Under the pieces are notes generated by a model, which was not told the origin of the DNA, ran no database searches, and was given only the letters and a program-made list of their open reading frames with translations. Source: Geomonas ferrireducens (GTDB taxonomy: Bacteria > Desulfobacterota > Desulfuromonadia > Geobacterales > Geobacteraceae). From it: a stretch of DNA of 64,000 nt. The DNA lies in NCBI RefSeq assembly GCF_004917065.1, contig NZ_SSYA01000001.1, forward strand, positions 185,001-249,000. The letters are read 5' to 3'. The first letter of the stretch is position 1, and every line of letters starts with the position of its first letter. This document shows positions 1 to 64,000 of the stretch, piece after piece. Made by a program: the position numbers and the translations under genes.

Positions 1-233
1 ACCTGTCAAGATTTTCTTTTCAAAAATCTTTCTCAGATTCGCCGCCGCCGTAACTTTCCCACGGTGACTGCCGGTCCAAATATTCGGTTGAAAAGAACGT
101 CGTTGCTGCGGAGTCCAGCTTTATAACAAAGCGCGTCCGCACCGTCAACGATTTAATGAGTAATTTTCTCTAACAGAGAATAATACTCAGAAAGCGTTTC
201 CTATTGCCGATCGACCTCGGCTATACTCCGCCC

Positions 234-1106
234 ATGTCTAATCTAGCCTTTGCCCTTATCATCTTCTCCGCCGTGATGCATGCCACATGGAACACGCTGG
301 TGAAACAGAGTCGTCACAAGACCGTCTTTATCTGGTGGATGTTCATCTGTTCGATGTTCCCCTTCACCGTAATCATCACCGTCATCGACGAGCCCTTCCA
401 CTGGCCCGGCATCCACACCCTCACCATGATCGCCATCGGGTCGGTGAGCTTCGTCCTCTACCACCTCCTTAATGGACGCGCCTACCGGGACGGGGACCTC
501 TCCATCATCTATCCTCTGTCACAGACCTCTATGGTCTATGTCCCCATCTGGGGAGTGCTGCTTCTCGGCGAGCGGCTTTCCCTCACCGGGATAAGCGGCA
601 TCCTGCTCGTTATCTTTGGCACCTTTTGCGTCCAGATGCGCGAGGTCTCGCTCGCCGAGATCGCCCGTCCCTTCCGTGACCTGCAGAGCACCTCGGTCCG
701 CGCGGCACTTCTGGCCGGCTTCATCTATTCCATCGGGTCCATCGCCGAGAAGACCGGCGTGCGCGACTACCCGCCCGTCTTCTTCACCTATTTCCTGGTC
801 ATGGCCATGCTCTTACTCATGTCCATAAACCTCTGCCGTCCAAAATACCGCGAACTCATCGCGGAGGAATGGCGCGCCAACTGGCGCCTCATCCTTTGGA
901 GCGGCCCGACCGTCATGCTCTCTTTCCTCACTTTCCGCTACGGGCTCAACATGGCACGCGTCGGATACGCGGTTCCGGTGCGGCAGGTGAGCATCATGGT
1001 GGGCGTACTGATCGGGATCTTCTTCCTGAAGGAATCTTTCGGCAGGATGCGCCTCATATCGGCCACACTCATAGTAGCCGGCGCGGCGCTCATACGGTTC
1101 GGCTAG
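234..1106 (+). CDS. DMT-superfamily (EamA) membrane transporter
   Basis: A 290-residue, almost wholly hydrophobic protein with about ten predicted membrane segments, arranged as two similar halves, which is the usual EamA/drug-metabolite-transporter layout. Visible family-like features are an N-terminal HATWNTLVK stretch (a His/Trp/Asn motif common in EamA repeat 1) and a second half beginning around LLAGFIYSIGSIAEKTG. Such proteins export or import small metabolites across the inner membrane; the substrate cannot be read from the sequence. I start at ATG 234, where the first helix begins; a TTG at 204 is in frame but would only add ten non-hydrophobic residues, and neither start has a clear Shine-Dalgarno. 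It stands alone, with no co-directional neighbour nearby. Confidence 0.85.
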   Translation: MSNLAFALIIFSAVMHATWNTLVKQSRHKTVFIWWMFICSMFPFTVIITVIDEPFHWPGIHTLTMIAIGSVSFVLYHLLNGRAYRDGDLSIIYPLSQTSMVYVPIWGVLLLGERLSLTGISGILLVIFGTFCVQMREVSLAEIARPFRDLQSTSVRAALLAGFIYSIGSIAEKTGVRDYPPVFFTYFLVMAMLLLMSINLCRPKYRELIAEEWRANWRLILWSGPTVMLSFLTFRYGLNMARVGYAVPVRQVSIMVGVLIGIFFLKESFGRMRLISATLIVAGAALIRFG

Positions 1107-1190
1107 GGCATCGGGCTAAGACATAAAAAGGCCCGCAACCTTTACGGCCGCGGCCCCCTCAACCGACGAGACGCACTTCTGTTACAGCAG

Positions 1191-1445
1191 TTAACGAAGG
1201 TGCATCATCTTGCTCGCCTTGCCGCTCATGCTGGCCATGGTATCCGCAAGATCCTCCATCCGACCGGAGAGGTCCCGCATCAACCTGTCGCTTCTGTCGC
1301 TGACCGTTCTCCCCATCTTGATCATTTTCTTCCTGCTTTTGGCACCGGAGCAGGGAGCTAACAAAAGCCCAATACCTGCACCAAGCATCCCGCCCCCCAG
1401 AAGCATCATGAGCCCATTGATCGGTCTTTTCATCCTTTCGTTCAT
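1191..1445 (-). CDS. YtxH-like small membrane-anchored protein
   Basis: 84 residues. After a short basic start comes one glycine-rich membrane helix (about residues 10-30, GGGMLGAGIGLLLAP), then a charged, probably helical tail with regularly spaced Ser/Asp/Met. The helix followed by an APCSGAKSRKKM segment matches the YtxH/gas-vesicle-protein-like family, whose helix usually ends in APxSGxETR. Members are small envelope proteins often linked to stress; no biochemical function is established. A Shine-Dalgarno (AGGAGG-like, in the CCTCCTTTTA stretch read on the minus strand) precedes the ATG at 1445. A perfect 40-bp hairpin lies about 100 bp upstream. Confidence 0.8.
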   Translation of the reverse strand: MNERMKRPINGLMMLLGGGMLGAGIGLLLAPCSGAKSRKKMIKMGRTVSDRSDRLMRDLSGRMEDLADTMASMSGKASKMMHLR

Positions 1446-1549
1446 GATAGTGCCTCCTTTTAGAGGATATCTACTGATGTCTCATTTTACCGCCGATCAA
1501 AAAAGGAAGTCCACCGGGAAATCGTCTACAGAACAACACGAAGACTCGA

Positions 1550-1589
1550 CCATGCTGAATACATCGACCGATTGATGTATTCAGCATGG
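1550..1589. repeat. Perfect inverted repeat (16-bp arms, 8-nt loop)
   Basis: The arm CCATGCTGAATACATC (1550-1565) is repeated exactly as its reverse complement at 1574-1589, separated by 8 bases. No T-run follows on either strand, so it does not look like an intrinsic terminator. It lies between the divergent promoters of the YtxH-like gene (minus) and the small CxxC gene (plus), so an operator, cruciform or mRNA-leader role is possible. Confidence 0.9.
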
Positions 1590-1684
1590 ACAGCAAATAC
1601 CTTTGGTGCTAAGTAAAAATATCAGGTTGATATTGCGCCTGTTAGCTGTATGTTTACGACATGTCTTGAGCAAGGAGAGTCGCC

Positions 1685-1900
1685 ATGCTATTGGAACGAC
1701 TGGTTGAAAAGGCGAAAGAGGAACCCGAGTACGACTGGGACGCGTATTACAAGTGGTTCTTCAGCGAACAGAGCGGCCAGGAAGTGGCCGGGTACACCTT
1801 CTGGGAATGCAAGAACTGCCTGACCATCAACGTCCTGCTTCTTCCCGCACGCTACGGCAAATGCCGCTGCTGCTCACTGCTCCACCTCCCCTCCTCCTGA
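1685..1900 (+). CDS. Small protein with two CxxC-type pairs
   Basis: 71 residues, acidic N-terminal half, then ECKNCL and GKCRCCSLL, two close cysteine clusters about 20 residues apart, spaced as in a zinc ribbon. A clear ribosome site (AAGGAGAG) sits seven bases before the ATG, which argues that it is translated. I do not recognise the family. Zinc binding is inferred only from the cysteine spacing. It is transcribed towards the MocR gene and ends 34 bases from the end of that gene. Confidence 0.6.
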   Translation: MLLERLVEKAKEEPEYDWDAYYKWFFSEQSGQEVAGYTFWECKNCLTINVLLLPARYGKCRCCSLLHLPSS

Positions 1901-1934
1901 TCCCCTTTCTAAAGCAGCGCCACCAAGCTCCATA

Positions 1935-3380
1935 TCATAAAGGCTGCAGCATCTCCTTGACCAGCGCGCCTAGAGTCTCGATGCCGCGCTCCGCCTTGTC
2001 ATCCCAAAACGCCGTGGAAACCCGCATGTAGTTCCGGTACTTCCCGGAGAGCGAGAAAATCGAGCCGGGGGTGATGCTGATGCCGCGCTCCAGCGCGCGA
2101 TGGAAGAGCTGCACCGAGTCGATCACTTCGGGCATCTCGACCCAGAGCATGAAGCTGCCGCCGGGACGCGTCATGCGGGTCCCCTCCGGGAAGTGCCGCA
2201 CGATGGCATCGGTCATCTGGGAGAGATTTTTCGCGTAGACCCGGCGGATCGCGCGCAGGTGATGGTCGTACCCCCCGTTGGCTAGAAATTCGGCGATGGC
2301 GAGCTGGGTCGGCGACGCGGTGGCGAGGTTGCTCATCATCTTGAGCCGTTCCATCTCGGTCTGGTACCTGCCGCCGATGGCCCACCCGACGCGGTATCCC
2401 GGCGCGAGGGTCTTGGAGAAAGAAGAGCAGTAGATCACGAGCCCCTTGTGATCGAAGGCCTTCGCCGCGACCGGACGCTGGTCGGTAAAGCAGAGGTCAC
2501 CGTAGATATCGTCCTCGATGAGCGGGATCTCGTGACGGGACAGAAGCTGCACCAGCTCGCGCTTGCGCTCGTCGGGCATCAGGGTTCCCAGCGGATTGCT
2601 GAAGTTTGGGATGACGAGGCAGGCACTCACCTTGTTGTGCTCGATGGCGTAACTTAAGGCCTCTATGCTGATCCCCTCCTTCGGCGTCGACGGGATCTCC
2701 AGGGCCTTCAGCCCCATCTCGGCGATCAGTTGCAGGAAGTTGAAATAGAAAGGGGACTCGACGGCGATGGTGTCACCTGGCTTGCAGGTGGCGTGCAGGG
2801 CTAGCTGCACCGCTTCGACGCACCCGGAGGTGACCAGCACCTCGTCCGGGCGCACCCCGACGCCGTAAATGAGGGAGCGCTTCGCGATCTGGGTGCGCAG
2901 CCGCTCGCTACCCGGGGGCATGAAATAGGAGATGCTCTGGGGCCCGAAGCGCCTGAGCTCGGCGGCCATGATGCGGCTTAGCTTGTCCACCGGGAGATGC
3001 TGCGGGTTGGGGATCGCGCTTGCCAGGGGGAGGAGTTCCGGGTTCATCATGTTGCGGATCACCAACTGACAGAGGTCGCTGAAGGTGACCGCTGTGGCAC
3101 GGAAGCGCTGGTTGCTGGCGACCGGTTCCCCGGTGATCTCGGGGACCTTCGGACAGACGTAGTAGCCGGACTGCGGGCGCGCATGGATCACCCTGCGGTC
3201 CTCGAGCACGGCGTACGCCTGCATCACGGTGTTAATGCTCACGTTGAGCTTGGCGCTCAACTGCCTGATCGAAGGGAGCCTTTCGCCGACCCGATAGGTC
3301 CCCCCGTCGATGAGCGACACGATCTCGCTTCCCACCCGCTCGTACAACGGCCTGCAGTCCGACACCATCTCCAGGGCCAT
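1935..3380 (-). CDS. MocR-type regulator (GntR HTH + aminotransferase fold)
   Basis: 481 residues. The N-terminal 70 residues are a GntR winged helix (PLYERVGSEIVSLI, GERLPSIRQLSAKLNVS, NTVMQAYAVLEDRRVI). The rest is a fold-type I aminotransferase domain with the PLP lysine motif SSFSKTLAPGYRVGW and the NFSNPLGTLMP and EDDIYGDL stretches. MocR proteins are transcription factors that use the PLP-binding domain to sense amino-acid or vitamin B6 metabolites. I use ATG 3380, preceded by GGGAGGCGGT; an upstream ATG at 3455 lacks support. Direct repeats of ACAGTTA lie in its upstream region (3488-3540), the arrangement typical of MocR operators. The target is unknown; the only divergent partner is the PhoB-like gene. 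Confidence 0.9.
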   Translation of the reverse strand: MALEMVSDCRPLYERVGSEIVSLIDGGTYRVGERLPSIRQLSAKLNVSINTVMQAYAVLEDRRVIHARPQSGYYVCPKVPEITGEPVASNQRFRATAVTFSDLCQLVIRNMMNPELLPLASAIPNPQHLPVDKLSRIMAAELRRFGPQSISYFMPPGSERLRTQIAKRSLIYGVGVRPDEVLVTSGCVEAVQLALHATCKPGDTIAVESPFYFNFLQLIAEMGLKALEIPSTPKEGISIEALSYAIEHNKVSACLVIPNFSNPLGTLMPDERKRELVQLLSRHEIPLIEDDIYGDLCFTDQRPVAAKAFDHKGLVIYCSSFSKTLAPGYRVGWAIGGRYQTEMERLKMMSNLATASPTQLAIAEFLANGGYDHHLRAIRRVYAKNLSQMTDAIVRHFPEGTRMTRPGGSFMLWVEMPEVIDSVQLFHRALERGISITPGSIFSLSGKYRNYMRVSTAFWDDKAERGIETLGALVKEMLQPL

Positions 3381-3786
3381 ACCGCCTCCCATCCGCGTCA
3401 CCAAAACATTCATAATGACGCGGGAAGTTGCCAACCAGTTGAAGTCTCTCGGCAAACTCTACCGTAATACCGTCCTCATCCACAGTCACAGTTACACTCA
3501 TTTCAGATGGGTACAGTTATCATAGGCAACAACTGTCACCATTACAATTGTGAATTATCGTCTCAGTTTCAAAGAATCCCCTCATAGTCCGCAACAGCTG
3601 TCCTTTTCCCTCCCTCAATGTCACAAAACAAGGTCAGATCGGTAACCTGATTGAAACATTGCATTGCTATCCTCCCGGCCATCGAACACCGAGCCAGGGA
3701 AAAAGGAGAAACGAGGTCATGTCGCAAATGGTTACAAGACGCGCTGTCGCACCCACCCAGAGCATTCGGATGCCGGAGTAGCACCT
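3381..3786. promoter_or_regulatory. Divergent promoter region with ACAGTTA direct repeats
   Basis: A 406-base divergent gap. ACAGTTAC (3488-3495) and ACAGTTAT (3513-3520) are direct repeats 25 bp apart, ACAGTCA (3482-3488) precedes them, and AACTGTCACC (3531-3540) is an inverted copy. Helically phased direct repeats suit a MocR dimer acting on its own promoter. The same CTGTCAC block resembles half of a Pho box, but a second half at the right spacing is not convincing. Confidence 0.45.
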
Positions 3787-4464
3787 ATGCAGACGATACT
3801 GATCATAGAAGATGAAAAGGACCTCGCCGAACTGGTCGCTTTCAACCTGGAGCGGGAAGGGTTCCGGGTGATGACCGCCCACGACGGCCTCACCGGGCTG
3901 GACCAGGCCTCACGGATCAAGCCGGACCTGGTCATCCTCGACCTGATGCTTCCGGGGCTTTTGGGTACCGAGGTCTGCAAGACCATGAAGAGAAACGAGA
4001 AGACCGCTGCCATCCCGGTGCTCATGCTGACCGCGAAGGGTGAGGAGATCGACAAGGTGGTCGGTTTCGAGGTGGGAGCCGAGGATTACGTGGTGAAGCC
4101 GTTCTCGACGCGGGAGCTGATACTGCGCGTCAGGGCGCTCTTAAGGCGCGCCGCGACGCCCCCGTCCCCGGGGAGCGTCGTGAAGGTGGGGCCGCTTACC
4201 CTGGACGTGGAACGTCACTCGGTGGCAATCGACGGCGCCGAGGTCTCCTTCACCAGCACGGAGTTCAAGCTTTTGCATATCCTGGTGCAGCGGCAGGGAA
4301 GGCTGCAAAGCCGCGAGGTCCTCCTGCGCGACGTGTGGGGATACGCCTTCGTCGAGGATTCGCGCACGGTCGACACGCACATAACGAGGCTGCGCGGCAA
4401 GATGGGGGCGGCCGGCGAACTGATCAGGACGGTGCGTGGCTTCGGCTACAAGATCGAGCTGTGA
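3787..4464 (+). CDS. phoB: PhoB-like OmpR-family response regulator
   Basis: 225 residues. Receiver domain about 1-120 with the acidic pair in IIEDEKD, phospho-acceptor Asp in LVILDLMLPG, Thr in MLTAKGE and Lys in VVKPFSTRE. The C-terminal winged helix (about 130-225) carries TSTEFKLLHILVQ and SRTVDTHITRLRGKMG as in PhoB/OmpR proteins. PhoB activates phosphate-starvation genes. The start is ATG 3787 at MQTILIIEDE, which gives the usual length. pstS follows 96 bases downstream in the same direction, strongly supporting a phosphate role. No phoR is next to it, so the cognate kinase lies elsewhere. The regulator class is certain; the gene name rests on sequence type plus pstS. Confidence 0.88.
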   Translation: MQTILIIEDEKDLAELVAFNLEREGFRVMTAHDGLTGLDQASRIKPDLVILDLMLPGLLGTEVCKTMKRNEKTAAIPVLMLTAKGEEIDKVVGFEVGAEDYVVKPFSTRELILRVRALLRRAATPPSPGSVVKVGPLTLDVERHSVAIDGAEVSFTSTEFKLLHILVQRQGRLQSREVLLRDVWGYAFVEDSRTVDTHITRLRGKMGAAGELIRTVRGFGYKIEL

Positions 4465-4560
4465 AAGTTAACGGGAACGTACGGAGCCTGTAACAGAAAC
4501 GCCACAACGCTTCATTACCATGTCGACATCTTTGAAAAACAACGAACAGGAGGAACATCG

Positions 4561-5589
4561 ATGCTACACCGAATCAAAAAAGCCGTCATGACGCTGGCGC
4601 TCATCGCCGCAGTCGCCTGCGCCGGTCAGGCAAACGCCGAAACACTTATCAACGGCGCCGGGGCCACCTTCCCCTACCCCCTCTACTCCAAGTGGTTCAC
4701 CGAGTACGCCAAGGTGGACAAGGGGGTCAAGTTCAACTACCAGTCCATCGGTTCCGGCGGCGGCATCAAGCAGATCACCGCGCAGACCGTCGACTTCGGT
4801 GCAAGCGACAAGTTCCTCTCCGACGACGAGCTTAAGGCCGCCCCCGGCAAGCTGATCCATATCCCGACCGTCATGGGCGCCGTCGTGGTGACCTATAACG
4901 TTCCGGGCATCGGCACCGGCCTGAAACTTAACTCCGAGGACGTGGCCAACATCTACCTGGGCAAGATCACCATGTGGAACGACCCGAGGATCGCGGACGA
5001 CAACAAAGGTGTGCACCTCCCGGCGAAGCCGATCATCGTCGTGCATCGCTCCGACGGGTCCGGCACCACCAGCATCTTCACCGACTACCTTACCGGCGTG
5101 AACGCGGATTGGGCCCAGAAGGTGGGCAAGGGCGCTTCCGTGAAGTGGCCGGTTGGCCTTGGCGGCAAGGGGAACGAAGGGGTCGCGGGTCAGATCAAGA
5201 CCACCCCGTATTCCATCGGCTACGTCGAGCTTGCTTACGCATTCGAAAACAAGCTCCCGTACGCATCCTTGAAGAACAAGGCGGGCGTCTTCGTGGAGCC
5301 CTCGATCAAATCCACCAGCGCTGCTGCCGCAGCGGCCGTTAAGCACATGCCGGCCGACTACCGCATCTCGCTGGTGAACCAGCCGGGCAGGGACGCCTAC
5401 CCGGTGGTCGGCTTCACCTGGCTCCTGGTCTACGAGCAGCAGAAGGACGCAGCCAAGGGAAAACACGTGGTCGAGTTCCTGAACTGGTCCATGACCAAGG
5501 GGCAGAAGATGGCCGCCCCGATGCTCTACGCTCCGCTGCCGGAAAACGTCGTGAAGATGGTGCAGAAGACCATAAAGACCATCAAGTAA
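4561..5589 (+). CDS. pstS: Phosphate ABC transporter substrate-binding protein PstS
   Basis: 342 residues with a Sec signal peptide (about 1-26, cleavage near QANA-ET). Mature-protein signatures are INGAGATFPYPLYSKW, YQSIGSGGGIKQI, VDFGASDKFLS and HRSDGSGTTSIFTDYL, which supply the phosphate-binding Ser/Asp/Arg residues of PstS. It captures phosphate in the periplasm for PstCAB, whose genes are not in this window. An AGGAGG site precedes the ATG. It is followed by a strong terminator, so it is probably transcribed alone or with the PhoB-like gene. The segment from 4490 (CTGTAACAGAAACGCCAC) could be a weak Pho box. Confidence 0.95.
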   Translation: MLHRIKKAVMTLALIAAVACAGQANAETLINGAGATFPYPLYSKWFTEYAKVDKGVKFNYQSIGSGGGIKQITAQTVDFGASDKFLSDDELKAAPGKLIHIPTVMGAVVVTYNVPGIGTGLKLNSEDVANIYLGKITMWNDPRIADDNKGVHLPAKPIIVVHRSDGSGTTSIFTDYLTGVNADWAQKVGKGASVKWPVGLGGKGNEGVAGQIKTTPYSIGYVELAYAFENKLPYASLKNKAGVFVEPSIKSTSAAAAAAVKHMPADYRISLVNQPGRDAYPVVGFTWLLVYEQQKDAAKGKHVVEFLNWSMTKGQKMAAPMLYAPLPENVVKMVQKTIKTIK

Positions 5590-5615
5590 AGCCTACCCAT
5601 AAGCGGCACCCCCAC

Positions 5616-5650
5616 GGGGCATCGGAACATACCGGTGCCCCGTTTTCTTT
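5616..5650 (+). terminator. Intrinsic terminator after pstS
   Basis: GGGGCATCGG and CCGGTGCCCC form a 10-bp stem (one G-T pair) around a short loop, followed by GTTTTCTTT, 27 bases after the pstS stop codon. Confidence 0.85.
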
Positions 5651-5787
5651 ATTCGAGCCCATGACAGATCCTGGCCATCCCCTCTCGAAGAAGCGCTGAC
5701 CCCGGGCATGATCTTTCCTCTTGGTCCCGCTCCGGAGTCCTGCTAATGTTGGGCACGTGAAACCGGACCTGCAAGGGAGACGCGACC

Positions 5788-6807
5788 ATGAACAGAGCCA
5801 TCAATACGCCGGCGGTATCGATCCTGATGCCGGTGCGCAACGAGGAGAAGCATCTCCGGGCGGCGCTCGCCTCGCTCTCGGTGCAGAGTTTCAAGGATTG
5901 GGAGCTTGTTGCCGTGGATGACGGCTCGAAGGACGCCACTCCGGAGCTTTTGGCCCGGGCGGCCGCAGCGGATGCGCGCATACGTGTGCTGCAAGCCGGA
6001 GGTCTCGGGCTGGTACCGGCCCTGAACCTTGGGCTTGCCGCCTGCCGCGCCGACCTCATCGCACGCATGGACGGCGACGACGTCTGCCACCCGGCGCGGC
6101 TCGCGGCGCAGGTAGACTACCTCGCCGACCACGCGGAGGTGGGACTTCTCGCCTGCTCCTTCCGGCACTTCCCCCGCCACCGGGTCGGCATGGGGATGAG
6201 CGGCTACGAGCGGTGGCAGAATGCACTTTTGGGGCACGAGGAGATCTCCGCCGACCTATTCGTCGAGTCCCCCTTCGTGCACCCGAGCGTCATGTTCAGA
6301 AAGGGCGAGATCGAGCGGACCGGAGGCTACCGGGACATGGGGTGGCCCGAGGACTACGACCTGTGGCTGCGCATGGCCGCGGCGGGGACCCGGTTCGCAC
6401 GGCTCCCGGAGACGCTCTTTTATTGGCGCGAACGGCCGGAGCGGACCACGCGCACGAACCCGGCCTACACCCAGGACGCCTTCCGCCGCTGCAAGCTGCA
6501 CCACCTGCGGGAGGGTTTTCTGAAGGACGAGCGAGAGGTGATCCTGGCCGGGGCGGGGCTCGAGGGGAGGGCCTGGCAGCGGCTTCTCAAGGAGGCGGGG
6601 ATAGGGGTGGCTTACTGGGTCGACGTCGACCCCAAAAAGATCGGCCGTCCCTTGCACGGCGCGCCGGTCCTCGCCACGAGCGAGCTTACCCGCACCGGCA
6701 TCAAGCTTCTCATGACGGTGGGGGCCCGCGGCGCGCGTGACGTGGTGCGGCAGACTTCGCAGAAGGCGGGTTTCATCGAGGGGGTCGACGCCGTCTGCGT
6801 CGCGTGA
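5788..6807 (+). CDS. Family 2 glycosyltransferase with C-terminal Rossmann-like tail
   Basis: 339 residues. The N-terminal 230 residues are a GT-A glycosyltransferase: ILMPVRNEEKHL, AVDDGSKDATPE, the metal/nucleotide-sugar motif ARMDGDDVCHP and the acceptor-side motif DYDLWLRMA. After it comes about 90 residues beginning VILAGAGLEGRAWQRLL, a GxGxxG-like nucleotide-binding start similar to the N-terminal domain of PglD-type acetyltransferases. The protein probably adds a sugar to a cell-surface glycan in the cytoplasm. Donor, acceptor and the role of the tail are unknown. There is no adjacent polysaccharide cluster, which is unusual for this family. Confidence 0.88.
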   Translation: MNRAINTPAVSILMPVRNEEKHLRAALASLSVQSFKDWELVAVDDGSKDATPELLARAAAADARIRVLQAGGLGLVPALNLGLAACRADLIARMDGDDVCHPARLAAQVDYLADHAEVGLLACSFRHFPRHRVGMGMSGYERWQNALLGHEEISADLFVESPFVHPSVMFRKGEIERTGGYRDMGWPEDYDLWLRMAAAGTRFARLPETLFYWRERPERTTRTNPAYTQDAFRRCKLHHLREGFLKDEREVILAGAGLEGRAWQRLLKEAGIGVAYWVDVDPKKIGRPLHGAPVLATSELTRTGIKLLMTVGARGARDVVRQTSQKAGFIEGVDAVCVA

Positions 6808-6830
6808 TCAGGCGCCGCCCCTTCCTCCCC

Positions 6831-8261
6831 CTACTTCCTGAGCGAGATGCTCAAGACGGGAGTTCCGGCGGTGCCGTTACGAACCGACACGAACATCTCC
6901 TTGCCGTAGGAAAACTGGCCGTGATACCCCGAGACGCCCGCCGCGGCCAGCGCGCCCTGCTGATCCATGGCAAGGGTGTAACCGCCTGGGAGGAGCGTTG
7001 AGCCGCCGGCATCCAGGAAGGCGGTGTAGAGGAGCCCCCCGGCGGCGTCGACCGTCTGGGTGCCGTGACTCCACCCCGGCGCCGCGCCGTAGAGTTCATG
7101 AACGCCGAAGCTACCGGTCAGGTCCGCCGTGAGGTAGCTCGAAGCGGTAAGGAGCACGGCGGGCGGGTGCACGAGCTGCATGATGCGCAAAAGCGGCGCG
7201 CCCCCCGCGTCGGTGGCCGTCGCCACGACGGTCATCTTGTCCGCCGACATGATCCCCTGGGTCACGAGTGCCGCGGGCTGCGGCGTCACCCCTGGGTAGG
7301 GGGTCTCGCTCACCACGCCGTCCGCGGTGATGGCGAGGCTCACCGCCTTGCTCCCGCCACCGGGAAGGGCACGCGGGGTAGGCCCGTTCAGGGAGAGGTA
7401 GGTCACCCCCTGGTCCTGCCCCACCTGGCAGCTCGCGTACTCCCACTCCGGAACAAGGCCTGCCGAGAGCTGGTGGTAGACGTAGGGGAGCGGTCCCGCC
7501 ACGAGCCTTCCCGTCCCCTTCACGTCCGCCGCGCTGAAGACGATGCCGGGGACGCTTTTCTGCATGACCATCAGCATCCTCCCCCCGCCGGAAAGGGTTG
7601 CCGTCCCGACCATGAGGTCCTTGTAGAGGTTCGCCGCCACGGTTCCTTGGAAGCCCGCAGCCTGGCCGCTTTGGCTCACCGTGCCGTCGGACAGAAGGGT
7701 CATCGCCGTGAAGAGCTCCGCCGGGGCCGAGTTCCCACCCAGACTGTCCTCGTAGCGCGTGACGCTGACCGCACCCGAGGCGTCGATCCCGACCGAGCCG
7801 CGCAACCAGCGCGGGTTTGGACCGGTCACCAGGGCGTTGAAGCGCCAGGCCCCCTCCAGGTCGGCCTGGCTGAAGGGGCCGGGGGGCTCGGGAACCACGG
7901 ATACCTCGGGAGAGAGGGCGCTCTCGCCGTTTGAGTTGTAGGCGCTCACCGCGAAGTAGTAGCGGGTACCGTTGTCGAGCCCGGGCACGATGACCGAGGT
8001 GCCGGTGATCTCGGCCACCTTGGCGCCCCCACCCGCGGCCAGCCCGGAGACGCTCGAATAGTAGACATGGTAGCCGGCCGCTCCTTGCGCCGGGCTCCAG
8101 GAAAGGGAGACCTGCCGGTCGCCCGGGACCGCCACCACCCCGGCAGGAGTCGCGGCCATGCCCGGGTCGTAGCGCCAGGGGGACGCACCGCAGGCGTTCA
8201 GCCCGGCGGTGATGAAGAAAGCGGCAACAAGAATGAATAAACTGCGCCAGGTGCACTGCAT
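6831..8261 (-). CDS. FN3-domain lipoprotein, last gene of the ECF/TonB run
   Basis: 476 residues. A signal peptide ends in a lipobox (ITAGLNAC), so it is probably lipid-anchored. One fibronectin type III domain spans about residues 38-125 (VSLSWSPAQGAAGYHVYYSS, GTRYYFAVSAYNSNGES). The remaining 340 residues are beta-rich with no motif I recognise. It lies 40 bases after the TonB-dependent receptor gene and is likely co-transcribed. Context suggests an outer-membrane or surface accessory of the uptake system, perhaps ligand capture; that is inference from neighbourhood only. Confidence 0.8.
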   Translation of the reverse strand: MQCTWRSLFILVAAFFITAGLNACGASPWRYDPGMAATPAGVVAVPGDRQVSLSWSPAQGAAGYHVYYSSVSGLAAGGGAKVAEITGTSVIVPGLDNGTRYYFAVSAYNSNGESALSPEVSVVPEPPGPFSQADLEGAWRFNALVTGPNPRWLRGSVGIDASGAVSVTRYEDSLGGNSAPAELFTAMTLLSDGTVSQSGQAAGFQGTVAANLYKDLMVGTATLSGGGRMLMVMQKSVPGIVFSAADVKGTGRLVAGPLPYVYHQLSAGLVPEWEYASCQVGQDQGVTYLSLNGPTPRALPGGGSKAVSLAITADGVVSETPYPGVTPQPAALVTQGIMSADKMTVVATATDAGGAPLLRIMQLVHPPAVLLTASSYLTADLTGSFGVHELYGAAPGWSHGTQTVDAAGGLLYTAFLDAGGSTLLPGGYTLAMDQQGALAAAGVSGYHGQFSYGKEMFVSVRNGTAGTPVLSISLRK

Positions 8262-8300
8262 CTGGAAAATCCTCCCGGGTCCGCCGCTGCGGACCCCGCG

Positions 8301-10304
8301 TCAGAGACGGTATTCGAACCCGCCGTAGATGTACCGCCCCGGCTGCGGGAAGCCGTAGCTCGTCTCATAGTTCCGGTCGAAGAGGTTGTTCGCCCCAACG
8401 TAGAGCTCAACGCGGTCCTTCAGCACCTTCCGGCTCAACCTCACGTTCACCAGCACGTAGTCGTCGAGCTTCGCCTTCTGCACCACCGCCACGCTGTCCT
8501 TCGTATAGAAATACTGGTTGGCGACGTAGTTGACCGCGACGTAGGCGGTCGCACCGCAGCGCGCGTCGTAGCGTCCCTCGAGGGTCACCTTGTCGCGAGG
8601 GTTGTACTGCACCTCGTCCCGCCCGGGACGGGAGCGGTCCTCCGAGTGCAGGTAGGTGTATCCCCCGCGCAGCATGAGCCGGTCCAGCGGATGCACCTCC
8701 CCCTGCAATTCGGCGCCGGCGAAGCGCACCTCGGAGAGGTTCATGTTGCGGCCGGCGGCCTGGTCGTTCTGGATCAGGTTGTCGGCGTCGGTGTAGAAAC
8801 CGGTGATGGCCACCCTCGCCTCGCGCGGCAGCTTCTGCTCGACACCCGCCTCGAAGCTGCGCGAGGTCTCGGCGACGAGCGCGTCGTTTCCCTTGGAGAG
8901 ATCGTAAAGGTCGCCAAGCGACGGGAAGCGGACGTTGCGCTTGAAGGAAGCCTTCAGGCGGGTGTCCGGCAAGATGTCGTAACTACCGCCGAGCAGGAAG
9001 CTGTAGTCGTCCTGGTCCAGCTCGCTTCTGTGCTGCCAGTAATGACCGTAACCGGCGACGAGCCCCACCCCGGTGACCGGAGAGAACTCGTACTCGGCTC
9101 CCGCCGAATAAAGCGAGAGCGAACGGTCCCTTGATAGATCGCTGTAGGTCGGGGTCCCGCCGGAGACCGGGTTCACCGTCTGAACACCGCCGTTCTCCCA
9201 GGCGTCGCGCTCGGCGCCAAGCGACAAGGTGAGCGTCCCGAAGCGGCCGAAGTCGTACTTCGGCTGGAGCGTCGCGCCGTAGACCGAGGTGCGCACCTCC
9301 TCCCGGAAGGATCCGTCCGCGAGGAAGGAATCGAGCCGCGCGTCGTCGTACTGGTTCACGTCCTCCTCGTGGCGGTTCAGGTAGGTCCAGCCGCGCAAGG
9401 TGAGACGCTCCCCCGCCGCGTACTCCCCGGCCAGCTGCAGGTAGAGCCCCGAGTAGTCCTCCACTCGGACGTACTTGGGGGGCGAGGCGAAGGGATCGAT
9501 CGGATCGCCGATGGTGCCGGCGGGCTTGCCGTAGCTCCCCTCGCCGTAGCTCAGGGTGAGACCGAGGGCCAGGTCGGCGGTCGGGGTGAAGCCGGCGGTG
9601 CCGAGGAAGTTGCGCCGTTCCTTGTCGCTGTTGTCACGGTAGCCGGTGTTCTGGTTCGCGGTCCGGTCGAACGCGCCGGAGAGCGGGAAGCCGTCCACCC
9701 GGTTCGCGCTGCCGCTCAGGAAATAGCTGAAGCGGTCGGTGGCGGCGGAGAGGGTCCCCTTGGCGAGGTAGGGGGCGTGGTCGCCGAATTCGCCGGACAC
9801 GGTCCCCCGCACGCCTGGGGTCCCCTTGCGGGTTATAACGTTGATCACCCCGCCCAACCCCCCCTGGCCGTAGAGCACCGAGCTCGCCCCGGAGGTGAGC
9901 TTTATCTCGGCGATGTTCTCGGTGGGGATGGTGGTCGGGTCGAACTGCATGTCTACGGCGGAGTTCACCGGGACGCCGTCCAGGAGCAGGAGCACGTGGC
10001 GCGTCCTGAAGCCGCGGATGTCGATGCGCGGCACCCCCTCGGCACCGGTCCGCACGTTGACGCCGGGCAAGAGCTGCAGCGCCTGGTCGAGCGTCCGCGC
10101 CCCGCTCGCCCTGATCTCCTCCTCGCTCACCCGGTAAAGCGTCTGGCTCGCCTCTTCTCCCGGCCCGCCGTCGGCGCGGTTACCGGACACCACCACCTCG
10201 CCGAGCGCGTAGCTCTCCGATGCGCCCCCGCCCGCTTCGCCCCTGGCCACGGCGGCCTGCGCGCAGCAGAGAGCGAGGAGGCAAATTACTGTTCTAAGTT
10301 CCAT
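8301..10304 (-). CDS. TonB-dependent outer-membrane receptor
   Basis: 667 residues: signal peptide (MELRTVICLLALCCAQAAVA), plug domain about 50-160 (ASGARTLDQALQLLPGVNV, RIDIRGFRTRHVLLLLDGVP, SVLYGQGGLGGVINVITRKG), then a 22-strand-type barrel ending in YIYGGFEYRL. The plug is closest in style to vitamin B12/haem-type receptors, but substrate cannot be read from sequence. I start at ATG 10304, with AGGAAGG upstream; longer reading frames start in a repeat. Its genetic link to tonB, an ECF transporter and a Moco-type riboswitch suggests it imports a molybdenum cofactor precursor, pterin or Mo/W chelate. The receptor call is firm; the ligand is inferred. Confidence 0.93.
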   Translation of the reverse strand: MELRTVICLLALCCAQAAVARGEAGGGASESYALGEVVVSGNRADGGPGEEASQTLYRVSEEEIRASGARTLDQALQLLPGVNVRTGAEGVPRIDIRGFRTRHVLLLLDGVPVNSAVDMQFDPTTIPTENIAEIKLTSGASSVLYGQGGLGGVINVITRKGTPGVRGTVSGEFGDHAPYLAKGTLSAATDRFSYFLSGSANRVDGFPLSGAFDRTANQNTGYRDNSDKERRNFLGTAGFTPTADLALGLTLSYGEGSYGKPAGTIGDPIDPFASPPKYVRVEDYSGLYLQLAGEYAAGERLTLRGWTYLNRHEEDVNQYDDARLDSFLADGSFREEVRTSVYGATLQPKYDFGRFGTLTLSLGAERDAWENGGVQTVNPVSGGTPTYSDLSRDRSLSLYSAGAEYEFSPVTGVGLVAGYGHYWQHRSELDQDDYSFLLGGSYDILPDTRLKASFKRNVRFPSLGDLYDLSKGNDALVAETSRSFEAGVEQKLPREARVAITGFYTDADNLIQNDQAAGRNMNLSEVRFAGAELQGEVHPLDRLMLRGGYTYLHSEDRSRPGRDEVQYNPRDKVTLEGRYDARCGATAYVAVNYVANQYFYTKDSVAVVQKAKLDDYVLVNVRLSRKVLKDRVELYVGANNLFDRNYETSYGFPQPGRYIYGGFEYRL

Positions 10305-10331
10305 GAAAAACCTTCCTGATAATGTAAAGAT

Positions 10332-10430
10332 CCCCCCTCCAGGGGAAGGAGAGGCGGACTCCGATGCAACTCGCACTCCGGATCTCCCCATGTCCCCTCC
10401 CCCGGAGGGGGAGGGTCAGGGAGGGGGAAG
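10332..10430. repeat. GC-rich inverted-repeat element (CCTCC/GGAGG type)
   Basis: Contains the palindrome CCCCTCCCCCGGAGGGG and related G- and A-rich tails (GAGGGTCAGGGAGGGGG). A sister element lies at 13171-13266 in the same gene run and a short relative at 62563-62594. It fills the gap between the FN3 lipoprotein and the receptor gene, so it would be transcribed as an mRNA hairpin. Confidence 0.75.
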
Positions 10431-10437
10431 GACCAAC

Positions 10438-11691
10438 CTATTGCGGGACGCCCTGTTTCGGGTTGGTCTGCCCGCCGCTTTCCAGGCCGGAGCCTACCGC
10501 GGTGACGGTGACCCAGTAGTTCGTGCCGGGGGTGAGCCCGTTGATCGTCAAAGGCGAACCTGTGGAGGAGACCTTCTGGTTGTTCGCGATTACCGCGGCG
10601 GTGGTGGGAGCGGTTGCACTCTCCATGTAGTAGACGTTGTAGGAGGAAGCAAGCGGCACCCAGTCCCAGGAAACCGCCAGAGAACCGGCACCGGCGGTCA
10701 CGGAGACCCCGGTCGGCTTGGCCGGGGCCTGTGCCGATGCGGAAGGCTTGGCGGAGGACTGGCTGGACGGCGTGGTGCTTTCTCCCGCGACGTTGGAGGC
10801 GGTGACCAGGAAATAGTAGGTGGTGCCGTTGGCAAGTCCGGTCACGGTGAGCCCCGGCTGCGTGAGACCGGCGAGGGACTCGTCCGCGGTGAGGGACACC
10901 TTGGTCCCGGTCGAAGTGGTGAAACCGGAGGTCGTGGAGTAGTAGACGTTATAGGAGGTGGCGCCGGCCACGGCGCTCCATGCCATGGTCACCAGGCCGT
11001 TGCCGCCGGAGACCCTCAGCCCCTGAACCTTTCCCGGCAGGGCCGGAAGGGGCTTCACCGAAGCCTCGTCCGAAACGGCCCCCTCGCCAGCCAGGTTTGC
11101 CGCGACAACCACGAAGTAGTAGGTGGTTCCGTTGACGAGCCCGGTGATGGCCTGGCCGCTCGTCGCCCCGGCGACCTTGGTGCCGTTGCCTGCGGTGACG
11201 CCCGCGGCGGTGCCGTAATAGACGTTGTAGGAGATGGCGCCGGGCGCCGGTGACCAGGAGATGGTCGCCTGTGCGTCGCCGCCGGTCACCACCACACCGG
11301 AAACCTTGTCAGGGAGCGGGGGGAGCGGCGTAGCGCTTGCTTCGTCCGAGACGGCGCTCTCGCCGTGGGCGCCTACGGCGGTGACCACGAAATAGTAGGT
11401 GGTGCCGTTTGCAAGGCCGGTGATAGCCTGGCCGCTCGTCGCCCCGGCCACCTTGGTGCCGTTGCCGACCGTGACGCCCGGGCTGGTGCCGTAGTAGACG
11501 TTGTAGGAGGTGGCGTCAGCGGAGGCGGTCCAGGTGACCGCCGCCTGGCTGTCACCGGCGGTCGCCGCTACCGCGGTCGGCTTGGCAGGGGCGTTGGAGT
11601 CGCTCGAGCCGCTCGAGCCGCAGCCGGCAAAAACCAGCGCGAGAACGGTCAGGGTGATGGCGGCAAGCCACCGAAAAAGCTGCTTCTTCAT
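10438..11691 (-). CDS. Lipoprotein with four tandem FN3 domains
   Basis: 417 residues. Signal peptide with lipobox LVFAGC, a Ser-rich linker, then four fibronectin type III repeats of about 90-100 residues, each with the AISYNVYYGT-like and NGTTYYFVV-like strands. Repeats 1 and 2 are nearly identical (GTKVAGATSGQAITGL occurs in both), pointing to recent internal duplication. It sits between tonB and the receptor gene. Extracellular FN3 arrays usually act as spacers or adhesion modules; here it may hold a partner near the receptor. Lipid anchoring and domain count are seen; role is inferred. Confidence 0.85.
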   Translation of the reverse strand: MKKQLFRWLAAITLTVLALVFAGCGSSGSSDSNAPAKPTAVAATAGDSQAAVTWTASADATSYNVYYGTSPGVTVGNGTKVAGATSGQAITGLANGTTYYFVVTAVGAHGESAVSDEASATPLPPLPDKVSGVVVTGGDAQATISWSPAPGAISYNVYYGTAAGVTAGNGTKVAGATSGQAITGLVNGTTYYFVVVAANLAGEGAVSDEASVKPLPALPGKVQGLRVSGGNGLVTMAWSAVAGATSYNVYYSTTSGFTTSTGTKVSLTADESLAGLTQPGLTVTGLANGTTYYFLVTASNVAGESTTPSSQSSAKPSASAQAPAKPTGVSVTAGAGSLAVSWDWVPLASSYNVYYMESATAPTTAAVIANNQKVSSTGSPLTINGLTPGTNYWVTVTAVGSGLESGGQTNPKQGVPQ

Positions 11692-11740
11692 TGGGTCGTT
11701 TTCTCCTTTTTAAAAAAAATCCTCAACAGAGGGGGGTGCG

Positions 11741-12538
11741 TCATTTCCTGGCCAGGGCGAAGGTGATGGTCACCTCGAACGGCTCATCCGGCGACAGCTC
11801 CGCGGGGACCGGGGGAAAGGCCCCCACGGAGCTGATGGCGCGGGTCGCCGCGGCATCGAGAAAGGGGTGTCCGCAGGAGTCAACCGGCTCGACGCTCTTC
11901 AACGAACCGTCACGCCGCAGCATGAACCTTCTCCGGCAACTCCCTTCCCGGCCGGACTTGCGCGCTGCCAGTGGGTATTCCTTGTGCGCCTCTATGAGCC
12001 GCTTCAACAGCGCCTGGTAGCCGCCGCGAACCTCCCTCCCCGCGCCCTGTCCCGACGAAGCCGGCGCTGCGGAAGGTGCGGCAAAAGTCCCTCGGCCGCT
12101 TCCCGTGCCGCGGTTATCCGCCTCGATGGTTGCTCCGGACGCGGCGCGCCCACTACCTGCGGCTGGGTGCACCACTCCGGCCGGGGCTCCGACGACAGGC
12201 GCGACGGGACTCGCGGACGTCCGGGGTGGTGCTGCCGGCGACACCGGTTCCCTGAGAGAAGCAGAAGCGCTCGTCCCAACTACGGGAGGCGTCGCCTCGA
12301 ATGCCGCCCGTCGTGCGGGAGAGACAGAGGATTCCGGAGAAGTCGCTCTCCCCGGCGCGGGTGCTTTTCCAGCCCCCCCCAGATCCAGGTACGCGACCAC
12401 CGCCTGGCGGTTGCGCTCCTCCCGCACCCCTTCCCGCTGCCAAAGCCTTCCCGCGCCGTAGAGCAGAAAAAGGTGCGCCAAAAAGGAAAGCAGGAGCAGG
12501 TGCGTCACCGGCAAGTTCTCGGCGCGGAGCCGGCTCAC
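11741..12538 (-). CDS. TonB-family energy transducer
   Basis: 265 residues with a GTG start that overlaps the stop of the S-component gene (GTGA). One N-terminal membrane helix (LLLLSFLAHLFLLYGAG), a long Pro/Ala/Ser-rich periplasmic linker (about 40-170), and a C-terminal TonB domain (RRRFMLRRDGSLKSVEPVDS, LDAAATRAISSVGAFPPVP, VTITFALAR). TonB proteins pass inner-membrane proton-motive force to outer-membrane receptors. No exbBD is next to it, so it must use ExbBD encoded elsewhere. Translational coupling to an ECF S component physically ties outer-membrane and inner-membrane steps into one transport pathway. Confidence 0.88.
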   Translation of the reverse strand: MSRLRAENLPVTHLLLLSFLAHLFLLYGAGRLWQREGVREERNRQAVVAYLDLGGAGKAPAPGRATSPESSVSPARRAAFEATPPVVGTSASASLREPVSPAAPPRTSASPVAPVVGAPAGVVHPAAGSGRAASGATIEADNRGTGSGRGTFAAPSAAPASSGQGAGREVRGGYQALLKRLIEAHKEYPLAARKSGREGSCRRRFMLRRDGSLKSVEPVDSCGHPFLDAAATRAISSVGAFPPVPAELSPDEPFEVTITFALARK

Positions 12539-13101
12539 GTCGCGGCCGCCCCCTGGTCGATCAGGCCGTTCTTGCGCAGTCTGCGGATGATGGCCGGGAC
12601 GGCAAGCGCCCCCAGTCCGCCCCAAAGCCCGTTCATCCCCGCCGAGATCACCGTTTTTTGCAGCATGATCTCCTCGTCCATGCCGAGAAGCCACTCGACG
12701 CCGGTGTTGGCGCCGGCGCGTAAAAGCGACGCAAGCACCCCGACCGTGGCGCAGGCAAGGAGGCTCGTGACGAAGCCCGGGGCGATCAGGCCCGCCAGGT
12801 CCACCACGAGTGCCGGGAGCAGGAACTTGACCAGCACCATGGCGCCGCCGCTCCCCATGCCGAGGAGGACGCTGGCAAGGCTCGTGATGAGCCCGACGAG
12901 AGTCGCCGCGCCGACCTTCGGGACGCATCCCCTGGCGAGGAGGAAGAAGAACATGGTGAAAAACATGACGTGCCCCGGCAGGTGCAGGTGCAGCCTGAGT
13001 CCGGCGCGGGTGAGCACGATCAGGGTCGCGCAGAAGCAGAGCAGGACCGCCTCCCGCAGGGTAAAGCGTCGCCAGATATAGATTCTTTCCGTTTGTTCCA
13101 T
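12535..13101 (-). CDS. ECF transporter S component (substrate-binding membrane subunit)
   Basis: 188 residues, about six hydrophobic helices, the size and shape of ECF S components. The segment LPGHVMFFTMFFFLLARGCVPKVG followed by a small-residue helix (GMGSGGAMVLVKFLLPALVVD) resembles S units that sit beside EcfT and EcfA genes. S components bind the vitamin or metal in the inner membrane and dock on EcfT. It is not close enough to BioY, ThiT, RibU or CbiM for me to name a substrate. A Shine-Dalgarno AAGGAGA precedes the ATG. The gene is separated from ecfT by a 202-base gap filled by a GC-rich repeat. Confidence 0.75.
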   Translation of the reverse strand: MEQTERIYIWRRFTLREAVLLCFCATLIVLTRAGLRLHLHLPGHVMFFTMFFFLLARGCVPKVGAATLVGLITSLASVLLGMGSGGAMVLVKFLLPALVVDLAGLIAPGFVTSLLACATVGVLASLLRAGANTGVEWLLGMDEEIMLQKTVISAGMNGLWGGLGALAVPAIIRRLRKNGLIDQGAAAT

Positions 13102-13170
13102 CGTTTCTCCTTGGAGACCGGCTCCGCAGGTGCCTGTCCCCTTTTTACCTTTTCACGCGAGGGACTGTGC

Positions 13171-13266
13171 CTTCCCCGCCCCCGGAGGGGGAGGATTAGG
13201 GAGGGGGAAGCGTGGCAACTCGATCACCCTTCCCCCCTCCCAGCCTCCCCCCTCCGGGGGGAGGGG
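13171..13266. repeat. GC-rich inverted-repeat element, second copy
   Basis: Holds CCCCCGGAGGGGGAGGATTAGGG (written in part: CCCGGAGGGGGAGG, then ATTAGGGAGGGGGAAG) and an inverted partner CTTCCCCCCTCCCAGCC with CCCTCCGGGGGGAGGGG. The two halves can pair over the whole element. It belongs to the same family as 10332-10430 and separates the S-component gene from ecfT. Confidence 0.75.
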
Positions 13267-13303
13267 CGCTCTCAACAAAAAGCCGCAGCAACCGGATCTG
13301 TGA

Positions 13304-14086
13304 CTAATCAAGAAGTGCTTTAGCCGGGGGCACCCCATCCCCGCCCGTAACCTCATCCTCCGCCTCCTCCCCGGCCCCCCTTCCCATCGCGGCGACATCG
13401 AGGTAGGTTCGCTCCCGGTGCAGACCGAAGGCGCGCGCCTCGGCGGAGCGGGACACCTCGTCGGCGGTCCTGAAGGCGCGGACCATGAGCGGAAGCACCA
13501 CGCAGTTGAAGAGATCGGGCCAGTTGCGCGGGTTCATCTGCTCCCGCGGGGAAAGCCGCGCCCCCCTCAGGCGCTGCAGCGCCACGATCTCCTCGAGTTC
13601 CCGGAAAAACAGCGGCACGAACCTAACACTCACGAACACCAGGAAGGAGAGCCGGTACGGGACGACCCGGCGCAGCGCCGCCATCGCCTCGCTGGTGCGC
13701 GTGGTGCGCAGGAAGACGGCGCCCGGGAGGTAGAAAAGCACGATCTGCGTCGAGATGCGAACCCCGGGCCAGAGCCCCTTATCCACACCGTCCAGCATGC
13801 AGTAAAGGGGGATGACCATGGCTGCCTGAAAGGCGAAGAGCCGCACGTCGCACCAGAGGTCCCGCAGGGTGAGACGCGCCGACAGGTAGTAGGCGAGCGT
13901 CACCAGCACCAAGATCGCCTGCATCAGCGGCGTACGCCCCCCCGCCGCCAGTGCACTCAGGAACACCCCGAAAACAAGCTTCCATCCCGCCCCCATCCGG
14001 TGCACCGGCGAATCGTGCTCGGCGAACCGGCAGGGATAGCCGCGGCTTCTGAGCGAGGTGCGGAATCTAGGAGGCCCTTTCTGCAA
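13304..14086 (-). CDS. ecfT: ECF transporter transmembrane subunit EcfT (CbiQ-like)
   Basis: 260 residues. The N-terminal SPVHRMGAGWKLVFGV matches the start of EcfT/CbiQ proteins (usually SPLHRLDPRxKL). There are about five membrane helices, and two arginine/alanine coupling motifs near the C-terminus: LQRLRGARL and RSAEARAFGL, the pair that contacts the two ATPases. The reading frame starts at TTG 14086, overlapping the ATPase gene by 20 bases; a later ATG at residue 31 would remove the conserved N-terminus. It couples ATP hydrolysis to S-component toppling in the inner membrane. Confidence 0.88.
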   Translation of the reverse strand: MQKGPPRFRTSLRSRGYPCRFAEHDSPVHRMGAGWKLVFGVFLSALAAGGRTPLMQAILVLVTLAYYLSARLTLRDLWCDVRLFAFQAAMVIPLYCMLDGVDKGLWPGVRISTQIVLFYLPGAVFLRTTRTSEAMAALRRVVPYRLSFLVFVSVRFVPLFFRELEEIVALQRLRGARLSPREQMNPRNWPDLFNCVVLPLMVRAFRTADEVSRSAEARAFGLHRERTYLDVAAMGRGAGEEAEDEVTGGDGVPPAKALLD

Positions 14087-15455
14087 TGCCGCCCTCCTGA
14101 AGATGGAGGCTGCGATCGGCCCAGCGCCGGTCCGGCAGTTCGTCGTGCGAGGCGATCAGCACCGTCGTGCCGTAGCGGATCGGCATCCTGCCGAGGATCG
14201 CCAAAAGGCTCAGGCGCTGCGGGAAATCGAGCCCGGCGAAAGGCTCGTCCAGAAGCAGCAACACCGGACGCGGCGCCACCACGGTCGCAAGGGCCACGCG
14301 GTGCTGCTCCCCGAAAGAGATGGTGAGCGGCGCACGGTCCGCGAGATGGGCGATGCCGCAAAAGGAGAGGGTCTCGTCCACGATGCGGTCGATCTCCTCC
14401 GCCGGGTAGGAAAGGCGCTCCAGCGAGAAGGCGACCTCCTCCCGGACCGTCTCGGCGAAGAGCTGGCGGGCCGGGTTCTGCATCAGGAAACCGAGCCTGC
14501 CGCGCAGCGTACCCGGCCCCGGTTTCTCCGTTCCCGCCACCCAGAGCCGCCCCGAGTCGGCGGGGAGAAGCCCGGCGAGGCAGCGCAGGAAGCTCGACTT
14601 CCCCGCACCGTTTTGCCCGAACAGATGGACCCGCTCGCCGCGACACACGCGCAGGGTGGCCCGCTTCAGCACCCGGCCCGTCTCCGGGTAGGCAACGTCC
14701 AGCCCCTGCACGTCGAGTACCGGCCTCGTCCCGTAGAGGGTCGCCGAATACGGGAGCAGGAAGGCCTTCGGACGGTAGCGCACCGGGTCCGGCGGCGTCG
14801 CGTCGTCACTGACGAGGTGCCCCCCCTCGAGCCTCAGGTACCGGTCGATGAGCGCCACGAACGGGCGCGGGTCGTGCTCTGCCATGACGATGGTGTGCCC
14901 GCGCTCCTTCAAAAGCGCGAAGATGGCGACAAGTTCGTCCTTTCCCGCGGCGTCGAGCTGCGAGGTCGGCTCGTCCAGCAGGATGAGTCCGGGGCGCATG
15001 GAGAGGACCGAGGCGAGGGCTAGGCGCTGCTTCTGCCCCGCCGAGAAACGCTCGACGCTGCGCGTCTCCTCCCCCTCCAGCCCGACTGCTCTCAGCCCCT
15101 CGCGCACCCTGATGGCGATCTCGTCCGGCGCCACGCAGAGGTTCTCGGGGCCGAAGGCCACCTCCTCCGCCACGGTGCTGCAGAGGATCTGCGATTCCGG
15201 GACCTGGAAGAGGATCCCCGCGGACGGCGCCGCCTCATCCTCGGCCGGCGCCACGCGGATGGTCCCGTGACGCCTTCCGCCGCGCAGAAGCCCCATAACC
15301 GCCAGAAGGAGCGTGCTCTTGCCGCAGCCGGAATCGCCGGTCAGGCAGACGAACTCGCCGCGCCGCACGGTGCAGGAGACCCCCTCCAGCACCGGAGCCG
15401 CCGCACCGTGGTAGGTGAAGCCGAAATGCTCTATTTCCAGGACTCTATCGTTCAA
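14067..15455 (-). CDS. ECF transporter ATPase, two fused ABC domains
   Basis: 462 residues holding two complete ABC modules, equal to EcfA and EcfA' fused. Module 1 (about 5-225): Walker A GDSGCGKSTLL, signature FSAGQKQRLAL, Walker B LILLDEPTSQLD. Module 2 (about 245-455): Walker A GQNGAGKSSFL, signature SFGEQHRVAL (an altered LSGGQ), Walker B LLLLDEPFAGLD. It energises the ECF transporter with EcfT and the S component. It overlaps the small Cys-protein gene by four bases upstream and ecfT downstream, so these are translationally coupled. Confidence 0.93.
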   Translation of the reverse strand: MNDRVLEIEHFGFTYHGAAAPVLEGVSCTVRRGEFVCLTGDSGCGKSTLLLAVMGLLRGGRRHGTIRVAPAEDEAAPSAGILFQVPESQILCSTVAEEVAFGPENLCVAPDEIAIRVREGLRAVGLEGEETRSVERFSAGQKQRLALASVLSMRPGLILLDEPTSQLDAAGKDELVAIFALLKERGHTIVMAEHDPRPFVALIDRYLRLEGGHLVSDDATPPDPVRYRPKAFLLPYSATLYGTRPVLDVQGLDVAYPETGRVLKRATLRVCRGERVHLFGQNGAGKSSFLRCLAGLLPADSGRLWVAGTEKPGPGTLRGRLGFLMQNPARQLFAETVREEVAFSLERLSYPAEEIDRIVDETLSFCGIAHLADRAPLTISFGEQHRVALATVVAPRPVLLLLDEPFAGLDFPQRLSLLAILGRMPIRYGTTVLIASHDELPDRRWADRSLHLQEGGIAERAS

Positions 15456-15688
15456 TGCGCGATCAGGGCGGTTTCGCCGTGCCGCGCCGCCCCCCGCAGA
15501 CAGGTGAACGACTCGACGCTCCAGCGCCGGTAACGGCAGTCGTAGCAGGAGCGATCCTCCTCGGCCAACTGCTCCTCCTCGACATCAGGAACGAAGCAGG
15601 TGCAAGCAAGCGCCGCCTGCTCCGCCAGCGACCAGGCCTCCTTGCCGTGGGCGAACTCCATGACCCCTTTCTCGTTTGCGCGCCACAT
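15452..15688 (-). CDS. Small cysteine protein of the ECF run
   Basis: 78 residues with five cysteines (ACTCF, SCYDCRYR, FTCLRG), the latter set resembling a small zinc or metal site. It is soluble and has no signal peptide. The stop overlaps the ATPase start (ATGA), and the TiaS-like gene ends one base before its start. I do not recognise the family. Fixed position inside the operon suggests a part in handling the imported ligand or metal, which is inference. Confidence 0.75.
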   Translation of the reverse strand: MWRANEKGVMEFAHGKEAWSLAEQAALACTCFVPDVEEEQLAEEDRSCYDCRYRRWSVESFTCLRGAARHGETALIAH

Positions 15689-15689
15689 G

Positions 15690-16433
15690 CTAGTACGCCT
15701 TCAACTGCTTGCGGTGCAGGGTCTGCCAGCGCGCCCCGGTCCCCGCGGTCTGCGGAGCCCCGACGAGCAGCACCGATTCACCTTCCAAAAGCACCGTCTT
15801 CGGCTTCTCGCCGATGGTCACCAGGTCGTCGTCGCGCAGCGCCTCGCCGGTAACGCTTCTCACCACGTCGACGAGCGGGTGCTGCATGAGCTCGTCCACC
15901 CGTAGCATCCGGTACGGTTGGCCGAAGTCCAGGAACCCCTTGAGGCGCCCGTCGTTGCCGGACATCCTTAGCCCGGCGCCGGCGAGGGCCCCGATCACCC
16001 CCTGCCCTGTGCCGCCGTGCTGGGAGAGATGCACCCCCAACTTCCCGGCGAGTTCGTACGCCTCGTCCATGCGCACCACATCGCGCTTTGCGCGCCGCCC
16101 AAAGGCGATCAGCTCGTTGCGCGCCGTCATCCGACCTGGGACCGCCACGCAGAGGCCGGGGTCGGAACCGGGAGCGCTCTCCCGCTCGAGGAACTCGGCC
16201 ACGTGCCCGATCACCGGCTCGAGCCATACCTCGTCGATGTCGGCGTAGAAGCACATGGCGCTGTTGTGGGAGGTGTACGGGATGTCCGGGTGCACGAAAA
16301 GCTGGTGCCGGGTGATGAAGCCGCAGCTCCCCCACCCTTTCTGCTGCAGCTCGTCTGCCACCAGGGAGGCGATTTCGCCGGTGCCCCGGCTCTCTAAGTT
16401 GTCGGTGTCGTCGATGGAAATCACGATGCGCAT
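15690..16433 (-). CDS. TiaS-like protein, first gene of the ECF/TonB run
   Basis: 247 residues starting MRIVISIDDTDNLESRGTGE. That opening, with ISIDDTDN, is the hallmark of the archaeal TiaS (tRNA-Ile2 agmatinylcytidine synthetase) N-terminal domain and its ferredoxin-like relatives; HPDIPYTSHNSAMCFY and GGTGQGVIGALAG follow. Bacteria do not need TiaS (they use TilS/lysidine), so a different substrate is likely. The start at ATG 16433 follows GAAGGAG; longer frames run into the leader terminator. It lies directly behind a Moco-type riboswitch. Possible role: ATP-dependent processing of the imported cofactor; this is inference. Confidence 0.8.
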   Translation of the reverse strand: MRIVISIDDTDNLESRGTGEIASLVADELQQKGWGSCGFITRHQLFVHPDIPYTSHNSAMCFYADIDEVWLEPVIGHVAEFLERESAPGSDPGLCVAVPGRMTARNELIAFGRRAKRDVVRMDEAYELAGKLGVHLSQHGGTGQGVIGALAGAGLRMSGNDGRLKGFLDFGQPYRMLRVDELMQHPLVDVVRSVTGEALRDDDLVTIGEKPKTVLLEGESVLLVGAPQTAGTGARWQTLHRKQLKAY

Positions 16434-16480
16434 GGACCTGAACTCCTTCGTTGTATTACACGCTACATAACGGTGGACAC

Positions 16481-16510
16481 AAAAAAGCCCCGTTCCGGAT
16501 GGAAAGGGGC
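16481..16510 (-). terminator. Intrinsic terminator in the leader of the ECF/TonB run
   Basis: On the minus strand GCCCCTTTCC pairs with GGAACGGGGC around ATCC and is followed by TTTTTT. It lies 47 bases before the first ATG and 35 bases after the riboswitch fold, so it is positioned to be the expression platform (transcription attenuation). Confidence 0.85.
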
Positions 16511-16544
16511 CCTGTACGGTCGGATACACTCCGGCCGCAGACAA

Positions 16545-16642
16545 GGCTCTCCTTTCCAAAAGGGAGGCACCGCCGTTTCCAGCAGTACCCGTTGGCCCGC
16601 AGCCGTGAGGAGGACCTTTTAGGCGGCGAAGCTCGGAGAGGC
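16545..16642 (-). ncRNA. Moco-type riboswitch (molybdenum cofactor RNA motif)
   Basis: Minus-strand leader RNA. The closing helix pairs CTCTCC (5' side) with GGAGAG (3' side). Inside are CCGAGC at the 5' edge and GCCTCCC followed after four bases by GGAAAGG at the 3' edge, the order and spacing I know from the Moco RNA upstream of moaA in enterics. Two GC hairpins lie between. A terminator follows. Moco RNAs sense molybdenum cofactor (or the tungsten form) and usually turn off synthesis and Mo uptake when cofactor is plentiful. No covariance search was run, so the assignment is by eye. Confidence 0.75.
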
Positions 16643-16727
16643 ATATACGAATTTTGGCAACGTCTTTAACACAGGTAAAACGTATACGCTAGGGAAATAT
16701 GATGTGAAGGGACAAAGGTGCGGGAGG

Positions 16728-17261
16728 TTATTCCTCTTTCAGCTCCTGCTCGGCCCGGTCCATGGTCTCAAGCACCTTCTCCGGCCGGACGTCCTGTCTC
16801 AGCTCCTCAAGTTCCGGGTTCATCGACTCGGCGACGCCCAACTTGGTGCCGATGGCGGTCAAAAGCTCGATGATCCTGGTCACCTCGTGCTCCGCGAGGA
16901 GATCGATGTGCAGGTTCAGTTCGGCGCGCCGGTCGGCGAAGGCCTGCATGCGGTTTTGGCTGATGAGGACGAAGGTGGAAAGAAAGATTGCCTCGACCGA
17001 GGCGAACATGGCGAGGATCACCAGGGTGGGGTCGAACCGCTTCATGACGGGAAGCCAGCCGACGTTGACGAGGATCCAGCCGGTGAAGAGGACGAGGTGT
17101 ATGTACACGAAGGTCATGCTACCGGTGAAGGCGGTGATGGCGTCGGCGACCCGCTCCTGCACCCCCTTGTTCCGCTCCTCGGACTGGCGCCTCTCAAGGA
17201 GGGACTCGATGTTGCGGTGCACCACGGAGGCCATCTGCTGATCGGAATCGGAGTCCGGCAT
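16728..17261 (-). CDS. DUF1003 membrane protein
   Basis: 177 residues from ATG 17261 (GGGAGGGGGG just upstream). Two membrane helices with the DUF1003 pattern: VADAITAFTGSMTFVYIHL..WILVN, then FDPTLVILAMFASVEAIFLSTFVLISQNRM, then a charged tail (ADRRAELNLHIDLLAEHEV). The asparagine/arginine QNRM..DRRAELN segment is the family signature. Function is unknown. It is transcribed alone; the preceding gene is the leader RNA of the ECF run and the following one is a kinase gene ending at 17387. Confidence 0.85.
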   Translation of the reverse strand: MPDSDSDQQMASVVHRNIESLLERRQSEERNKGVQERVADAITAFTGSMTFVYIHLVLFTGWILVNVGWLPVMKRFDPTLVILAMFASVEAIFLSTFVLISQNRMQAFADRRAELNLHIDLLAEHEVTRIIELLTAIGTKLGVAESMNPELEELRQDVRPEKVLETMDRAEQELKEE

Positions 17262-17386
17262 CCCCCCTCCCGTTGGCGCCCCTGGGCGTGCGGGGGCTAA
17301 CCCGGGAAAAGGTACCATCGCGCATGGGCAAGTCAACGAACGTGCCGCCGGAATTCCTGCTCCCATCCCCTCACCCTCCCCGGCAC

Positions 17387-19936
17387 CTACGCGTCGAGAA
17401 GCTCCCGCACTTTTCTGGCGAGCTCCGGGGGGGAGATCGGCTTCATCAGGATTTCGACGTGGGGAACCACGGTTTCAAGGTCGGTGAGCATGTCCGCGGT
17501 GTAGCCGCTCGTGAAGAGGATCCTGACGGCGGGATCTTCGCGCTTCAGCTCGTCGTACAGCTCCCGTCCGCTCATCCTCGGCATGATGAGATCGGTGAAG
17601 ACGAGCGCGATGCTGCCGCGGTGCTCGCGGTACTTCTCCAGTGCGTCCGCCCCGTCCACGGCCAGGATGGTGCGGTAACCGAACTGTTTCAGGGCTTCGT
17701 TCACCAGGTCCCGCACGTGCTCCTCGTCCTCCACCACGAGGATGGTCTCGGAGCCGCACGGGAGCTCTTCCCGCGCCGTGCCGTGCGCTTTAGCCGGGGC
17801 CTGTTCCTGTGATACCGGCAGGTAGACGTGGAAAGTCGTCCCCACCCCAGCCTCGCTCTCCACGTCGATGAACCCCTTATGCTGCTGCACGATCCCGTAG
17901 ACGATGGAGAGCCCGAGCCCCGTCCCCTTCCCAACGTCCTTGGTGGTGAAGAACGGCTCGAAGATCTTGCTCCTCGTGGCTTCGTCCATCCCCGAGCCGG
18001 TATCGGCAACCGTGATGAGGGCGTAGTATCCCGGCGCGCCGAAGCCGTGCGACTCCTGGAAGGATTGGCTCAGGACGACGCTCCGGGTGGCGACGGTCAG
18101 GGTTCCCCCCTTCCTCATGGCGTCGCGCGCGTTGGTGGCGAGGTTGATGATCACCTGTTCGATCTGCCCGCAATCGGCGTAGATGGCGAGCGGCCCAACA
18201 TCGAGGTCGGTCTCGAAAGCGATGTCCTCGCCGATGATCCTTTTCAGGAACTTGGAGACGCTCAAGACGATCTCGTTCAAGTCGCAGTACGCCGGGTGCA
18301 TGTCCTGCTTTCGACTGAAGGCAAGGAGGCTGCGGGTGAGGTTCGCGGCACGGTCGGAGGCGGCGAGGACCTGGTCGAGCATCTCCCGGCCCGGATCCCC
18401 CTCCACCATCCGCATCTCCAGAAGCGCTCCATACCCGCCGATCACGGTGAGGATGTTGTTGAAGTCGTGCGCAATGCCGCCGGCCAGGTGCCCCACGGCC
18501 TCGAGCTTCTGGGAGTGGCGCAGTTGCGCCTCCAGGTTCTTCCGGTTGGTGATGTCGCGCACGAAGAAGTGCACCGCAGGTTTGCCGTGGTGCATGATCG
18601 AGGTCGCCGTAGCCTCTCCGCAGAAGGTTTCTCCGTCGAGCCGCTGGAAGTCGAGTTCTATGACCGGAAGCTGCCCGACCTGCCGGGACGCCCGCTCCAG
18701 TTCGGCAAGAAAGAGCTCCCTTGAAGTGGGATGTATGAAATCGAGCACCTCCCTGGAGAGGATCTCATTGACCGACTCCGCCCCGAGCATGCGTACCCCG
18801 GCGTCGTTTATGAAGACGATCCTGTCGTCCACCTTTATGAAGATGATGTCCTGGGAAAGCTCGACGAGCTGACGGTAACGCTCCTCACTCTCGCGCAGGG
18901 TCCGCTGGGTCTCGCGGTCGGCGGTCAGGTCGTGCCGGGTGACCACAAGACTGAGCGGAGCGCCCGCCACATCCCTGACGACCCTGAGGGTCACCTGCAC
19001 CGGGTGCCGATAATAGTTCTCAGGATCCCCCTCCTCAAGCACGGTCACCGCGTCCTGCTGGGACTCCTCAACAACACACTGCGCGCAATGCCCACTGAAC
19101 CCGGGATGGAGGATCTCGGCGATGTGCCGTCCCGCACACGCTTCGGGAGTGCTGCCGACCATGCGGTAGAATTCCCGGTTGGCGAGCATCAGCCTGCGTT
19201 GCGGGTCGAGCAGGTAGATGGCATCGGCGGAGGCGTCCATCGCCGCGCGCCATTCGTTGGCCGCCTTCTCCAGCGAGGCCTCCGCCTGCTTGCGCTCGGT
19301 AATATCCTCGCCGGAAAAGAGCACGCCGCTGATCACCCCGTCGTCGTCATGCAAAAGGGTGTTGTGAAACGCGATCATGCGTTCCTCGCCGCTATTGGTG
19401 AGGATGGCGTTCTCGAAGAACTCCACCGCCTCGATCTCCCCCGCCATCTGCTTGGCGAAGACCTCCTTCACGACGCCGACTACCGCAGGCGGCAGGCAGA
19501 CGTCGAACCAGTTGCGCCCCAAAAGCTCGTCCTCTGCCCAACCGAGGATCTGGCACCCCTTCCTGTTGATAAGGATGATGGTGCCGGAGCGGTCGATGGC
19601 GGCGAACATGACGCCGGCGATGTCCAGGTAGAGCTGAGCCCGGTTCCTCTCGCGGATCGCGGCATCGAGCACGGCCTTTTTGCTGATCTCTTCCCTCTCC
19701 TGCTCCCGGTCCGCGAGCTTTATGAACCAGAAGAAGATCACGTAGATCCCGACCGCACCGATGGTGACCAAAAGGCTGGTCAGCAGCAGAAGATGATGCA
19801 CCCCGCCGAGCAAGTAGGCGCCGCCGCGCTGCGCGCACTGCTCCAGATTGCGGTAGGTAAGCAGGATGAAGACAAGGGACACCCCCAGCAAGGCGAAGAA
19901 GAAATAAACGAGCGTATGTCGGGTCCTTCGTGTCAT
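17387..19936 (-). CDS. Membrane PAS hybrid histidine kinase with C-terminal receiver
   Basis: 849 residues. Two N-terminal membrane helices (about 8-28 and 45-70), then three PAS domains (about 110-225, 230-345, 350-465; the second contains close cysteines CAQC). HisKA domain with phospho-His in [11 protein letters not shown], HATPase motifs [17 protein letters not shown] and [14 protein letters not shown], and a receiver domain (about 735-849) with Asp in [13 protein letters not shown]. It senses an unknown signal at the inner membrane and can pass phosphate to its own receiver. There is no response-regulator gene beside it. The ATG at 19936 precedes a typical membrane start. Confidence 0.9.
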
Positions 19937-20158
19937 GGCATTCCCGATGAAATTGTGGGGTTTTCCCTCATAATGATTATCGTCGGGGACGCATAGTGAC
20001 TTTAATCGCAGGCGTTGGCAAGATCGATTGTGGGGGCATTTGCAGGTGGCGTTGGAGGGAAGTTACCGGTCTTACAGGCTTATAGCCTCGAATAGGGCAT
20101 TGCGAAGGTCGGCACGCGAAAGTTCCCCACGCCCGAGGCGGAGTCCGGCGCGCGCGGT

Positions 20159-20509
20159 TCAGGGCGTGTCCCTTTTCTCCAGGGCACGGTAGGTTTCAAG
20201 GAAGTATTGCAGGTTAGCCAGGCGCATCTCGATATCGTGCCGCCAGAAGCCGAGCCTCTCCCACCCGACGTCCGTGATGCGGTAGACCCTGCGCGCCGGG
20301 CCGCTTCCGCTGGTATCCCAGGTGGAAACCGTCTCCCCCGCCTCCTCCAGTTGCTGCAGGGTGCGGTACAGGGCGGCGCTGTCGGGCCGGCACCCCGGCA
20401 TGCGCTGCGACAGCTCGGTGAGGATGGCGCCGCCATGCTTCTCCCCTTCGGCCAGCAGGAGGAGAACGAAGGCGGGGAGGTGACGTTGCTGTTTCGTTTT
20501 AGGTGCCAT
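20159..20509 (-). CDS. PadR-family transcriptional repressor
   Basis: 116 residues from ATG 20509, preceded by AAGGAG. Winged helix of the PadR type: LPAFVLLLLAEGEKHGGAILTEL, SAALYRTLQQLEEAGE, RRVYRITDVGWERL, and a C-terminal dimerisation helix. PadR proteins repress nearby genes and are released by small ligands. It is the third gene of a run with the two permease halves, and a perfect 16-bp palindrome covers the likely promoter of that run (21567-21582), so self-repression of the operon is likely. Confidence 0.85.
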   Translation of the reverse strand: MAPKTKQQRHLPAFVLLLLAEGEKHGGAILTELSQRMPGCRPDSAALYRTLQQLEEAGETVSTWDTSGSGPARRVYRITDVGWERLGFWRHDIEMRLANLQYFLETYRALEKRDTP

Positions 20510-20523
20510 GTTTTCTCCTTGTT

Positions 20524-21054
20524 TCAAGCGTCCGCGCCTTCCGGCTGGGGCAGCGGCGCCTCCTGCGGCAGCAGGCGCTCCATGAGGTAGCCGGAAAGGA
20601 GGATGCAGGGGATGGTAAGGACGAGGCGCAAGAGGGCGAAGCGGAGGCTTATGAAGCTGCTCTCCATGAGGAGCATCGGGATCTTGATGCTCCCCCAGGT
20701 CCCCAGGAAGATGACCAGGTTCGCCGTGCGCGCCCCCTTTTGCCGGAGGGAGACGGCGACGGGAAAGGCGGCGTAGAGCGGTCCGGCCGCGGCGGTTCCG
20801 AGCAGCATGGCGACCGCCGCCCCGAGCATGCCGGAATCCGGACCGAGATGTGATTCCACCACGCGGCGCGGCAGCCATACGTCCATGAGCCCCATGAGCA
20901 CCATGACCGGCGGCACGATGGAAAGCACCTCGAGGAGGAACCGTCCCGAGTTGGCCGCCGACAGCCCGGCCGCCTCAGGTTTAAAGAGGGAGAGGACGAG
21001 GTTCGCGCCCAGAACGATCAAGAAGAGCCGGTAATCAGCAAGGGTCGCCTTCAC
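20524..21054 (-). CDS. Permease half 2 (DUF318/ArsP-like)
   Basis: 176 residues, GTG start overlapping the previous stop (GTGA). About five membrane helices; the stretch GTAAAGPLYAAFPVA followed by LVIFLGTWGSIKIPMLLMES resembles the second half of DUF318-type predicted permeases, whose family includes ArsP organoarsenical exporters. With the upstream half it would make a full-size permease. The substrate is not known. The gene is co-transcribed with its partner and with padR, which suggests toxic-ligand-induced expression. Confidence 0.7.
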   Translation of the reverse strand: MKATLADYRLFLIVLGANLVLSLFKPEAAGLSAANSGRFLLEVLSIVPPVMVLMGLMDVWLPRRVVESHLGPDSGMLGAAVAMLLGTAAAGPLYAAFPVAVSLRQKGARTANLVIFLGTWGSIKIPMLLMESSFISLRFALLRLVLTIPCILLSGYLMERLLPQEAPLPQPEGADA

Positions 21055-21524
21055 AGGAGCACCCCCATCATGAGCCCGATGGCGATGGCGGTGACGAAGC
21101 TGAGTGATTGCCGCATGAAGGTGAAGCGGGTCCCGAAGCAGGAGACCTCCATGGGGGCGGTCATGATCCCCACCATGGTGAGCGTGGTGACGAAGGCGGC
21201 GAGGCTTGCCGGCTGGGCTCCCAGTTTATAGAGGGAGCCGACCAGCGCGAAGGCGATTGGAGCCGGCATGGTGACTACGGCACCCAGCGCCGAAACAAGG
21301 GTGAAGCCGGCGATGCCGCCGTAGCTGAAGAGCTTCCTGATCAGTTCGGGAGGGACGAGAGCCAGCATCAGGCCGACCAGCACCACCATGCCGAGGATCC
21401 TCGGCGCTAAGCCCTGCAGGGACTTGGAGCCGATGCGCAGCGCCCTCCGGGTCCGCTCCGGGTCCAACCGCCAGGATACCAGTACCGCCACCGCCGCCCC
21501 TCCGTACAACACCGCCGACATCAT
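21051..21524 (-). CDS. Permease half 1 (DUF318/ArsP-like)
   Basis: 157 residues from ATG 21524, preceded by GGGAGGCGGTT. About four or five helices with LAPRILGMVVLVGLMLALVPPELI and VTMPAPIAFALVGSLYKLGA, resembling the first half of DUF318 permeases, which carry a conserved P-A-x-x-G helix. It overlaps the second half by four bases. A split of this family into two adjacent genes is known in other bacteria. An alternative start at 21545 exists but has a poorer ribosome site. Confidence 0.7.
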   Translation of the reverse strand: MMSAVLYGGAAVAVLVSWRLDPERTRRALRIGSKSLQGLAPRILGMVVLVGLMLALVPPELIRKLFSYGGIAGFTLVSALGAVVTMPAPIAFALVGSLYKLGAQPASLAAFVTTLTMVGIMTAPMEVSCFGTRFTFMRQSLSFVTAIAIGLMMGVLL

Positions 21525-21566
21525 AACCGCCTCCCACTCTCTCATAGGCCACGACAATACTGTCAT

Positions 21567-21597
21567 AAACAGTATACTGTTTAAGTCATAGAGTCAA
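21567..21597 (-). promoter_or_regulatory. Promoter with palindromic operator for the permease/padR run
   Basis: On the minus strand TTGACT (complement of 21592-21597) and TACTGT lie 17 bp apart, a fair sigma-70 promoter. The perfect palindrome AAACAGTATACTGTTT (21567-21582) covers the -10 region, and an overlapping second inverted repeat ATACTG-N7-CAGTAT extends it (21557-21575). ACTGT/ACAGT arms suit a PadR dimer. Confidence 0.65.
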
Positions 21598-21691
21598 CAG
21601 ATGCCATAAAGCCCCCGGAGTTTTCTGTCACAGCTAGGGAAAGTCCCCATGAAGCACAGAACGAGACCTAGTGTCCCCCCTTTGCGAAGGT

Positions 21692-21790
21692 TCTTCAGGA
21701 AATTCCGGGGAGCATGTGTGCGTTAGCCTCGAAGCACTGAGCATGGCATCACGTTCCCCCCTTTGCGAAGGGGGGACAGCGGGGATTTGC
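21692..21790. repeat. Dispersed intergenic repeat, copy A
   Basis: About 100 bp: AGGAAATTCCGGGGAGCA, then GTTAGCCTCGAAGCA, then GGCATCACGTTCCCCC and a CCTTTGCGAAGGGGGGA hairpin. It matches 32026-32125 base for base over long stretches. A further hairpin-only copy is at 26415-26452, and a partial copy precedes this one at 21671-21690. It follows the promoter region of the permease run. Confidence 0.85.
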
Positions 21791-21863
21791 TCTTAAAAAA
21801 AAAAGAGGCCAGGCAAAAATGCCTGGCCTCTCCCCTGCCGCGGAACTACTAACTCGCGTTCGA

Positions 21864-22319
21864 TTACTTGTTGTGCCCCTTGCCGTGTCCCTTGCCTTGC
21901 CCTTTTCCCTTGCCGGGGCCGCCCCCCTGCCCTGCGGGCTCCCCGGTGAAATGCAGGTCACCCCGCTTGAGGGCATGGAACTCCGGCGAGCCGGGTTTTA
22001 TACCGAGCTCCTTGGCGATCGCCCCCCACCCCTTCTTCTTGTTCGGCTGATACACCTGGTAGACCTGGTCCACCGGCTTCCCCGAGTACTGACCGAGCTG
22101 GAAGAGCATGAATGCGTCGGCCGGCTCCGGCACGCTTTGCAGCACCATCTGAACCTTGGCCTGCGGCACGCCGAACTGCGCACTCACCTTGGCGGAAAAC
22201 CCGGCCATGTCGGCCCGCGCCTGCACATTCAGGCTGGAGAGGAACCCGTCGAGACTCGCGTGGGCCGCTATAGGCGAGAGCAGAAGCAGGGTGACGAAAA
22301 GAAGGATCAGGCGTTTCAT
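21864..22319 (-). CDS. Secreted protein with Gly-Lys-His tail
   Basis: 151 residues from ATG 22319 (GGAGG upstream). Signal peptide MKRLILLFVTLLLLSPIAAHA. The mature part begins SLDGFLSSLN; a helical middle domain contains GVPQAKVQMVLQSVPEPADAF and KKGWGAIAKELGIKPGSPEF, a pattern I have seen in uncharacterised secreted proteins of Geobacter-type genomes. The C-terminus is a low-complexity GKGKGQGKGHGKGH tail, which could bind metal or anionic surfaces. Function unknown. It is monocistronic. Confidence 0.8.
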   Translation of the reverse strand: MKRLILLFVTLLLLSPIAAHASLDGFLSSLNVQARADMAGFSAKVSAQFGVPQAKVQMVLQSVPEPADAFMLFQLGQYSGKPVDQVYQVYQPNKKKGWGAIAKELGIKPGSPEFHALKRGDLHFTGEPAGQGGGPGKGKGQGKGHGKGHNK

Positions 22320-22475
22320 GTTGCTACCTCCATTCATGAGATGAGTGCCCCGCAAGGCTCCAATACTATATAGAAAAAAAGCGCGCCGTCAAAGGAGGGG
22401 GAGGAGAAGAGACAGAAAAGAGGCTGCGCACGGACCTTCCGTGGCAGCCTCTTTACCGGATTTCGGGGGAATCTA

Positions 22476-22907
22476 TTAACGCGTGGTTTCCTGCTGCAAA
22501 AACTCGGCAAACTCGCTGAAGACCGCCTCGCGCACCGAGTGCTGCTGCCAGTTGCGGATCAACTGCCTGGCGCACTGCACCATGCCGAGAAAGCCTGCCG
22601 AGGTGCCGCCTGCTATGAGGACGCTGGTCGCGCCGGTGCAGACCATGACCAGGCTGGAGATGAAGAGGACAAGGCTGGTCAGGAAAAGCGGCAGCTCGAC
22701 GTGCTTGAAGGGAGAGCGAAACATGTGGTGCACCGACGAATATACCGAGGCGTGCGCTTTCACCACGCGCAGGTAGCGCTCAAGCTCGGCCGCGTTGCAG
22801 CGCGAGACAGCTCTCAGGTAGAAGCGGCGGCAGGCTTCCCTGCTGCTGGTAGCCATGCGGTCGCCGTAGTAGTGTTCCAGTTCGACATCAATCGTGTACG
22901 TATCCAT
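22476..22907 (-). CDS. Uncharacterised membrane protein (two helices)
   Basis: 143 residues. The first 70 residues are soluble and charged (ERYLRVVKAHASVYSS), followed by two adjacent hydrophobic segments (LPLFLTSLVLFISSLVMVCTG and TSVLIAGGTSAGFLGMV) and a short cytosolic end. I do not recognise the family. GAGGG lies eight bases before the ATG. Its upstream region holds three copies of a GGCG...GCAAAA motif (23169-23222). Confidence 0.6.
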   Translation of the reverse strand: MDTYTIDVELEHYYGDRMATSSREACRRFYLRAVSRCNAAELERYLRVVKAHASVYSSVHHMFRSPFKHVELPLFLTSLVLFISSLVMVCTGATSVLIAGGTSAGFLGMVQCARQLIRNWQQHSVREAVFSEFAEFLQQETTR

Positions 22908-23285
22908 CTCTCAGCCCTCGTTCTGCTCCATCGGGAGCAGTGATAAAGTGTGATGCTACGTCAAAAAGCATGATGTATACCAACGAAGCGCTTTGGCGGC
23001 AAATCCCCGGCATCATTGACCGAGGCCCTGTCATGCGCCCGTCGGCACTGCTCAAAAACGTCGCAACATGCGCAACTTTAACACATTTCTGCGTTCCAAA
23101 TCTTCTTAATCTTTCCCAAATAGCCCGGGCTAACGGTCTCTTTTAGCCGCTTCCACCTTCGGCGATTTGGCGTTTGTGCAAAACGAGAGGCGCCGCTGCA
23201 AAATTTTGGCGTCTGCGCAAAAAAAAGAGGGCGCGGGGAATTCTTCTCCCCGCGCCCCCCGTCGGTCCGTGCCTTACCTACCCGG
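22908..23285. promoter_or_regulatory. 378-bp gap with triple motif and terminator
   Basis: Contains three spaced copies of a GGCG-N5-6-GCAAAA motif: GGCGTTTGTGCAAAAC (23169), GGCGCCGCTGCAAAAT (23189) and GGCGTCTGCGCAAAAA (23208), about 20 bp apart. At 23228-23262 a GC-rich hairpin (GGGCGCGGGG..CCCCGCGCCC) followed on the minus strand by CTCTTTTTTT is the terminator of the thioesterase gene. The triple motif lies between this terminator and the membrane-protein gene. Confidence 0.5.
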
Positions 23286-24332
23286 TCAAATGATGTAGAC
23301 GTGCTCCGCGAGCCCCTCAAAACTCCTCGCCGCGGCAAGGTACCTTGCATCCTCGGCGTAGGTGGTCGGGTACACCGTCGGCACCGGGCGATGCACCAGT
23401 TCCCGGTCCACGTTCACGAAGGTGAAGAGGCAGGAGTTGGAGAGCGCCTTGCTGGTGCGGTCGCGGCTGATGCGCTCGATGTTCGCCTCGACGCAGATGT
23501 AGCTTCCGTTCGTGTAGACCACGCGGCTTGTGTAGTGCAGCTTGTCCCCCATGCGTACCGGGTGAAAGAAGTTGATCCGGTTCACCGCCGCCATCACGGA
23601 GCGGTCCGGCGCCACGAGTTCGGAGCAGATCGAGGAAAGCTCGTAGGCCCGACGTACCAGGTACCCGCCGAAGATCTTTTGCGGCACGTTTTCGAACTCC
23701 GGATACATCCGCTCCCAGGCATCCGCCGTCAGTCGCCCGGTCAGGAGCCCCTGGAAGCCCGGCTCGTCCTGAGCATGGTGCAGGGACGCCAGCATCCGGT
23801 ACTCCTCCGCGCTGGGCGGCTCCGACAGAAGCGACTGCTGCTGGCGGTACTCCTCCCGACGCGCCGTAGCCTTCAGCGCGCGCCTTCGCTCCTTCTCGCT
23901 TCCGTAGTCAAGCGGCGGAAGTGTCATGCTCACCGCCCCCTCCCCCATCCCCGAGCGCGCAACCATGGTGAAGTAGCAGGAGGCGACGTGGTTCGCCGGC
24001 TCGCCCGGCTGCTCCACCCTGATGCCGATCTCCAGCGAGGAGCGCCCCACGTGGTTGATGCGGGCCTCGCATATGAGGTCACGCGTCACGTCCGCCACGT
24101 GTCGCACGATGATGTTGTCGATCGCCGCGGTCACCACGCGGGCCCCGGGGTGGAAGCGGTTCACGTAGGCGAGCGCAGTCTCCTCGGCCACCTTGTCCAG
24201 GATCTCCAGGAGGAGCCCGAAGCGCAGGTTCCCCTTCAGCTCCTCGTCCATAACCATGAAGCGGCGGCGCAACTCCGGATCGGTCGCAAGCGACAGGGTG
24301 TGGCAGTACGAGGTTTCCGCAGGAGTTGTCAT
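23286..24332 (-). CDS. Double-hotdog acyl-CoA thioesterase
   Basis: 348 residues from ATG 24332 (AGGAGA upstream; an ATG at 24359 is possible). Two hotdog-fold halves: residues about 20-150 (LRFGLLLEILDKVAEETALAY, VTAAIDNIIVRHVADV) and about 190-330 (PQKIFGGYLVRRAYELSS, VNRINFFHPVRMGDKLHYTS). This matches the BFIT/ACOT9-type acyl-CoA hydrolases, which cleave acyl-CoA to free acid and CoA. Substrate chain length is unknown. It is followed by a strong terminator and stands alone. Confidence 0.85.
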   Translation of the reverse strand: MTTPAETSYCHTLSLATDPELRRRFMVMDEELKGNLRFGLLLEILDKVAEETALAYVNRFHPGARVVTAAIDNIIVRHVADVTRDLICEARINHVGRSSLEIGIRVEQPGEPANHVASCYFTMVARSGMGEGAVSMTLPPLDYGSEKERRRALKATARREEYRQQQSLLSEPPSAEEYRMLASLHHAQDEPGFQGLLTGRLTADAWERMYPEFENVPQKIFGGYLVRRAYELSSICSELVAPDRSVMAAVNRINFFHPVRMGDKLHYTSRVVYTNGSYICVEANIERISRDRTSKALSNSCLFTFVNVDRELVHRPVPTVYPTTYAEDARYLAAARSFEGLAEHVYII

Positions 24333-24406
24333 GTCTATCTCCTCTCTCTTTGTGCTCATATTTGTACCATATACCGCCAAAACCTGAAGTTTCTCCGCGG
24401 CCCGGC

Positions 24407-25081
24407 TCACTCGTCGGGAAGACCGTTCAAGAGGAGCTGCCGGACAAAGGCGGCGCCGTTGCCGGGCTTCAGGTAGTGCAGGAACGAATTGATGGCGAAC
24501 CTGGCCGGATCAAGCAGGTAATAGTTCAGGGTTATATCCTCCACCCCGTCGAACCCGCTCAATTCCCCGTAGTGCTCCAAAATCCTAGCCCGCTCGTCCG
24601 GCGCGAGCGTGGCCAGTTGGCTCACGGCCGCTATGTACTCGCTGGCCGTATGGCTTTGCGCTCCGCGGCGGAACCCTCCCTGGGCTGCTGCATGGGCAAG
24701 TTCGTGGATGATATAGCTGCGCCAGATTGCCGGGTCAAAGGGGACGCCAAAAGAAGGGGCGGCCCTGGAGGCCTCCAGGGCTGCCCGGTAGTTCAGCAGG
24801 TGAATGGAGTTGCTGCGTGGATCGTAGTAACCAAAGGCATGGTCCAAGCTTTTTTCCAGCGGCGCGCCTTCGAGCGTCAGGGTCAGCCCATCCGGCAGGA
24901 CGAGCCCCAACGACTTCAGAAATGGGGTGCAGGAGCGAACCGCTGCGCAGACGCTCTCGTACTCGTCAGCTGCGGCGGCGGCCACGACGACCACTTCCCC
25001 GGGGCAGGCTCCCCGGACGGCAAAGGCATCGGGCGTGCCACGGAAAAGGAAAAGAACGACAAGCAGTGCAACAACTTTCAT
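24407..25081 (-). CDS. Secreted HExxH-type protein (DUF6639-like)
   Basis: 224 residues with a signal peptide (MKVVALLVVLFLFRGTPDAFA). The motif YIIHELAHAAAQ (about residue 127) is a zinc-metallopeptidase HExxH, preceded by SNSIHLLNYRAALEA. I recall a family of periplasmic hypothetical proteins with this layout (DUF6639). A third zinc ligand is not obvious, so catalysis is uncertain. It lies 36 bases before the OmpA-like gene's end and could be co-transcribed with it. Confidence 0.65.
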   Translation of the reverse strand: MKVVALLVVLFLFRGTPDAFAVRGACPGEVVVVAAAAADEYESVCAAVRSCTPFLKSLGLVLPDGLTLTLEGAPLEKSLDHAFGYYDPRSNSIHLLNYRAALEASRAAPSFGVPFDPAIWRSYIIHELAHAAAQGGFRRGAQSHTASEYIAAVSQLATLAPDERARILEHYGELSGFDGVEDITLNYYLLDPARFAINSFLHYLKPGNGAAFVRQLLLNGLPDE

Positions 25082-25117
25082 CCTCTCCCTCCCCCGCTCT
25101 GCCGCCCCCTGACCGCT

Positions 25118-25975
25118 TTACTCCTTGGCGACCAGCACGATCTCGATCCTGCGGTTCTTCGCCCGTCCCTCGTCGGTGTCGTTCGGCGCTACCGGCTTGT
25201 ACTCGCCGTAGGCCACCGCCGCGAGGAGCGCCGGGTCAAGCCCCTGCTGCTGCAGGTAACGGGTCACGTTAAGCGCGCGCGCCGCGGAAAGCTCCCAGTT
25301 GGTGGGATAGCGCTTGGCGAGCTGCCCTACGATCTGGACGTTGTCGGTATGCCCCTCGATGCGCACCGCCTTGTCCTTCACGTTTTTCAGTATGTCGACC
25401 ACCTTCTGCAGCACGACGAGCCCGTCAGGCTTCACTTCCGCCTTGCCGGAATCGAAGAGCACGGAATCGACCATGTTCACGGTCAGTTTACCTTTAAGTT
25501 CAGAGATGGTCACCTGTCCCTTGGAGATCTCCCCTTTCATCTGTTCCAGGAGGTCGCCGTAGGTCTTGCTCGCCTTTTGTACCTCCTCCTCCTTTTGCTT
25601 CTGCAGTCCGGCGATGTCGTCCTTAAGCCGCTTGTTCTCACCCTCCACGTCGCCCAGCTTGCGGCTTAACTCGCCGATCTTCTGGTTCTTCGCGTCCGCC
25701 GTGGAACGAAGCGACTCCTCGAGCCCCTTCTTGTCCGCCGTCAGCGCGCTCCGCTCGCCGGTCAAGGTCGCCACCTCGCCGTCCAGCCGCTTCACCTCGT
25801 TTTTCAGCTGGTCGTTCTCCCCCATCAGGATGTTGTACTGCCCTCGCTGATCCTTGAGGTTCTTCTCCAGGTTTTCCGCCTCCATCTGTTTCTGCTTATA
25901 GGTGCCGCTCGTGACGCACCCGGAAAGGGCGAGACAAACGAGGGCTGAGAGACAGACGGACAGTTTACGCTTCAT
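25118..25975 (-). CDS. OmpA-family lipoprotein with coiled coil
   Basis: 285 residues from ATG 25975 (AAGGAGGAG upstream). Lipobox LALSGC, then about 120 residues of heptad-like coiled coil (ENLEKNLKDQRGQYN to QKQKEEEVQ), then an OmpA C-terminal domain (VLFDSGKAEVKPDGLVVLQ, RIEGHTDNVQI, NWELSAARALNVTRYLQ, NRRIEIVL) that binds peptidoglycan. It probably spans from a lipid anchor to the wall, like Pal or YiaD-type proteins. No tol genes are adjacent. Confidence 0.9.
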   Translation of the reverse strand: MKRKLSVCLSALVCLALSGCVTSGTYKQKQMEAENLEKNLKDQRGQYNILMGENDQLKNEVKRLDGEVATLTGERSALTADKKGLEESLRSTADAKNQKIGELSRKLGDVEGENKRLKDDIAGLQKQKEEEVQKASKTYGDLLEQMKGEISKGQVTISELKGKLTVNMVDSVLFDSGKAEVKPDGLVVLQKVVDILKNVKDKAVRIEGHTDNVQIVGQLAKRYPTNWELSAARALNVTRYLQQQGLDPALLAAVAYGEYKPVAPNDTDEGRAKNRRIEIVLVAKE

Positions 25976-26114
25976 ATTCTCCTCCTTGGAACTAAATGAT
26001 GTGCGATGCCAAAGCACAAGTATGGCGCGTAAAGCGGATGTTGCAATGAGGGAGTGTGCCGTGACTGGATGAAAAGTGGTATAATGCTAGGCAGAGAGAG
26101 AGGAGGTATCAGCT

Positions 26115-26294
26115 ATGAGAGAAACGAAGATGCCGACGACTCCGAAGCGTAACGTTGCAATGGAACAGGGGAAGAAGAACCCGGCGATGCTCGCCAAACA
26201 TGAGATGATGATCCGGCGCGAACCGAACCACAACGTCCACGTCATCACCCCCCACGGCCACGTGCAGAGCGGCCGCAAAGGTCGCAGTGCCTGA
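26115..26294 (+). CDS. Small basic protein of 59 residues
   Basis: An AGGAGG site lies eight bases before ATG 26115, a TATAAT box is at 26080-26085, and an intrinsic terminator follows the stop by about 25 bases, so this is a complete small transcription unit. The product is basic, rich in Met, Lys, His and Pro (KRNVAMEQGKKNPAMLAKHE, NHNVHVITPHGHV). I do not recognise it. It is probably real because all expression signals are present. Confidence 0.7.
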   Translation: MRETKMPTTPKRNVAMEQGKKNPAMLAKHEMMIRREPNHNVHVITPHGHVQSGRKGRSA

Positions 26295-26319
26295 GCCCCC
26301 AGCTCACGGCGCGACGAAG

Positions 26320-26350
26320 CCGGCACCCGTCACGGGGCCGGCTTTTTTAA
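26320..26350 (+). terminator. Terminator after the 59-residue gene
   Basis: GCCGGC and GCCGGC arms extended by AA/TT around ACCCGTCACGGG are followed by TTTTTTAATT. Confidence 0.8.
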
Positions 26351-26414
26351 TTACACGCCGAAATTCCAACGAGCATGGTGTACGCCCCCCCACGAAGCGC
26401 TGCACGGGCCTTGA

Positions 26415-26452
26415 CGTCCCCCCCTTTGCGAAGGGGGGACAGGGGGGATTTG
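26415..26452. repeat. Dispersed intergenic repeat, hairpin-only copy
   Basis: CCCCCCTTTGCGAAGGGGGG followed by ACAGGGGGGATTTG, the same 3' half as the repeats at 21692-21790 and 32026-32125, but without their 5' half. Confidence 0.8.
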
Positions 26453-26502
26453 TCTCACCGATGTTCAAACAAAAATAACCGCCAGCGGTGCCACCACTGC
26501 GC

Positions 26503-27003
26503 CTAAGTCGCCCTTTCGAGGTAGACGCAGACAAGGAAATGTCCCGGCCCCTCCCCGAAGGCAAGGGTGAGGGTATCCGGCGCCGCCCCCATGCTGAGGA
26601 CGTACTCGCTGCCCGACATCACCGAAGGGGTCGACAGGCGCACCTCGTGACCGTTGGCAACGAAGTGGTGCTTGAAGGACCCCCCAATCATGTTGGCGAC
26701 TTCACCGAGCGCGTCGCGCACGTCATCGTCGCACTCGGTGATCTCCATGCCCAGCATCTGCGAGGCGAACGACAGCGCCGTCGCCTGCTCCGCGTGGATG
26801 GCGATCATGCCGTTGTAGCTCCCGGCGAGACCGACCATAGCCGTCACGCAGTCGGTGAACTTCGTCACGGCTTCCACCGGAGTGGAGGACGGCAGCTCCA
26901 CACCCACCATGGTCGAAAAGATCTCCCGGACGTCCCCGTCGAGATACTCGACCAACTGTTCTTGTGTCGTGTTCAACAGTTCCAGAATGGCAGCGCTTAT
27001 CAT
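26503..27003 (-). CDS. CheX-like chemotaxis phosphatase
   Basis: 166 residues from ATG 27003. The motif DALGEVANMIGGSFK contains the E-x-x-N pair used by CheX/CheC phosphatases to dephosphorylate CheY-P, and TAMVGLAGSYNGMIAIHAE and EVRLSTPSVMSG fit the fold. It starts eight bases after the PilZ gene stop and is likely co-expressed. Some CheX-like proteins in this group act outside chemotaxis, so the target receiver is unknown. Confidence 0.85.
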   Translation of the reverse strand: MISAAILELLNTTQEQLVEYLDGDVREIFSTMVGVELPSSTPVEAVTKFTDCVTAMVGLAGSYNGMIAIHAEQATALSFASQMLGMEITECDDDVRDALGEVANMIGGSFKHHFVANGHEVRLSTPSVMSGSEYVLSMGAAPDTLTLAFGEGPGHFLVCVYLERAT

Positions 27004-27011
27004 ATCGTTTC

Positions 27012-27737
27012 CTATGTGACCAGTTTGTCCCGGTCTTCGTCTTTTGGAACCCTCAGCAAGGCGAGCAGCGCCTCGTGCAGTTCCTCGGTCAACTCGCCAA
27101 AAGCAATTCCTATCCCCGGCAGACGCCGCTCCCCCCAAGGTTGAATGCGTACAACAACCGCCTGTGCTGTGACGCTGACATCATGACTCGGCATCAAGGT
27201 GACGCTGATCTCCTCCCCCGCCTGGTAGCGCTCCGGATGCATCGAGAGGATGAAGGCGCCCCCCCAGGAAAGGTTCAGCGTAGCGCCACGCTCATCCCCA
27301 ACGAGGACCGGAAGCGAGATATCCCGGCGCCGGTGCTGCCTGAGGGGCCTCGCGGTGAACGCCGCGCAGGTCTTAAAAAAGAAGTCCTTGAGGTTGCTGT
27401 CCTGCTTCGCGTTTCCCGGCATGATCATCGGGATCAGCATGTTCCCCATCGACTTCACACGGAGGGTCGGGTAGAGCTCGGTCAGGGTGTGGGCGATCAC
27501 CTTCTCCTCGTCCTTCGCCTTAACCATGGTCACCAGGTCGACGAGTATCCCGCTGAAACTACGGACCAGTGCATGCTCCTGGGCCTCCCTGAAAGAAGCG
27601 CAGGGAACGGCACACGATCCGTACGCGACCGGGTTCGCCGCCAGCGCCGCTCTCGACTGGTCATCGTAAGCGATGGCCAGCACTGCGGGCACATCATGCT
27701 CCGGTTCTTCACCCGGTGGAAAACTCGACATCGACAC
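27012..27737 (-). CDS. PilZ-domain protein with pseudo-receiver N-terminus
   Basis: 241 residues. The N-terminal 110 residues look like a receiver fold without the phospho-acceptor pattern (VLAIAYDDQSRAALAA, SGILVDLVTMVKAKD). The C-terminal PilZ domain carries the c-di-GMP motifs RQHRRRDISLPV and NLSWGGAFIL (D/NxSxxG). It likely binds cyclic di-GMP and, with the downstream CheX-like protein, modulates motility or attachment. The start may be 27737 or the second Met at 27731. Confidence 0.85.
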   Translation of the reverse strand: MSMSSFPPGEEPEHDVPAVLAIAYDDQSRAALAANPVAYGSCAVPCASFREAQEHALVRSFSGILVDLVTMVKAKDEEKVIAHTLTELYPTLRVKSMGNMLIPMIMPGNAKQDSNLKDFFFKTCAAFTARPLRQHRRRDISLPVLVGDERGATLNLSWGGAFILSMHPERYQAGEEISVTLMPSHDVSVTAQAVVVRIQPWGERRLPGIGIAFGELTEELHEALLALLRVPKDEDRDKLVT

Positions 27738-28013
27738 CCCTTTTTCCCGAATTCGTCTCGTACCCCTCTCTTTTCGTCCTAGCGGTAATTTTTTGTAGTC
27801 TTTTCTTGCAGCGGCTTTCCTTCCCGGAGCGCCCCCCTTCTATCCCCGGGTGCTCACGCGCATCGTTTACGAAAGAGAAAACTCATATTGCACGAACCTT
27901 CGTCTCCTGTTAATATAACAGCGGTCTATTTTCGCACCGTGCGAGAAACGACCCGGAGAACCAAGCGCAAGATAAGCGCCCTCCATCAGGGCGGGACACA
28001 GACGAGGCACAGC

Positions 28014-28472
28014 GTGAAAGAAACGGACAGGGTCGTGGAAGCGCCGAACGAAAACAAGAAGCCTCTCGCGCTGGTCCCGCTGACCGGCGTCTACCTCCTT
28101 TCCATGCTCGTCACCCTCTCCCACCTGGGCGATCCGTTCCCCTTCATGGGAAGGCTGTACGAGGGCGATGCCGCCGAGCATCTGATTTTTGCCGACAGCA
28201 TCCTTTCCCTTTACCTCATCATGGGGATCCTGAAGCGGCAGCGGCTTACGCTTTGGCTGCTCATCGGCTACAACTTTCTAGCGAGCTGCAACGGCATCTC
28301 CAACCTCTTGCTTCTGCCGGTGCAGCACGTGATGACCGCCACCGGGACCATGGTTCCCGACTACCACTACCGCGTCAACGCCTTCTGTGTCTTCGTCCTC
28401 TTCCTGCTACTGAACGTCTTTCTCTACTTCAACCGCAACCGCTTCGACAACAGATCCATATACCTTTGGTAG
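28014..28472 (+). CDS. Small integral membrane protein (four helices)
   Basis: 152 residues from GTG 28014; an in-frame TTG at 27888 would add a 42-residue basic extension without hydrophobic character. Four hydrophobic segments: LVPLTGVYLLSMLVTLSHLG, LIFADSILSLYLIMGIL, LWLLIGYNFLASCNGISNLL and FCVFVLFLLLNVFLYF. I do not recognise the family. It has a clear terminator behind it and stands alone. Confidence 0.6.
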   Translation: MKETDRVVEAPNENKKPLALVPLTGVYLLSMLVTLSHLGDPFPFMGRLYEGDAAEHLIFADSILSLYLIMGILKRQRLTLWLLIGYNFLASCNGISNLLLLPVQHVMTATGTMVPDYHYRVNAFCVFVLFLLLNVFLYFNRNRFDNRSIYLW

Positions 28473-28481
28473 CCCCAAAAT

Positions 28482-28518
28482 AAAAAAGGGCCATGCCGTC
28501 GGCATGGCCCTTCTCTTT
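28482..28518. terminator. Bidirectional terminator between convergent genes
   Basis: AAGGGCCATGCC and GGCATGGCCCTT form a perfect stem around GTC, with A-run before and TCTTTT after, between the membrane-protein gene (plus) and the acetate permease gene (minus). Confidence 0.85.
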
Positions 28519-28543
28519 TATTCAGTTTATGAAGAGTAGGCTG

Positions 28544-29170
28544 TTACGCCTTCACCTTCTCAGCCGCGAGGACTTCGGAAGGCTCGGCGTCTTTGAGCCA
28601 TGCCTCGCCCACCGGCAGCTTGATGCCGGACTCGGCGTACACGCCTACCGCCATCAGGTAAAGCGCGGAGAATGCGCAGATGAGCAGGTCGTAAGCGGCG
28701 AAGGTCCCGGCGAGGGCGCTGCCGGTGAACTCTTTCACGTCAAGGCCGATGAAGCCCAGAAGCAGGGTGAGGAAGATGAACGCAAGCGTTGCGTGGTGTT
28801 TCATCGATGCGATGAAGAGGATGAAGGTGAAGATGGTCCAGGCCACGAGGTAGAAGCCGAGGTCAGTCGCGCTGAAGGCGAGGGTCGGATAGGATTTCGC
28901 CAGTTCGGGGCTCTTCCCGAAGATGATCATCAGGCACAGCGAGATCCAGAAGGCGCCGTAGCCGGTGAAGGCGCAGAACCCGAAGTTGTTGTTGGTTCTG
29001 AACTCCATCAGGCCCGCGATCAGCTGCGCCGTACCGCCGAAACAGAGCCCGAGCCAGAGCACGGGGGCGATACCGCACCAACCGAGGTTGTGGCATTGCA
29101 GCACGAAAGTCGTCATTCCGAAGCCGGCAAGGCCGACCACCGCGGGATTTCCCAGTTTCACATCACTCAT
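28544..29170 (-). CDS. satP: Acetate/succinate permease, GPR1/FUN34/YaaH family
   Basis: 208 residues from ATG 29170 (AAGGAGG upstream). Starts with the family motif NPAVVGLAGFGMTTFVL, followed by six helices, LIAGLMEFRTNNNFGFCAFTGYGAFW and a conserved FILFIASM segment. SatP proteins carry acetate across the inner membrane with protons. Acetate is the main electron donor for Geobacter-type organisms, so this is probably a housekeeping uptake protein. Two palindromes with TTTTGCA arms are in the upstream gap. Confidence 0.9.
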   Translation of the reverse strand: MSDVKLGNPAVVGLAGFGMTTFVLQCHNLGWCGIAPVLWLGLCFGGTAQLIAGLMEFRTNNNFGFCAFTGYGAFWISLCLMIIFGKSPELAKSYPTLAFSATDLGFYLVAWTIFTFILFIASMKHHATLAFIFLTLLLGFIGLDVKEFTGSALAGTFAAYDLLICAFSALYLMAVGVYAESGIKLPVGEAWLKDAEPSEVLAAEKVKA

Positions 29171-29612
29171 TTTTTTCCTCCTTAGCATTGCGATGTCACT
29201 TCGCTATGCATTGTGTATACGCAATTACCGTACCAGTGTCACGACGATGTGCCTCCATTAAATTACTCCGCTAATCCAACACGTTACAGCCGAGCCTCCC
29301 AGCCAGAGTCGAACGGTTATTTTTGCAGATCTGCAAAATGCGCCTGCCGCCCGATCGACAAAACGCACACAAAAAAAACGGCAATCCCGCAACTTGCACC
29401 AATTCGCACGATCATGACGGCCGTTTTCGCATAAATGCAAAAAATCGGCACGCGCCAGGGCCGTCGCGAGCGCCTGATCGCGCTGCAGTCATTCCGATAA
29501 CTTCGCCTGCGACAACGCTTTTTTCAGCCGTACCGCTAAAGTTTGGCCGGAAGGTGCCGATTGGAGAAGTCCAGCAGCACAGGTTTCTTTCACCCTTATC
29601 CGGAGGCACGTT
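29171..29612. promoter_or_regulatory. 442-bp divergent gap with two GCAT/TGCAAAA palindromes
   Basis: Lies between the acetate permease (minus) and the S53 peptidase (plus). It holds the perfect palindrome TTTTGCAGATCTGCAAAA (29321-29338) and a second imperfect one TTTTCGCATAAATGCAAAA (29424-29442). Both have TTTTnGCA/TGCAAAA arms and look like sites of one dimeric regulator. No gene is evident in the gap. Confidence 0.55.
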
Positions 29613-31877
29613 TTGAAAGTCGCGTTGAAGCTGTTTCCCATTTCCGTCCTGCTCCTGCTCGTCATGGCAGCGGGGGTCCCGTCCTCTTCCTGGGCCGGCG
29701 CCACGGCCAAGGTCAGACTCGCCGGTCACATGCCGGCACGCAGCATCGCCAATGCCAAGAGGCTTAACCGATTACCGGCAGCAACGCAGATGAGATTCTC
29801 TTTCACCCTTCCCCTGCGCAACCAGGCGGAGCTGAACGATCTATTGAAGCGCATGTACGACCCCAGCGACCCGCAGTACGGCCATTATCTCACCGGGCGA
29901 CAGTTCACCGATCGTTTCGCACCGAGCGCCGCGGACTACGAGGCGGTGAAGAAATACGCGAAAGAGATTGGGCTCACCATCACCGGCACCCATGAAAACC
30001 GCACCGTCCTCGACGTCGCAGGTCCTGCCGCCGCGGTCGAGGCCGCGTTCGAGCTGCAGATGCACCAGTACCAGGCGCAAAGCGGCCGCAACTTCATCGC
30101 CCCAGACCGCGACCCGGGCGTTCCGGGCGCCATCGCCGCATGCATAAACGGCGTCATCGGCCTGGACAGCGCCGCCAAGTGGCGCACGCACAGCCACTCC
30201 ACCCGTGCCGCCGGTCTCCCCATGGCCACCCCGTACCAGATCGGTACCGGCCCCGGGGGCGGCATGACTCCCAAGGATATCGCGGCGGCCTACAACCTCG
30301 CACCGGTAACCGCGACCGGCACCGGACAAACCCTCGCGCTCTTCCAGCTCGACGGCTACACCCCTTCCGACATTGCCGCCTATGCCAGATATTACGGACT
30401 TCCCACGGTACCTCTGCAGAACGTGCTGGTAGACGGCTTTTCCGGCGCGCCGGGTTCCGGTGCGGGAGAAGTCACCCTGGACATCGAACTGCAGATGGCG
30501 ATGGCGCCCGGTGCGAGCCGGATCATCGTCTACCAGGGGCCCAACACCACCAAAGGGGTACTCGACACCTACAACCGGATCGCCACCGACAACCTCGCTA
30601 AACAGGTGAGTACCTCATGGGGGCTCAGCGAGGGGGATAGCGGCTCCGCCTTTTTGAGCAGCGAAAACGCCATCTTCCAGCAGATGGCGGCCCAGGGGCA
30701 GACCATCTACGCCGCAGCCGGTGACAGCGGGGCCTATGACAACGGCTCCACCCTGAGCGTCGACGATCCGGCTTCACAGCCGTACGTCGTCGGCGTTGGA
30801 GGGACCAGGCTTTATCTCGACGGCAGCGGCGCATACAGCCGCGAGTCCACCTGGAACGGCGGCACGGTGTCCGGCGGGGCGGGCGGAGGCGGCGTCAGCT
30901 ATTTCTGGCCCATCCCATCCTGGCAGCAGAAACTTTCGAACGTCGCCTCCTCCGTGATGAGAAACGTCCCGGACGTAGCGCTGAACGCCGATCCCGGTAC
31001 CGGCTACTCGATCTACTTCCAGGGACAGTGGTGGATCTACGGAGGCACGAGTTGCGCGGCACCACTTTGGGCGGCCTTCACCGCCAGGGTGAACCAGCAG
31101 CGCGCAACCGGCGGCCTTTCCCCCTTGGGTTTCGCGAACCCGACCCTGTACCAGCTCGGCACCGGATCCGGCTACGACACGAGCTTCCACGACGTCGCCG
31201 ACAGCACAACGAACCTCTACTATCCGGCCATCACCGGCTACGACAACGCCACCGGCTGGGGCTCCTTCAACGGCGCGAACCTGTTCACCGCCCTGGCACC
31301 CGCGAGCTCCTCCACAACGACTACGCCCACGGTGAGCGTCCCGGCCGCCCCGACAGCGCTCAAGGCCACCGCCGGCAACGGCTACGTCGCCCTCAGTTGG
31401 AGTGCCGCCAGCGGTGCAACCAGTTACAGCGTGTACCGCGGCACCGCCCCCGGCCAAGAGGGAAGCACCCCGGTGAAGACCGGCCTCACCACGACCTCCT
31501 ACACCGACAGCGTGCCCAACGGGACCACCTACTATTACAAGGTGTCCGCCGTGAACAGCGCCGGAAGCTCGCCCTTTTCCAACGAGGCGTACGCCACTCC
31601 GACCGCGCCGCTAGCCTTCACCGGCGGGCTGTCCGGCTCGATCGGTACTACCATCGCGCAGATCCAGTGGTACACAAACCTGCCGTCCAACTCCGTCATC
31701 CGTTACGGCACCTCTTCCGGCAGTCTGAGCAAGTTGGTCTCGAGCAGCGCTCTCGTCACCTCGCACGTGCTGAAGCTCTCCTCCCTTTCCCGGAGGACCA
31801 CCTACTACTTCCAGGCCTCTTCCAGCGCCGGAGGAAGCACCATCACCTCCGGGCTCTACTATTTCCGGACGCAGTAG
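29613..31877 (+). CDS. Secreted S53 (sedolisin-type) peptidase with FN3 domain
   Basis: 754 residues, TTG start with GGAGG upstream. Signal peptide about 1-30; pro-domain about 40-190 (LPLRNQAELNDLLKRMYDP, YGHYLTGRQFTDRFAPS); catalytic domain about 200-560 with acidic residues in GEVTLDIELQMAMAPGA and the nucleophile Ser in GGTSCAAPLWAAF. These match the Glu-Asp-Ser triad of sedolisins, acid endopeptidases that activate by cutting off the pro-domain. Behind it are one FN3 domain (about 570-660) and a second Ig-like domain (ITSGLYYFRT end). Probably an extracellular protein-degrading enzyme. Confidence 0.92.
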   Translation: MKVALKLFPISVLLLLVMAAGVPSSSWAGATAKVRLAGHMPARSIANAKRLNRLPAATQMRFSFTLPLRNQAELNDLLKRMYDPSDPQYGHYLTGRQFTDRFAPSAADYEAVKKYAKEIGLTITGTHENRTVLDVAGPAAAVEAAFELQMHQYQAQSGRNFIAPDRDPGVPGAIAACINGVIGLDSAAKWRTHSHSTRAAGLPMATPYQIGTGPGGGMTPKDIAAAYNLAPVTATGTGQTLALFQLDGYTPSDIAAYARYYGLPTVPLQNVLVDGFSGAPGSGAGEVTLDIELQMAMAPGASRIIVYQGPNTTKGVLDTYNRIATDNLAKQVSTSWGLSEGDSGSAFLSSENAIFQQMAAQGQTIYAAAGDSGAYDNGSTLSVDDPASQPYVVGVGGTRLYLDGSGAYSRESTWNGGTVSGGAGGGGVSYFWPIPSWQQKLSNVASSVMRNVPDVALNADPGTGYSIYFQGQWWIYGGTSCAAPLWAAFTARVNQQRATGGLSPLGFANPTLYQLGTGSGYDTSFHDVADSTTNLYYPAITGYDNATGWGSFNGANLFTALAPASSSTTTTPTVSVPAAPTALKATAGNGYVALSWSAASGATSYSVYRGTAPGQEGSTPVKTGLTTTSYTDSVPNGTTYYYKVSAVNSAGSSPFSNEAYATPTAPLAFTGGLSGSIGTTIAQIQWYTNLPSNSVIRYGTSSGSLSKLVSSSALVTSHVLKLSSLSRRTTYYFQASSSAGGSTITSGLYYFRTQ

Positions 31878-32025
31878 CGTAGAGGTTACAGACGCCAGAT
31901 CAGCAGAAGAAAACAGCAAAACCGCACAAGTGCCGGTTCCCAAATTGTGGGGACCGGCACTCCCTCGCCCGGCTTCAGCTCCCGCCCCCATTACTCCGAA
32001 CCTTCAGCACTTTTCCATGGTTCTG

Positions 32026-32125
32026 CAAGGAATTCCGGGGAAGCACGTATGAGTTAGCCTCGAAGCAATGAGCGCGGCATCACGTCCCCCCCTTTGCGAA
32101 GGGGGAGCCTGGGGGGATTTGCCTT
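32026..32125. repeat. Dispersed intergenic repeat, copy B
   Basis: AGGAATTCCGGGGAAGCACG, then GAGTTAGCCTCGAAGCAATG, GCGGCATCACGTCCCCCC, then a CTTTGCGAAGGGGGAG hairpin and GGGGGGATTTG. It is about 85-90 percent identical by eye to 21692-21790. Confidence 0.85.
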
Positions 32126-32205
32126 GGTCGGACCATACAAGCTCCTGCTGCCGCAGCCGCCGCGCACGCGGCTTTAAGATGCAGAACAACGCTTCGCAGC
32201 CTAGA

Positions 32206-32700
32206 GGTTTGAATCCCTGTTGCTTCATTTCCATCCGCCCAACCACAGTTTAAATCCCTCCGGCGCAGTTTTAAAATCCGCTCCTCAATTCAAATCCCCC
32301 GACGGCAGTTTTAATTGCCACCGCTCGGTTTAAACTGAGCCGCCTCCGTTCAAATCCGCCGGCCAAGGTTTTAATTGCTCTTCCACCGTTCAAACTGCGC
32401 CCTCGGAGTTTCGATTGCCCCGCGAGAATTTAAATGCCTCCGCCGCCGTTAAAATTGCTGCGCAGCCGTTCAAAAACCGCGTCAGCAGTTTTAACTGCCG
32501 CACTTACCGTTCCAATCCGTCCCCCACTGTTTCGAGGATTCATCAGCAATTCCAATCCTACATCTACAGTTTTGCTCACTGCCCCTGGATTCAAATGCGC
32601 AGCGGCCAGTTTAAATTGCTGCATCGCGGTTCGAACTTTGCCGTCGGGTTTTCAACTGGTGAGGCGCCATTTCGATATACGGTAGCAGTTTTGGTGGGTG
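32206..32700. repeat. Degenerate tandem array, 20-bp period, about 25 units
   Basis: The core RTTYNAAWY recurs with its RTT at 32208, 32228, 32248 and so on to 32488 (exactly 20 bp each), then at 32509 to 32629 (again 20 bp after a 1-base insertion), and at 32648, 32669 and 32688. Typical cores are GTTTAAATCC, GTTCAAATCC, GTTTTAATTGC and GTTCAAACTGC. The other 10 bases are C/G-rich and vary freely. Because 20 is not a multiple of 3 the array does not encode a simple peptide repeat. Confidence 0.9.
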
Positions 32701-32837
32701 TCTTTGGCTGTGGGACTGGGCTTGAAGGGAGGGGTACGAGGGGAAGGAGGGAATTGCCTAAGAACTGAAGGGGTAATGGACCGAGGGCGGGGGGGAGCAA
32801 ACAGCCCACGCCGCCCTCGTCGCCAATGTTTGTTTCC

Positions 32838-33515
32838 TTACCCTACGATGATATCAACCGGAGCGCTCCAGGGGCTCGTCTCGTTATCGCCGTGGCTCCT
32901 CACCCTGAAGTAGTACCAGGCTGACCGCTCCAGGTCCGGGATGAAGATCCTGACTTTTTTGAAGTTGCCCAAGAGCTGCCACGATTGCTCGCTTGTAGGT
33001 GCGCCTTTACAGAACTGGACTTCGTAGATCCCGGCGCCGGGGTCCCTCTCGATGGTCAGGACAATTGAGCCCGGGTGATCGCCCCTCTTGGCCGTCACCT
33101 TCAACTGCTGCTTGGTGACTGAGGTCGACGCGTGGGTTCTCTTCGTCTTTTCTTTCAACTCGTGCCCCACGTTCAGGAGCAGGCTCTCATCGTTTAGGTG
33201 CCTGGCTCTCATGACGATGTAGCTTGCGTTGAAGTGGATCGACTCCAGTGTCGCGATACGCTCGAGGTCGCGTTCCTTGATGGCCAAGATATCCTTGTAC
33301 TTCGCGGCCTCTTCCTTCTGCGACAGGGCGGCGGCATGTTCCCTGAAACGCGCCGGTCCAGCCACCCAGTCCGGCATGTCCTTGCCGTGGAAGGGGTGCT
33401 GCTCCTGCTTGGTCGCGGCATCGAGCAGCCAGCCAACCAGCGCGAGATGGTTCATTTCCGCGAAATGGCTCATGACAAACACGTTGTTGGTCACGGGTAT
33501 CAACGATTGCAACAT
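32838..33515 (-). CDS. Uncharacterised protein with C-terminal FN3-like domain
   Basis: 225 residues, no signal peptide. Starts MLQSLIPVTNNVFVMSHFAEMN; the middle is helical and charged (EEAAKYKDILAIKERDLER), and the last 90 residues look like one fibronectin type III domain (GSIVLTIERDPGAGIYEVQF, AWYYFRVRSHGDNETSPWS). GAGGG lies ten bases before the ATG. A comparable layout is found in uncharacterised proteins of environmental bacteria; no function is known to me. Confidence 0.7.
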   Translation of the reverse strand: MLQSLIPVTNNVFVMSHFAEMNHLALVGWLLDAATKQEQHPFHGKDMPDWVAGPARFREHAAALSQKEEAAKYKDILAIKERDLERIATLESIHFNASYIVMRARHLNDESLLLNVGHELKEKTKRTHASTSVTKQQLKVTAKRGDHPGSIVLTIERDPGAGIYEVQFCKGAPTSEQSWQLLGNFKKVRIFIPDLERSAWYYFRVRSHGDNETSPWSAPVDIIVG

Positions 33516-33783
33516 GCTTTTCCCTCCTTATGGTAAGTTTTTCTCTCAGCGTGTTATCAGTTAGAGTAGCCTAACGGCTTTGCGTGTCAATGAATTTTTT
33601 TTAACCAAGTGATGATATTTGTTGATCCCGTGCTCTCCCACAGTTCTCCGCTTTGTTGATGCGATGGCGGTGCGGCAACCTTCCACCGACGCCGGTCCTG
33701 CCTACCGTCCTTCAGCTTGACTCACCCCACCATAAAAGGGTACAAAAGGTAGCGTTTTAATCCCAGTGAACAGAGGCTGACAG

Positions 33784-35076
33784 TTGGCATCCGGAAAATA
33801 TAAGAAAGTCGCAAAAGACATCCCTATCGTCGCGGAGGAAGAAACGGTTTACCGCCAACGGATCGGGGGGCTGCTCCCCGAACCGCAGTGCAAGCCTAAG
33901 TTGATCGACCTGTTTGCCGGTGCAGGCGGCATGACTCTGGGGTTCACGAAACTGGCAGGCCACAGTTTCGAGCCTGTTTGGGCCAACGACTTCAACGACT
34001 ACGCCGCCAAAACGTACAACGCCAATTTCGGCGGTCACTGCATCGTCGGTGATATCGTGGACATTCTGAGCGATCCGATGACCGTCATCCCGCAAGCCGA
34101 CGTAGTCATCGGCGGCCCCCCCTGCCAGGGATTCAGCCTGCTCAACAAGTTCCGCGACGGCGACGTGAGAAAGCAGTTGTGGCGGCCGTACATGGAAGTG
34201 GTCGAGAAGTCGGGCGCATCCGTATTCGTCATGGAAAACGTGCCCCAGCTGCTTGATTCCTTCGAGCACGGGGAGATAGTCGAAATCGCCCGGGGAATGG
34301 GATTCCACGTGCGTTGGGCGAAGCTGTGCGCCGCCGACTACGGCGCACCGCAGGTCAGATGGCGCGCCTTCATCGTCGGCTGCAAGTTCGCCGACCCCGC
34401 TGCCGTATTTCCGCCGAAGAAGACCCATTTCAACCCGAACAACGGGCACCGCAAAGCCTTCTCCGAGGAGTTCGACGCCTACATAACCGATCCGGCTCCC
34501 TGGCGTACGGTCCGCGATGCGATAGGCGATCTCCCCGCCCCGGAAGGAATCGAGGTCCGCGACGTACCCGCTCCGCTCGACATCCACTTCGGCCGCACCC
34601 CGACGGCACTGAGCATCGAGAGGTACAAATCGATCCCCGAAGAGGGGATGAACAGATTCGACCTGCAGAAGAGGGCGCCGCACCTGACCCCTGCCTGCTG
34701 GGTGCGCAAGACCTCGGGGGGGACCGACCTGTTCGGGCGACTGTGGTGGGACCGGCCGTCCGTCACGATCCGGACCGAATTTTTCAAACCCGAAAAGGGA
34801 CGCTACCTGCATCCGGTGCAGCATCGCCCCATCACTCACCGGGAGGCCGCAAGGCTGCAATCATTCCCCGACGACTTCCGGTTCCTCGGGACCAAGACGG
34901 AGATTGCAAGGCAGATCGGCAATGCGGTTCCCCCTCGCCTTGCCGCCAGGATTGCCGATTCGGTCTACACCCTGCTCATCTCGAAAGGCGCGAGCGAATG
35001 TCCGACGTCTTCAACAAGGAAAAACGAAGCTGGATCATGTCCCGAATCCGGGGAGGCAATACAAAACCCGAGATAA
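33784..35076 (+). CDS. DNA (cytosine-5) methyltransferase
   Basis: 430 residues from TTG 33784. C5-methyltransferase motifs in order: I LIDLFAGAGGMTLGF, IV GGPPCQGFSLLN with catalytic Cys, VI VFVMENVPQL, VIII QVRWRAFIVG, IX HREAARLQSFPDDF and X QIGNAVPPRLAARI. It transfers a methyl group from S-adenosylmethionine to cytosine in a specific DNA site. The Vsr gene starts inside its 3' end (79-base overlap), the standard pairing in which Vsr repairs T:G mismatches made by deamination of the methylcytosine. The HNH nuclease domain downstream makes this a probable type II restriction-modification unit. Confidence 0.93.
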   Translation: MASGKYKKVAKDIPIVAEEETVYRQRIGGLLPEPQCKPKLIDLFAGAGGMTLGFTKLAGHSFEPVWANDFNDYAAKTYNANFGGHCIVGDIVDILSDPMTVIPQADVVIGGPPCQGFSLLNKFRDGDVRKQLWRPYMEVVEKSGASVFVMENVPQLLDSFEHGEIVEIARGMGFHVRWAKLCAADYGAPQVRWRAFIVGCKFADPAAVFPPKKTHFNPNNGHRKAFSEEFDAYITDPAPWRTVRDAIGDLPAPEGIEVRDVPAPLDIHFGRTPTALSIERYKSIPEEGMNRFDLQKRAPHLTPACWVRKTSGGTDLFGRLWWDRPSVTIRTEFFKPEKGRYLHPVQHRPITHREAARLQSFPDDFRFLGTKTEIARQIGNAVPPRLAARIADSVYTLLISKGASECPTSSTRKNEAGSCPESGEAIQNPR

Positions 35077-36359
35077 CGGTCCGAAAGCTCCTTCACGGCT
35101 TGGGCTTTCGTTTCAGGCTTCACGTCAAAACTCTTCCGGGCAAGCCGGACATCGTGTTGCCTCGTCACCGGAAGGTGATACTCGTGCACGGTTGTTTTTG
35201 GCACGGCCATCAAGACTGCTCGAAGGCGAAGAGGCCCGCGACCAACGCCGAGTTCTGGGATGCCAAGATAACAGCGAACATCGAGCGCGACCGGCGCAAC
35301 AAATCGGTTCTTGAAGACGCAGGATGGCAGGTGCTCGAACTCTGGACCTGCGAATTGAAGGATCCGGAGGAGCTGTCCGGAAGGCTGAAGTCTTTTTTAT
35401 TGAATGAAGGTTCTGCCGGAGGGGTATCAATGGCGCGTCGCTCGAAACAAGAAGAACCCGAGTCACTTCGAAAACGATTGGTCGAGCTTTTGGCCGACTT
35501 CGAACAGGAACTGGAGAAAGGAGATTTACGTTCAAAGGTCCTGTGTCTCGTCCCCGCCCACAACCTTCTACGTGATCTCGGCAGTTCTCTCATTTCAAAG
35601 GAATACGCGCCCTCAGCTCGGGAGCGGATCATTCACTACCTGCAAAAATATCCGCGCACGGTGATAAGCGGAAACGAACTGATGGTGGTGGCCGGGATCG
35701 GCGAATGGGCGAGAAGAGTTCGAGAGCTGCGGGTTCAATTCGGATGGTCCGTGGTCAACGGCGTGACGGCCAAAGAGATGAGCAAGGAAGGTGACCTTCC
35801 CCTGGAGTCCGTCGATGTCTCAAAGATGGGACCGGACGACTATCTGTTGCTGGACGAAACCCAGGATCGTGATGCGGCCTTCAGGTGGAATACGGCAAAC
35901 GAAATCCGCCGTAAGAAGACGAGCGTTCAGAGCAAAATCCTGGAGTATATGAGAGTCAACATAGGCAAGCAGATCACAGGCGAGGAACTCCGCTATGTCG
36001 CAGACAACAAAAGTGAATGGGCAAGGCGCGTACGCGAATTGCGGACGGAACAGGGGTGGCCGGTAGCTACCAGGACAACCGGCATGCCGGATCTGCCGGT
36101 CGGCGTGTACTTACTGGTGGAAGACCGCCAGGCTCCTGAGCATGACCGTGTGATCCCGGATGCCGTACGAAGGGCAGTACTGCAACGCGATGACTACAAG
36201 TGTAGTGAATGCGGGTGGCACCATGAAAAATGGAATCCATCCGACCCCAGACATCTGGAAGCACACCATGTCCAGCAACACGCCAAAGGCGGTGCAAATA
36301 CCGAAGAGAACCTCATCACCTTATGCAACATCTGCCATGACAAAGCCCACAGGAAGTAG
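34998..36359 (+). CDS. Vsr mismatch endonuclease fused in frame to an HNH nuclease
   Basis: 453 residues without an internal stop. Residues 1-144 are a full Vsr (RSWIMSRIRGGNTKPEITVR, KPDIVLPRHRKVILVHGCFW, HGHQDC, NIERDRRNKSVLEDAGW), which nicks 5' of T in T:G mismatches. Residue 145 is a Met preceded by GGAGGGGTATCA, a good internal ribosome site at 35430. The following 309 residues contain two related winged-helix-like repeats (each ending EWARRVRELR..GW) and a C-terminal HNH with zinc CxxC pairs (CSECGWHH, LEAHH, CNICHDKAHR). So it may be one fused enzyme, or Vsr plus a nested HNH restriction enzyme made from the internal start. Confidence 0.85.
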   Translation: MSDVFNKEKRSWIMSRIRGGNTKPEITVRKLLHGLGFRFRLHVKTLPGKPDIVLPRHRKVILVHGCFWHGHQDCSKAKRPATNAEFWDAKITANIERDRRNKSVLEDAGWQVLELWTCELKDPEELSGRLKSFLLNEGSAGGVSMARRSKQEEPESLRKRLVELLADFEQELEKGDLRSKVLCLVPAHNLLRDLGSSLISKEYAPSARERIIHYLQKYPRTVISGNELMVVAGIGEWARRVRELRVQFGWSVVNGVTAKEMSKEGDLPLESVDVSKMGPDDYLLLDETQDRDAAFRWNTANEIRRKKTSVQSKILEYMRVNIGKQITGEELRYVADNKSEWARRVRELRTEQGWPVATRTTGMPDLPVGVYLLVEDRQAPEHDRVIPDAVRRAVLQRDDYKCSECGWHHEKWNPSDPRHLEAHHVQQHAKGGANTEENLITLCNICHDKAHRK

Positions 36360-36541
36360 GCTTCCTGGTTCTCCCCAATGCGACCACCTTTTATAGAGTA
36401 ATCATCGAATAGGCAAATCTGAGCAGCGGCCCCTCCTTTCTCCTCCATTCTAATGACATCTTGCGACAACCCTCTTGCTCCCAAATCCGGAACTTTGCAA
36501 CTTTGCAAGCCTGGCACCAGATCCCGCATCCATATTCGGAC

Positions 36542-37597
36542 CTACAACAACGATTCCGCTAATTTCTTAAAATCAAAGTCGGGTTGTCCTTGACGTGCGT
36601 AGAAGGATGAAAACCTAGCTACTATAGCTTTAACAAAAGGCGCCGATAGCTGAGCAACTGGTTTTCCGTATTCAGCTTCAAAAACTCCTTTATCGACGGA
36701 ATGCGTCCATCTAAAATTGATGAATCCAGCCGTAAACAAAGTCGTTTTTGGTAAGTAGTGATAATAGTCATTGTGATTATTCTTCAACAAAACCGCAAGC
36801 TTTGAAACTTGTTTGCCAGCTTTTATTCCTTCAAGGACTGCAGCCTTTATGACATCAAAATCCTCAATTTGAGATAAGAGAATTTTATCAGTCTTGCAAG
36901 TACCACCGGGACGAACAACAAGGTCACAGGCGGGGCTGACAACAACAAATCGTTTGTCATCAGCACGACGGACAACAACGCTGCCGGTTTTTAGCTGGTC
37001 AGCGATTGGCGGTATTACATACATTTCTTCCGGATGAGATGGATTATCATCGCCATCTAATAACTCAAGGAGATGGTTTAGAACGGTACGCAGGATGGCT
37101 TTTTCTGTCTCATTTCCTTCAGATACATAGCTTTTCCAAGAATCAACTTGCGGTAAAAGGTGATCCCAAAAAATCTTAGTCATGGCAGTCTCTATTTCAC
37201 CCCTGCCTCCCATAACTTTTGTTATACCTGTCCTATAGACCGCAAACAATTTATCAAAAATGTCGGCATAACTAATTTCACCTTTTTTGAAAGAACCAAT
37301 AAATCCGCATTCTGCGGTAGCATTTTCAGGGGTACCTGTTAGGATTGCTATCGGAATCCTTGACGCTTTATGTATTTCTTTTATGACATCATTACCTTCT
37401 GTCCCAGCGTCAGCTAACTTAATGTCTATAATGGCGCCGTCAAAAGATGAATCAACGCATTCAAACGCTTGTTCCTTACTTTTTGCAACAATGCAGGTCA
37501 TATCAGTCTTATTTTTTAGATTGTATGTGCGGATGGTGCTGGTACAGGCTTCAATATCAACATCATTGTCTTCAACCAACAATAACTTGAAGTTCAT
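36542..37597 (-). CDS. Receiver-domain protein with a novel C-terminal domain
   Basis: 351 residues from ATG 37597, which overlaps the kinase stop (TGATG). Receiver domain about 1-125: acidic pair in LLVEDNDVD, phospho-acceptor Asp in GAIIDIKLAD, Thr in AILTGTPE, Lys in GSFKKGE. The C-terminal 220 residues have no HTH; they contain RFVVVSPACDLVVRPGG, with a Cys-Asp motif seen in uncharacterised defence-associated proteins, and a lysine-rich cysteine near TCKTDK. It is expected to be the phosphorylation target of the upstream two-ATPase protein and to act as effector. The effector activity is unknown. Confidence 0.8.
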   Translation of the reverse strand: MNFKLLLVEDNDVDIEACTSTIRTYNLKNKTDMTCIVAKSKEQAFECVDSSFDGAIIDIKLADAGTEGNDVIKEIHKASRIPIAILTGTPENATAECGFIGSFKKGEISYADIFDKLFAVYRTGITKVMGGRGEIETAMTKIFWDHLLPQVDSWKSYVSEGNETEKAILRTVLNHLLELLDGDDNPSHPEEMYVIPPIADQLKTGSVVVRRADDKRFVVVSPACDLVVRPGGTCKTDKILLSQIEDFDVIKAAVLEGIKAGKQVSKLAVLLKNNHNDYYHYLPKTTLFTAGFINFRWTHSVDKGVFEAEYGKPVAQLSAPFVKAIVARFSSFYARQGQPDFDFKKLAESLL

Positions 37598-39765
37598 CAA
37601 ACTCCTCCAAATGGTTGAAGCCTAAAATAGGCTCCATTGTCAGACTCAAAAGCCTGTATCTGTAAACCATTCCTTGATGCAGCTTCACCCGCAATCGCCA
37701 GACCCAAACCAGTGCCTGAGGGTTTCGTCGAAAATTCAGGCTCAAATATAACCTGGCTTTCAATAAGATGCTTTTCGATACCAGGTCCAGAGTCTCTGTA
37801 ATCTAGGTAAGACAAAGACCCATTGCTAGAAACAATTTTTACATTGAGGTATCTATTTCGAGATTCTTTTTCACTAATCCAAAAGATGCTATTTTCAATA
37901 AGGTTAGTCATTATGATATATATATCAGAAGACCAACCAGTGAAAGGTACTGCATCTAGATCAGATTCAAGCTTGATATATATATTATTCTTAATAAGCT
38001 CCTCTTCGAAGACATCAAAGGACTTTTTCACAGTCAACACAATGTCGAACTGCTCCTTTGCTTTCCGTTTGGCGGCAGCCAACGGATCAAGTTTACCAAA
38101 CAGGTTAACAAACATCTGGGCACTTTTTCGAATCCCATCTGCGATAGATACAATCTCATCAAGGTATTGATCAACTCGCTCCACTTTAAATTCATCTACC
38201 CATATATTAAGGTTAGGGATTTGACTCTTAAAGTAGTTAAGTGGCCTTCTCCCCTCATGAAGTATGACGTTTATAATCTTACCTAAAGTTGCCTGTCCTT
38301 GGTAAATCGCAACGGCTCTACGAATATCTTCAACTATTTTGTTATTCTTGTCTTCTTTTTCAGTGATTATAGTAACGATATCTTCAGCAAGTTTCGGATC
38401 TATTCCTGTACGGGATAGCTTTTTCCTTATACCTGTTTTAATATCTTCAAAATTAAATAATTTTTCAAGCTCCCGTTCAACCTTAACTACAGGTCTACTT
38501 AAGCCAGCTTTATTCCGGTAAGCAAATCTCCTCTCTTCAAGGTTACGTATAACAGCAATTGTGATATCTTTGAGATTTCTAAAAGCACTGTTTTCCTTCA
38601 AGCCATCCCTAGCACTTTTCTCCTCAAGATGGGACAACTCTTCAGACTCAATTTCGACATAACCGATAACCTGGTTACTGCCTATCCTTATTGATGGCAT
38701 TTGAACACGTTGTTCATTCAGCTTAAGCCAATCAAAATCTGGATCTCCTAATGGCCTAATTCGGAAACCATTCCTATATACCCCAATACCGTTGTTTTTA
38801 TTTAGAAGATTTTTGGCTTCATTCTTCCCAACATAGTTGCCAGCATCATTAACTAGCCCTCTCCTGATCAGCTGGTCAATGGCGTCACTTTCTCGATCAT
38901 AAACCCGTATATCAAATGACAACTTACCACAGCCAGTTTCATATTTAAGTTTTACTGGTATTGTCTCATCAACTGTATTCTTAGCTTTTTGATTTTTAAA
39001 AACGAGTAAACCTGTTCCGTTTTTTTCTATTGAGCCTGATACCCGGTAGTCATAAAGCTCAAATAAAGGAATAGGTTGAATTTCTTTCTTATATATTTTG
39101 TTCGATTCAAAGAAAAACCCGTCTACTATGATTATGATAGAGAAGGCTGTATTGCCAGCCTTTGCAGCTTGTATCTTTTCAACTGGTGAAATCAGTTTTT
39201 GGAGTTCAAATTCCAAAGTTTTAATTTCATTGGAAGACCATGCAGCACGATACTTACCTTTACCAGTTATCGTCAACTTTGTGCCACAGCTGTCATTCGT
39301 GTGTGAGGCTAACACGTCAATTTCAACATCTGAGAGATATTCCGCTGTCTCAAATCGAGCCCACTCAAGATAGACCTCTGTCCTCTCACCACCAGCAGAG
39401 ATAGTCTCTAAACGCAAATCAGAGCCGAGAATTGACGCAGCGTAACGCCCTATCCCCTTTCGGCCCTGCATGACTCTACCACCAGGACTGACCCTACTTT
39501 CAACCTTACCTTTCGTCGACGGAACGAGCCATTGATCAATTACGACCTTTTTTGACATTCCGTGTCCGTCATCCGAAACAGTTATAATTACGCTTTCCTC
39601 GTCTTCAGAAAGCCCAATTGAAACCGTAACAGACCTTGCATCTGCGTCGTATGCGTTTTTTACCAGTTCTATGACTGCAGCGTAATGGTCCTGAATAAGA
39701 TCTTCGCCTATGGTAAGCAGATGACGACCAGCGGGCCTGATTCTATGCTTTTCAGTTGCACTCAT
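37597..39765 (-). CDS. Protein with MORC/MutL-like GHKL ATPase plus histidine kinase
   Basis: 722 residues from ATG 39765 (GGAGG upstream, TGATG overlap with the methyltransferase). N-terminal GHKL ATPase (about 1-200): AAVIELVKNAYDADA, SDDGHGMS, GRKGIGRYAASILG, as in MutL, Hsp90 and MORC. A middle region of about 250 residues is helical. C-terminal histidine-kinase-like module (about 500-722): INVILHEGRRPLNYF (H-box), LIENSIFWI (N-box), DSGPGIEK, STKPSGTGLGLAIAG. The upstream DNA methyltransferase and downstream receiver protein are coupled to it. A DNA-modification-linked phospho-signalling system is inferred; Iyer, Abhiman and Aravind described MutL/MORC-like ATPases in restriction systems, from memory. 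Confidence 0.85.
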   Translation of the reverse strand: MSATEKHRIRPAGRHLLTIGEDLIQDHYAAVIELVKNAYDADARSVTVSIGLSEDEESVIITVSDDGHGMSKKVVIDQWLVPSTKGKVESRVSPGGRVMQGRKGIGRYAASILGSDLRLETISAGGERTEVYLEWARFETAEYLSDVEIDVLASHTNDSCGTKLTITGKGKYRAAWSSNEIKTLEFELQKLISPVEKIQAAKAGNTAFSIIIIVDGFFFESNKIYKKEIQPIPLFELYDYRVSGSIEKNGTGLLVFKNQKAKNTVDETIPVKLKYETGCGKLSFDIRVYDRESDAIDQLIRRGLVNDAGNYVGKNEAKNLLNKNNGIGVYRNGFRIRPLGDPDFDWLKLNEQRVQMPSIRIGSNQVIGYVEIESEELSHLEEKSARDGLKENSAFRNLKDITIAVIRNLEERRFAYRNKAGLSRPVVKVERELEKLFNFEDIKTGIRKKLSRTGIDPKLAEDIVTIITEKEDKNNKIVEDIRRAVAIYQGQATLGKIINVILHEGRRPLNYFKSQIPNLNIWVDEFKVERVDQYLDEIVSIADGIRKSAQMFVNLFGKLDPLAAAKRKAKEQFDIVLTVKKSFDVFEEELIKNNIYIKLESDLDAVPFTGWSSDIYIIMTNLIENSIFWISEKESRNRYLNVKIVSSNGSLSYLDYRDSGPGIEKHLIESQVIFEPEFSTKPSGTGLGLAIAGEAASRNGLQIQAFESDNGAYFRLQPFGGV

Positions 39766-41021
39766 CACCAAACCTCCAGAAGTTTTTGTGCAATTTTTTG
39801 GGCAAGTAGGACTGGTACCGCGTTCCCAATCTGCCTGAAGGCCGGTGATCTACCTGGAATATCAGTCGTACTTTCAAAGAAATAGTCATCCGGGAATGTT
39901 TGGAGTCTTGCTGCTTCTCTGGGAGTCAACGATCGACACTGCTCTATGTCGGGGTGGATGGAGAAATGGCCATCTTGTGATATATGAGCAACGATTGTAT
40001 GTGAAAATGGCATATCTCCAGCAATTACTTTAAACCTATCTAAGAAAGAAGTTCGATTTTCGTGAGTCTTTAGATGTTCTGGCAGATCATTATAATCAAG
40101 TCGCTCATGACTTTTATTCCATTTAGTTATAGCTATCTTATATATTTCTAGATCTCGATCATTCTGAGTCCTAGCAGAATGAAAAGTTACTGGAAACAGG
40201 TCATTTTTAATTGCTGCTTTATACAAATATGTCCCTTGATAAGGCTTTACTTCGCAAGGTCGTACCGATCCTTGCCCTGCACAAAGAGGTGGTAGATCTT
40301 TAAATACTTCATTTACAACCACGTTTATTGGCATCCATGTTTCTGGATTAGGGTAAAAGCCGGTTGTCATACCACGTTTTCCAACCAATATAATCCTTGA
40401 TCTATTTTGGAGAACGCCATAGTTGCTCGCAGACAGAATATTATGCTCTGTCTCATACCCAACTTCTTTGAACAAAAATCGCATTTTATCAAAATACAAG
40501 TCACCATCGGGTGCTTTTGCCGACAATAACCCTGCTACATTCTCAAAGACAAAGTACCTTGGCCTATATCTTCTAAGAAATTCAGCATAAAAAGTATATA
40601 GGTAGTTCCTTTTATCACCACGCATCTTATTCTTGTCACGAGATCTTCCAACAAGCGAATATGCCTGGCATGGTGGCCCACCAATAATCAAGTCAAGCTC
40701 TCTACCATTTAACAATTCGTCGACAGTATCGAAAATTGTGGACAAGCTCTCTTGGCCTATTTCAGCATTGATAACAGAAGCAATTTCAGAAGGCGGAACC
40801 GAGTCATAAAGGTCCGACCTGGATATATTTCCCTGGAGATAGTCAATGTAACGGTCATGACGGCCTTGTTGGGTTAGCCAATGATATGCTGTTCGCGTCT
40901 TTAATGTAAAACAAGCAGCCTTATCTGCTTCAACGTGTGCCACTGGGCTAAACCCAGCTCGGATAAAGCCCTCTGAGAGACCGCCACCACCAGCAAATAG
41001 ATCAAGGAAAGTTAAAGGCAT
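39765..41021 (-). CDS. DNA (cytosine-5) methyltransferase, second copy type
   Basis: 418 residues. Motif I FLDLFAGGGGLSEGFIRAGF, IV GGPPCQAYSLVG with catalytic Cys, VI YFVFENVAGLL, VIII NRSRIILVGKRG, IX TPREAARLQTFPDDYF, X QIGNAVPVLLAQKIAQKLL. It is only distantly like the plus-strand methyltransferase. AT-rich codon use (about 40 percent GC) contrasts with the flanking genome and signals transfer. Its last codon overlaps the start of the GHKL/kinase gene, so translation is coupled. It sits 19 bases downstream of a HigA-like gene. Confidence 0.92.
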   Translation of the reverse strand: MPLTFLDLFAGGGGLSEGFIRAGFSPVAHVEADKAACFTLKTRTAYHWLTQQGRHDRYIDYLQGNISRSDLYDSVPPSEIASVINAEIGQESLSTIFDTVDELLNGRELDLIIGGPPCQAYSLVGRSRDKNKMRGDKRNYLYTFYAEFLRRYRPRYFVFENVAGLLSAKAPDGDLYFDKMRFLFKEVGYETEHNILSASNYGVLQNRSRIILVGKRGMTTGFYPNPETWMPINVVVNEVFKDLPPLCAGQGSVRPCEVKPYQGTYLYKAAIKNDLFPVTFHSARTQNDRDLEIYKIAITKWNKSHERLDYNDLPEHLKTHENRTSFLDRFKVIAGDMPFSHTIVAHISQDGHFSIHPDIEQCRSLTPREAARLQTFPDDYFFESTTDIPGRSPAFRQIGNAVPVLLAQKIAQKLLEVW

Positions 41022-41040
41022 AGATCAATACTCGAAATTG

Positions 41041-41358
41041 TCATGATTGCAGAGCAGTCAGAGTGTGAATTCTTGGCTCAATTTTCGGCCACATATCATT
41101 TCTTGCCCTGCTCAGGTCATAGCTGCTTTGCAAGTTCATCCAATATTCAGCAGCATTTCCAAAAAACTTTGCAAGTCGCAAAGCAGTGTCAGCAGTTATG
41201 GCCCTTTTCCCTTTAATTATCTGATTTACACGACCAACTGGAACATCAATTTCTCTAGACAATTTATTTTGACTAATATTATTGGGTTCCATGAACTGGG
41301 TAAGGAGTATTTCTCCAGGGGTCATAGCTGTGGGTTCCTTATCCTTTTCCTTATACAT
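41041..41358 (-). CDS. HigA-like XRE antitoxin/regulator without HigB
   Basis: 105 residues. HigA family: PGEILLTQFMEPNNISQNKLSREIDVPVGRVNQIIKGKRAIT, then TALRLAKFFGNAAEYWMNLQSSYDL. HigA proteins neutralise HigB and repress their own promoter. No HigB-like gene is upstream or downstream. As first gene of the methyltransferase/kinase/receiver run it may be the controller of that unit, like C proteins of restriction systems. The start may also be a Met at residue 12 (41325). Confidence 0.85.
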   Translation of the reverse strand: MYKEKDKEPTAMTPGEILLTQFMEPNNISQNKLSREIDVPVGRVNQIIKGKRAITADTALRLAKFFGNAAEYWMNLQSSYDLSRARNDMWPKIEPRIHTLTALQS

Positions 41359-41585
41359 ATCCCAACTCCGCCAAGGCTCTTCCTAACTGACATTATCCCT
41401 CTTTCGGCTATAAGCCCCCATCTTAGCGTCGCATAATATTTCGCCCTGCGTAATATGTCAAGCGATATAGCTGTGGAGCAGTTCTTACTCGCTGAAAATT
41501 GTAGCGTCACAGGTCAACGCCCTCGCTGCCAGGTCTCGCTGCCAGGTCTTGAAATGTAAGCTTTTACTGCTACCATTCCGACACT

Positions 41586-41830
41586 ATGGCACGTCCTCTT
41601 CGCATCGAGTTCCCGTTCGCGATTTATCACGTCACCTCACGCGGCAACGCACGTGACGATATATTTATCGACGATAGCGATCGTGAACCTTTCTCGGCAC
41701 CTTTCAATCGGTCCTACTCAGATACAACTGGCTTTGCCATGCCTACTGCCTGATGAGTAACCACTACCACCTCATCAACACACCTACTGGAACTGTCTCG
41801 CTACGTGGTCCTGACCCCCGTTCGGGCTGG
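41586..41830 (+). pseudogene. REP-associated (Y1, IS200-like) transposase remnant
   Basis: MARPLRIEFPFAIYHVTSRG and NARDDIFIDDSDRE are the near-exact start of the REP-type tyrosine transposase, then the frame is lost. In another frame AYCLMSNHYHLINTP gives the HxH metal motif. Missing bases, several frameshifts and a lack of the catalytic Tyr region show it is dead. It lies between the HigA-like gene and the HEAT protein and marks the edge of the defence island. Confidence 0.85.
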
Positions 41831-41935
41831 CATAGCCGCGAAACTTGAAGAATGATCTTGGAAACTATCTACTAAACAAGAAGAAAGCCGTAGACAAGCT
41901 CAAAGACAAATTTCAGTGACAAAACGGAGTCTCCA

Positions 41936-42604
41936 ATGCCAGGAACATCACAGAAGGACAATTGGGACCGCATTACTGCAATGGCCACCATTCTTGTCCC
42001 TGCCGCTATTGCTCTTGCTGGCCACTTCGTCGCGCAGGGATTGAAGCAGGCAGAAATCAACAGCGAGGAGAAACGGGCGGAGCGGACCAGCGCTATCGCA
42101 GACGCCAACACAAAGATTGCTCAGGCCAACCTGATCAATACGATGATGAAATCCCTGACCAGCCCAAACCCAGCCGAGCGTAAGCTGGCGGTCCAGGCGG
42201 TTTTGATCGCTCTTCCAGACCAAGGGCCAGTCTTGGTGCGAACAGTTGCTGAATCAGACGAAAACAAAGCAGTTCAAATAGCGGCGCAGGCGTCACTGGA
42301 CCAGCGTATTAACCTTCTGATTCGGAACCTTTTTTCGGACGATGCTCATACTCGTATAAATTCAGCCAGTGACTTGGTTGAAGGGTGGAGGAATGATCCG
42401 GCTGCCATTCCGCCGCTGATCCAATTTGCTACAAAGAATAGTGATAACCAGAATGGAGTTTACAACACTATCGTAGTGCTAAATGATTTTTCACTGCCTG
42501 CTCTTCAAGCACATCGGCAATTAATCCTTCAATTTATTGCTCTGGCAAAAACAAAAGGAGAAAAAACTGCGGCAAAAGCAGCGGAACTTGGTAAAAAGAT
42601 CTAG
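41936..42604 (+). CDS. Membrane-anchored HEAT-repeat-like protein
   Basis: 222 residues. One N-terminal membrane helix (ITAMATILVPAAIALAGHFVAQ), an EINSEEKRAERTS coiled region, then helical repeats (NPAERKLAVQAVLIALPDQ, DENKAVQIAAQASLDQR, AHTRINSASDLVEG) of HEAT type, a protein-interaction fold. Function unknown. CGGAG lies seven bases before the ATG. Its GC content is between the island and the core. Confidence 0.7.
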   Translation: MPGTSQKDNWDRITAMATILVPAAIALAGHFVAQGLKQAEINSEEKRAERTSAIADANTKIAQANLINTMMKSLTSPNPAERKLAVQAVLIALPDQGPVLVRTVAESDENKAVQIAAQASLDQRINLLIRNLFSDDAHTRINSASDLVEGWRNDPAAIPPLIQFATKNSDNQNGVYNTIVVLNDFSLPALQAHRQLILQFIALAKTKGEKTAAKAAELGKKI

Positions 42605-42749
42605 CTACCATTCTTGTCTATTCGTAACAGCAAAAACGGTTCAATGATCAAGTAGGGCCACCCTTTCAATAAGCCAGAGATAAACATTGACAGTTCGACA
42701 CCTGCATGATAGCCATGCCATTAGTGCATTCTATCAACCAGGAGGATGA

Positions 42750-43109
42750 ATGAAAAAGTTCACAAAAGTAACCGCATCTGTAGCTTTGCTACTGTCTTTG
42801 ACAGGTTGTGTACAGAGAATCACCGACTTCACAGTGATCTCTTCCAAGAATATGAACTTGTCTAACGCCGCGACATTCGTGCGCGATGACAAGAGAGTAG
42901 AAGGCGACGACACCAAAGCGATAGTAATCTTCCCGCTGGGCATCCCGAATGCCAAAGAGGCTTTGGATAATGCCATCCAAACCGTGCCGGGGTGTGTCGG
43001 ACTTGTGGACGGGGTGCTGGAACATGAGTTCTTTGCGTTTGTCTTCGGCTACGTGAAATACCGGGTGAAGGGAACTTGTCTCATCGATCCTGCTCTGGTC
43101 AAAAAGTAA
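42750..43109 (+). CDS. Small lipoprotein
   Basis: 119 residues, signal peptide with lipobox LLSLTGC, mature chain containing VIFPLGIPNAKEALDNAIQT, VPGCVGLVDGVLEHEFFAF and VKGTCLIDP. Two cysteines in the mature part could pair. A GGAGG site precedes the ATG and a terminator follows. Family not recognised beyond general similarity to small outer-membrane lipoproteins. Confidence 0.8.
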   Translation: MKKFTKVTASVALLLSLTGCVQRITDFTVISSKNMNLSNAATFVRDDKRVEGDDTKAIVIFPLGIPNAKEALDNAIQTVPGCVGLVDGVLEHEFFAFVFGYVKYRVKGTCLIDPALVKK

Positions 43110-43117
43110 TGGACGAA

Positions 43118-43150
43118 GAAAAGCCGGACAGCAAGCTGTCCGGCTTTTCC
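43118..43150 (+). terminator. Terminator after the small lipoprotein gene
   Basis: AAAGCCGGACAG and CTGTCCGGCTTT pair perfectly around CAAG, followed by TCC then TTT. Confidence 0.85.
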
Positions 43151-43222
43151 TTTAAACACAAAGGGGGCGTTGCGACAGGGAGGGGACAGACCGCACGGTG
43201 AGGCGGCGAACGGTTTCAGACG

Positions 43223-44356
43223 TCAGGGGGCCTTCATGTCGGAAAGTATCCGGAAGAAGTTGCGCGTAAGGCCCGGATGCAATGCGCTCCCCGACATGTC
43301 AAGCATCATGCTCATTATGTGGTCAAGGGCGAGCGGTTCATGGTAGGACCTCCGGGTCCGGGTCGCATCAAAAAAATCGGATATCATGGTCAAGTGGCTG
43401 CTGAGGTTGAGCCGCCAGGATGGTGGGAGTTTCGGGTAGCCGCTCAGGTTGAACTTCGCATGGTGCTCATAGGCGGCAATCGCAGCCAGACGTGGCACCC
43501 CGGGGGTATCCATCAGGTAGCGCGCCCCACGGACCGGGTGCTGCTTGATTATTTCAAACTCCTCGTCGGTGAGCTTACCCTTCTTGTTGATGATCTCCTC
43601 GGGGACAAAGAGCTTGCCGATATCGTGCAGCATGGCAGCCACCCCGATGTCCTTCAGTTGCTGCCCCTCGATGCCGAGCGCCATCGCCTGCGCGAGGTTC
43701 ATGATACAGACGTTGGCGCAATGGGTGAACGTGTACTCGTCGCTCTCCCTCAGTGCCGCCAAGACGAGAAAGGGCATCCCTTCCCGGCGGAACAGCTCGA
43801 CGAACCCGGTGACGATCTCCGCAATGCCGCCAACCTTCAGTTTCTGGCGGCGCTGCACCGCCTGATAGATTTCGGAGAACCGCTCCATCTCCTTCCGGCC
43901 CAGATCCTTGAGCACTTCCGCGGCACACCGCTCTTCGTCCCCGCTTCCGGACGGAGGTGCCTCCGAAGGAAGCTTCACCCAGCCAAAGCGAAGATGGTCA
44001 GTCGAGGCTAACTCCCCGGTCTGCCCGGCGGCGCTCAGCAGGCCGATGAGGTTTTCCACCTCCTGACGCGTGATCCCCCGCAGTAACTTTAAATGCTCGA
44101 TCCCCCGCCCGTTGAGTAGGGCGATGAAACGGTTCAGGAACAGGCTGTACTCCTGCGGCCTGCCATCAACGATAAGCTCGTCTCCCACCACGATCAGGGA
44201 GAGTTCGCCGCAAGCATCGAGCAGAGCGCCCAGTTCCTCGAACAGCTGGTTTCCCAGCCGGAGGACCTGGAGATGTCCGCTTTCGTAAAGCGCTGCATTG
44301 GCGCTTGCCGACTGAAGGAGCCTGATGATGCGGGTTGTATGTTCTGCCCTGTTCAT
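43223..44356 (-). CDS. HD-GYP-domain protein
   Basis: 377 residues. A 170-residue N-terminal domain shared with the HEAT protein next to it (LGNQLFEELGALLDACG, DELIVDGRPQ), then an HD-GYP domain with EYTFTHCANVCIM, AMLHDIGKLFVPEE (HD), IKQHPVRGARYL and YEHHAKFNLSGYPK (GYP-like). HD-GYP enzymes cleave cyclic di-GMP. The GYP motif is changed to SGYPK-type, which is common in this subgroup. Starts 4 bases inside the previous stop (ATGA), so coupled to it. Confidence 0.88.
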   Translation of the reverse strand: MNRAEHTTRIIRLLQSASANAALYESGHLQVLRLGNQLFEELGALLDACGELSLIVVGDELIVDGRPQEYSLFLNRFIALLNGRGIEHLKLLRGITRQEVENLIGLLSAAGQTGELASTDHLRFGWVKLPSEAPPSGSGDEERCAAEVLKDLGRKEMERFSEIYQAVQRRQKLKVGGIAEIVTGFVELFRREGMPFLVLAALRESDEYTFTHCANVCIMNLAQAMALGIEGQQLKDIGVAAMLHDIGKLFVPEEIINKKGKLTDEEFEIIKQHPVRGARYLMDTPGVPRLAAIAAYEHHAKFNLSGYPKLPPSWRLNLSSHLTMISDFFDATRTRRSYHEPLALDHIMSMMLDMSGSALHPGLTRNFFRILSDMKAP

Positions 44357-46500
44357 GATGCGTCTTCCTGCCTGCCGCGCAACAATAGCGCCGCCTGCCG
44401 CCCCACCGCCCCCCTTTTTGAGGCGACTTTCCGCAGAAGCGGAAGGGAGGCTTCGCTAGGGTAGCGCCAGAGCGTCGAGACCGTGTCAAGCTTCAGCCTG
44501 GTGAGCCCGGTCAGGTGCAGAAGGCTCACGCAGTAGAGCAGTTTTTCAAGCACGGGGAGCGAGGCCGGATCCCCGATCTCCCCAAGGGCCTGCACGGCCA
44601 GCCCTTTCACCTGCAGCTCATTTTTGGAGAAGCCGGATGTGGCCAGCATGGCGTGCAGCGCTCCGAGGCCCCTGGGGGATCTCGCCATCCCCGCGACCTC
44701 GAGAGCAGCAAGCCGGGTCTGCCGGTCAGGGCTCTCCAGATCCCGCACCAGCGCCTCCTCGGCCCCCGCCTCCCCGAACTCAAGCAGCGCCCTAAAGGCC
44801 TCGCTCGAGACCCTGCGATCACTGTGATGGGCGAGCATGCGCAGCTTATCCACGGTCTCGTACAGCTCCAGACGCCGGATCAGCTGGATCAGGTTGCGCA
44901 GAAAATACCAGCGGCGGTCGGAGAGCCGCTTGATGATGGCCGGGGCGGCCGGGGTACCGATCTCTGCCAACCGATCCATTATGAAGCGCCGCAGCGACAT
45001 GCTTTCGCTTTCGGCCAGCCGGTCCAGCAGCCCGTCGGTGAAAGGAGCGCCGACCGTCAGGATCACTTCGGCAATCTCGTTGAATCTCGGCTTGCCCCAG
45101 GTTTGCAGACCGTCCAGCACCTCGTTGATGAACTCCTCGCAGGCGAAAAGCTCCAGGACCTGCTCTTTGACCGGAAGGGGCACTCCTCCACCGTTCACCT
45201 CGCGCAGTATATTCAGGAACTCCGTGTAAGCGCCGGTTCGCAGGAAGTAGATCCCGATGTCGTAGAGGCTCCGTTCGTACCCGGTAAGCTCCTCCACCTC
45301 CCCCTCGACGGATTTCAGGAACAGGAGCAGCATGTCGCCGGTCTTCTTCTCTATGGAGGACTGGTCGATTGTTTCCAGCAGGTCCTGCACTCCTTCACTT
45401 CCCAGGAGGGGGACCTGATCAGGCTCCATCATCCTGTGCAGTTTCTGCTGGTAACTCTTCGGGATGAACTCTTCGCTCGCGTGTTCCCTGAGGATGGTCC
45501 TTACCCTGGTCTGCAGGTCCGCCCCCTCCGCTTGCAGCTCGTCGGAAGAGAGCGCACCGCTGAACTGACGCAGCAGTTGCAGAACAACCTGGGGAATGCC
45601 CTCCTGGTTCGGACCTATTTCCTCCAGCGTCTCCATCACCACCTGGGCCGGCACCTGGCTGACAATCGACGCCAGATCGGGTGCGGCGATCGCCTTGGAC
45701 GCCCAGGCGGCGCCAAGAAACTGCTGACGCATGGCAGGGTTCAGCTTACTGACGAAACCGGCAAATCTCTGGTTGGTAAGCTCCCTGGCCTGTGGGGACG
45801 CCGTTTCTCCCTGGACCAACGCATCCAGCAGCAGGGGAGCAAATCCCCCCGGCGTAAGGAGACCGTCCTGCCCGGACAGGTTGAGTGCCTCGGCAACGAG
45901 CTCCGGGTCGAGCGCCCCCTCGGCGAGCGCCCCGCCGCCCGCCATCCCGTTCTTGAGGGCAAGGGCGAAGCGCTCCCACAGGTCCCCGGCGCTCCCCGCC
46001 TCCCCTGACTTTAAAAGCGGCTCTTCGGTAACGCTCAGGAGGTCATAACGGATCTCCCTGATGCCGAAAGAGGTGATGCCCGACTTTTCCCAAACGGCCC
46101 GGATCCCTCCGGCGCGATAGATCTTCTCGCGCGTGCTGCCAAGGATGATGATGAAACGCCGGAGCTCCTCCCTGGTGAGCCCCCGATGGAAAACCAGCGC
46201 CCCGATTTCCCGTTCGTGAAGCACACGCGCGAAATCCCTCATGACCGGGTTGGACCTGTCGACAGGCTGATCCCCGAGCATGAGGGTCGAACCTGCCACC
46301 AGCAGGACCACCTCGTCCAGCTCGCCCAGAAGGGAGGCGTAGCTCTTCAAAGCGGTGGCGAGAGAAACATCAATCACCTGATGTCCCTGCGGGTAAGTCC
46401 TCATGTTGCGCCGCGCGACGTTGAGGTCGCGTATCAGCTTCACAAGCAACGGGGAGGACGCCGTTTCCTGCGTTCCGGCATTTCTGGTTCGATCGCTCAT
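44353..46500 (-). CDS. HEAT-repeat protein paired with the HD-GYP gene
   Basis: 715 residues. The N-terminal 190 residues (LLVKLIRDLNVARRNMRTYP, GSTLMLGDQPVD) match the N-terminus of the HD-GYP partner in length and style. The C-terminal half has HEAT repeats (HSDRRVSSEAFRALLEF, DRQTRLAALEVAGMA, LAVQALGEIGDPASLP). It is probably a scaffold of a signalling pair. Coupled by ATGA to the HD-GYP gene. An array of AT decamers lies just upstream. Confidence 0.85.
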   Translation of the reverse strand: MSDRTRNAGTQETASSPLLVKLIRDLNVARRNMRTYPQGHQVIDVSLATALKSYASLLGELDEVVLLVAGSTLMLGDQPVDRSNPVMRDFARVLHEREIGALVFHRGLTREELRRFIIILGSTREKIYRAGGIRAVWEKSGITSFGIREIRYDLLSVTEEPLLKSGEAGSAGDLWERFALALKNGMAGGGALAEGALDPELVAEALNLSGQDGLLTPGGFAPLLLDALVQGETASPQARELTNQRFAGFVSKLNPAMRQQFLGAAWASKAIAAPDLASIVSQVPAQVVMETLEEIGPNQEGIPQVVLQLLRQFSGALSSDELQAEGADLQTRVRTILREHASEEFIPKSYQQKLHRMMEPDQVPLLGSEGVQDLLETIDQSSIEKKTGDMLLLFLKSVEGEVEELTGYERSLYDIGIYFLRTGAYTEFLNILREVNGGGVPLPVKEQVLELFACEEFINEVLDGLQTWGKPRFNEIAEVILTVGAPFTDGLLDRLAESESMSLRRFIMDRLAEIGTPAAPAIIKRLSDRRWYFLRNLIQLIRRLELYETVDKLRMLAHHSDRRVSSEAFRALLEFGEAGAEEALVRDLESPDRQTRLAALEVAGMARSPRGLGALHAMLATSGFSKNELQVKGLAVQALGEIGDPASLPVLEKLLYCVSLLHLTGLTRLKLDTVSTLWRYPSEASLPLLRKVASKRGAVGRQAALLLRGRQEDAS

Positions 46501-46857
46501 TTACGCTTGTTCCGAGGTACGCGGCAAACATCAGGCTCGTTATATATCACTATATGTCGCTATATATCCTATATCGTCGTGCAAGAAAAGGATTATTGGA
46601 TGTCCGACGTTTTCCTGGTTTTTACGCGGACAACCCGAGGGTGCTTGTTGCGCCCGTCTCGGGTTATGCAGATTATTTCCCTGCGCTTCATGTCATGGAC
46701 CGATCATACGCAGTCAAGTAACGACCATCTGTACCAGGAGGTATTATTAGGCTTGCCCATCCTGATATTCCCCTGTCATAAAAGAAAAAACTTAAACCTT
46801 GGATATAATCAAAGTGCTGCCGATTGAATCAACAACCAGTTTGAGAGGAGGCACGAG
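46501..46857. promoter_or_regulatory. 357-bp divergent gap with TATAT decamer repeats
   Basis: At 46539-46577 TATATATCAC, TATATGTCGC, TATATATCC and TATATCGTCG follow each other with a 10-bp period, one helical turn. The gap separates the HEAT/HD-GYP run (minus) from the 227-residue lipoprotein (plus). No gene is supported in it. Confidence 0.55.
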
Positions 46858-47541
46858 ATGTGGCACTACTGTCAGAAGGACTTCTTAAAGCGCGTTCTGT
46901 TAGTCATCACCTCGGCTATGGTTCTTACGGGATGTGTAGCTTCGAGAAGCGAGGTGCAGGGCAAGTTCACCAGCCCGGTCACAAGGAACACAACGGCTGA
47001 CAAGGTCAGCGTGCTCTTCCAGTTCAAAAACCTGCAACAGCAGCATGGCATGGACACGGTCCCAAAGCTTCAGGTTCACAACGTGAAGGACTTCGACAAC
47101 TTGTTCAGGGATAGTCTCCAGGAACTGGGCAACGTCTCGCAGTACACCACCTACCTCGAATCTCCAAACGATGTGAACAACCCGAAGCGGCGCAAGGAGC
47201 TGGAAGACCAAAAGGCGACCCACGACTACACCGTGGAGGTCTCCTTATTGGAAGAATCCTCCTTCAAGAAGGATTTCTTGAGCGGAACGGTCTCGCTTCT
47301 CTCCCTTACCCTTATCCCGATGCCTTACTCGTGGGACTACACCATGACGGCAAATGTCATAAAAAAAGGGGGAGCCCAGGCCGCTTCCTACCAGCGCAAG
47401 GCAACACTGAGCAACTGGGTTCAAGCGGCCCTTATCTTCGCCTACCCCTTCTACCCCCTGGAAGGGAAGCGCGAGGAGATCTACTCCGAATGTCTGCACG
47501 ACATATTCAAGCAGATCGAGGCGGAAAGGGTCCTGAAATAA
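46858..47541 (+). CDS. Lipoprotein of 227 residues
   Basis: Signal peptide with lipobox MVLTGC, GAGGAGG seven bases before the ATG. Mature part: DKVSVLFQFKNLQQQHGMDT, HDYTVEVSLLEESSFK and a hydrophobic stretch (FLSGTVSLLSLTLIPM). Family not recognised. A terminator follows. Confidence 0.78.
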   Translation: MWHYCQKDFLKRVLLVITSAMVLTGCVASRSEVQGKFTSPVTRNTTADKVSVLFQFKNLQQQHGMDTVPKLQVHNVKDFDNLFRDSLQELGNVSQYTTYLESPNDVNNPKRRKELEDQKATHDYTVEVSLLEESSFKKDFLSGTVSLLSLTLIPMPYSWDYTMTANVIKKGGAQAASYQRKATLSNWVQAALIFAYPFYPLEGKREEIYSECLHDIFKQIEAERVLK

Positions 47542-47542
47542 C

Positions 47543-47577
47543 GAAAAAAACCGGGCAGCACCTCTGCCCGGTTTTTC
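47543..47577 (+). terminator. Terminator after the 227-residue lipoprotein gene
   Basis: AAAACCGGGCAG and CTGCCCGGTTTTT form a strong stem around CACCT. A nearly identical stem is found at 49888-49926. Confidence 0.88.
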
Positions 47578-47629
47578 CTGAAGAGAAGAAGCCCCGGATA
47601 GTGGGGCTTCTTGTTCAAACGTCGGTATT

Positions 47630-49654
47630 TTACTGTGAGAGGATGATCGCCGAGTAGCGGCCTATACCGATGTCCGCCTTGAAGTGGAGGCCGTCCATCT
47701 CGGCTGGCGTGGCTTCGGTGCCGTAGCTGAAAAAGTTTCCGAACATCGGCCCATAGAGGCCGGAGTCGCTGTTAAAACGAACCTGCCACTGCCCGCCCCT
47801 CGGAAGCCCGATCGTGTAGTTGTCATAAGAGCGGTCCGCGAAATTCAGCACTACTACAACGTCGTCGCCGGCCCCGCCGTGCTCCCACCGGTGATACGCA
47901 ATAAGCTTGTCGGCGTTGTTGACGTGGAAGACATTGATGTGCTGCCCACGCAACCCTCGCGTGTTGTTGAACCAGTTCCGGCGCAGATGGATCAGATCCC
48001 GATACTGCATGAAGATCCCCTTGAACGGCCCTTCCGGCTCACAGCGCTCCGGCAGCTCCGGACATTCGCTGCAGTCGATGGTCTTGTCACACGGCGCTCC
48101 GGTCGCAGTGCGGCACTCGCCATGTTTGTTCATGCAGGTCCGACAGTCCTCGTTCACATTGCAGAAGCGGTTCCAGTCTACGCCGCACTCGTCGTTCCGC
48201 CTGTCCCCCATCCACCTCCATTCCAGCAGTTCCTGCCCTTGCAGGACCATCGGTATCCCCGGTGAGGTGAGCACCATGGCGGCCCCCAAACCGGTTCTCT
48301 TCCTGACATACCAGCTGTCATCCACATGCCCCGGGTCGATCGCTTCCGTCAGCCGCTTTTTCCCCTCATCCTTATGGAGAATGGATGCGGCGTCGTGGCT
48401 TTCATTGGTGACGATGCGTTCAAAGGCATCGGTGTTGTATCTCTGGTAGAGAACGTCGCGCAAGCGGTCCATGTTGCGGAAACGGTCCTCTGTTGCCGTC
48501 AGAGCGTCACGGACCGTGTACATGTAGGTGTCATTCCACTGCGAACCGAACCCTGCGCCACCGGCATTCGTATCCTTCGTGACCCACTCGTTATCCTTCA
48601 GGTCCTCGGCAATGGTGATCAGGTTCCTTCTTTCGTATTCACAGCTCACGCAGTAGTTGATCTCCTGAAGAAGCCACCATCCCCTATCGATATCGTAGGC
48701 GGCTTTCAGTTGGGGATCGTTGCCATAGACGTTGCGGATGTTGGCTACCGAGTCGAAACGAAGGCCGTCAACACGGAACTCCAGCAACCACATCATGGCG
48801 TTGTCCCTTAGGAAGTCGCGCACTTCCTGCCTGCCGTAGTCCGGGCGGTGACCAAAGCCTGCGGGCCACCGCCAGTCGTTGTAGAAATAGACGCCACCAC
48901 CGGCAGAGCCATCGGGCAGGCGCGGATCCCACCCGGGCGTCATGCGCCATATCGACATGTTGCCTGTTTCTGGATCATTATAGTCGGGACTTATGTGGTT
49001 ATAGACGACGTCGAGAATGACGGCGATGCCACGTGCATGAGCGGCATCGACCAGTTGTTTGAGGGCAATCGGGCCGCCATACTTGGACTCGACGGCATAG
49101 AGAGCCGCAGTGTCGTATCCAAAGGATCGGTCGCGCGGAAACTCGGAGGTGGGTAGTAACTCGATGGCGTTGACGCCCAGCTTCTGCAAGTAGAACAGCT
49201 CGTCGATGACGTCCTCTATGAGTCTTTCGTCCTGCACAGTCTTGTCCGGGAAGCTCCCGCAGTGCATCTGATAGATCACCAGCTCACTCCAAGGGGCCAT
49301 CTGGAAATCGTTCACCTTCCATGGGTAATCACGCAGGCGGAGGATCGAGTTTCCCGCGGAGTGTACCATCTGCTTAGCCCGAGGGTCGCTTTTGTCTCTG
49401 CCATCGATCCGGTAGAGGTACTGCTGGCCCTCGGCTGCATCGGACACAAGAGTTGAAAAATAGTCGCTGGCCCCTTCCCTGGTCATCTGGTGTAACGTTT
49501 CCTGCCCGTTTTCGTTGAACAGGACAAGCTTTACGTCGTTGGCAAATGGGAGCCAAGCGCGGAATTTGACGCTACTGCCAACGCGACAAGCCCCCAGCTC
49601 CTGAAACTTATAACCACTTACATAACGCCCAGTGTCTTCAATAGTTACCGTCAT
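47630..49654 (-). CDS. GH13 alpha-glucan enzyme with Cys-rich insertion
   Basis: 674 residues from ATG 49654. N-terminal carbohydrate-binding module (about 12-105: FRAWLPFANDVKLVLF), GH13 barrel with DVVYNH, nucleophile in DGLRFDSVANI, acid Glu in ITIAEDL and Asp in VTNESHD, and a C-terminal beta domain. Resembles glycogen-branching or trehalohydrolase-like enzymes (QMHCGSFPD). Residues about 490-538 hold nine cysteines (RFCNVNEDCRTC, GAPCDKTIDCSECPE), not part of GH13 enzymes, perhaps a metal-cluster or disulfide insert. Reaction is likely alpha-1,4/1,6-glucan hydrolysis or transfer; not assignable further. Confidence 0.88.
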   Translation of the reverse strand: MTVTIEDTGRYVSGYKFQELGACRVGSSVKFRAWLPFANDVKLVLFNENGQETLHQMTREGASDYFSTLVSDAAEGQQYLYRIDGRDKSDPRAKQMVHSAGNSILRLRDYPWKVNDFQMAPWSELVIYQMHCGSFPDKTVQDERLIEDVIDELFYLQKLGVNAIELLPTSEFPRDRSFGYDTAALYAVESKYGGPIALKQLVDAAHARGIAVILDVVYNHISPDYNDPETGNMSIWRMTPGWDPRLPDGSAGGGVYFYNDWRWPAGFGHRPDYGRQEVRDFLRDNAMMWLLEFRVDGLRFDSVANIRNVYGNDPQLKAAYDIDRGWWLLQEINYCVSCEYERRNLITIAEDLKDNEWVTKDTNAGGAGFGSQWNDTYMYTVRDALTATEDRFRNMDRLRDVLYQRYNTDAFERIVTNESHDAASILHKDEGKKRLTEAIDPGHVDDSWYVRKRTGLGAAMVLTSPGIPMVLQGQELLEWRWMGDRRNDECGVDWNRFCNVNEDCRTCMNKHGECRTATGAPCDKTIDCSECPELPERCEPEGPFKGIFMQYRDLIHLRRNWFNNTRGLRGQHINVFHVNNADKLIAYHRWEHGGAGDDVVVVLNFADRSYDNYTIGLPRGGQWQVRFNSDSGLYGPMFGNFFSYGTEATPAEMDGLHFKADIGIGRYSAIILSQ

Positions 49655-50001
49655 AAGACCCCCTCTGAACATTGTTGTACCCGCGCGGAATGCGCAAGCT
49701 TTCCTGGTGCTTGATGGTTCGAATTGCTTGCAGGAAGTAAGTACGAGATGGGTGGCGTAGAGGCAAACCAGAGTAGAATAATTTGATCCTTCAGGATGTC
49801 AATAGCGGCCACGGTCTGCGCTGCACCGTCCAGCCGCCCGCAGCCCCCCCCTGCTCGGCCAGAACCACATAGCCGCCCCTACAGAACGCAAGAAGCCGGG
49901 CAGCATCTCTGCCCGGCTTCTTTTTTTTCAAACTGTGGACTCTCCGCTCCACCAAGGGCGCGTCACGGCAAAACTACTGCCCGGGCCGCGTTGTAGCCAT
50001 A
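49655..50001. other. 347-bp gap with a terminator-like hairpin
   Basis: Contains the hairpin AAGCCGGGCAG/CTGCCCGGCTT (49893-49917) with eight T on the plus strand (49918-49926). It probably ends the Hsp70 transcript on the minus strand and mirrors the terminator at 47543. I see no gene. Confidence 0.6.
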
Positions 50002-51282
50002 CTAACGGCCGTCGCTAAAGAGCGGGACGCTCGCACCCAGGCCGTGAACGACGCTGGTGAAGGCGTTGCGGTTCTCGAGCTTGTCGCTGCCGAAACGATC
50101 TTCGAAGAGACGCCGGATCACAGGTATCCGCGAGGTTCCCCCGGTGAGGAACACGGTGTCGATTTGATCGTTTCGGACTCCCGACCTGCTGACAACTTCG
50201 TCGATGGTGCCGGAGATCCGGCTTAGGTTCTCCCGGTTGATCGCTTCGAACTCTTCCCTGGTTATCCCCTCTTCGATGGTCAGGCCGCGCTCCTTGAAGC
50301 TGACCTGCGCGAACTCTTGTTGCGACAGCTCGCATTTCGCCTTCTCGATGCACTGGAACAGGAAAAAACCATAGTTGTCACTGATGAGGTGCTCGAGGTT
50401 CTCGAGGGCCTGTCGGTCCGTAGCGGCGTTTTTGATGAGCCGGATCTGCTCCCTGGTCTTTCTCCCCCTCAGGAGCGGAATCCTGTGCCACTGGCACAGC
50501 GTGTAGATGATGCTGTGCGGGATATCGAAAAGCTCGTCCTTCCCCATCCCCTTGTATCTGACCCCGCGACCGAAATACTTGGCGATCTTTTCCCACATGA
50601 TCTGGGAGTCGAATTTGTCGCCCGCCGTATAGACCCCTCCGATGGAGAGAACGTCGGAGCGCCGGTCGGTGCGGTCGAAGGCTCCTCCTTTCACCTTGAT
50701 GACGGTGAAGTCGGAGGTCCCGCCGCCGAAGTCACCGATGAAGACCAGCTTTTCGGTCCCTGCGGAGAGCGTCTCTTCGAACGAGAGGGCGGCGGCGACC
50801 GGCTCGAACTGGAAATGGATATGGCTGAACCCGGCTTTGCGCGCCGCCTTCTCAAGCCTGAGCTGTGCCAGGGCATCCTTTTCGGCATCCTCGGAGAAAA
50901 CGACGGGGCGCCCAAGAACGACGCTGTCCACCGGATGGCCTACGTACGCTTCCCCCTTCGCCTTGATCCTCCTCAGGATGATGGCGACCAGGTCGTCGAT
51001 GCCGTACTTCTTGCCGAACACCTCGGTCCCCTCGAAGCTCCTGTTGGGGAGGAAGGTCTTTATGGACTGCATGAAGCGCCCCGCCGCTCCGTCGTTGACG
51101 TACTGTCCGATGGCCTCCTGGCCGGTGAAGATCTCGTCGTCCTCGTTGAAGTAGAGGACCGAGCGCATGAGGGAGCGGTTGCTGCTTGACTCGTCGATGT
51201 CGACTACTTCGACCTTGCCGTCCCGGTAAACGGAAAGCGCGGAATTGGTGGTCCCGAAATCCAGACCGAAAACTGCCTTCAT
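50002..51282 (-). CDS. Hsp70-like (YegD-type) protein
   Basis: 426 residues from ATG 51282 (GGGAG upstream). Starts AVFGLDFGTTNSALSVY, then FIGDFGGGTSDFTVIK and TVFLTGGTSRIPVIRRLF: the three phosphate/adenosine motifs of the Hsp70 actin-like ATPase. The substrate-binding domain is absent, so it is an Hsp70 ATPase fold of the YegD type. Function of YegD in folding is unclear. A hairpin with a U-run sits in the leader (51299-51329). Confidence 0.88.
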   Translation of the reverse strand: MKAVFGLDFGTTNSALSVYRDGKVEVVDIDESSSNRSLMRSVLYFNEDDEIFTGQEAIGQYVNDGAAGRFMQSIKTFLPNRSFEGTEVFGKKYGIDDLVAIILRRIKAKGEAYVGHPVDSVVLGRPVVFSEDAEKDALAQLRLEKAARKAGFSHIHFQFEPVAAALSFEETLSAGTEKLVFIGDFGGGTSDFTVIKVKGGAFDRTDRRSDVLSIGGVYTAGDKFDSQIMWEKIAKYFGRGVRYKGMGKDELFDIPHSIIYTLCQWHRIPLLRGRKTREQIRLIKNAATDRQALENLEHLISDNYGFFLFQCIEKAKCELSQQEFAQVSFKERGLTIEEGITREEFEAINRENLSRISGTIDEVVSRSGVRNDQIDTVFLTGGTSRIPVIRRLFEDRFGSDKLENRNAFTSVVHGLGASVPLFSDGR

Positions 51283-51292
51283 GCAGACTCCC

Positions 51293-51332
51293 GAAAAAAC
51301 CAGGGCGGGTTCAAAGGAACCCGCCCTGAGAA
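51293..51332 (-). terminator. Terminator-like hairpin in the Hsp70 leader
   Basis: On the minus strand CAGGGCGGGTTC and GAACCCGCCCTG pair (12 bp) around CTTT, followed by GGTTTTTTCGGG. The T-run ends about 12 bases before ATG 51282, where the ribosome site lies. It is either the terminator of the upstream gene or an attenuator. Confidence 0.8.
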
Positions 51333-51488
51333 ATGTGGATGTGCGCGCCGCCATCAGCGGACGCAGGGGTGGATGTTTTAGCAGAAACCTGGGGGCGGTG
51401 GCAAGCTGTAAACATCAAGTCTGGCCACGCTTGCGACGAACCCACCTAACGGTTAAGACGGGGCCACGTGAGTGGTAAGCAAAGGTCG

Positions 51489-51932
51489 TCACGGAACGGC
51501 GCTCCTGTTTTTACGATCGAGCAGCAAAACGGTATTGTCGTACCACCGCATGGCAATCCTGTTTTTTGACAGTTTCGCTATCCAGTTATATCCCTCAGGG
51601 CCATGTGGGTCGTCCGGACCCACGTGGCCTTTTTCGCAGGTAATCCAGAGCACTTCGATGTTCTTAGAAGTATCCAGAGGAAGGGCAAAGCGGTTTTTCT
51701 GTGATGTCGCATTCTGCTGGCGAAGCATTGTGCGGTCGACAAGGGCCTCCATGGTCATAATCTCAGTGCTGACGACAGGATTCATACAACTAACCCTTTC
51801 CGGCATCTTGGCCTGCACGCTCTCATTCCTGAAGGAGATCAGATCCCCCATCAGATCTGCATCATTGTAGTTGTAGTGAGGGGTTCTCGTTAAGGTTTCA
51901 TCGAGGAGGTCGCCGAGGAGGTGGTGAACCAC
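51489..51932 (-). CDS. Uncharacterised small protein
   Basis: 147 residues as read; an inner ATG at 51851 may be the real start. Composition is protein-like (EVLWITCEKGHVGPDD, GYNWIAKLSKNRIAMRWYD). I do not recognise it. It is upstream of the Hsp70 gene, with 200 bases and the hairpin between, and it runs into the integrase remnant on the other strand. Confidence 0.45.
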   Translation of the reverse strand: MVHHLLGDLLDETLTRTPHYNYNDADLMGDLISFRNESVQAKMPERVSCMNPVVSTEIMTMEALVDRTMLRQQNATSQKNRFALPLDTSKNIEVLWITCEKGHVGPDDPHGPEGYNWIAKLSKNRIAMRWYDNTVLLLDRKNRSAVP

Positions 51933-52070
51933 AAGAAGTCGGGAATCGTCGGGATCTACAACAAGTACCGGTACGACAAGGAGAAGGAAGTGGCCCTGAC
52001 TAAGTGGGAGCAGCTACTGATTGAGATACTAAAGGGGGAACCTGAAGCGGATGGCAGACCTCTGGCTTAG
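51894..52070 (+). pseudogene. C-terminal remnant of a tyrosine integrase
   Basis: The frame from 51894 reads GFIEEVAEEVVNHKKSGIVG, then IYNKYRYDKEKEVALTKWEQ and ends at TAG 52070. The VVNHxxSGIxGIYNKYxYxxEK segment is the conserved C-terminal region of phage/ICE-type tyrosine recombinases, including the catalytic-Tyr area. The rest of the gene is missing, so it is a deletion remnant. Confidence 0.75.
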
Positions 52071-52207
52071 CCGGACTCTGGCTCTTGATTATGATGCGAC
52101 CAAGCCCCTTATTCCAGCTTTTGAGCTTAATTGGGGCAAATAAGCAAAGTATATATTACTTATATCAACAGAATAAGGATGGCTTGCCCCTACAGAGCTG
52201 TTGCTAC

Positions 52208-53413
52208 TCACGTCATCAGGGAGTCTATCGCCGCTTCCCACTCTGCGAGCATTCGGCTTCCCACCTCTGCGAATTGCGGGTGGTCATGCATGTACGAGTT
52301 CACGTCTGCACGAGTTTCGAGGACCGAATCCGCCACCTGTTCCATGATCTCGTTCACCTTACCCGGCGCGATCCCCAGGTGACTCAGCGCGAATTTTTGG
52401 AGCATCTTCTTCGGCCACCACTTCTTGGTTCCGGCTAGCGCCAGCGCGGGGACATCTTTGGGAAGGTAGGCCGTGGTTGTCACGATGTCGTAGGTGGGAG
52501 CGAAGCGCACCGGAGCACCGGGCGCGTCGTAGAGAACGCCAAAGTTCTTGAGGTGGGCATCGCCGTTACGGACCATGATCGAGAGCGCCAAGGTGGCGAA
52601 GAACTGTTCGCGCGCGCTCTGCTTCCATTCCGGCGATATGAAGTCACTGATGCTCCGGGCGATTCGCTCGTAGGTGCTCTGGTACTTGCGGTCGGTGCCA
52701 AGAGCCTGAAGGACACACATGTCCTCGAACCCAAGAGGGTTGCCCGCATCGTCGACGTCGAACCGCTTCATGATGAAGAGGCCGCCGTTCTCGGCCAAAT
52801 GAAACTCCGGGACCGGCAAGCCGGCCCGCTTGGCGGCCGTCATGCAGAAAAACTCGTTGGCCGCCAGTTGGGGGTACTCGCTTCCCCATGATTTGACAAT
52901 GTACTGTCCGACAGTGGCCGTGCCCCGTTCCTCCGCCAGTAAAAGAACCTTCGGCTGGACGCCGGAGACACCGGAGCGCAGGGAATACCGGTTCAGCAGA
53001 TCGTGAAACAATTCAACAGTGTCGGGATAGGTCAGGAGCTCTTCCAAGGACTCCGAGGTTTCCTGTATCCCAGGGAAGCGGTCACCCGGCAGGGAGAAGC
53101 GGTTCCGTCCCACCTGATTGCCGCCGGTGATCCTCAAGATGGAGAGAGAGTCCGCCTCGGTGATCTTGGCGACGGTCCTCTTGATCGCGTCCAAAAGCGC
53201 CCCTTCCGGCAGGTTCATCTGGAAGATCGGGTGCAGATCCTGACTATTCCAGCTCTCCAGCCTGATGGGCATGGTGAGGGAGACCTGCGCCTCATCCGTG
53301 AGTTCAGTGGTATGGTAGGCAAAGGTGTGCGCCGCCCCTGCTACACTCGCCCCGGTCCTTGCCAGAAGACCGGCGCTGACATTTCCCGACCAGACCTGCA
53401 GTGCGCCGTTCAT
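52208..53413 (-). CDS. hipA: HipA-family serine/threonine kinase toxin
   Basis: 401 residues. Features of HipA: N-terminal subdomain (GNVSAGLLARTG), SGVQPKVLLL (ATP-binding P-loop-like), MKRFDVDD, NGDAHLKNFG (catalytic HGDxHxxN-type) and TYDIVTT (metal Asp). HipA phosphorylates tRNA synthetases and causes growth arrest; HipB neutralises it. The start overlaps the hipB stop by 4 bases. The catalytic loop is conserved, so the enzyme is probably active. Confidence 0.92.
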   Translation of the reverse strand: MNGALQVWSGNVSAGLLARTGASVAGAAHTFAYHTTELTDEAQVSLTMPIRLESWNSQDLHPIFQMNLPEGALLDAIKRTVAKITEADSLSILRITGGNQVGRNRFSLPGDRFPGIQETSESLEELLTYPDTVELFHDLLNRYSLRSGVSGVQPKVLLLAEERGTATVGQYIVKSWGSEYPQLAANEFFCMTAAKRAGLPVPEFHLAENGGLFIMKRFDVDDAGNPLGFEDMCVLQALGTDRKYQSTYERIARSISDFISPEWKQSAREQFFATLALSIMVRNGDAHLKNFGVLYDAPGAPVRFAPTYDIVTTTAYLPKDVPALALAGTKKWWPKKMLQKFALSHLGIAPGKVNEIMEQVADSVLETRADVNSYMHDHPQFAEVGSRMLAEWEAAIDSLMT

Positions 53414-53649
53414 AGATCCTCTCTCAACTCGTCAAGGGTGGGGGGAGCACCGGCCTTGCGCACCCGCAGTTCGAGCCCCAGGTAGTCGAGTACCCTCATC
53501 ACCTTCCGAATCCCGATCTCCTGCACGGTTCCGGCCTCCAACTGACTGATGGTGGCGCGGCTCATGCCGAGGTCATGCGCGATCTGCTCTTGCGTGACCT
53601 TCCGGAGTTTGCGGACCTTGCGGATTTCTTCGCCAAGTTCGAATAACAT
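53410..53649 (-). CDS. hipB: HipB-like antitoxin (HTH)
   Basis: 79 residues from ATG 53649. HTH_3 helix-turn-helix: LGEEIRKVRKLRKVTQEQI, DLGMSRATISQLEAG. It binds HipA and represses the operon. Two AT-rich stretches just upstream (TATTATATAAAATA and TTTATATATAAAAC) may be its operators. The overlap ATGA with hipA ensures coupled translation. Confidence 0.88.
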   Translation of the reverse strand: MLFELGEEIRKVRKLRKVTQEQIAHDLGMSRATISQLEAGTVQEIGIRKVMRVLDYLGLELRVRKAGAPPTLDELREDL

Positions 53650-53812
53650 GTTCAGTATTATATAAAATACATATCTGCAATGCAACGTCGAAATGCTTTA
53701 TATATAAAACATTCCCAGCATAAAGTCATATGGAATTCTGCAGCACAACTCATATGGAAAGCTGAAGGAACCATGTTTGGTTTCCAGTCGCCACTTGGTG
53801 CCATAAAAAACC

Positions 53813-53838
53813 TTGACAGTTTAGACCGATCGGTCTAA
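53813..53838 (+). promoter_or_regulatory. TetR-gene promoter with 18-bp palindromic operator
   Basis: TTGACA (53813-53818) followed by the perfect palindrome TTAGACCGATCGGTCTAA (53821-53838), ten bases before ATG 53849. The palindrome covers the promoter spacer, so a bound TetR dimer would block RNA polymerase. A shortened palindrome TAGACCGGTCTA lies at 54497-54508, in front of the detoxification run. Confidence 0.8.
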
Positions 53839-53848
53839 GGTTGGTTCC

Positions 53849-54430
53849 ATGAAGCGCACACACAACAAAGACGACCTCGTTCAGACCGGACTCGAAATCA
53901 TCTTTTCCAGAGGATTCAACGGTACCGGGATAGAGACCATCCTGAAGCAGGCCAACGTGCCGAAGGGATCATTCTACAACTTCTTCTCCAGCAAAGAGGA
54001 ATTCGGCCTCGCCGTCATTGACCTATTCCTTTCGGAAATGACTGCGCTGCTCAAACCGATTAGTGAAGACCTCTCGTTGCCGCCCCTTGAGCGGATAAGG
54101 AGAACCTTCGAACTGCTCATCGCCAGGTTTGAAGAAAATAACTGCTCCAAGGGGTGCCTGCTCGCCAATCTTGGACTCGAGATGTCCGATCAGTGTGAGC
54201 CGTTCAGGCACCGTCTGGAGGATGCCCTGCAGAGGTGGATCGACTCAGTCGCGGAGATGCTCAAGGAAGCCCGTGAGACAGGGGCTGTCCACATCGAGGT
54301 CGAACCCTCCATTCTCGCAGAGAGTATGGTCGCTTCCTTCGAAGGCGCTCTGCTGCGGGCAAAAGTGAAGAAGTCCGTCGAGCCACTGAAGAACTTTATC
54401 CATCTCTATTTCAACGTGTTTCTGGCGTAG
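53849..54430 (+). CDS. TetR/AcrR-family repressor
   Basis: 193 residues. HTH (VQTGLEIIFSRGFNGTGIET, ANVPKGSFYNFFSSKEEFG), then a ligand domain with the C-terminal AESMVASFEGALLRAK segment. Resembles LmrA/YxaF-type regulators that recognise TAGACC-N-GGTCTA boxes. The two operators found are in front of this gene and in front of the next run, so it likely represses itself and the detoxification genes. Confidence 0.88.
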   Translation: MKRTHNKDDLVQTGLEIIFSRGFNGTGIETILKQANVPKGSFYNFFSSKEEFGLAVIDLFLSEMTALLKPISEDLSLPPLERIRRTFELLIARFEENNCSKGCLLANLGLEMSDQCEPFRHRLEDALQRWIDSVAEMLKEARETGAVHIEVEPSILAESMVASFEGALLRAKVKKSVEPLKNFIHLYFNVFLA

Positions 54431-54496
54431 AGGGGAAGTTGCGACTACCTTTTAGAGGAACATCGCAGCCCCCTTATTTTTACGCCCACTATCAAG

Positions 54497-54508
54497 TAGA
54501 CCGGTCTA
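54497..54508. promoter_or_regulatory. Second TetR operator-like palindrome
   Basis: TAGACCGGTCTA, the same arms as the operator at 53821-53838, with the central four bases GATC removed. It is 153 bases ahead of the CGGC-domain gene. Confidence 0.7.
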
Positions 54509-54537
54509 AATGCATGTTGACAACATGAGGTGAGACG

Positions 54538-54642
54538 ATGTCAACACGTGAACAACGTGGCGAGGGAAAGATGGAACTTTTTCAAGAAACGGGCATTGGC
54601 GGGGTGTCGACCGCCAAATGCAAACAGCCCACAGCACGGTAA
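54538..54642 (+). CDS. Possible 34-residue peptide or gene remnant
   Basis: ATG 54538 to TAA 54642 reads MSTREQRGEGKMELFQETGI and so on. A GAGG site lies six bases before the start. The KMELFQETGIGG part recalls the start of OYE-type flavoproteins such as the one that follows, so it may be a leftover of a duplicated gene start. Confidence 0.3.
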   Translation: MSTREQRGEGKMELFQETGIGGVSTAKCKQPTAR

Positions 54643-54660
54643 CCAAAAGGAGAAACCAAG

Positions 54661-55113
54661 ATGGTAAGAATCGGAATCATCACCTGCGCCAACATGACGA
54701 ATGACCTGGCCTGCAGCTCTGTAGGCTGCCTTGAGGACAGCTATGCAAGCAAGGGGAAATTTTCTCGCTATGCAGAGCGTGGGGGAGCCCAGGTAGCGGG
54801 AATCATCAGCTGTTCGGGCTGTCCTACCCTAAGGGCGCCGGAGAAAATCCTGAAACGGGTCAGAACACTTGCGGTGAGCGGTGTAGAGGCTATTCACTTT
54901 GCCTACTGCCTTGAGCACAATTGCCCGTTCAAAAACAAGTACCGGAGCATTTTGCAATCCGAATTTCCGAACATCGAGTTTATTAGCGGGACCCACGAGG
55001 TCCCCGACGAAAAGCAAGCTGCTGACCTTGATGCATTTGTAAAGAACGCTCTCTGTCAACAGAGCGCCTCAATGGCTGATCTCATTGAAAGTCTCAATGG
55101 CGGATCTCGTTGA
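54661..55113 (+). CDS. CGGC-domain protein (CSGC variant)
   Basis: 150 residues. MVRIGIITCANMTNDLACSS, then AGIISCSGCPTLRAPEKIL and AIHFAYCLEHNCPFK show the cysteine-rich CGGC domain; the central motif is CSGC, not CGGC. The domain is thought to bind metal or act in redox reactions; the function is unknown. AAAGGAG precedes the ATG. First gene of the detoxification run. Confidence 0.85.
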   Translation: MVRIGIITCANMTNDLACSSVGCLEDSYASKGKFSRYAERGGAQVAGIISCSGCPTLRAPEKILKRVRTLAVSGVEAIHFAYCLEHNCPFKNKYRSILQSEFPNIEFISGTHEVPDEKQAADLDAFVKNALCQQSASMADLIESLNGGSR

Positions 55114-55239
55114 ACTTCTCACAAAGCAGTCAAGAGCTTTGCTGGCCAGGCAACAAGATACTAAAGAAACGCTATCTATGCCTTGAGCAAAACAAGTAAG
55201 CCAAACTTATCGATAATTCATAAAAATAGAGGAAGAAAA

Positions 55240-56292
55240 ATGAAAGCATTTGAGGGAATGAAAGCATTTGAGGAGATGAAATTTAAAAATCTAACGGTTA
55301 AAAACAGAATCGTGAGATCAGCGACACACAGCCATTTAGGGAACCTCGATGGTACGATTAGCGATGAAGAACTGGATATGTTTGAAGAACTGGCGAGCAA
55401 TGACATCGGACTAATCATCGCGGGACAATTTTTTGTATCCAAAAAAGGGATTGTAAGACCCGGCTCCAATGAACTTGCCGAAGATTATCAAATCGAACGA
55501 GCAAGTAAAATCATTGCAAGAGTTCGACCATACGGCACCAAAGTGATTGCACAACTCAATCATGCAGGCGCCAAAGCCTATCCCGAGGATAATAAAGTTG
55601 GGCCATCGGTTATTGAACTTGAGAAAGATAAGCCCGCCCGAGAGATAAGTGTGAATGAAATTGAGTCCGTGATTGAGGATTTCATAGATGCTGCTTATCG
55701 TGCAAAATCATCAGGGATGGATGGTGTTGAAATTCATTGTGCCCACGACTACCTTCTATGTGAGTTTTTAACACCATCATTCAACAAGAGAACCGATAAA
55801 TATGGTGAAACCCATGAAGGCAGATTTTTAATTGTCAAAGAGATAATCCAAGGGATCAAAAACAAGTGTGGGTCTGATTATCCGGTTTTCGTCAAGGTGA
55901 ATTCAAATGCCGCTAAAGAAAATGAACAATATACGAGTGACTTGAAGAAAATGATGCCTGAGTTTAAGAGATTGGGTGTCGAAGCTGTTGAATTTAGCGG
56001 GTCCAATTTCATACATATGAAATACTCGGATCACAATTATTTTGTTGAGAGCGCAATGAATATCAAAGGGAATACAGACATCCCTGTAGTAGTAGTTGGC
56101 GGTATACGAAATTTTGCGGATATGGAGGCAGTGTTGGAGGCTGGCGTTGACATGATCTCTATAAGCAGACCACTTATACGCGAACCCGATTTGATTACCC
56201 GACTAAAAAACGGTCAGGAAAAAGCAAGATGTACAAGTTGCAACAAGTGCTTTGTTGTTGGGAAAAAGAGATGCGTTTTTAACAAAGATTAA
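55240..56292 (+). CDS. OYE-family NADH:flavin oxidoreductase
   Basis: 350 residues from ATG 55240 with GAGGAAG upstream; a longer frame from 55183 lacks a site. FMN-binding TIM barrel: KFKNLTVKNRIVRSATHSHL, GTKVIAQLNHAGAKAYPE, EIHCAHDYLLCEFLTPSFNK, VPVVVVGGIRNFADM-like stretch and GVDMISISRPLIREPDLI. Reduces activated C=C bonds with NAD(P)H. C-terminal CTSCNKCF could bind metal. GC content about 41 percent, well below neighbours, marks it as foreign. Confidence 0.9.
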   Translation: MKAFEGMKAFEEMKFKNLTVKNRIVRSATHSHLGNLDGTISDEELDMFEELASNDIGLIIAGQFFVSKKGIVRPGSNELAEDYQIERASKIIARVRPYGTKVIAQLNHAGAKAYPEDNKVGPSVIELEKDKPAREISVNEIESVIEDFIDAAYRAKSSGMDGVEIHCAHDYLLCEFLTPSFNKRTDKYGETHEGRFLIVKEIIQGIKNKCGSDYPVFVKVNSNAAKENEQYTSDLKKMMPEFKRLGVEAVEFSGSNFIHMKYSDHNYFVESAMNIKGNTDIPVVVVGGIRNFADMEAVLEAGVDMISISRPLIREPDLITRLKNGQEKARCTSCNKCFVVGKKRCVFNKD

Positions 56293-56305
56293 AGTGAGGA
56301 CCAAA

Positions 56306-56368
56306 TTGAACGTGCCTGTGGCTTTCATCACGGGTTACGGCGGCAATTTCGGAAAGGCGTTCCGCTAA
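56306..56368 (+). pseudogene. Short-chain dehydrogenase start remnant
   Basis: Frame from TTG 56306 reads LNVPVAFITGYGGNFGKAFR then stop. The VAFITGxxGxxGKA pattern is the dinucleotide-binding start of short-chain dehydrogenases; the other 220 residues are missing. Confidence 0.5.
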
Positions 56369-56444
56369 ACATCATTAGTTCACAAAAAATGGAGGAAGAC
56401 GAATGAAAGCATTTCAGGAAATGAGAGTATGGTCAGGAAACACT

Positions 56445-57422
56445 ATGAAGTTCTCCACCATCATTGCGCGTGCCGTGCTCGCGCTATCGTTAGCATGTGC
56501 GAGCACCTTCGTTGCTGTAGCACCGGCCCAAGCTGCAGCGCCGATGCAGCACAAGCAGGTTCCGGGCTTCTATCGCACGATGATTGGTGACTATGAAGTC
56601 ACCGCGCTCTATGACGGCGGCGGCAGCATTAACTCCAATCTCCTGCATGGCGATCCAGCGCTCATCCAGTCCCTTCTGGCGCGCTCGTTCCAAGACGATC
56701 ATGTCTCGGCCACCGTCCAAGGCTTCCTCGTCAATACCGGCTCCAAGCTCGTTCTCATCGATACTGGTGCAGGCGGTCACTGGGGCCCTCCCACGCTGGG
56801 TAAGCTCGTACAGAACTTGAAAGCCTCGGGCTACAAGCCGGAGCAGATTGATCTAGTGCTGCTGACCCATCTTCACGGTGACCATGCTGGCGGAATCTAC
56901 GAAAACGGCAAACGCGTCTTTCCGAATGCGACCGTGATGATGAAGAAGGCCGACGCCGACTTCTGGCTGTCAAAGGAAATCATGGCCCAGGCCCCGGAAG
57001 ATGCAAAAATCTTCTTCAAAATCGCACAAGATGGCGCCGCGCCTTACCTGGCCGCGGGCCAATGGAAGCCGTTCGAAGGCATGGACGAAATCGTCCCCGG
57101 CATCGCACCGTATGCCATTCCCGGCCACACGCCCGGTCACACTGGCTACATGATTTCCTCTAAGGGTCAGTCGCTGCTGGTCTGGGGCGACGTAGCTCAT
57201 GTTGGGGCAGTCCAGATGCCACACCCGGAAGTCAGCATCGTCTTCGACTCGGACAGCGAATCGGCTGTCAAAACACGTGAAGCCCTTTTGGTGAAACTCG
57301 CTGCGGACAAGACTATGATTGCCGCCGCCCACATGCCGTTCCCTGGCCTGGGCCGTATTCGCAAGGCCGACACCGGCGTTGGCTACGACTGGGTACCGGC
57401 GACCTTCGTCGACCTGAGGTGA
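56445..57422 (+). CDS. Secreted metallo-beta-lactamase-fold hydrolase
   Basis: 325 residues from ATG 56445 (AGGA six bases upstream), where a Sec signal peptide begins (MKFSTIIARAVLALSLACAS, end PAQA-A). An alternative ATG at 56403 with GGAGG would add a 14-residue leader (MKAFQEMRVWSGNT) ahead of the signal. Zinc motif LLTHLHGDHAGG, with IPGHTPGHTGYM and WGDVAH further zinc ligands. Resembles periplasmic lactonase- or arylsulfatase-like MBL enzymes. Substrate not known. Confidence 0.88.
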   Translation: MKFSTIIARAVLALSLACASTFVAVAPAQAAAPMQHKQVPGFYRTMIGDYEVTALYDGGGSINSNLLHGDPALIQSLLARSFQDDHVSATVQGFLVNTGSKLVLIDTGAGGHWGPPTLGKLVQNLKASGYKPEQIDLVLLTHLHGDHAGGIYENGKRVFPNATVMMKKADADFWLSKEIMAQAPEDAKIFFKIAQDGAAPYLAAGQWKPFEGMDEIVPGIAPYAIPGHTPGHTGYMISSKGQSLLVWGDVAHVGAVQMPHPEVSIVFDSDSESAVKTREALLVKLAADKTMIAAAHMPFPGLGRIRKADTGVGYDWVPATFVDLR

Positions 57423-57430
57423 GGTGAGCC

Positions 57431-58324
57431 ATGACCTACGATTCAACTTCCATTCATAAGCTCCGCGATGCGATGTTCGCCTTCGACTTTGCGCATCCCG
57501 TACGCACCATCGAGACGCTCCGCGTCGGCATGGAGGCAATTTCACAAGCAAACCCGCCGGCGGCTGACCTAACCGTCGAGCCGACCGAGCTCGGTGGCGT
57601 AGCCGCGGTGGCGATTACGGCTCCCGGCGCGTCCAAAGACCGAGTCATCTACCATCTCCACGGTGGTGGCTGGGTGGCTGGCTCTCCTGCCTCGCATCTG
57701 GGCATGCTCGGAGAGCTGTCTCGAGCGGCAAAGTCCCAGGTCATCGTCCTGGACCACTCCAGGGCACCCGAGCACCCATTTCCGGCGTCCTACGATGAGT
57801 CCGTCCGCGCCTACGAAGCAGTGCGTGCGCTTGGCAAGCCGTTCGCCGTGACAGGAGACTCCAGTGGCGGAGGCATGGTTCTCAACGTTCTCGCCTACGC
57901 ATCCTCGAAGGGCCACAAGGACGCGCGAGCAGGAATACTAATCAGCCCATGGGCAGACTTGACGCTGACGCTCCCCTCGTTAACGCAGTTGGCCGACCGC
58001 GACCCAATGGTCAACGCGAGCGCGATGCGGGAGATGGTCGAGGCTTACGCTGGCAACCACGACTTGAAGGATCCCCGCATCTCGCCCCTGTTCGCCGACA
58101 TGCACGGTTTTCCTCCACTGCTCATCCATGTCGGAAGCGACGAAGTACTTCTCGACGACGCGCTTGAAATTGACCGGAAGGTGCGCGCGGCCGGCGGCGA
58201 GTCGCACCTTGAGGTCTGGCCTGAGATGCTGCACGTCTGGCACATTCAGACAGGCTCTTTGCCTCAGGCCCACGACGCGCTGCAGAGAGCCGGAGAGTTT
58301 CTCATCGGGCACCTTGAAAAATAG
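57431..58324 (+). CDS. Alpha/beta hydrolase (hormone-sensitive-lipase type)
   Basis: 297 residues. Oxyanion motif YHLHGGGWVAGS, nucleophile elbow VTGDSSGGGMVLN, acidic residue in GSDEVLLDDA and histidine in EMLHVWHIQ: a complete Ser-Asp-His triad of the HSL (family IV) esterases. Cuts short esters or lactones. Nine bases behind the MBL gene and certainly co-transcribed. Confidence 0.92.
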   Translation: MTYDSTSIHKLRDAMFAFDFAHPVRTIETLRVGMEAISQANPPAADLTVEPTELGGVAAVAITAPGASKDRVIYHLHGGGWVAGSPASHLGMLGELSRAAKSQVIVLDHSRAPEHPFPASYDESVRAYEAVRALGKPFAVTGDSSGGGMVLNVLAYASSKGHKDARAGILISPWADLTLTLPSLTQLADRDPMVNASAMREMVEAYAGNHDLKDPRISPLFADMHGFPPLLIHVGSDEVLLDDALEIDRKVRAAGGESHLEVWPEMLHVWHIQTGSLPQAHDALQRAGEFLIGHLEK

Positions 58325-58372
58325 CACGCGCGCACACTCTGCGAAGACGCAGACACTCGATAGGAGGTTGTA

Positions 58373-58783
58373 ATGACCACTGACACCAACCCGCCGGGAA
58401 CGGCATGGATGCAAATCGTCATGAAGAAAGGAACGAGCGACTTCGCAAAGTCGTTCACTCCTGGCGCCACCCTTCAGACCTCAGCCCTCAGCAAGGCCGT
58501 GGTCGGCCCGACACTCATCGGGGCGTTCTTTGCCGCGACGAGCAAGATGTATGAACAATTCGTGTTCACTGCGGAGACGGTTGACGGTGCAAAAACGTAC
58601 CTTGAGTGGGAGGGTATCCACGGTGGCAAGCCGGTCGCCGGCGCCACCATAATCACTCGGAATGAGTCTGGCCTCATCAACAACATCAAGCTCTTCCAAA
58701 GCCCGCTTCCCGTCGTTCGGGAATTCTCGTCCGGCCTCAAGGAGCGACTCGAAGGGACTCTCGGTCAGGACTTCTTTAGCTAA
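58373..58783 (+). CDS. NTF2/SnoaL-like protein, cytosolic copy
   Basis: 136 residues without signal peptide (AGGAGG before ATG). MKKGTSDFAKSFTPGATLQT, LIGAFFAATSKMYEQFVFTA and YLEWEGIHGGKPVAGATIIT fit the cone-shaped NTF2-like fold. It is about 96 percent identical to the C-terminal part of the protein from 58970, so the two are a recent duplication. Confidence 0.85.
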   Translation: MTTDTNPPGTAWMQIVMKKGTSDFAKSFTPGATLQTSALSKAVVGPTLIGAFFAATSKMYEQFVFTAETVDGAKTYLEWEGIHGGKPVAGATIITRNESGLINNIKLFQSPLPVVREFSSGLKERLEGTLGQDFFS

Positions 58784-58969
58784 GCAGGGAAAACAGCAAA
58801 CTCGACGAAGCTGCCCTGTCCTCGAAACGGGGCAGCGAAATTGACTTGAAACGGATGTCTCGTTCGTTTCACAGACGTGGGGTCATGTGGCTCCGATCCG
58901 AGCCCCATTCTCTGAACAAGCACTATTCAACCACTTGCACTTTGCAAGTGCTCTAGAGGGAGAAACACC

Positions 58970-59494
58970 ATGAAATTCTCCACCATCATTTCGCGTACCG
59001 TGTTCGCGGTATCGTTAGCATGCGCCAGCGCCTTCGTTGCTGTAGCACCAGCCCAAGCTGCAGCGCCGATGCAGCACAAGGAGGTTGCGGGCGTCACCAA
59101 CCGGCCGGGAACGGCATGGATGCAAATCGTCATGAAGAAAGGAACGAGCGACTTCGCGAAGTCGTTCACTCCTGACGCCACCCTTCAGACCTCAGCCCTC
59201 AGCAAAGCCGTTGTCGGCCCGACACTCATCGGGGCGTTCTTTGCCGCGACGAGCAAGATGTACGAACAATTCGTGTTCACTGCGGAGACGATTGACGGTG
59301 CAAAGACGTACCTTGAGTGGGAGGGTATCCACGGTGGCAAGCCGGTCGCCGGCGCCACCATAATCACTCGGAATGAGTCTGGCCTCATCAACAACATCAA
59401 GCTCTTCCAAAGCCCGTTTCCCGTCGTTCGTGAATTCTCGTCCGGCCTCAAGGAGCGACTCGAAGGAACCCTCGGTCAGGACTTCTTTAACTAA
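58970..59494 (+). CDS. NTF2/SnoaL-like protein with transplanted signal peptide
   Basis: 174 residues. The first 42 (MKFSTIISRTVFAVSLACAS, APMQHKEVAG) are nearly the signal peptide of the MBL enzyme at 56445, and the rest (from NRPGTAWMQIVMKKGTSDFA) is the NTF2-like domain of 58373. A chimera of two neighbouring genes: the periplasmic version of the cytosolic protein. GAGGGAG precedes the ATG. Confidence 0.88.
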   Translation: MKFSTIISRTVFAVSLACASAFVAVAPAQAAAPMQHKEVAGVTNRPGTAWMQIVMKKGTSDFAKSFTPDATLQTSALSKAVVGPTLIGAFFAATSKMYEQFVFTAETIDGAKTYLEWEGIHGGKPVAGATIITRNESGLINNIKLFQSPFPVVREFSSGLKERLEGTLGQDFFN

Positions 59495-59557
59495 GCCAGG
59501 ACCACAGCCAGCGTCATCGCATCATGTAACCTGAACAACACAACGGAGGAAACACTC

Positions 59558-59971
59558 ATGCCAATATTTCACGCCCATATCCCGGCTCAAAAGTTCTCTA
59601 GCGAAGAGAAGCGGGCTCTGGCAGATGCCTTAAATCTCGCTCTTCATGAAGCCATGGATACGCCTATGGATGACCGTTTCATCATCATCAGTGAGCACAA
59701 GGACGATGAATTCTTCATCCATCCGACTTTTCCCGACATGAAGAGATCCGACAAGCGCATGCTCGTAACGGTGACGTCCGGCACGAGCAGGACGGTGGAG
59801 CAGAAACGCAAGCTCGCGGAGTTGGTCACCCGATACGCAGTGGAAAAGGTTGGCGTCAGCCAGGACGATGTCTCCCTGGTGATCTATGCCATTCCCTTGG
59901 AGAACATGAGCTTCGGCGGTGGAAAGCTGGTCTCTGACCTCGACCTTTCCATGCCTTGGGTAAACAAGTAA
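59558..59971 (+). CDS. Tautomerase-superfamily protein
   Basis: 137 residues, MPIFHAHIPAQKFSSEEKRAL with Pro as second residue: the N-terminal proline that, after Met removal, is the catalytic base of 4-oxalocrotonate-type tautomerases. Longer than 4-OT (62 residues), like the MIF or cis-CaaD-like group. Likely part of an aromatic or chlorinated compound degradation or detoxification pathway. GGAGG before the ATG. Confidence 0.88.
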   Translation: MPIFHAHIPAQKFSSEEKRALADALNLALHEAMDTPMDDRFIIISEHKDDEFFIHPTFPDMKRSDKRMLVTVTSGTSRTVEQKRKLAELVTRYAVEKVGVSQDDVSLVIYAIPLENMSFGGGKLVSDLDLSMPWVNK

Positions 59972-59986
59972 AAAGGACGAAGCTGC

Positions 59987-60100
59987 GCCATCGACGGCAA
60001 GACGGGCCGGCGCATCACCGGCGAGGATGCGCCCGGCCCACTGCACATGGTCAGCGCCTTTGCCACCGGCTTGGGCCTGGTGCGCGTTGCAAAGTTTTAG
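59987..60100 (+). pseudogene. ISAs1-family transposase fragment
   Basis: Frame from 59987 reads AIDGKTGRRITGEDAPGPLH then MVSAFATGLGLVRVAKF and stop. This is the conserved IDGKTxRR...GPLHxVSAFA block of ISAs1-family (H-repeat) transposases. Nothing remains on either side. Confidence 0.75.
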
Positions 60101-60208
60101 GCCGGTTGACAGGCAGCCGGTGCAACCGGCAGTCTGCCAACGGGCCGTGACCGGTAAAGCGGCCGGTACGCGAGTGCCGGCGGCTTTGGTCCAAACGCTC
60201 CGCCTTTT

Positions 60209-60487
60209 TCAACCGGGGGCGTTGCGGGGAAAGTCCCCGGCAGAGGGGGTAGCAAAGAACGCCCCGCGGTCGCAGCGAGGAGTAATCTTCCCCCTTAAGC
60301 GTCCTACCCTCTGCCGAGAGAAACGTCCGAAGCCAAAGGGACTAGCTCCCATCTTTATTTCCCGTTCCAGAGCGTCCAAGGAGTTGGCAATGAGATCGTC
60401 CATGGAGATTTTCTGAGAGGCCTGAAGCTGCATCAGGCGCTCGAAAATCTCGAGCTCCAATCTCTGGTTTAGCTTCATTTTCGCCAT
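60209..60487 (-). CDS. Small protein with ribbon-helix-helix-like start
   Basis: 92 residues from ATG 60487 (GAGG eight bases before). MKLNQRLELEIFERLMQLQA, then KISMDDLIANSLDALEREIK could be a beta-helix-helix of ribbon-helix-helix proteins; the last 45 residues are basic and low complexity and overlap a highly structured stretch. Possibly a plasmid or island regulator. Weak call. Confidence 0.4.
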   Translation of the reverse strand: MAKMKLNQRLELEIFERLMQLQASQKISMDDLIANSLDALEREIKMGASPFGFGRFSRQRVGRLRGKITPRCDRGAFFATPSAGDFPRNAPG

Positions 60488-61204
60488 CTCCAATACCTCT
60501 TATTCGCTGGACCGCCCGGTCCGAGATTAAAATCAGGCACTTAGACGCCCCTACCGACGTTTCTGGGGGCGGTTTTTTTGACCTTTATCAAGGAGTTACA
60601 CCTGATGCTGCCGGAGAGGGCTGCGTCAGGTGTATAAGGATAACGGATGGGTCTTTGACTTGACCTGTCGTCCCCGTTTTCGATTATATGACTCGTTCCA
60701 GATGCGGAGGCTCTAGCGTTTCAATTCAGCTCCAGCATCACCTTGGGGGCGCCGGTCCTTGAGGCAAACCATCTTACTCCACTTTGTGTGGTCTTCGGAT
60801 GAGATGTGCACCGCTGCTTTCATGACTTTGGCCCGATCGAAAGTCACCTCTCTTCCCTGTGGGTGAGGAAGGTGAAGCATCCCTCAGCACTCGCGCGCGT
60901 TTTTGACGCGGTGCGGTAGACGCAGCCGGCGCCGGATTTTGGCCGCCTCTATTTTTCCTCTGATCTTCAGGGCGGGGGCCGTTATTTTTCGGGAACACTG
61001 CCCCACAGCTCACGGATCTACAGGCGAACTCTTCCACCCTACCGACGAGCTTAGATCCTTCGTGGCTTTCCCGAGCTACAGGCTGGACTCTCCCCTTTGA
61101 GGCAGTAGCCCTCGGTGGCGCAGTATCTTCGCGCTTATCCTCGCCATCATGCCGCCGCCGGAGAGGCTTGGATGACTAAAGGTCTCGTGCCGTCATGGCG
61201 CCGG
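60488..61204. other. 717-bp non-coding or decayed stretch
   Basis: No supported gene. It holds a terminator-like hairpin CGCCCC..GGGGGCG with T-run (60544-60580). Minus-strand frames read short protein-like pieces in several frames, consistent with decay of genes that followed the TraF-like gene. Confidence 0.5.
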
Positions 61205-61745
61205 TTAGGTTGTGAAGAAAAGCGGCGAGGTGGCCGCATACTCCCGCACGGTCCCTTTGATCATGCCCCCCCTGGGCAGCCGTGTAGCGGCCGTCGAAGG
61301 AACTGGAGATGTGGGTGGCGAACGGGAGGAAATGTCCAGCCGGGACATCGCGGCACCCTGCCACCCTAGGTAGCGGCCACCTGGTCGGAACGGTAGACCG
61401 GACCGATGAATTTGCAATTTCACGATGAAGCGTCCGTTTCCAACGCGGTAGCACTCTCCAGCGACAGCTTTTATGTGCTTCGGGAGCGGCCAACTCTTGG
61501 GGAGCCAGCCCCGGCCATAGACGTACTGCCGGAACTCTTCCGGGACGTCTATGATGACCATCTCCCCGCGTCGGCCTCCCCCGTGCAACGGATGGAGGCG
61601 ACTACAGGCCGATCGGTTCGCCGTCGGTCAGGTTGAGCCGGAAAATCCCTCGATAGCGAATGCCGAGGAGTTGCAGGGCAGCAAGCAAAAGAAACGCCAC
61701 CACTATCCGCCTTAACACCCTCTCATCGCGTGTCTCTATAGCCAT
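61205..61745 (-). pseudogene. TraF-like (S26) signal peptidase, frameshifted
   Basis: From ATG 61745: MAIETRDERVLRRIVVAFLL then LQLLGIRYRGIFRLNLTDGE and PIGL-stop. In a second frame RLHPLHGGGRRGEMVIIDVP, then VYGRGWLPKSWPLPKHIKAV continues the family; in a third frame VPAGHFLPFATHISSSFDGR; back in the second frame MIKGTVREYAA to the stop at 61205. The pieces line up in order with S26-family peptidases of conjugative elements, where NLTxSxPxGLY carries the catalytic Ser; here Gly takes that place (LTDGEP). At least three frameshifts: dead. Confidence 0.8.
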
Positions 61746-62257
61746 GCCGTAACGATCTCCGGCTGCAGGGCAAATTTGGGGCTCTGGCAGCTATTTCTGC
61801 GCGCCATCCTCCGGCTTAAGGCGTTCAGCCATCGACCTACACGACAACCTCCGAAGGAGTATATTTAGCCCGGGAGAGGTGTTGCGAGGGAAGCCGGCGT
61901 TCGGGGGGGGCAGCGGAGCTGGAGCTGGAGCGGAGGCGGGAGCACGGAAACGGGCTGAGGCCGGGAAAGCAGCCTGAAGGTTTCACCTTCGGGGAACCTT
62001 GGCCCATTAAACTCGGTCGGAGTATCGCCGCTGCTTGGTCAGGCATCGGGAGGAATTCGAGCACTGGCTTGACCACACTCTCACCAATCCGATGACTCTC
62101 GGTTCTATAAGAACACCTAGAGATGGGAGTTCGGTAGGTCTAGCTTTAAGGCTTATTTACGCGGTCGTCATCCCCTCCCAATCTTCGCATGGTCTCCATC
62201 TGCATGGTCACGCTGGCAAGAGCGGAAACTGGGTTGCCGTTCTAGAGCGAACTCTAA

Positions 62258-62311
62258 ACGGTTGCAAAACGGTTGCAAAACGGATGCAAAAACGGATGCA
62301 AACGGTTGCAA
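62258..62311. repeat. Five direct repeats ACGGWTGCAA, about 11-bp spacing
   Basis: ACGGTTGCAA at 62258, 62269 and 62302; ACGGATGCAA at 62280 and 62292. Spacing 11, 11, 12, 10 bp: one helical turn each. They lie 48 bases from the tRNA-Gly 3' end and resemble arm-type sites of tyrosine integrases or iteron-like sites. Confidence 0.85.
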
Positions 62312-62317
62312 GCAACA

Positions 62318-62350
62318 AAAAAGGACCTAGCTAGCATCAGCTAAGTCCTT
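62318..62350 (-). terminator. Terminator of the tRNA-Gly transcript
   Basis: On the minus strand AAGGACTTAGCT and AGCTAGGTCCTT pair with one bulge and are followed by TTTTT, nine bases after the encoded CCA end. Confidence 0.8.
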
Positions 62351-62358
62351 GAATTTCT

Positions 62359-62433
<75 letters not shown>

Positions 62434-62562
62434 CTAAGTGAGAAGAACCTTTTACCTTATCCGAAACTCGTTGTCAACGATTTTCCCGAAGCGACCATGC
62501 CCTTCCGACAGGCCGGCTATTCTTCCAGGTGCCCGAGGGACGGGTACGTTTGGGGGCCAAAG

Positions 62563-62594
62563 CCCTGACCCTGCCGTCTCCCGGAGGGAGAGAG
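62563..62594. repeat. Short GC-rich inverted repeat
   Basis: CCTGACCCTGCCGTCTCCCG followed by GAGGGAGAGAG: the CTCCCGGAGGGAG palindrome is of the same kind as the elements at 10332 and 13171. Confidence 0.6.
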
Positions 62595-62633
62595 TGCATG
62601 GACACCGGTAGCGGAAAACGCCGGGAATGGACT

Positions 62634-62927
62634 TTACTTCATGACGAGCTTGGAAAGCATCTTCTGGGCGAGATCCTGGCTGGATACCTCGTAGGTGCCG
62701 CTCTTGATCTGTGAACGCAACTCTTCTACCTTTTCCACCCGGATGTCGTCCCTCCTCTGCTTCGAGGTGGGAACCACGGGCATGTAGCTCGACAGCTCGA
62801 CCTTGTCGGTCGCCGCCTGCTGCCTGGCCGCGGTCTCGGCGTGTGCGTCGCCCGTCTCGGGCTTCTCGTTGCGCACGACGGCAAGATGGGTTGCGGCCGG
62901 GTTGGTATTGAGCTCTTCAAGTTTCAT
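62634..62927 (-). CDS. flgM: Anti-sigma-28 factor FlgM
   Basis: 97 residues. N-terminal flexible part, then TDKVELSSYMPVVPTSKQRR and VEKVEELRSQIKSGTYEVSSQDLAQKMLS: the FlgM fold (DKVxLS, VxxLRxxIxxGxYxVD, IAxKML). It holds FliA until the hook is complete. Other flagellar genes are not in the window. The call is firm. Confidence 0.9.
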   Translation of the reverse strand: MKLEELNTNPAATHLAVVRNEKPETGDAHAETAARQQAATDKVELSSYMPVVPTSKQRRDDIRVEKVEELRSQIKSGTYEVSSQDLAQKMLSKLVMK

Positions 62928-63012
62928 CTGATTACGCCCCCAGTAGGTTGGTTGTAGATCTACTTTCGTTTCGACACCCGGACGAATAACTTTAGCTAAT
63001 TTTCAACAGACA

Positions 63013-63672
63013 TCATTTTTTCTTCTCGATGAAGGGGAGCTGCAACAGCGAGGGGAAGTCCCCCACCCGGTAGCTCGCTCCTTCCAGTTCGCTCATCTCG
63101 CCGTAGCCGTAGCTGCACCCGACGGTCCATACACCGGCTCCGCCTCCTGCGGCTATGTCGTTGATGCTGTCCCCCACCATGACGCACTCGGCGGCGGGAA
63201 CCCCGAACCCCTTCAGGACGGCCAGGACGGGCTCGGGAGAGGGTTTGCGGCACGGAAAGGAGTCGGCGCCGAAGATGTCGGTGAAATGCCGCTCAAGGCC
63301 CAGTTTCCCGAGCACCTCGCGGCAAAGGGCCACGTTCTTGTTGGAGAGGACCACCATCGGGATGCCGAGCCCGGAGAGATCGGAGAGCGTCTCGGGCACA
63401 CCGGGGTACGGCCGGGTCTTGTCGGCTATGTGCGCCAGGTTGAACTCGAGGAAGACTTCGGTGGCGCGGTCCAGTTCCTCCACGCCGACCCCGGGCAGGG
63501 CCCGCTCCACGAGGTTGCGCACCCCGCGCCCGACGAGTTTGCGCACGTCGCTGATGCCGACCCGGGGCAGCCCGTATCGCTCGCGGATCAGATTGGTGGC
63601 GTCGGTCAGGTCGGGCAGCGAGTCGATGAGCGTGCCGTCCAGGTCGAAGATGAGCAGCCGGATTGGACCCAT
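63013..63672 (-). CDS. gph: HAD-superfamily phosphatase, phosphoglycolate-phosphatase-like
   Basis: 219 residues. HAD motif I LLIFDLDGTLIDSLPDL, motif II MVVLSNKNVA, motif III with Lys in RKPSPEPVLAVL and motif IV MVGDSINDIAAGGGAGV. The cap helix insertion after motif I and length match Gph, which removes phosphate from 2-phosphoglycolate. GGAG precedes the ATG. Separated from guaA by a terminator hairpin. Confidence 0.88.
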   Translation of the reverse strand: MGPIRLLIFDLDGTLIDSLPDLTDATNLIRERYGLPRVGISDVRKLVGRGVRNLVERALPGVGVEELDRATEVFLEFNLAHIADKTRPYPGVPETLSDLSGLGIPMVVLSNKNVALCREVLGKLGLERHFTDIFGADSFPCRKPSPEPVLAVLKGFGVPAAECVMVGDSINDIAAGGGAGVWTVGCSYGYGEMSELEGASYRVGDFPSLLQLPFIEKKK

Positions 63673-63697
63673 TTTTCAGTCTCCAGATACGAAAGAA

Positions 63698-63731
63698 CCG
63701 CGGCGACCGGCCTTACCGGCGGTCACCGCGG
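63698..63731 (-). terminator. Terminator after guaA
   Basis: On the minus strand CCGCGGTGACCGCCGG and CCGGTCGCCGCGG pair around TAAGG, followed by TTCTTTCG. Confidence 0.7.
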
Positions 63732-63777
63732 TGTATTTGTGCAAAAAGCGGACCTCAGGGGATGAGGCCGGCCCGGT

Positions 63778-64000
63778 TTATTCCCACTCGATGGTTGCGG
63801 GGGGCTTCTGGCTGATGTCGTAAACCACGCGGTTGACACCCTTCACTTCGTTGATGATACGGGAGGATATGCTCCCCAGAAGCTCGTACGGGAGCTTGAC
63901 CCAGTCGGCGGTCATGCCGTCCAGGGAGTTCACCGCGCGCAGGGCTACGGTGTACTCGTAGGTGCGGGCGTCACCCATTACGCCGACGGTTTTCACCGGC
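63778..64000 (-). CDS. guaA: GMP synthase (glutamine-hydrolysing), C-terminal end only
   Basis: The last 73 residues of Gua[59 protein letters not shown] at the end. This C-terminal dimerisation domain and the terminal IEWE are hallmarks of GuaA, which converts XMP to GMP. The rest lies beyond the right edge of the window, so no start is given. Confidence 0.95.

Follow-up and report, generated by a model that had tools for sequence, protein, structure and literature searches.

The known tungsten importers, Tup, Wtp and Mod, act at the inner membrane; tungstate is small enough to pass porins, and we know of no dedicated outer-membrane route for trace tungsten. TupABC combines a soluble binding protein with a classical permease and has no receptor. 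In BtuB-BtuFCD and in siderophore uptake a TonB-dependent receptor feeds an ABC importer, and in YkoEDC an S component, EcfT and a double ATPase are encoded in one run. In Pelobacter carbinolicus, ligand-gated channels near molybdopterin/cobalamin riboswitches ‘may transport metals’ (PMC3543383), and the receptor Pcar_0454 lies near aorA2; an ECF module, a TiaS-like gene and a tungsten cargo all go unmentioned in the portion of that paper on which we draw. Here we describe an operon of Geomonas ferrireducens (NZ_SSYA01000001.1, 185,001-249,000; this 64,000-nt stretch is the window to which all coordinates refer) that probably encodes a TonB receptor and an ECF importer for a tungsten species, possibly also for a molybdenum species. 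The author of a preliminary description of this DNA knew of no described transporter of the kind, and none is named among the papers listed from the open-licence literature. If our reading is correct, one more element would join the cargoes of TonB receptors and ECF transporters.

The leader of the operon contains a Moco/Tuco riboswitch aptamer of the form without P3 (16533..16650, minus strand). A Moco-type riboswitch had been proposed here, and cmscan against Rfam agrees: RF01055 scores 70.4 bits (gathering score 36; E 6e-15) over the full model, positions 1-135, and the only other Rfam match in the whole window is a tRNA. The intrinsic terminator that had also been predicted is found about 20 bases downstream of the aptamer (16481..16513, minus strand; computed fold -16.9 kcal/mol). 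The terminator's 5' arm, CCCCTTTCC, complements GGAAAGGAG of the aptamer and can alternatively pair with the aptamer segment GGAAAGGAGAGCC (computed fold -16.9 kcal/mol), so that anti-terminator and terminator are mutually exclusive in the computed folds. The P3 stem is absent, with no room for it, from all 26 aligned RNAs, comprising the window RNA and 25 related ones (24 from S-component loci, window included, and two others from the same genome). Regulski et al. (2008; PMC2408646) linked Moco RNAs lacking P3 to the tungsten cofactor; in the part of their paper considered here the rule is not proved, and deleting P3 in E. coli did no more than disrupt control. By the P3-less criterion the window RNA would be Tuco-type, and a response to the tungsten cofactor is predicted from its sequence. 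Should this hold, the cultured Geomonas and Shewanella loci would allow a direct test of the tungsten-cofactor riboswitch proposed in 2008.

All nine minus-strand genes reported downstream of the leader are present, from 16433 down to 6831. The coordinates give overlaps of 4, 20 and 4 bases, as described previously, and gaps of 1, 202, 49, 46 and 39 bases between the remaining neighbours, the 202-base gap lying between the EcfT and S component genes. For the first gene, which is TiaS-like, the ORF list offered a TTG start at 16559; this falls inside the RNA, and the ATG at 16433 was taken.

The inner-membrane module comprises a double ABC ATPase (14067..15455, minus strand; two stretches of PF00005), the EcfT transmembrane component (13304..14086, minus strand; PF02361 CbiQ, E 3.4e-13) and the S component, the substrate-binding membrane protein (12535..13101, minus strand). 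NCBIfam ECF ATPase models match the ATPase, but under their cut-offs. The S component was recognized by its predicted fold and by conservation among homologues, in which R36, G43 and H44 are invariant (64 of 64 sequences). The best PDB match of its AlphaFold model (pLDDT 83.6) is 5edl (Z 16.9), which we take to be YkoE with a thiamin-type ligand. Foldseek with this model returned nothing at E <= 0.001, 5edl being best at E 3.6e-3, and a sequence search against the PDB gave no S component among the matches listed. PF09819, presumably the YkoE S-component family, scores 15.8 bits on the window protein, under its gathering score of 25.2, and gives sub-cut-off matches in 14 of 22 homologues (best E 5.2e-4). 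An S-component fold, EcfT and ECF-type ATPases are encoded together, as befits an ECF transporter. The module resembles YkoEDC in its S-component fold and in its composition, but differs in the sub-cut-off PF09819 score, in the TonB receptor within the run and in its RNA, which is a P3-less Moco RNA instead of a thiamin one. A search for plasmid copies of the S component gave no match.

The earlier reading, in which one gene run encodes an ECF importer together with a dedicated TonB protein and outer-membrane receptor, is likewise upheld. The TonB protein (11741..12538, minus strand; PF03544, E 9.7e-13) appears to start at a GTG that overlaps the S-component stop codon. The TonB-dependent outer-membrane receptor (8301..10391, minus strand; PF00593, PF07715) probably has its true start about 25 codons downstream of 10391; its close relatives align only from residue 25-27. 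On either side are an FN3-repeat lipoprotein (10438..11691, minus strand; four stretches of PF00041), a probable envelope partner, and a second FN3 lipoprotein, whose C-terminal part is conserved (6831..8261, minus strand; one stretch of PF00041, conserved family), which is probably an envelope partner of the receptor.

The nearest solved relative of the receptor is BtuB (1nqe, E 1.5e-17). A point against tungsten is thus that both the nearest S-component fold and the nearest receptor relative serve organic ligands of the thiamin or B12 type, and the operon could import another organic cofactor (B12, a thiamin precursor, haem or a siderophore) while merely sharing the control of a tungsten regulon. 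A Fur-like site in Shewanella and a possible c-di-GMP RNA upstream of the run at one locus (L087) would suit such a cargo. We nevertheless judge it quite improbable: the receptor reaches 140 bits against the B12-receptor model TIGR01779, well under the cut-off of 599.7, no cobalamin, TPP or FMN RNA was listed at 25 relatives’ loci and 15 more distant ones, and neighbours of the tungsten type turn up repeatedly in two bacterial lineages. A B12, thiamin or flavin cargo betrayed by its riboswitch was rejected on the same absence of such RNAs near the run. The operon shares with BtuB-BtuFCD and siderophore uptake a receptor presumed to feed an ABC importer, and departs from them in its ECF inner-membrane step. 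The preliminary description had named a different riboswitch before the same genes in relatives as evidence against its reading; for cobalamin, TPP and FMN RNAs the result is negative at the loci covered. L087 is ambiguous: there a c-di-GMP RNA precedes the receptor gene by about 970 bases on the same strand, with one doubtful opposite-strand ORF between them. Two other c-di-GMP RNAs were dismissed as controls of the run, one lying on the opposite strand (L050) and one downstream of the S gene (L052). The Shewanella upstream element scores 14/19 against a Fur consensus in 15 of 28 cases, which makes iron control possible in that genus.

Of 141 genomes of the order Geobacterales, 26 encode the S component. 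An RF01055 RNA is located within the run or immediately upstream of it at 16 of the 23 S-component loci assessable upstream (L056, cut by a contig end, was left out) and was not found at the other seven. With about five such RNAs per genome, chance would give about 1.3% per locus, a figure that, like the one for neighbours below, assumes random placement and is compared with counts uncorrected for relatedness. The association between RNA and run is far above chance, and the run is conserved behind Moco RNAs in relatives. No RF01055 RNA was found at any of 15 more distant loci. The receptor subfamily (E<=1e-120) is present in 25/26 genomes with the S component vs 3/115 without it (Fisher 2e-23), and the TiaS-like gene in 26/26 vs 16/115 (Fisher 1e-17). 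AOR presence was of no use as a discriminating co-occurrence, with AFOR_N in 134/141 genomes of the order. At one locus (L136) a partial TiaS-like match, an ABC gene and EcfT were seen and no S component was found.

Genes neighbouring the 26 S-component loci include TupA-like (13 loci), MoaE-like (6), MoSto-like (4) and AOR-like (2) genes; none of these four kinds lies in the 18 kb around the window run. All 26 genomes with the S component have a TupA-family match, 53 in total, for which a chance neighbour is expected at about 0.75% per locus. Three adjacent genes score 253.6, 169.1 and 41.3 bits against the TupA model NF041772; its cut-off of 400 was reached in none of these 26 genomes and none of 18 Shewanella genomes. 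The TupA model is the sole NCBIfam match of the TupA-like neighbours tested. At four loci (L124, L125, L132 and L134) the partners are swapped: the TiaS-like gene is clustered with TupA-, MoaE-, ABC- and MoeA-like genes, additionally with a TupB-like gene at the first three, and each cluster includes an RNA of the same kind (R1) as the window leader. In one genome without the S component (L145), a receptor relative is followed by an FN3 gene and a MoaE-like gene. The same core recurs in Shewanella, where 13 of 18 genomes have a TupA gene at a distance of 9.4-13.2 kb from the S gene; at L139 this TupA gene heads the order tupA-tupB-ABC-mobA-mobB/moeA-moaA. The proposal of a tungsten cargo follows from these neighbours together with the P3 rule. 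TupABC would accordingly share its cargo element with the window operon, and TupA-like genes its neighbourhood, while the machinery differs in the ECF module.

At L130, L131 and L146 a class III (MolA/BtuF-type) binding protein accompanies a receptor relative together with a TiaS-like gene, an arrangement recalling MolABC of H. influenzae. MolA (HI_1472, 3psa) is the fourth best PDB match of the L131 binding protein, the best being periplasmic 4pag; unlike in MolABC, no permease or ATPase gene was recognized by eye at L130 and L131. MolA and MoSto bind both molybdenum and tungsten, and the two metals are chemically similar. The MolA-like and MoSto-like neighbours might therefore mark a system for molybdenum instead of tungsten, or one that does not discriminate, taking up molybdate or a molybdenum chelate. 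This appears distinctly unlikely in view of the P3-less RNAs, the TupA-like neighbours whose only NCBIfam match is the TupA model, and the AOR-like neighbours, AOR being a tungsten enzyme family.

The preliminary description favoured molybdopterin or another pterin as the ligand. Import of an intact molybdenum or tungsten cofactor, molybdopterin or other pterin, with feedback by the imported cofactor, would agree with the ligand of the riboswitch, which is the cofactor (PMC2408646, in the part considered). S components with such a fold bind ring-shaped organic vitamins, the presence of a receptor points to a cargo that is large or rare, and MoaE- and MoeA-like genes occur in the neighbourhood. 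However, moaA is over its cut-off in all 26 genomes with the S component; no carrier therefore requires imported pterin, which discards auxotrophy as the reason for an importer, although scavenging would still be compatible. Free molybdenum cofactor is unstable. Among metal-related neighbours a protein of the tungstate-binding type is the most frequent, and where the S component is absent the TiaS-like gene accompanies TupA/TupB-like genes. We consider cofactor import unlikely, and the pterin proposal is the less well supported; a Mo/W chelate, offered earlier as another option, comes close to the cargo that we favour.

For a tungsten species, the operon would be read when the tungsten cofactor is short and the leader is anti-terminated. 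At the outer membrane, the receptor, two FN3 lipoproteins and the dedicated TonB would bring in a scarce tungsten species, which the S component, EcfT and double ATPase would carry across the inner membrane. When plentiful, the cofactor would bind the P3-less aptamer, freeing the terminator and stopping transcription. That a receptor should be needed counts against tungsten, with tungstate porin-sized and TupA in 26/26 genomes. A more far-reaching possibility, which we hold plausible but short of probable, is dedicated scavenging: the receptor might bind tungsten complexed with an organic ligand (a ‘tungstophore’) or in polynuclear form (a polyoxotungstate) for import by the ECF module, after which an ATP-using TiaS-like protein and its Cys partner might release or activate tungsten for cofactor assembly. 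To our knowledge no ECF transporter or TonB receptor for tungsten has been described, and these would then be the first of either kind.

The TiaS-like protein (15690..16433, minus strand) carries the DDTD...GTG motif known from the N-terminal domain of TiaS. It matches TIGR03280 (E 3e-12) and NF040849 (E 3.1e-11) without reaching the cut-off of either; the latter scores 42.5 bits (cut-off 600) over profile positions 1-153 of 422. Its profile matches TiaS chains in the PDB, and it shares the N-terminal-domain fold of 4rvz (Foldseek E 1.3e-11, TM-score 0.54 on query). It resembles TiaS (tRNA-Ile2 agmatidine synthetase) and methanogenesis marker 11 in fold and motif, including T18, presumably the active threonine of TiaS. 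Unlike TiaS, it has about 247 residues, no C-terminal tRNA-binding part was detected in it, and it occurs at tungsten-type loci. The adjacent small conserved Cys protein (15452..15688, minus strand; C..SCYxCRYRRW..C) has no Pfam or NCBIfam match and is recognized by motif and co-occurrence; it accompanies the TiaS-like gene at 19 of 26 S-component loci and 32 of 33 Shewanella loci, which suggests that the two are partners. Both may act in the cytoplasm on tungsten or its cofactor, and two unnamed families would then be placed in tungsten metabolism. In sister species (L121-L123) the RNA and TiaS-like gene are kept without the transporter, so the TiaS-like protein need not act on the cargo. The genome has a second TiaS-like gene, and the product of the gene beside it finds its best PDB matches in the Mo storage protein (E 8e-52).

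The nine-gene run of the window encodes a predicted ECF importer with its own TonB-dependent outer-membrane receptor, and RNA type, gene neighbours, co-occurrence, exchange of partner genes and Shewanella gene order point to tungsten as its most likely cargo. The parts are ordinary; their pairing and context are not named in the literature searched, where the nearest description lies in the accessible part of PMC3543383.

The leader matched RF01055 at window 16650-16533 (minus strand) with 70.4 bits (gathering threshold 36), confirming the Moco motif reported in the preliminary description, and both the intrinsic terminator placed downstream of it (16513-16481, minus strand, computed fold) and the same nine genes were recovered. 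Pairing of the terminator's 5' arm with the conserved aptamer segment GGAAAGGAG yields -16.9 kcal/mol, equal to the hairpin's own folding energy, and the computed lowest-energy fold of the whole leader contains this anti-terminator. Such a layout is typical of a transcriptional OFF switch, the probable direction of control here. A crude scan detected a hairpin of -14 kcal/mol or lower ahead of a T run in 32 of 34 Moco RNAs examined (in stretch L122 the scored hairpin differs from the terminator-like one); the two lacking it (L005, and L040 at 1363) both lie upstream of aldehyde oxidoreductase genes.

Three RF01055 RNAs occur in the window's genome: the leader, one upstream of moeA and moaC (L004), and one upstream of an AOR gene (PF02730 and PF01314 both over cut-off) that precedes a ThiF/MoeB-like gene and moeA (L005). 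Aligned with 23 RNAs from S-component loci of relatives, they leave no space for the P3 stem in any of the 26 sequences. In the accessible part of Regulski et al. (PMC2408646), RNAs without P3 make up 58 of 176 Moco RNAs and go with tungsten-cofactor organisms and genes, a link unproven there.

Among 141 genomes of the order Geobacterales, 26 carry the S component, the window's genome being one of them. The S-component loci include the double ABC gene in 24, EcfT in 25, the receptor in 23, and the TiaS-like and small Cys protein genes in 19 each; the three receptor-less loci (L037, L044, L053) are all interrupted by a contig end. Association of the operon with Moco RNAs, raised in the preliminary description, extends to relatives: RF01055 lies within or ahead of the run in 16 loci (window, L032-L044, L046, L047), is absent there in seven (L048-L052, L054, L055), and in three (L045, L053, L056) the upstream side is cut. 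Five loci (L037, L038, L041, L042, L044) have two RNAs each, one ahead of the TiaS-like gene and one ahead of the ABC gene or its neighbours. Elsewhere than the leader position, L049 has a Moco-II RNA (RF01713, 62.8 bits; 6884-6929, minus strand) upstream of genes that by eye encode a cytochrome-b-like and an iron-sulphur protein, with a TiaS-like gene farther downstream.

Metal-related neighbours at the 26 loci are TupA-like (13), MoaE-like (6), MoSto-like (4) and AOR-like (2). Although TupA-family matches number just 53 across the 26 genomes, 13 of 26 loci have one, against a chance expectation of ~0.75% per locus; none of these matches reaches NCBI's TupA cut-off, so the claim is limited to TupA-like. 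The window locus has no TupA-, MoaE-, AOR- or MoSto-like gene in the 18 kb examined. By raw counts that ignore kinship, the receptor subfamily occurs in 25/26 genomes with the S component vs 3/115 without, and the TiaS-like gene in 26/26 vs 16/115. All 26 also have moaA, which argues against a need for imported pterin, not against its scavenging. Near the run, at window 3664-5589, genes for what look by eye like a PhoB-type regulator and PstS are present, and L062, L077 and L120 also have pst-like genes near it; this proximity may be due to chance.

The predicted S-component model (pLDDT 83.6) has the ECF S fold, with 5edl (YkoE) as nearest structure (Z 16.9) and FolT second (14.1); Pfam PF09819 matched below cut-off only. 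R36, G43 and H44, located at the loop that follows membrane helix 1, are invariant in 64/64 sequences and may contribute to cargo binding. The receptor's nearest relative among solved structures is BtuB, and its score falls far under the B12-receptor cut-off. The TiaS-like protein retains the N-terminal motif and fold of TiaS, and the tRNA-binding part was not detected. Its profile's best PDB match is 3u02, a 252-residue chain titled TiaS from Pyrococcus furiosus, a tungsten-dependent organism.

Of eighteen further TiaS-like loci (L121-L138), 16 belong to genomes lacking the S component and two are second copies in genomes that have it. An RNA matching our own model R1 immediately precedes the gene in nine (L121-L127, L133, L136) and was not found in L130, L131, L135, L137 and L138. 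In L121-L123, from species of the same genus, the Moco RNA and TiaS-like gene are kept and no transporter was found, so the TiaS-like protein must act beyond this import; L123 and the window have flanking gene families in common, as would be expected after loss of the transporter from L123. MoaE-, TupA-, ABC- and MoeA-like genes lie near the TiaS-like gene in L124, L125, L132 and L134, and all of these but L134 have a TupB-like gene as well (family scans for examples, the remainder by similarity). A class III binding protein accompanies it in L130, L131, L146 and L147 (PF01497 in both scanned), joined by a receptor relative in the first three of these; PDB matches of the L131 protein are, in order, 4pag, 4ovk, 4hn9 and MolA. 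The third receptor-bearing genome without the S component (L145) has receptor, FN3 and MoaE-like genes consecutively, the stretch being cut upstream. The second TiaS-like gene of the window's genome (L137) adjoins one whose product is best matched by Mo storage protein (E 8e-52; L137 7188-7988, minus strand; C1, ~1.81 Mb). A porin gene at L124 9656-10960 (ExtI model, far under cut-off) and ones similar by eye at L132 7445, L133 6698 and L146 13561 follow TiaS-like/Cys genes or a Moco RNA; these porins may let oxyanions through the outer membrane.

Screening named genomes yielded 64 S-component loci, from Geobacterales and other Desulfuromonadales, some Desulfobacterales, other Deltaproteobacteria, one Anaeromyxobacter bin and 33 Shewanella. 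The Shewanella loci have S, ABC, EcfT and TiaS-like genes in all 33, Cys in 32 and the receptor in 31; 17 others (L071-L087) have S in 17, ABC in 15, EcfT in 14, receptor in 12, TiaS-like in 11, TupA in four, and MoSto and Cys in two each. RF01055 was found in none of 8 + 7 of these wider loci (six of the seven from Shewanella), and R1 matched neither the S-component loci of the 72-source list nor six Shewanella stretches (L139-L144). Of 18 Shewanella genomes, 13 have a TupA gene at a distance of 9.4-13.2 kb from the S gene and one has it at 32.6 kb; in four the two genes are on separate contigs. This proximity amounts to a single independent event, since it concerns one syntenic block of a single genus. 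In L139 that TupA gene comes first in the order tupA, tupB, ABC gene, mobA, mobB/moeA, moaA, with mobA, mobB/moeA and moaA over and tupA and tupB under NCBIfam cut-offs. An element, GGTAATAAGAATCTTTACC or close variants (L088-L119), lies ~230-380 bases upstream of the Shewanella receptor gene, its core common to 23/28. It scores 14/19 to a Fur consensus in 15/28 (chance ~1.5% per sequence), and iron control of the run is therefore possible there. In L087, a c-di-GMP-I-GGC riboswitch (4510-4590, plus strand) lies ~970 bases upstream of the receptor gene on the same strand and may precede the run.
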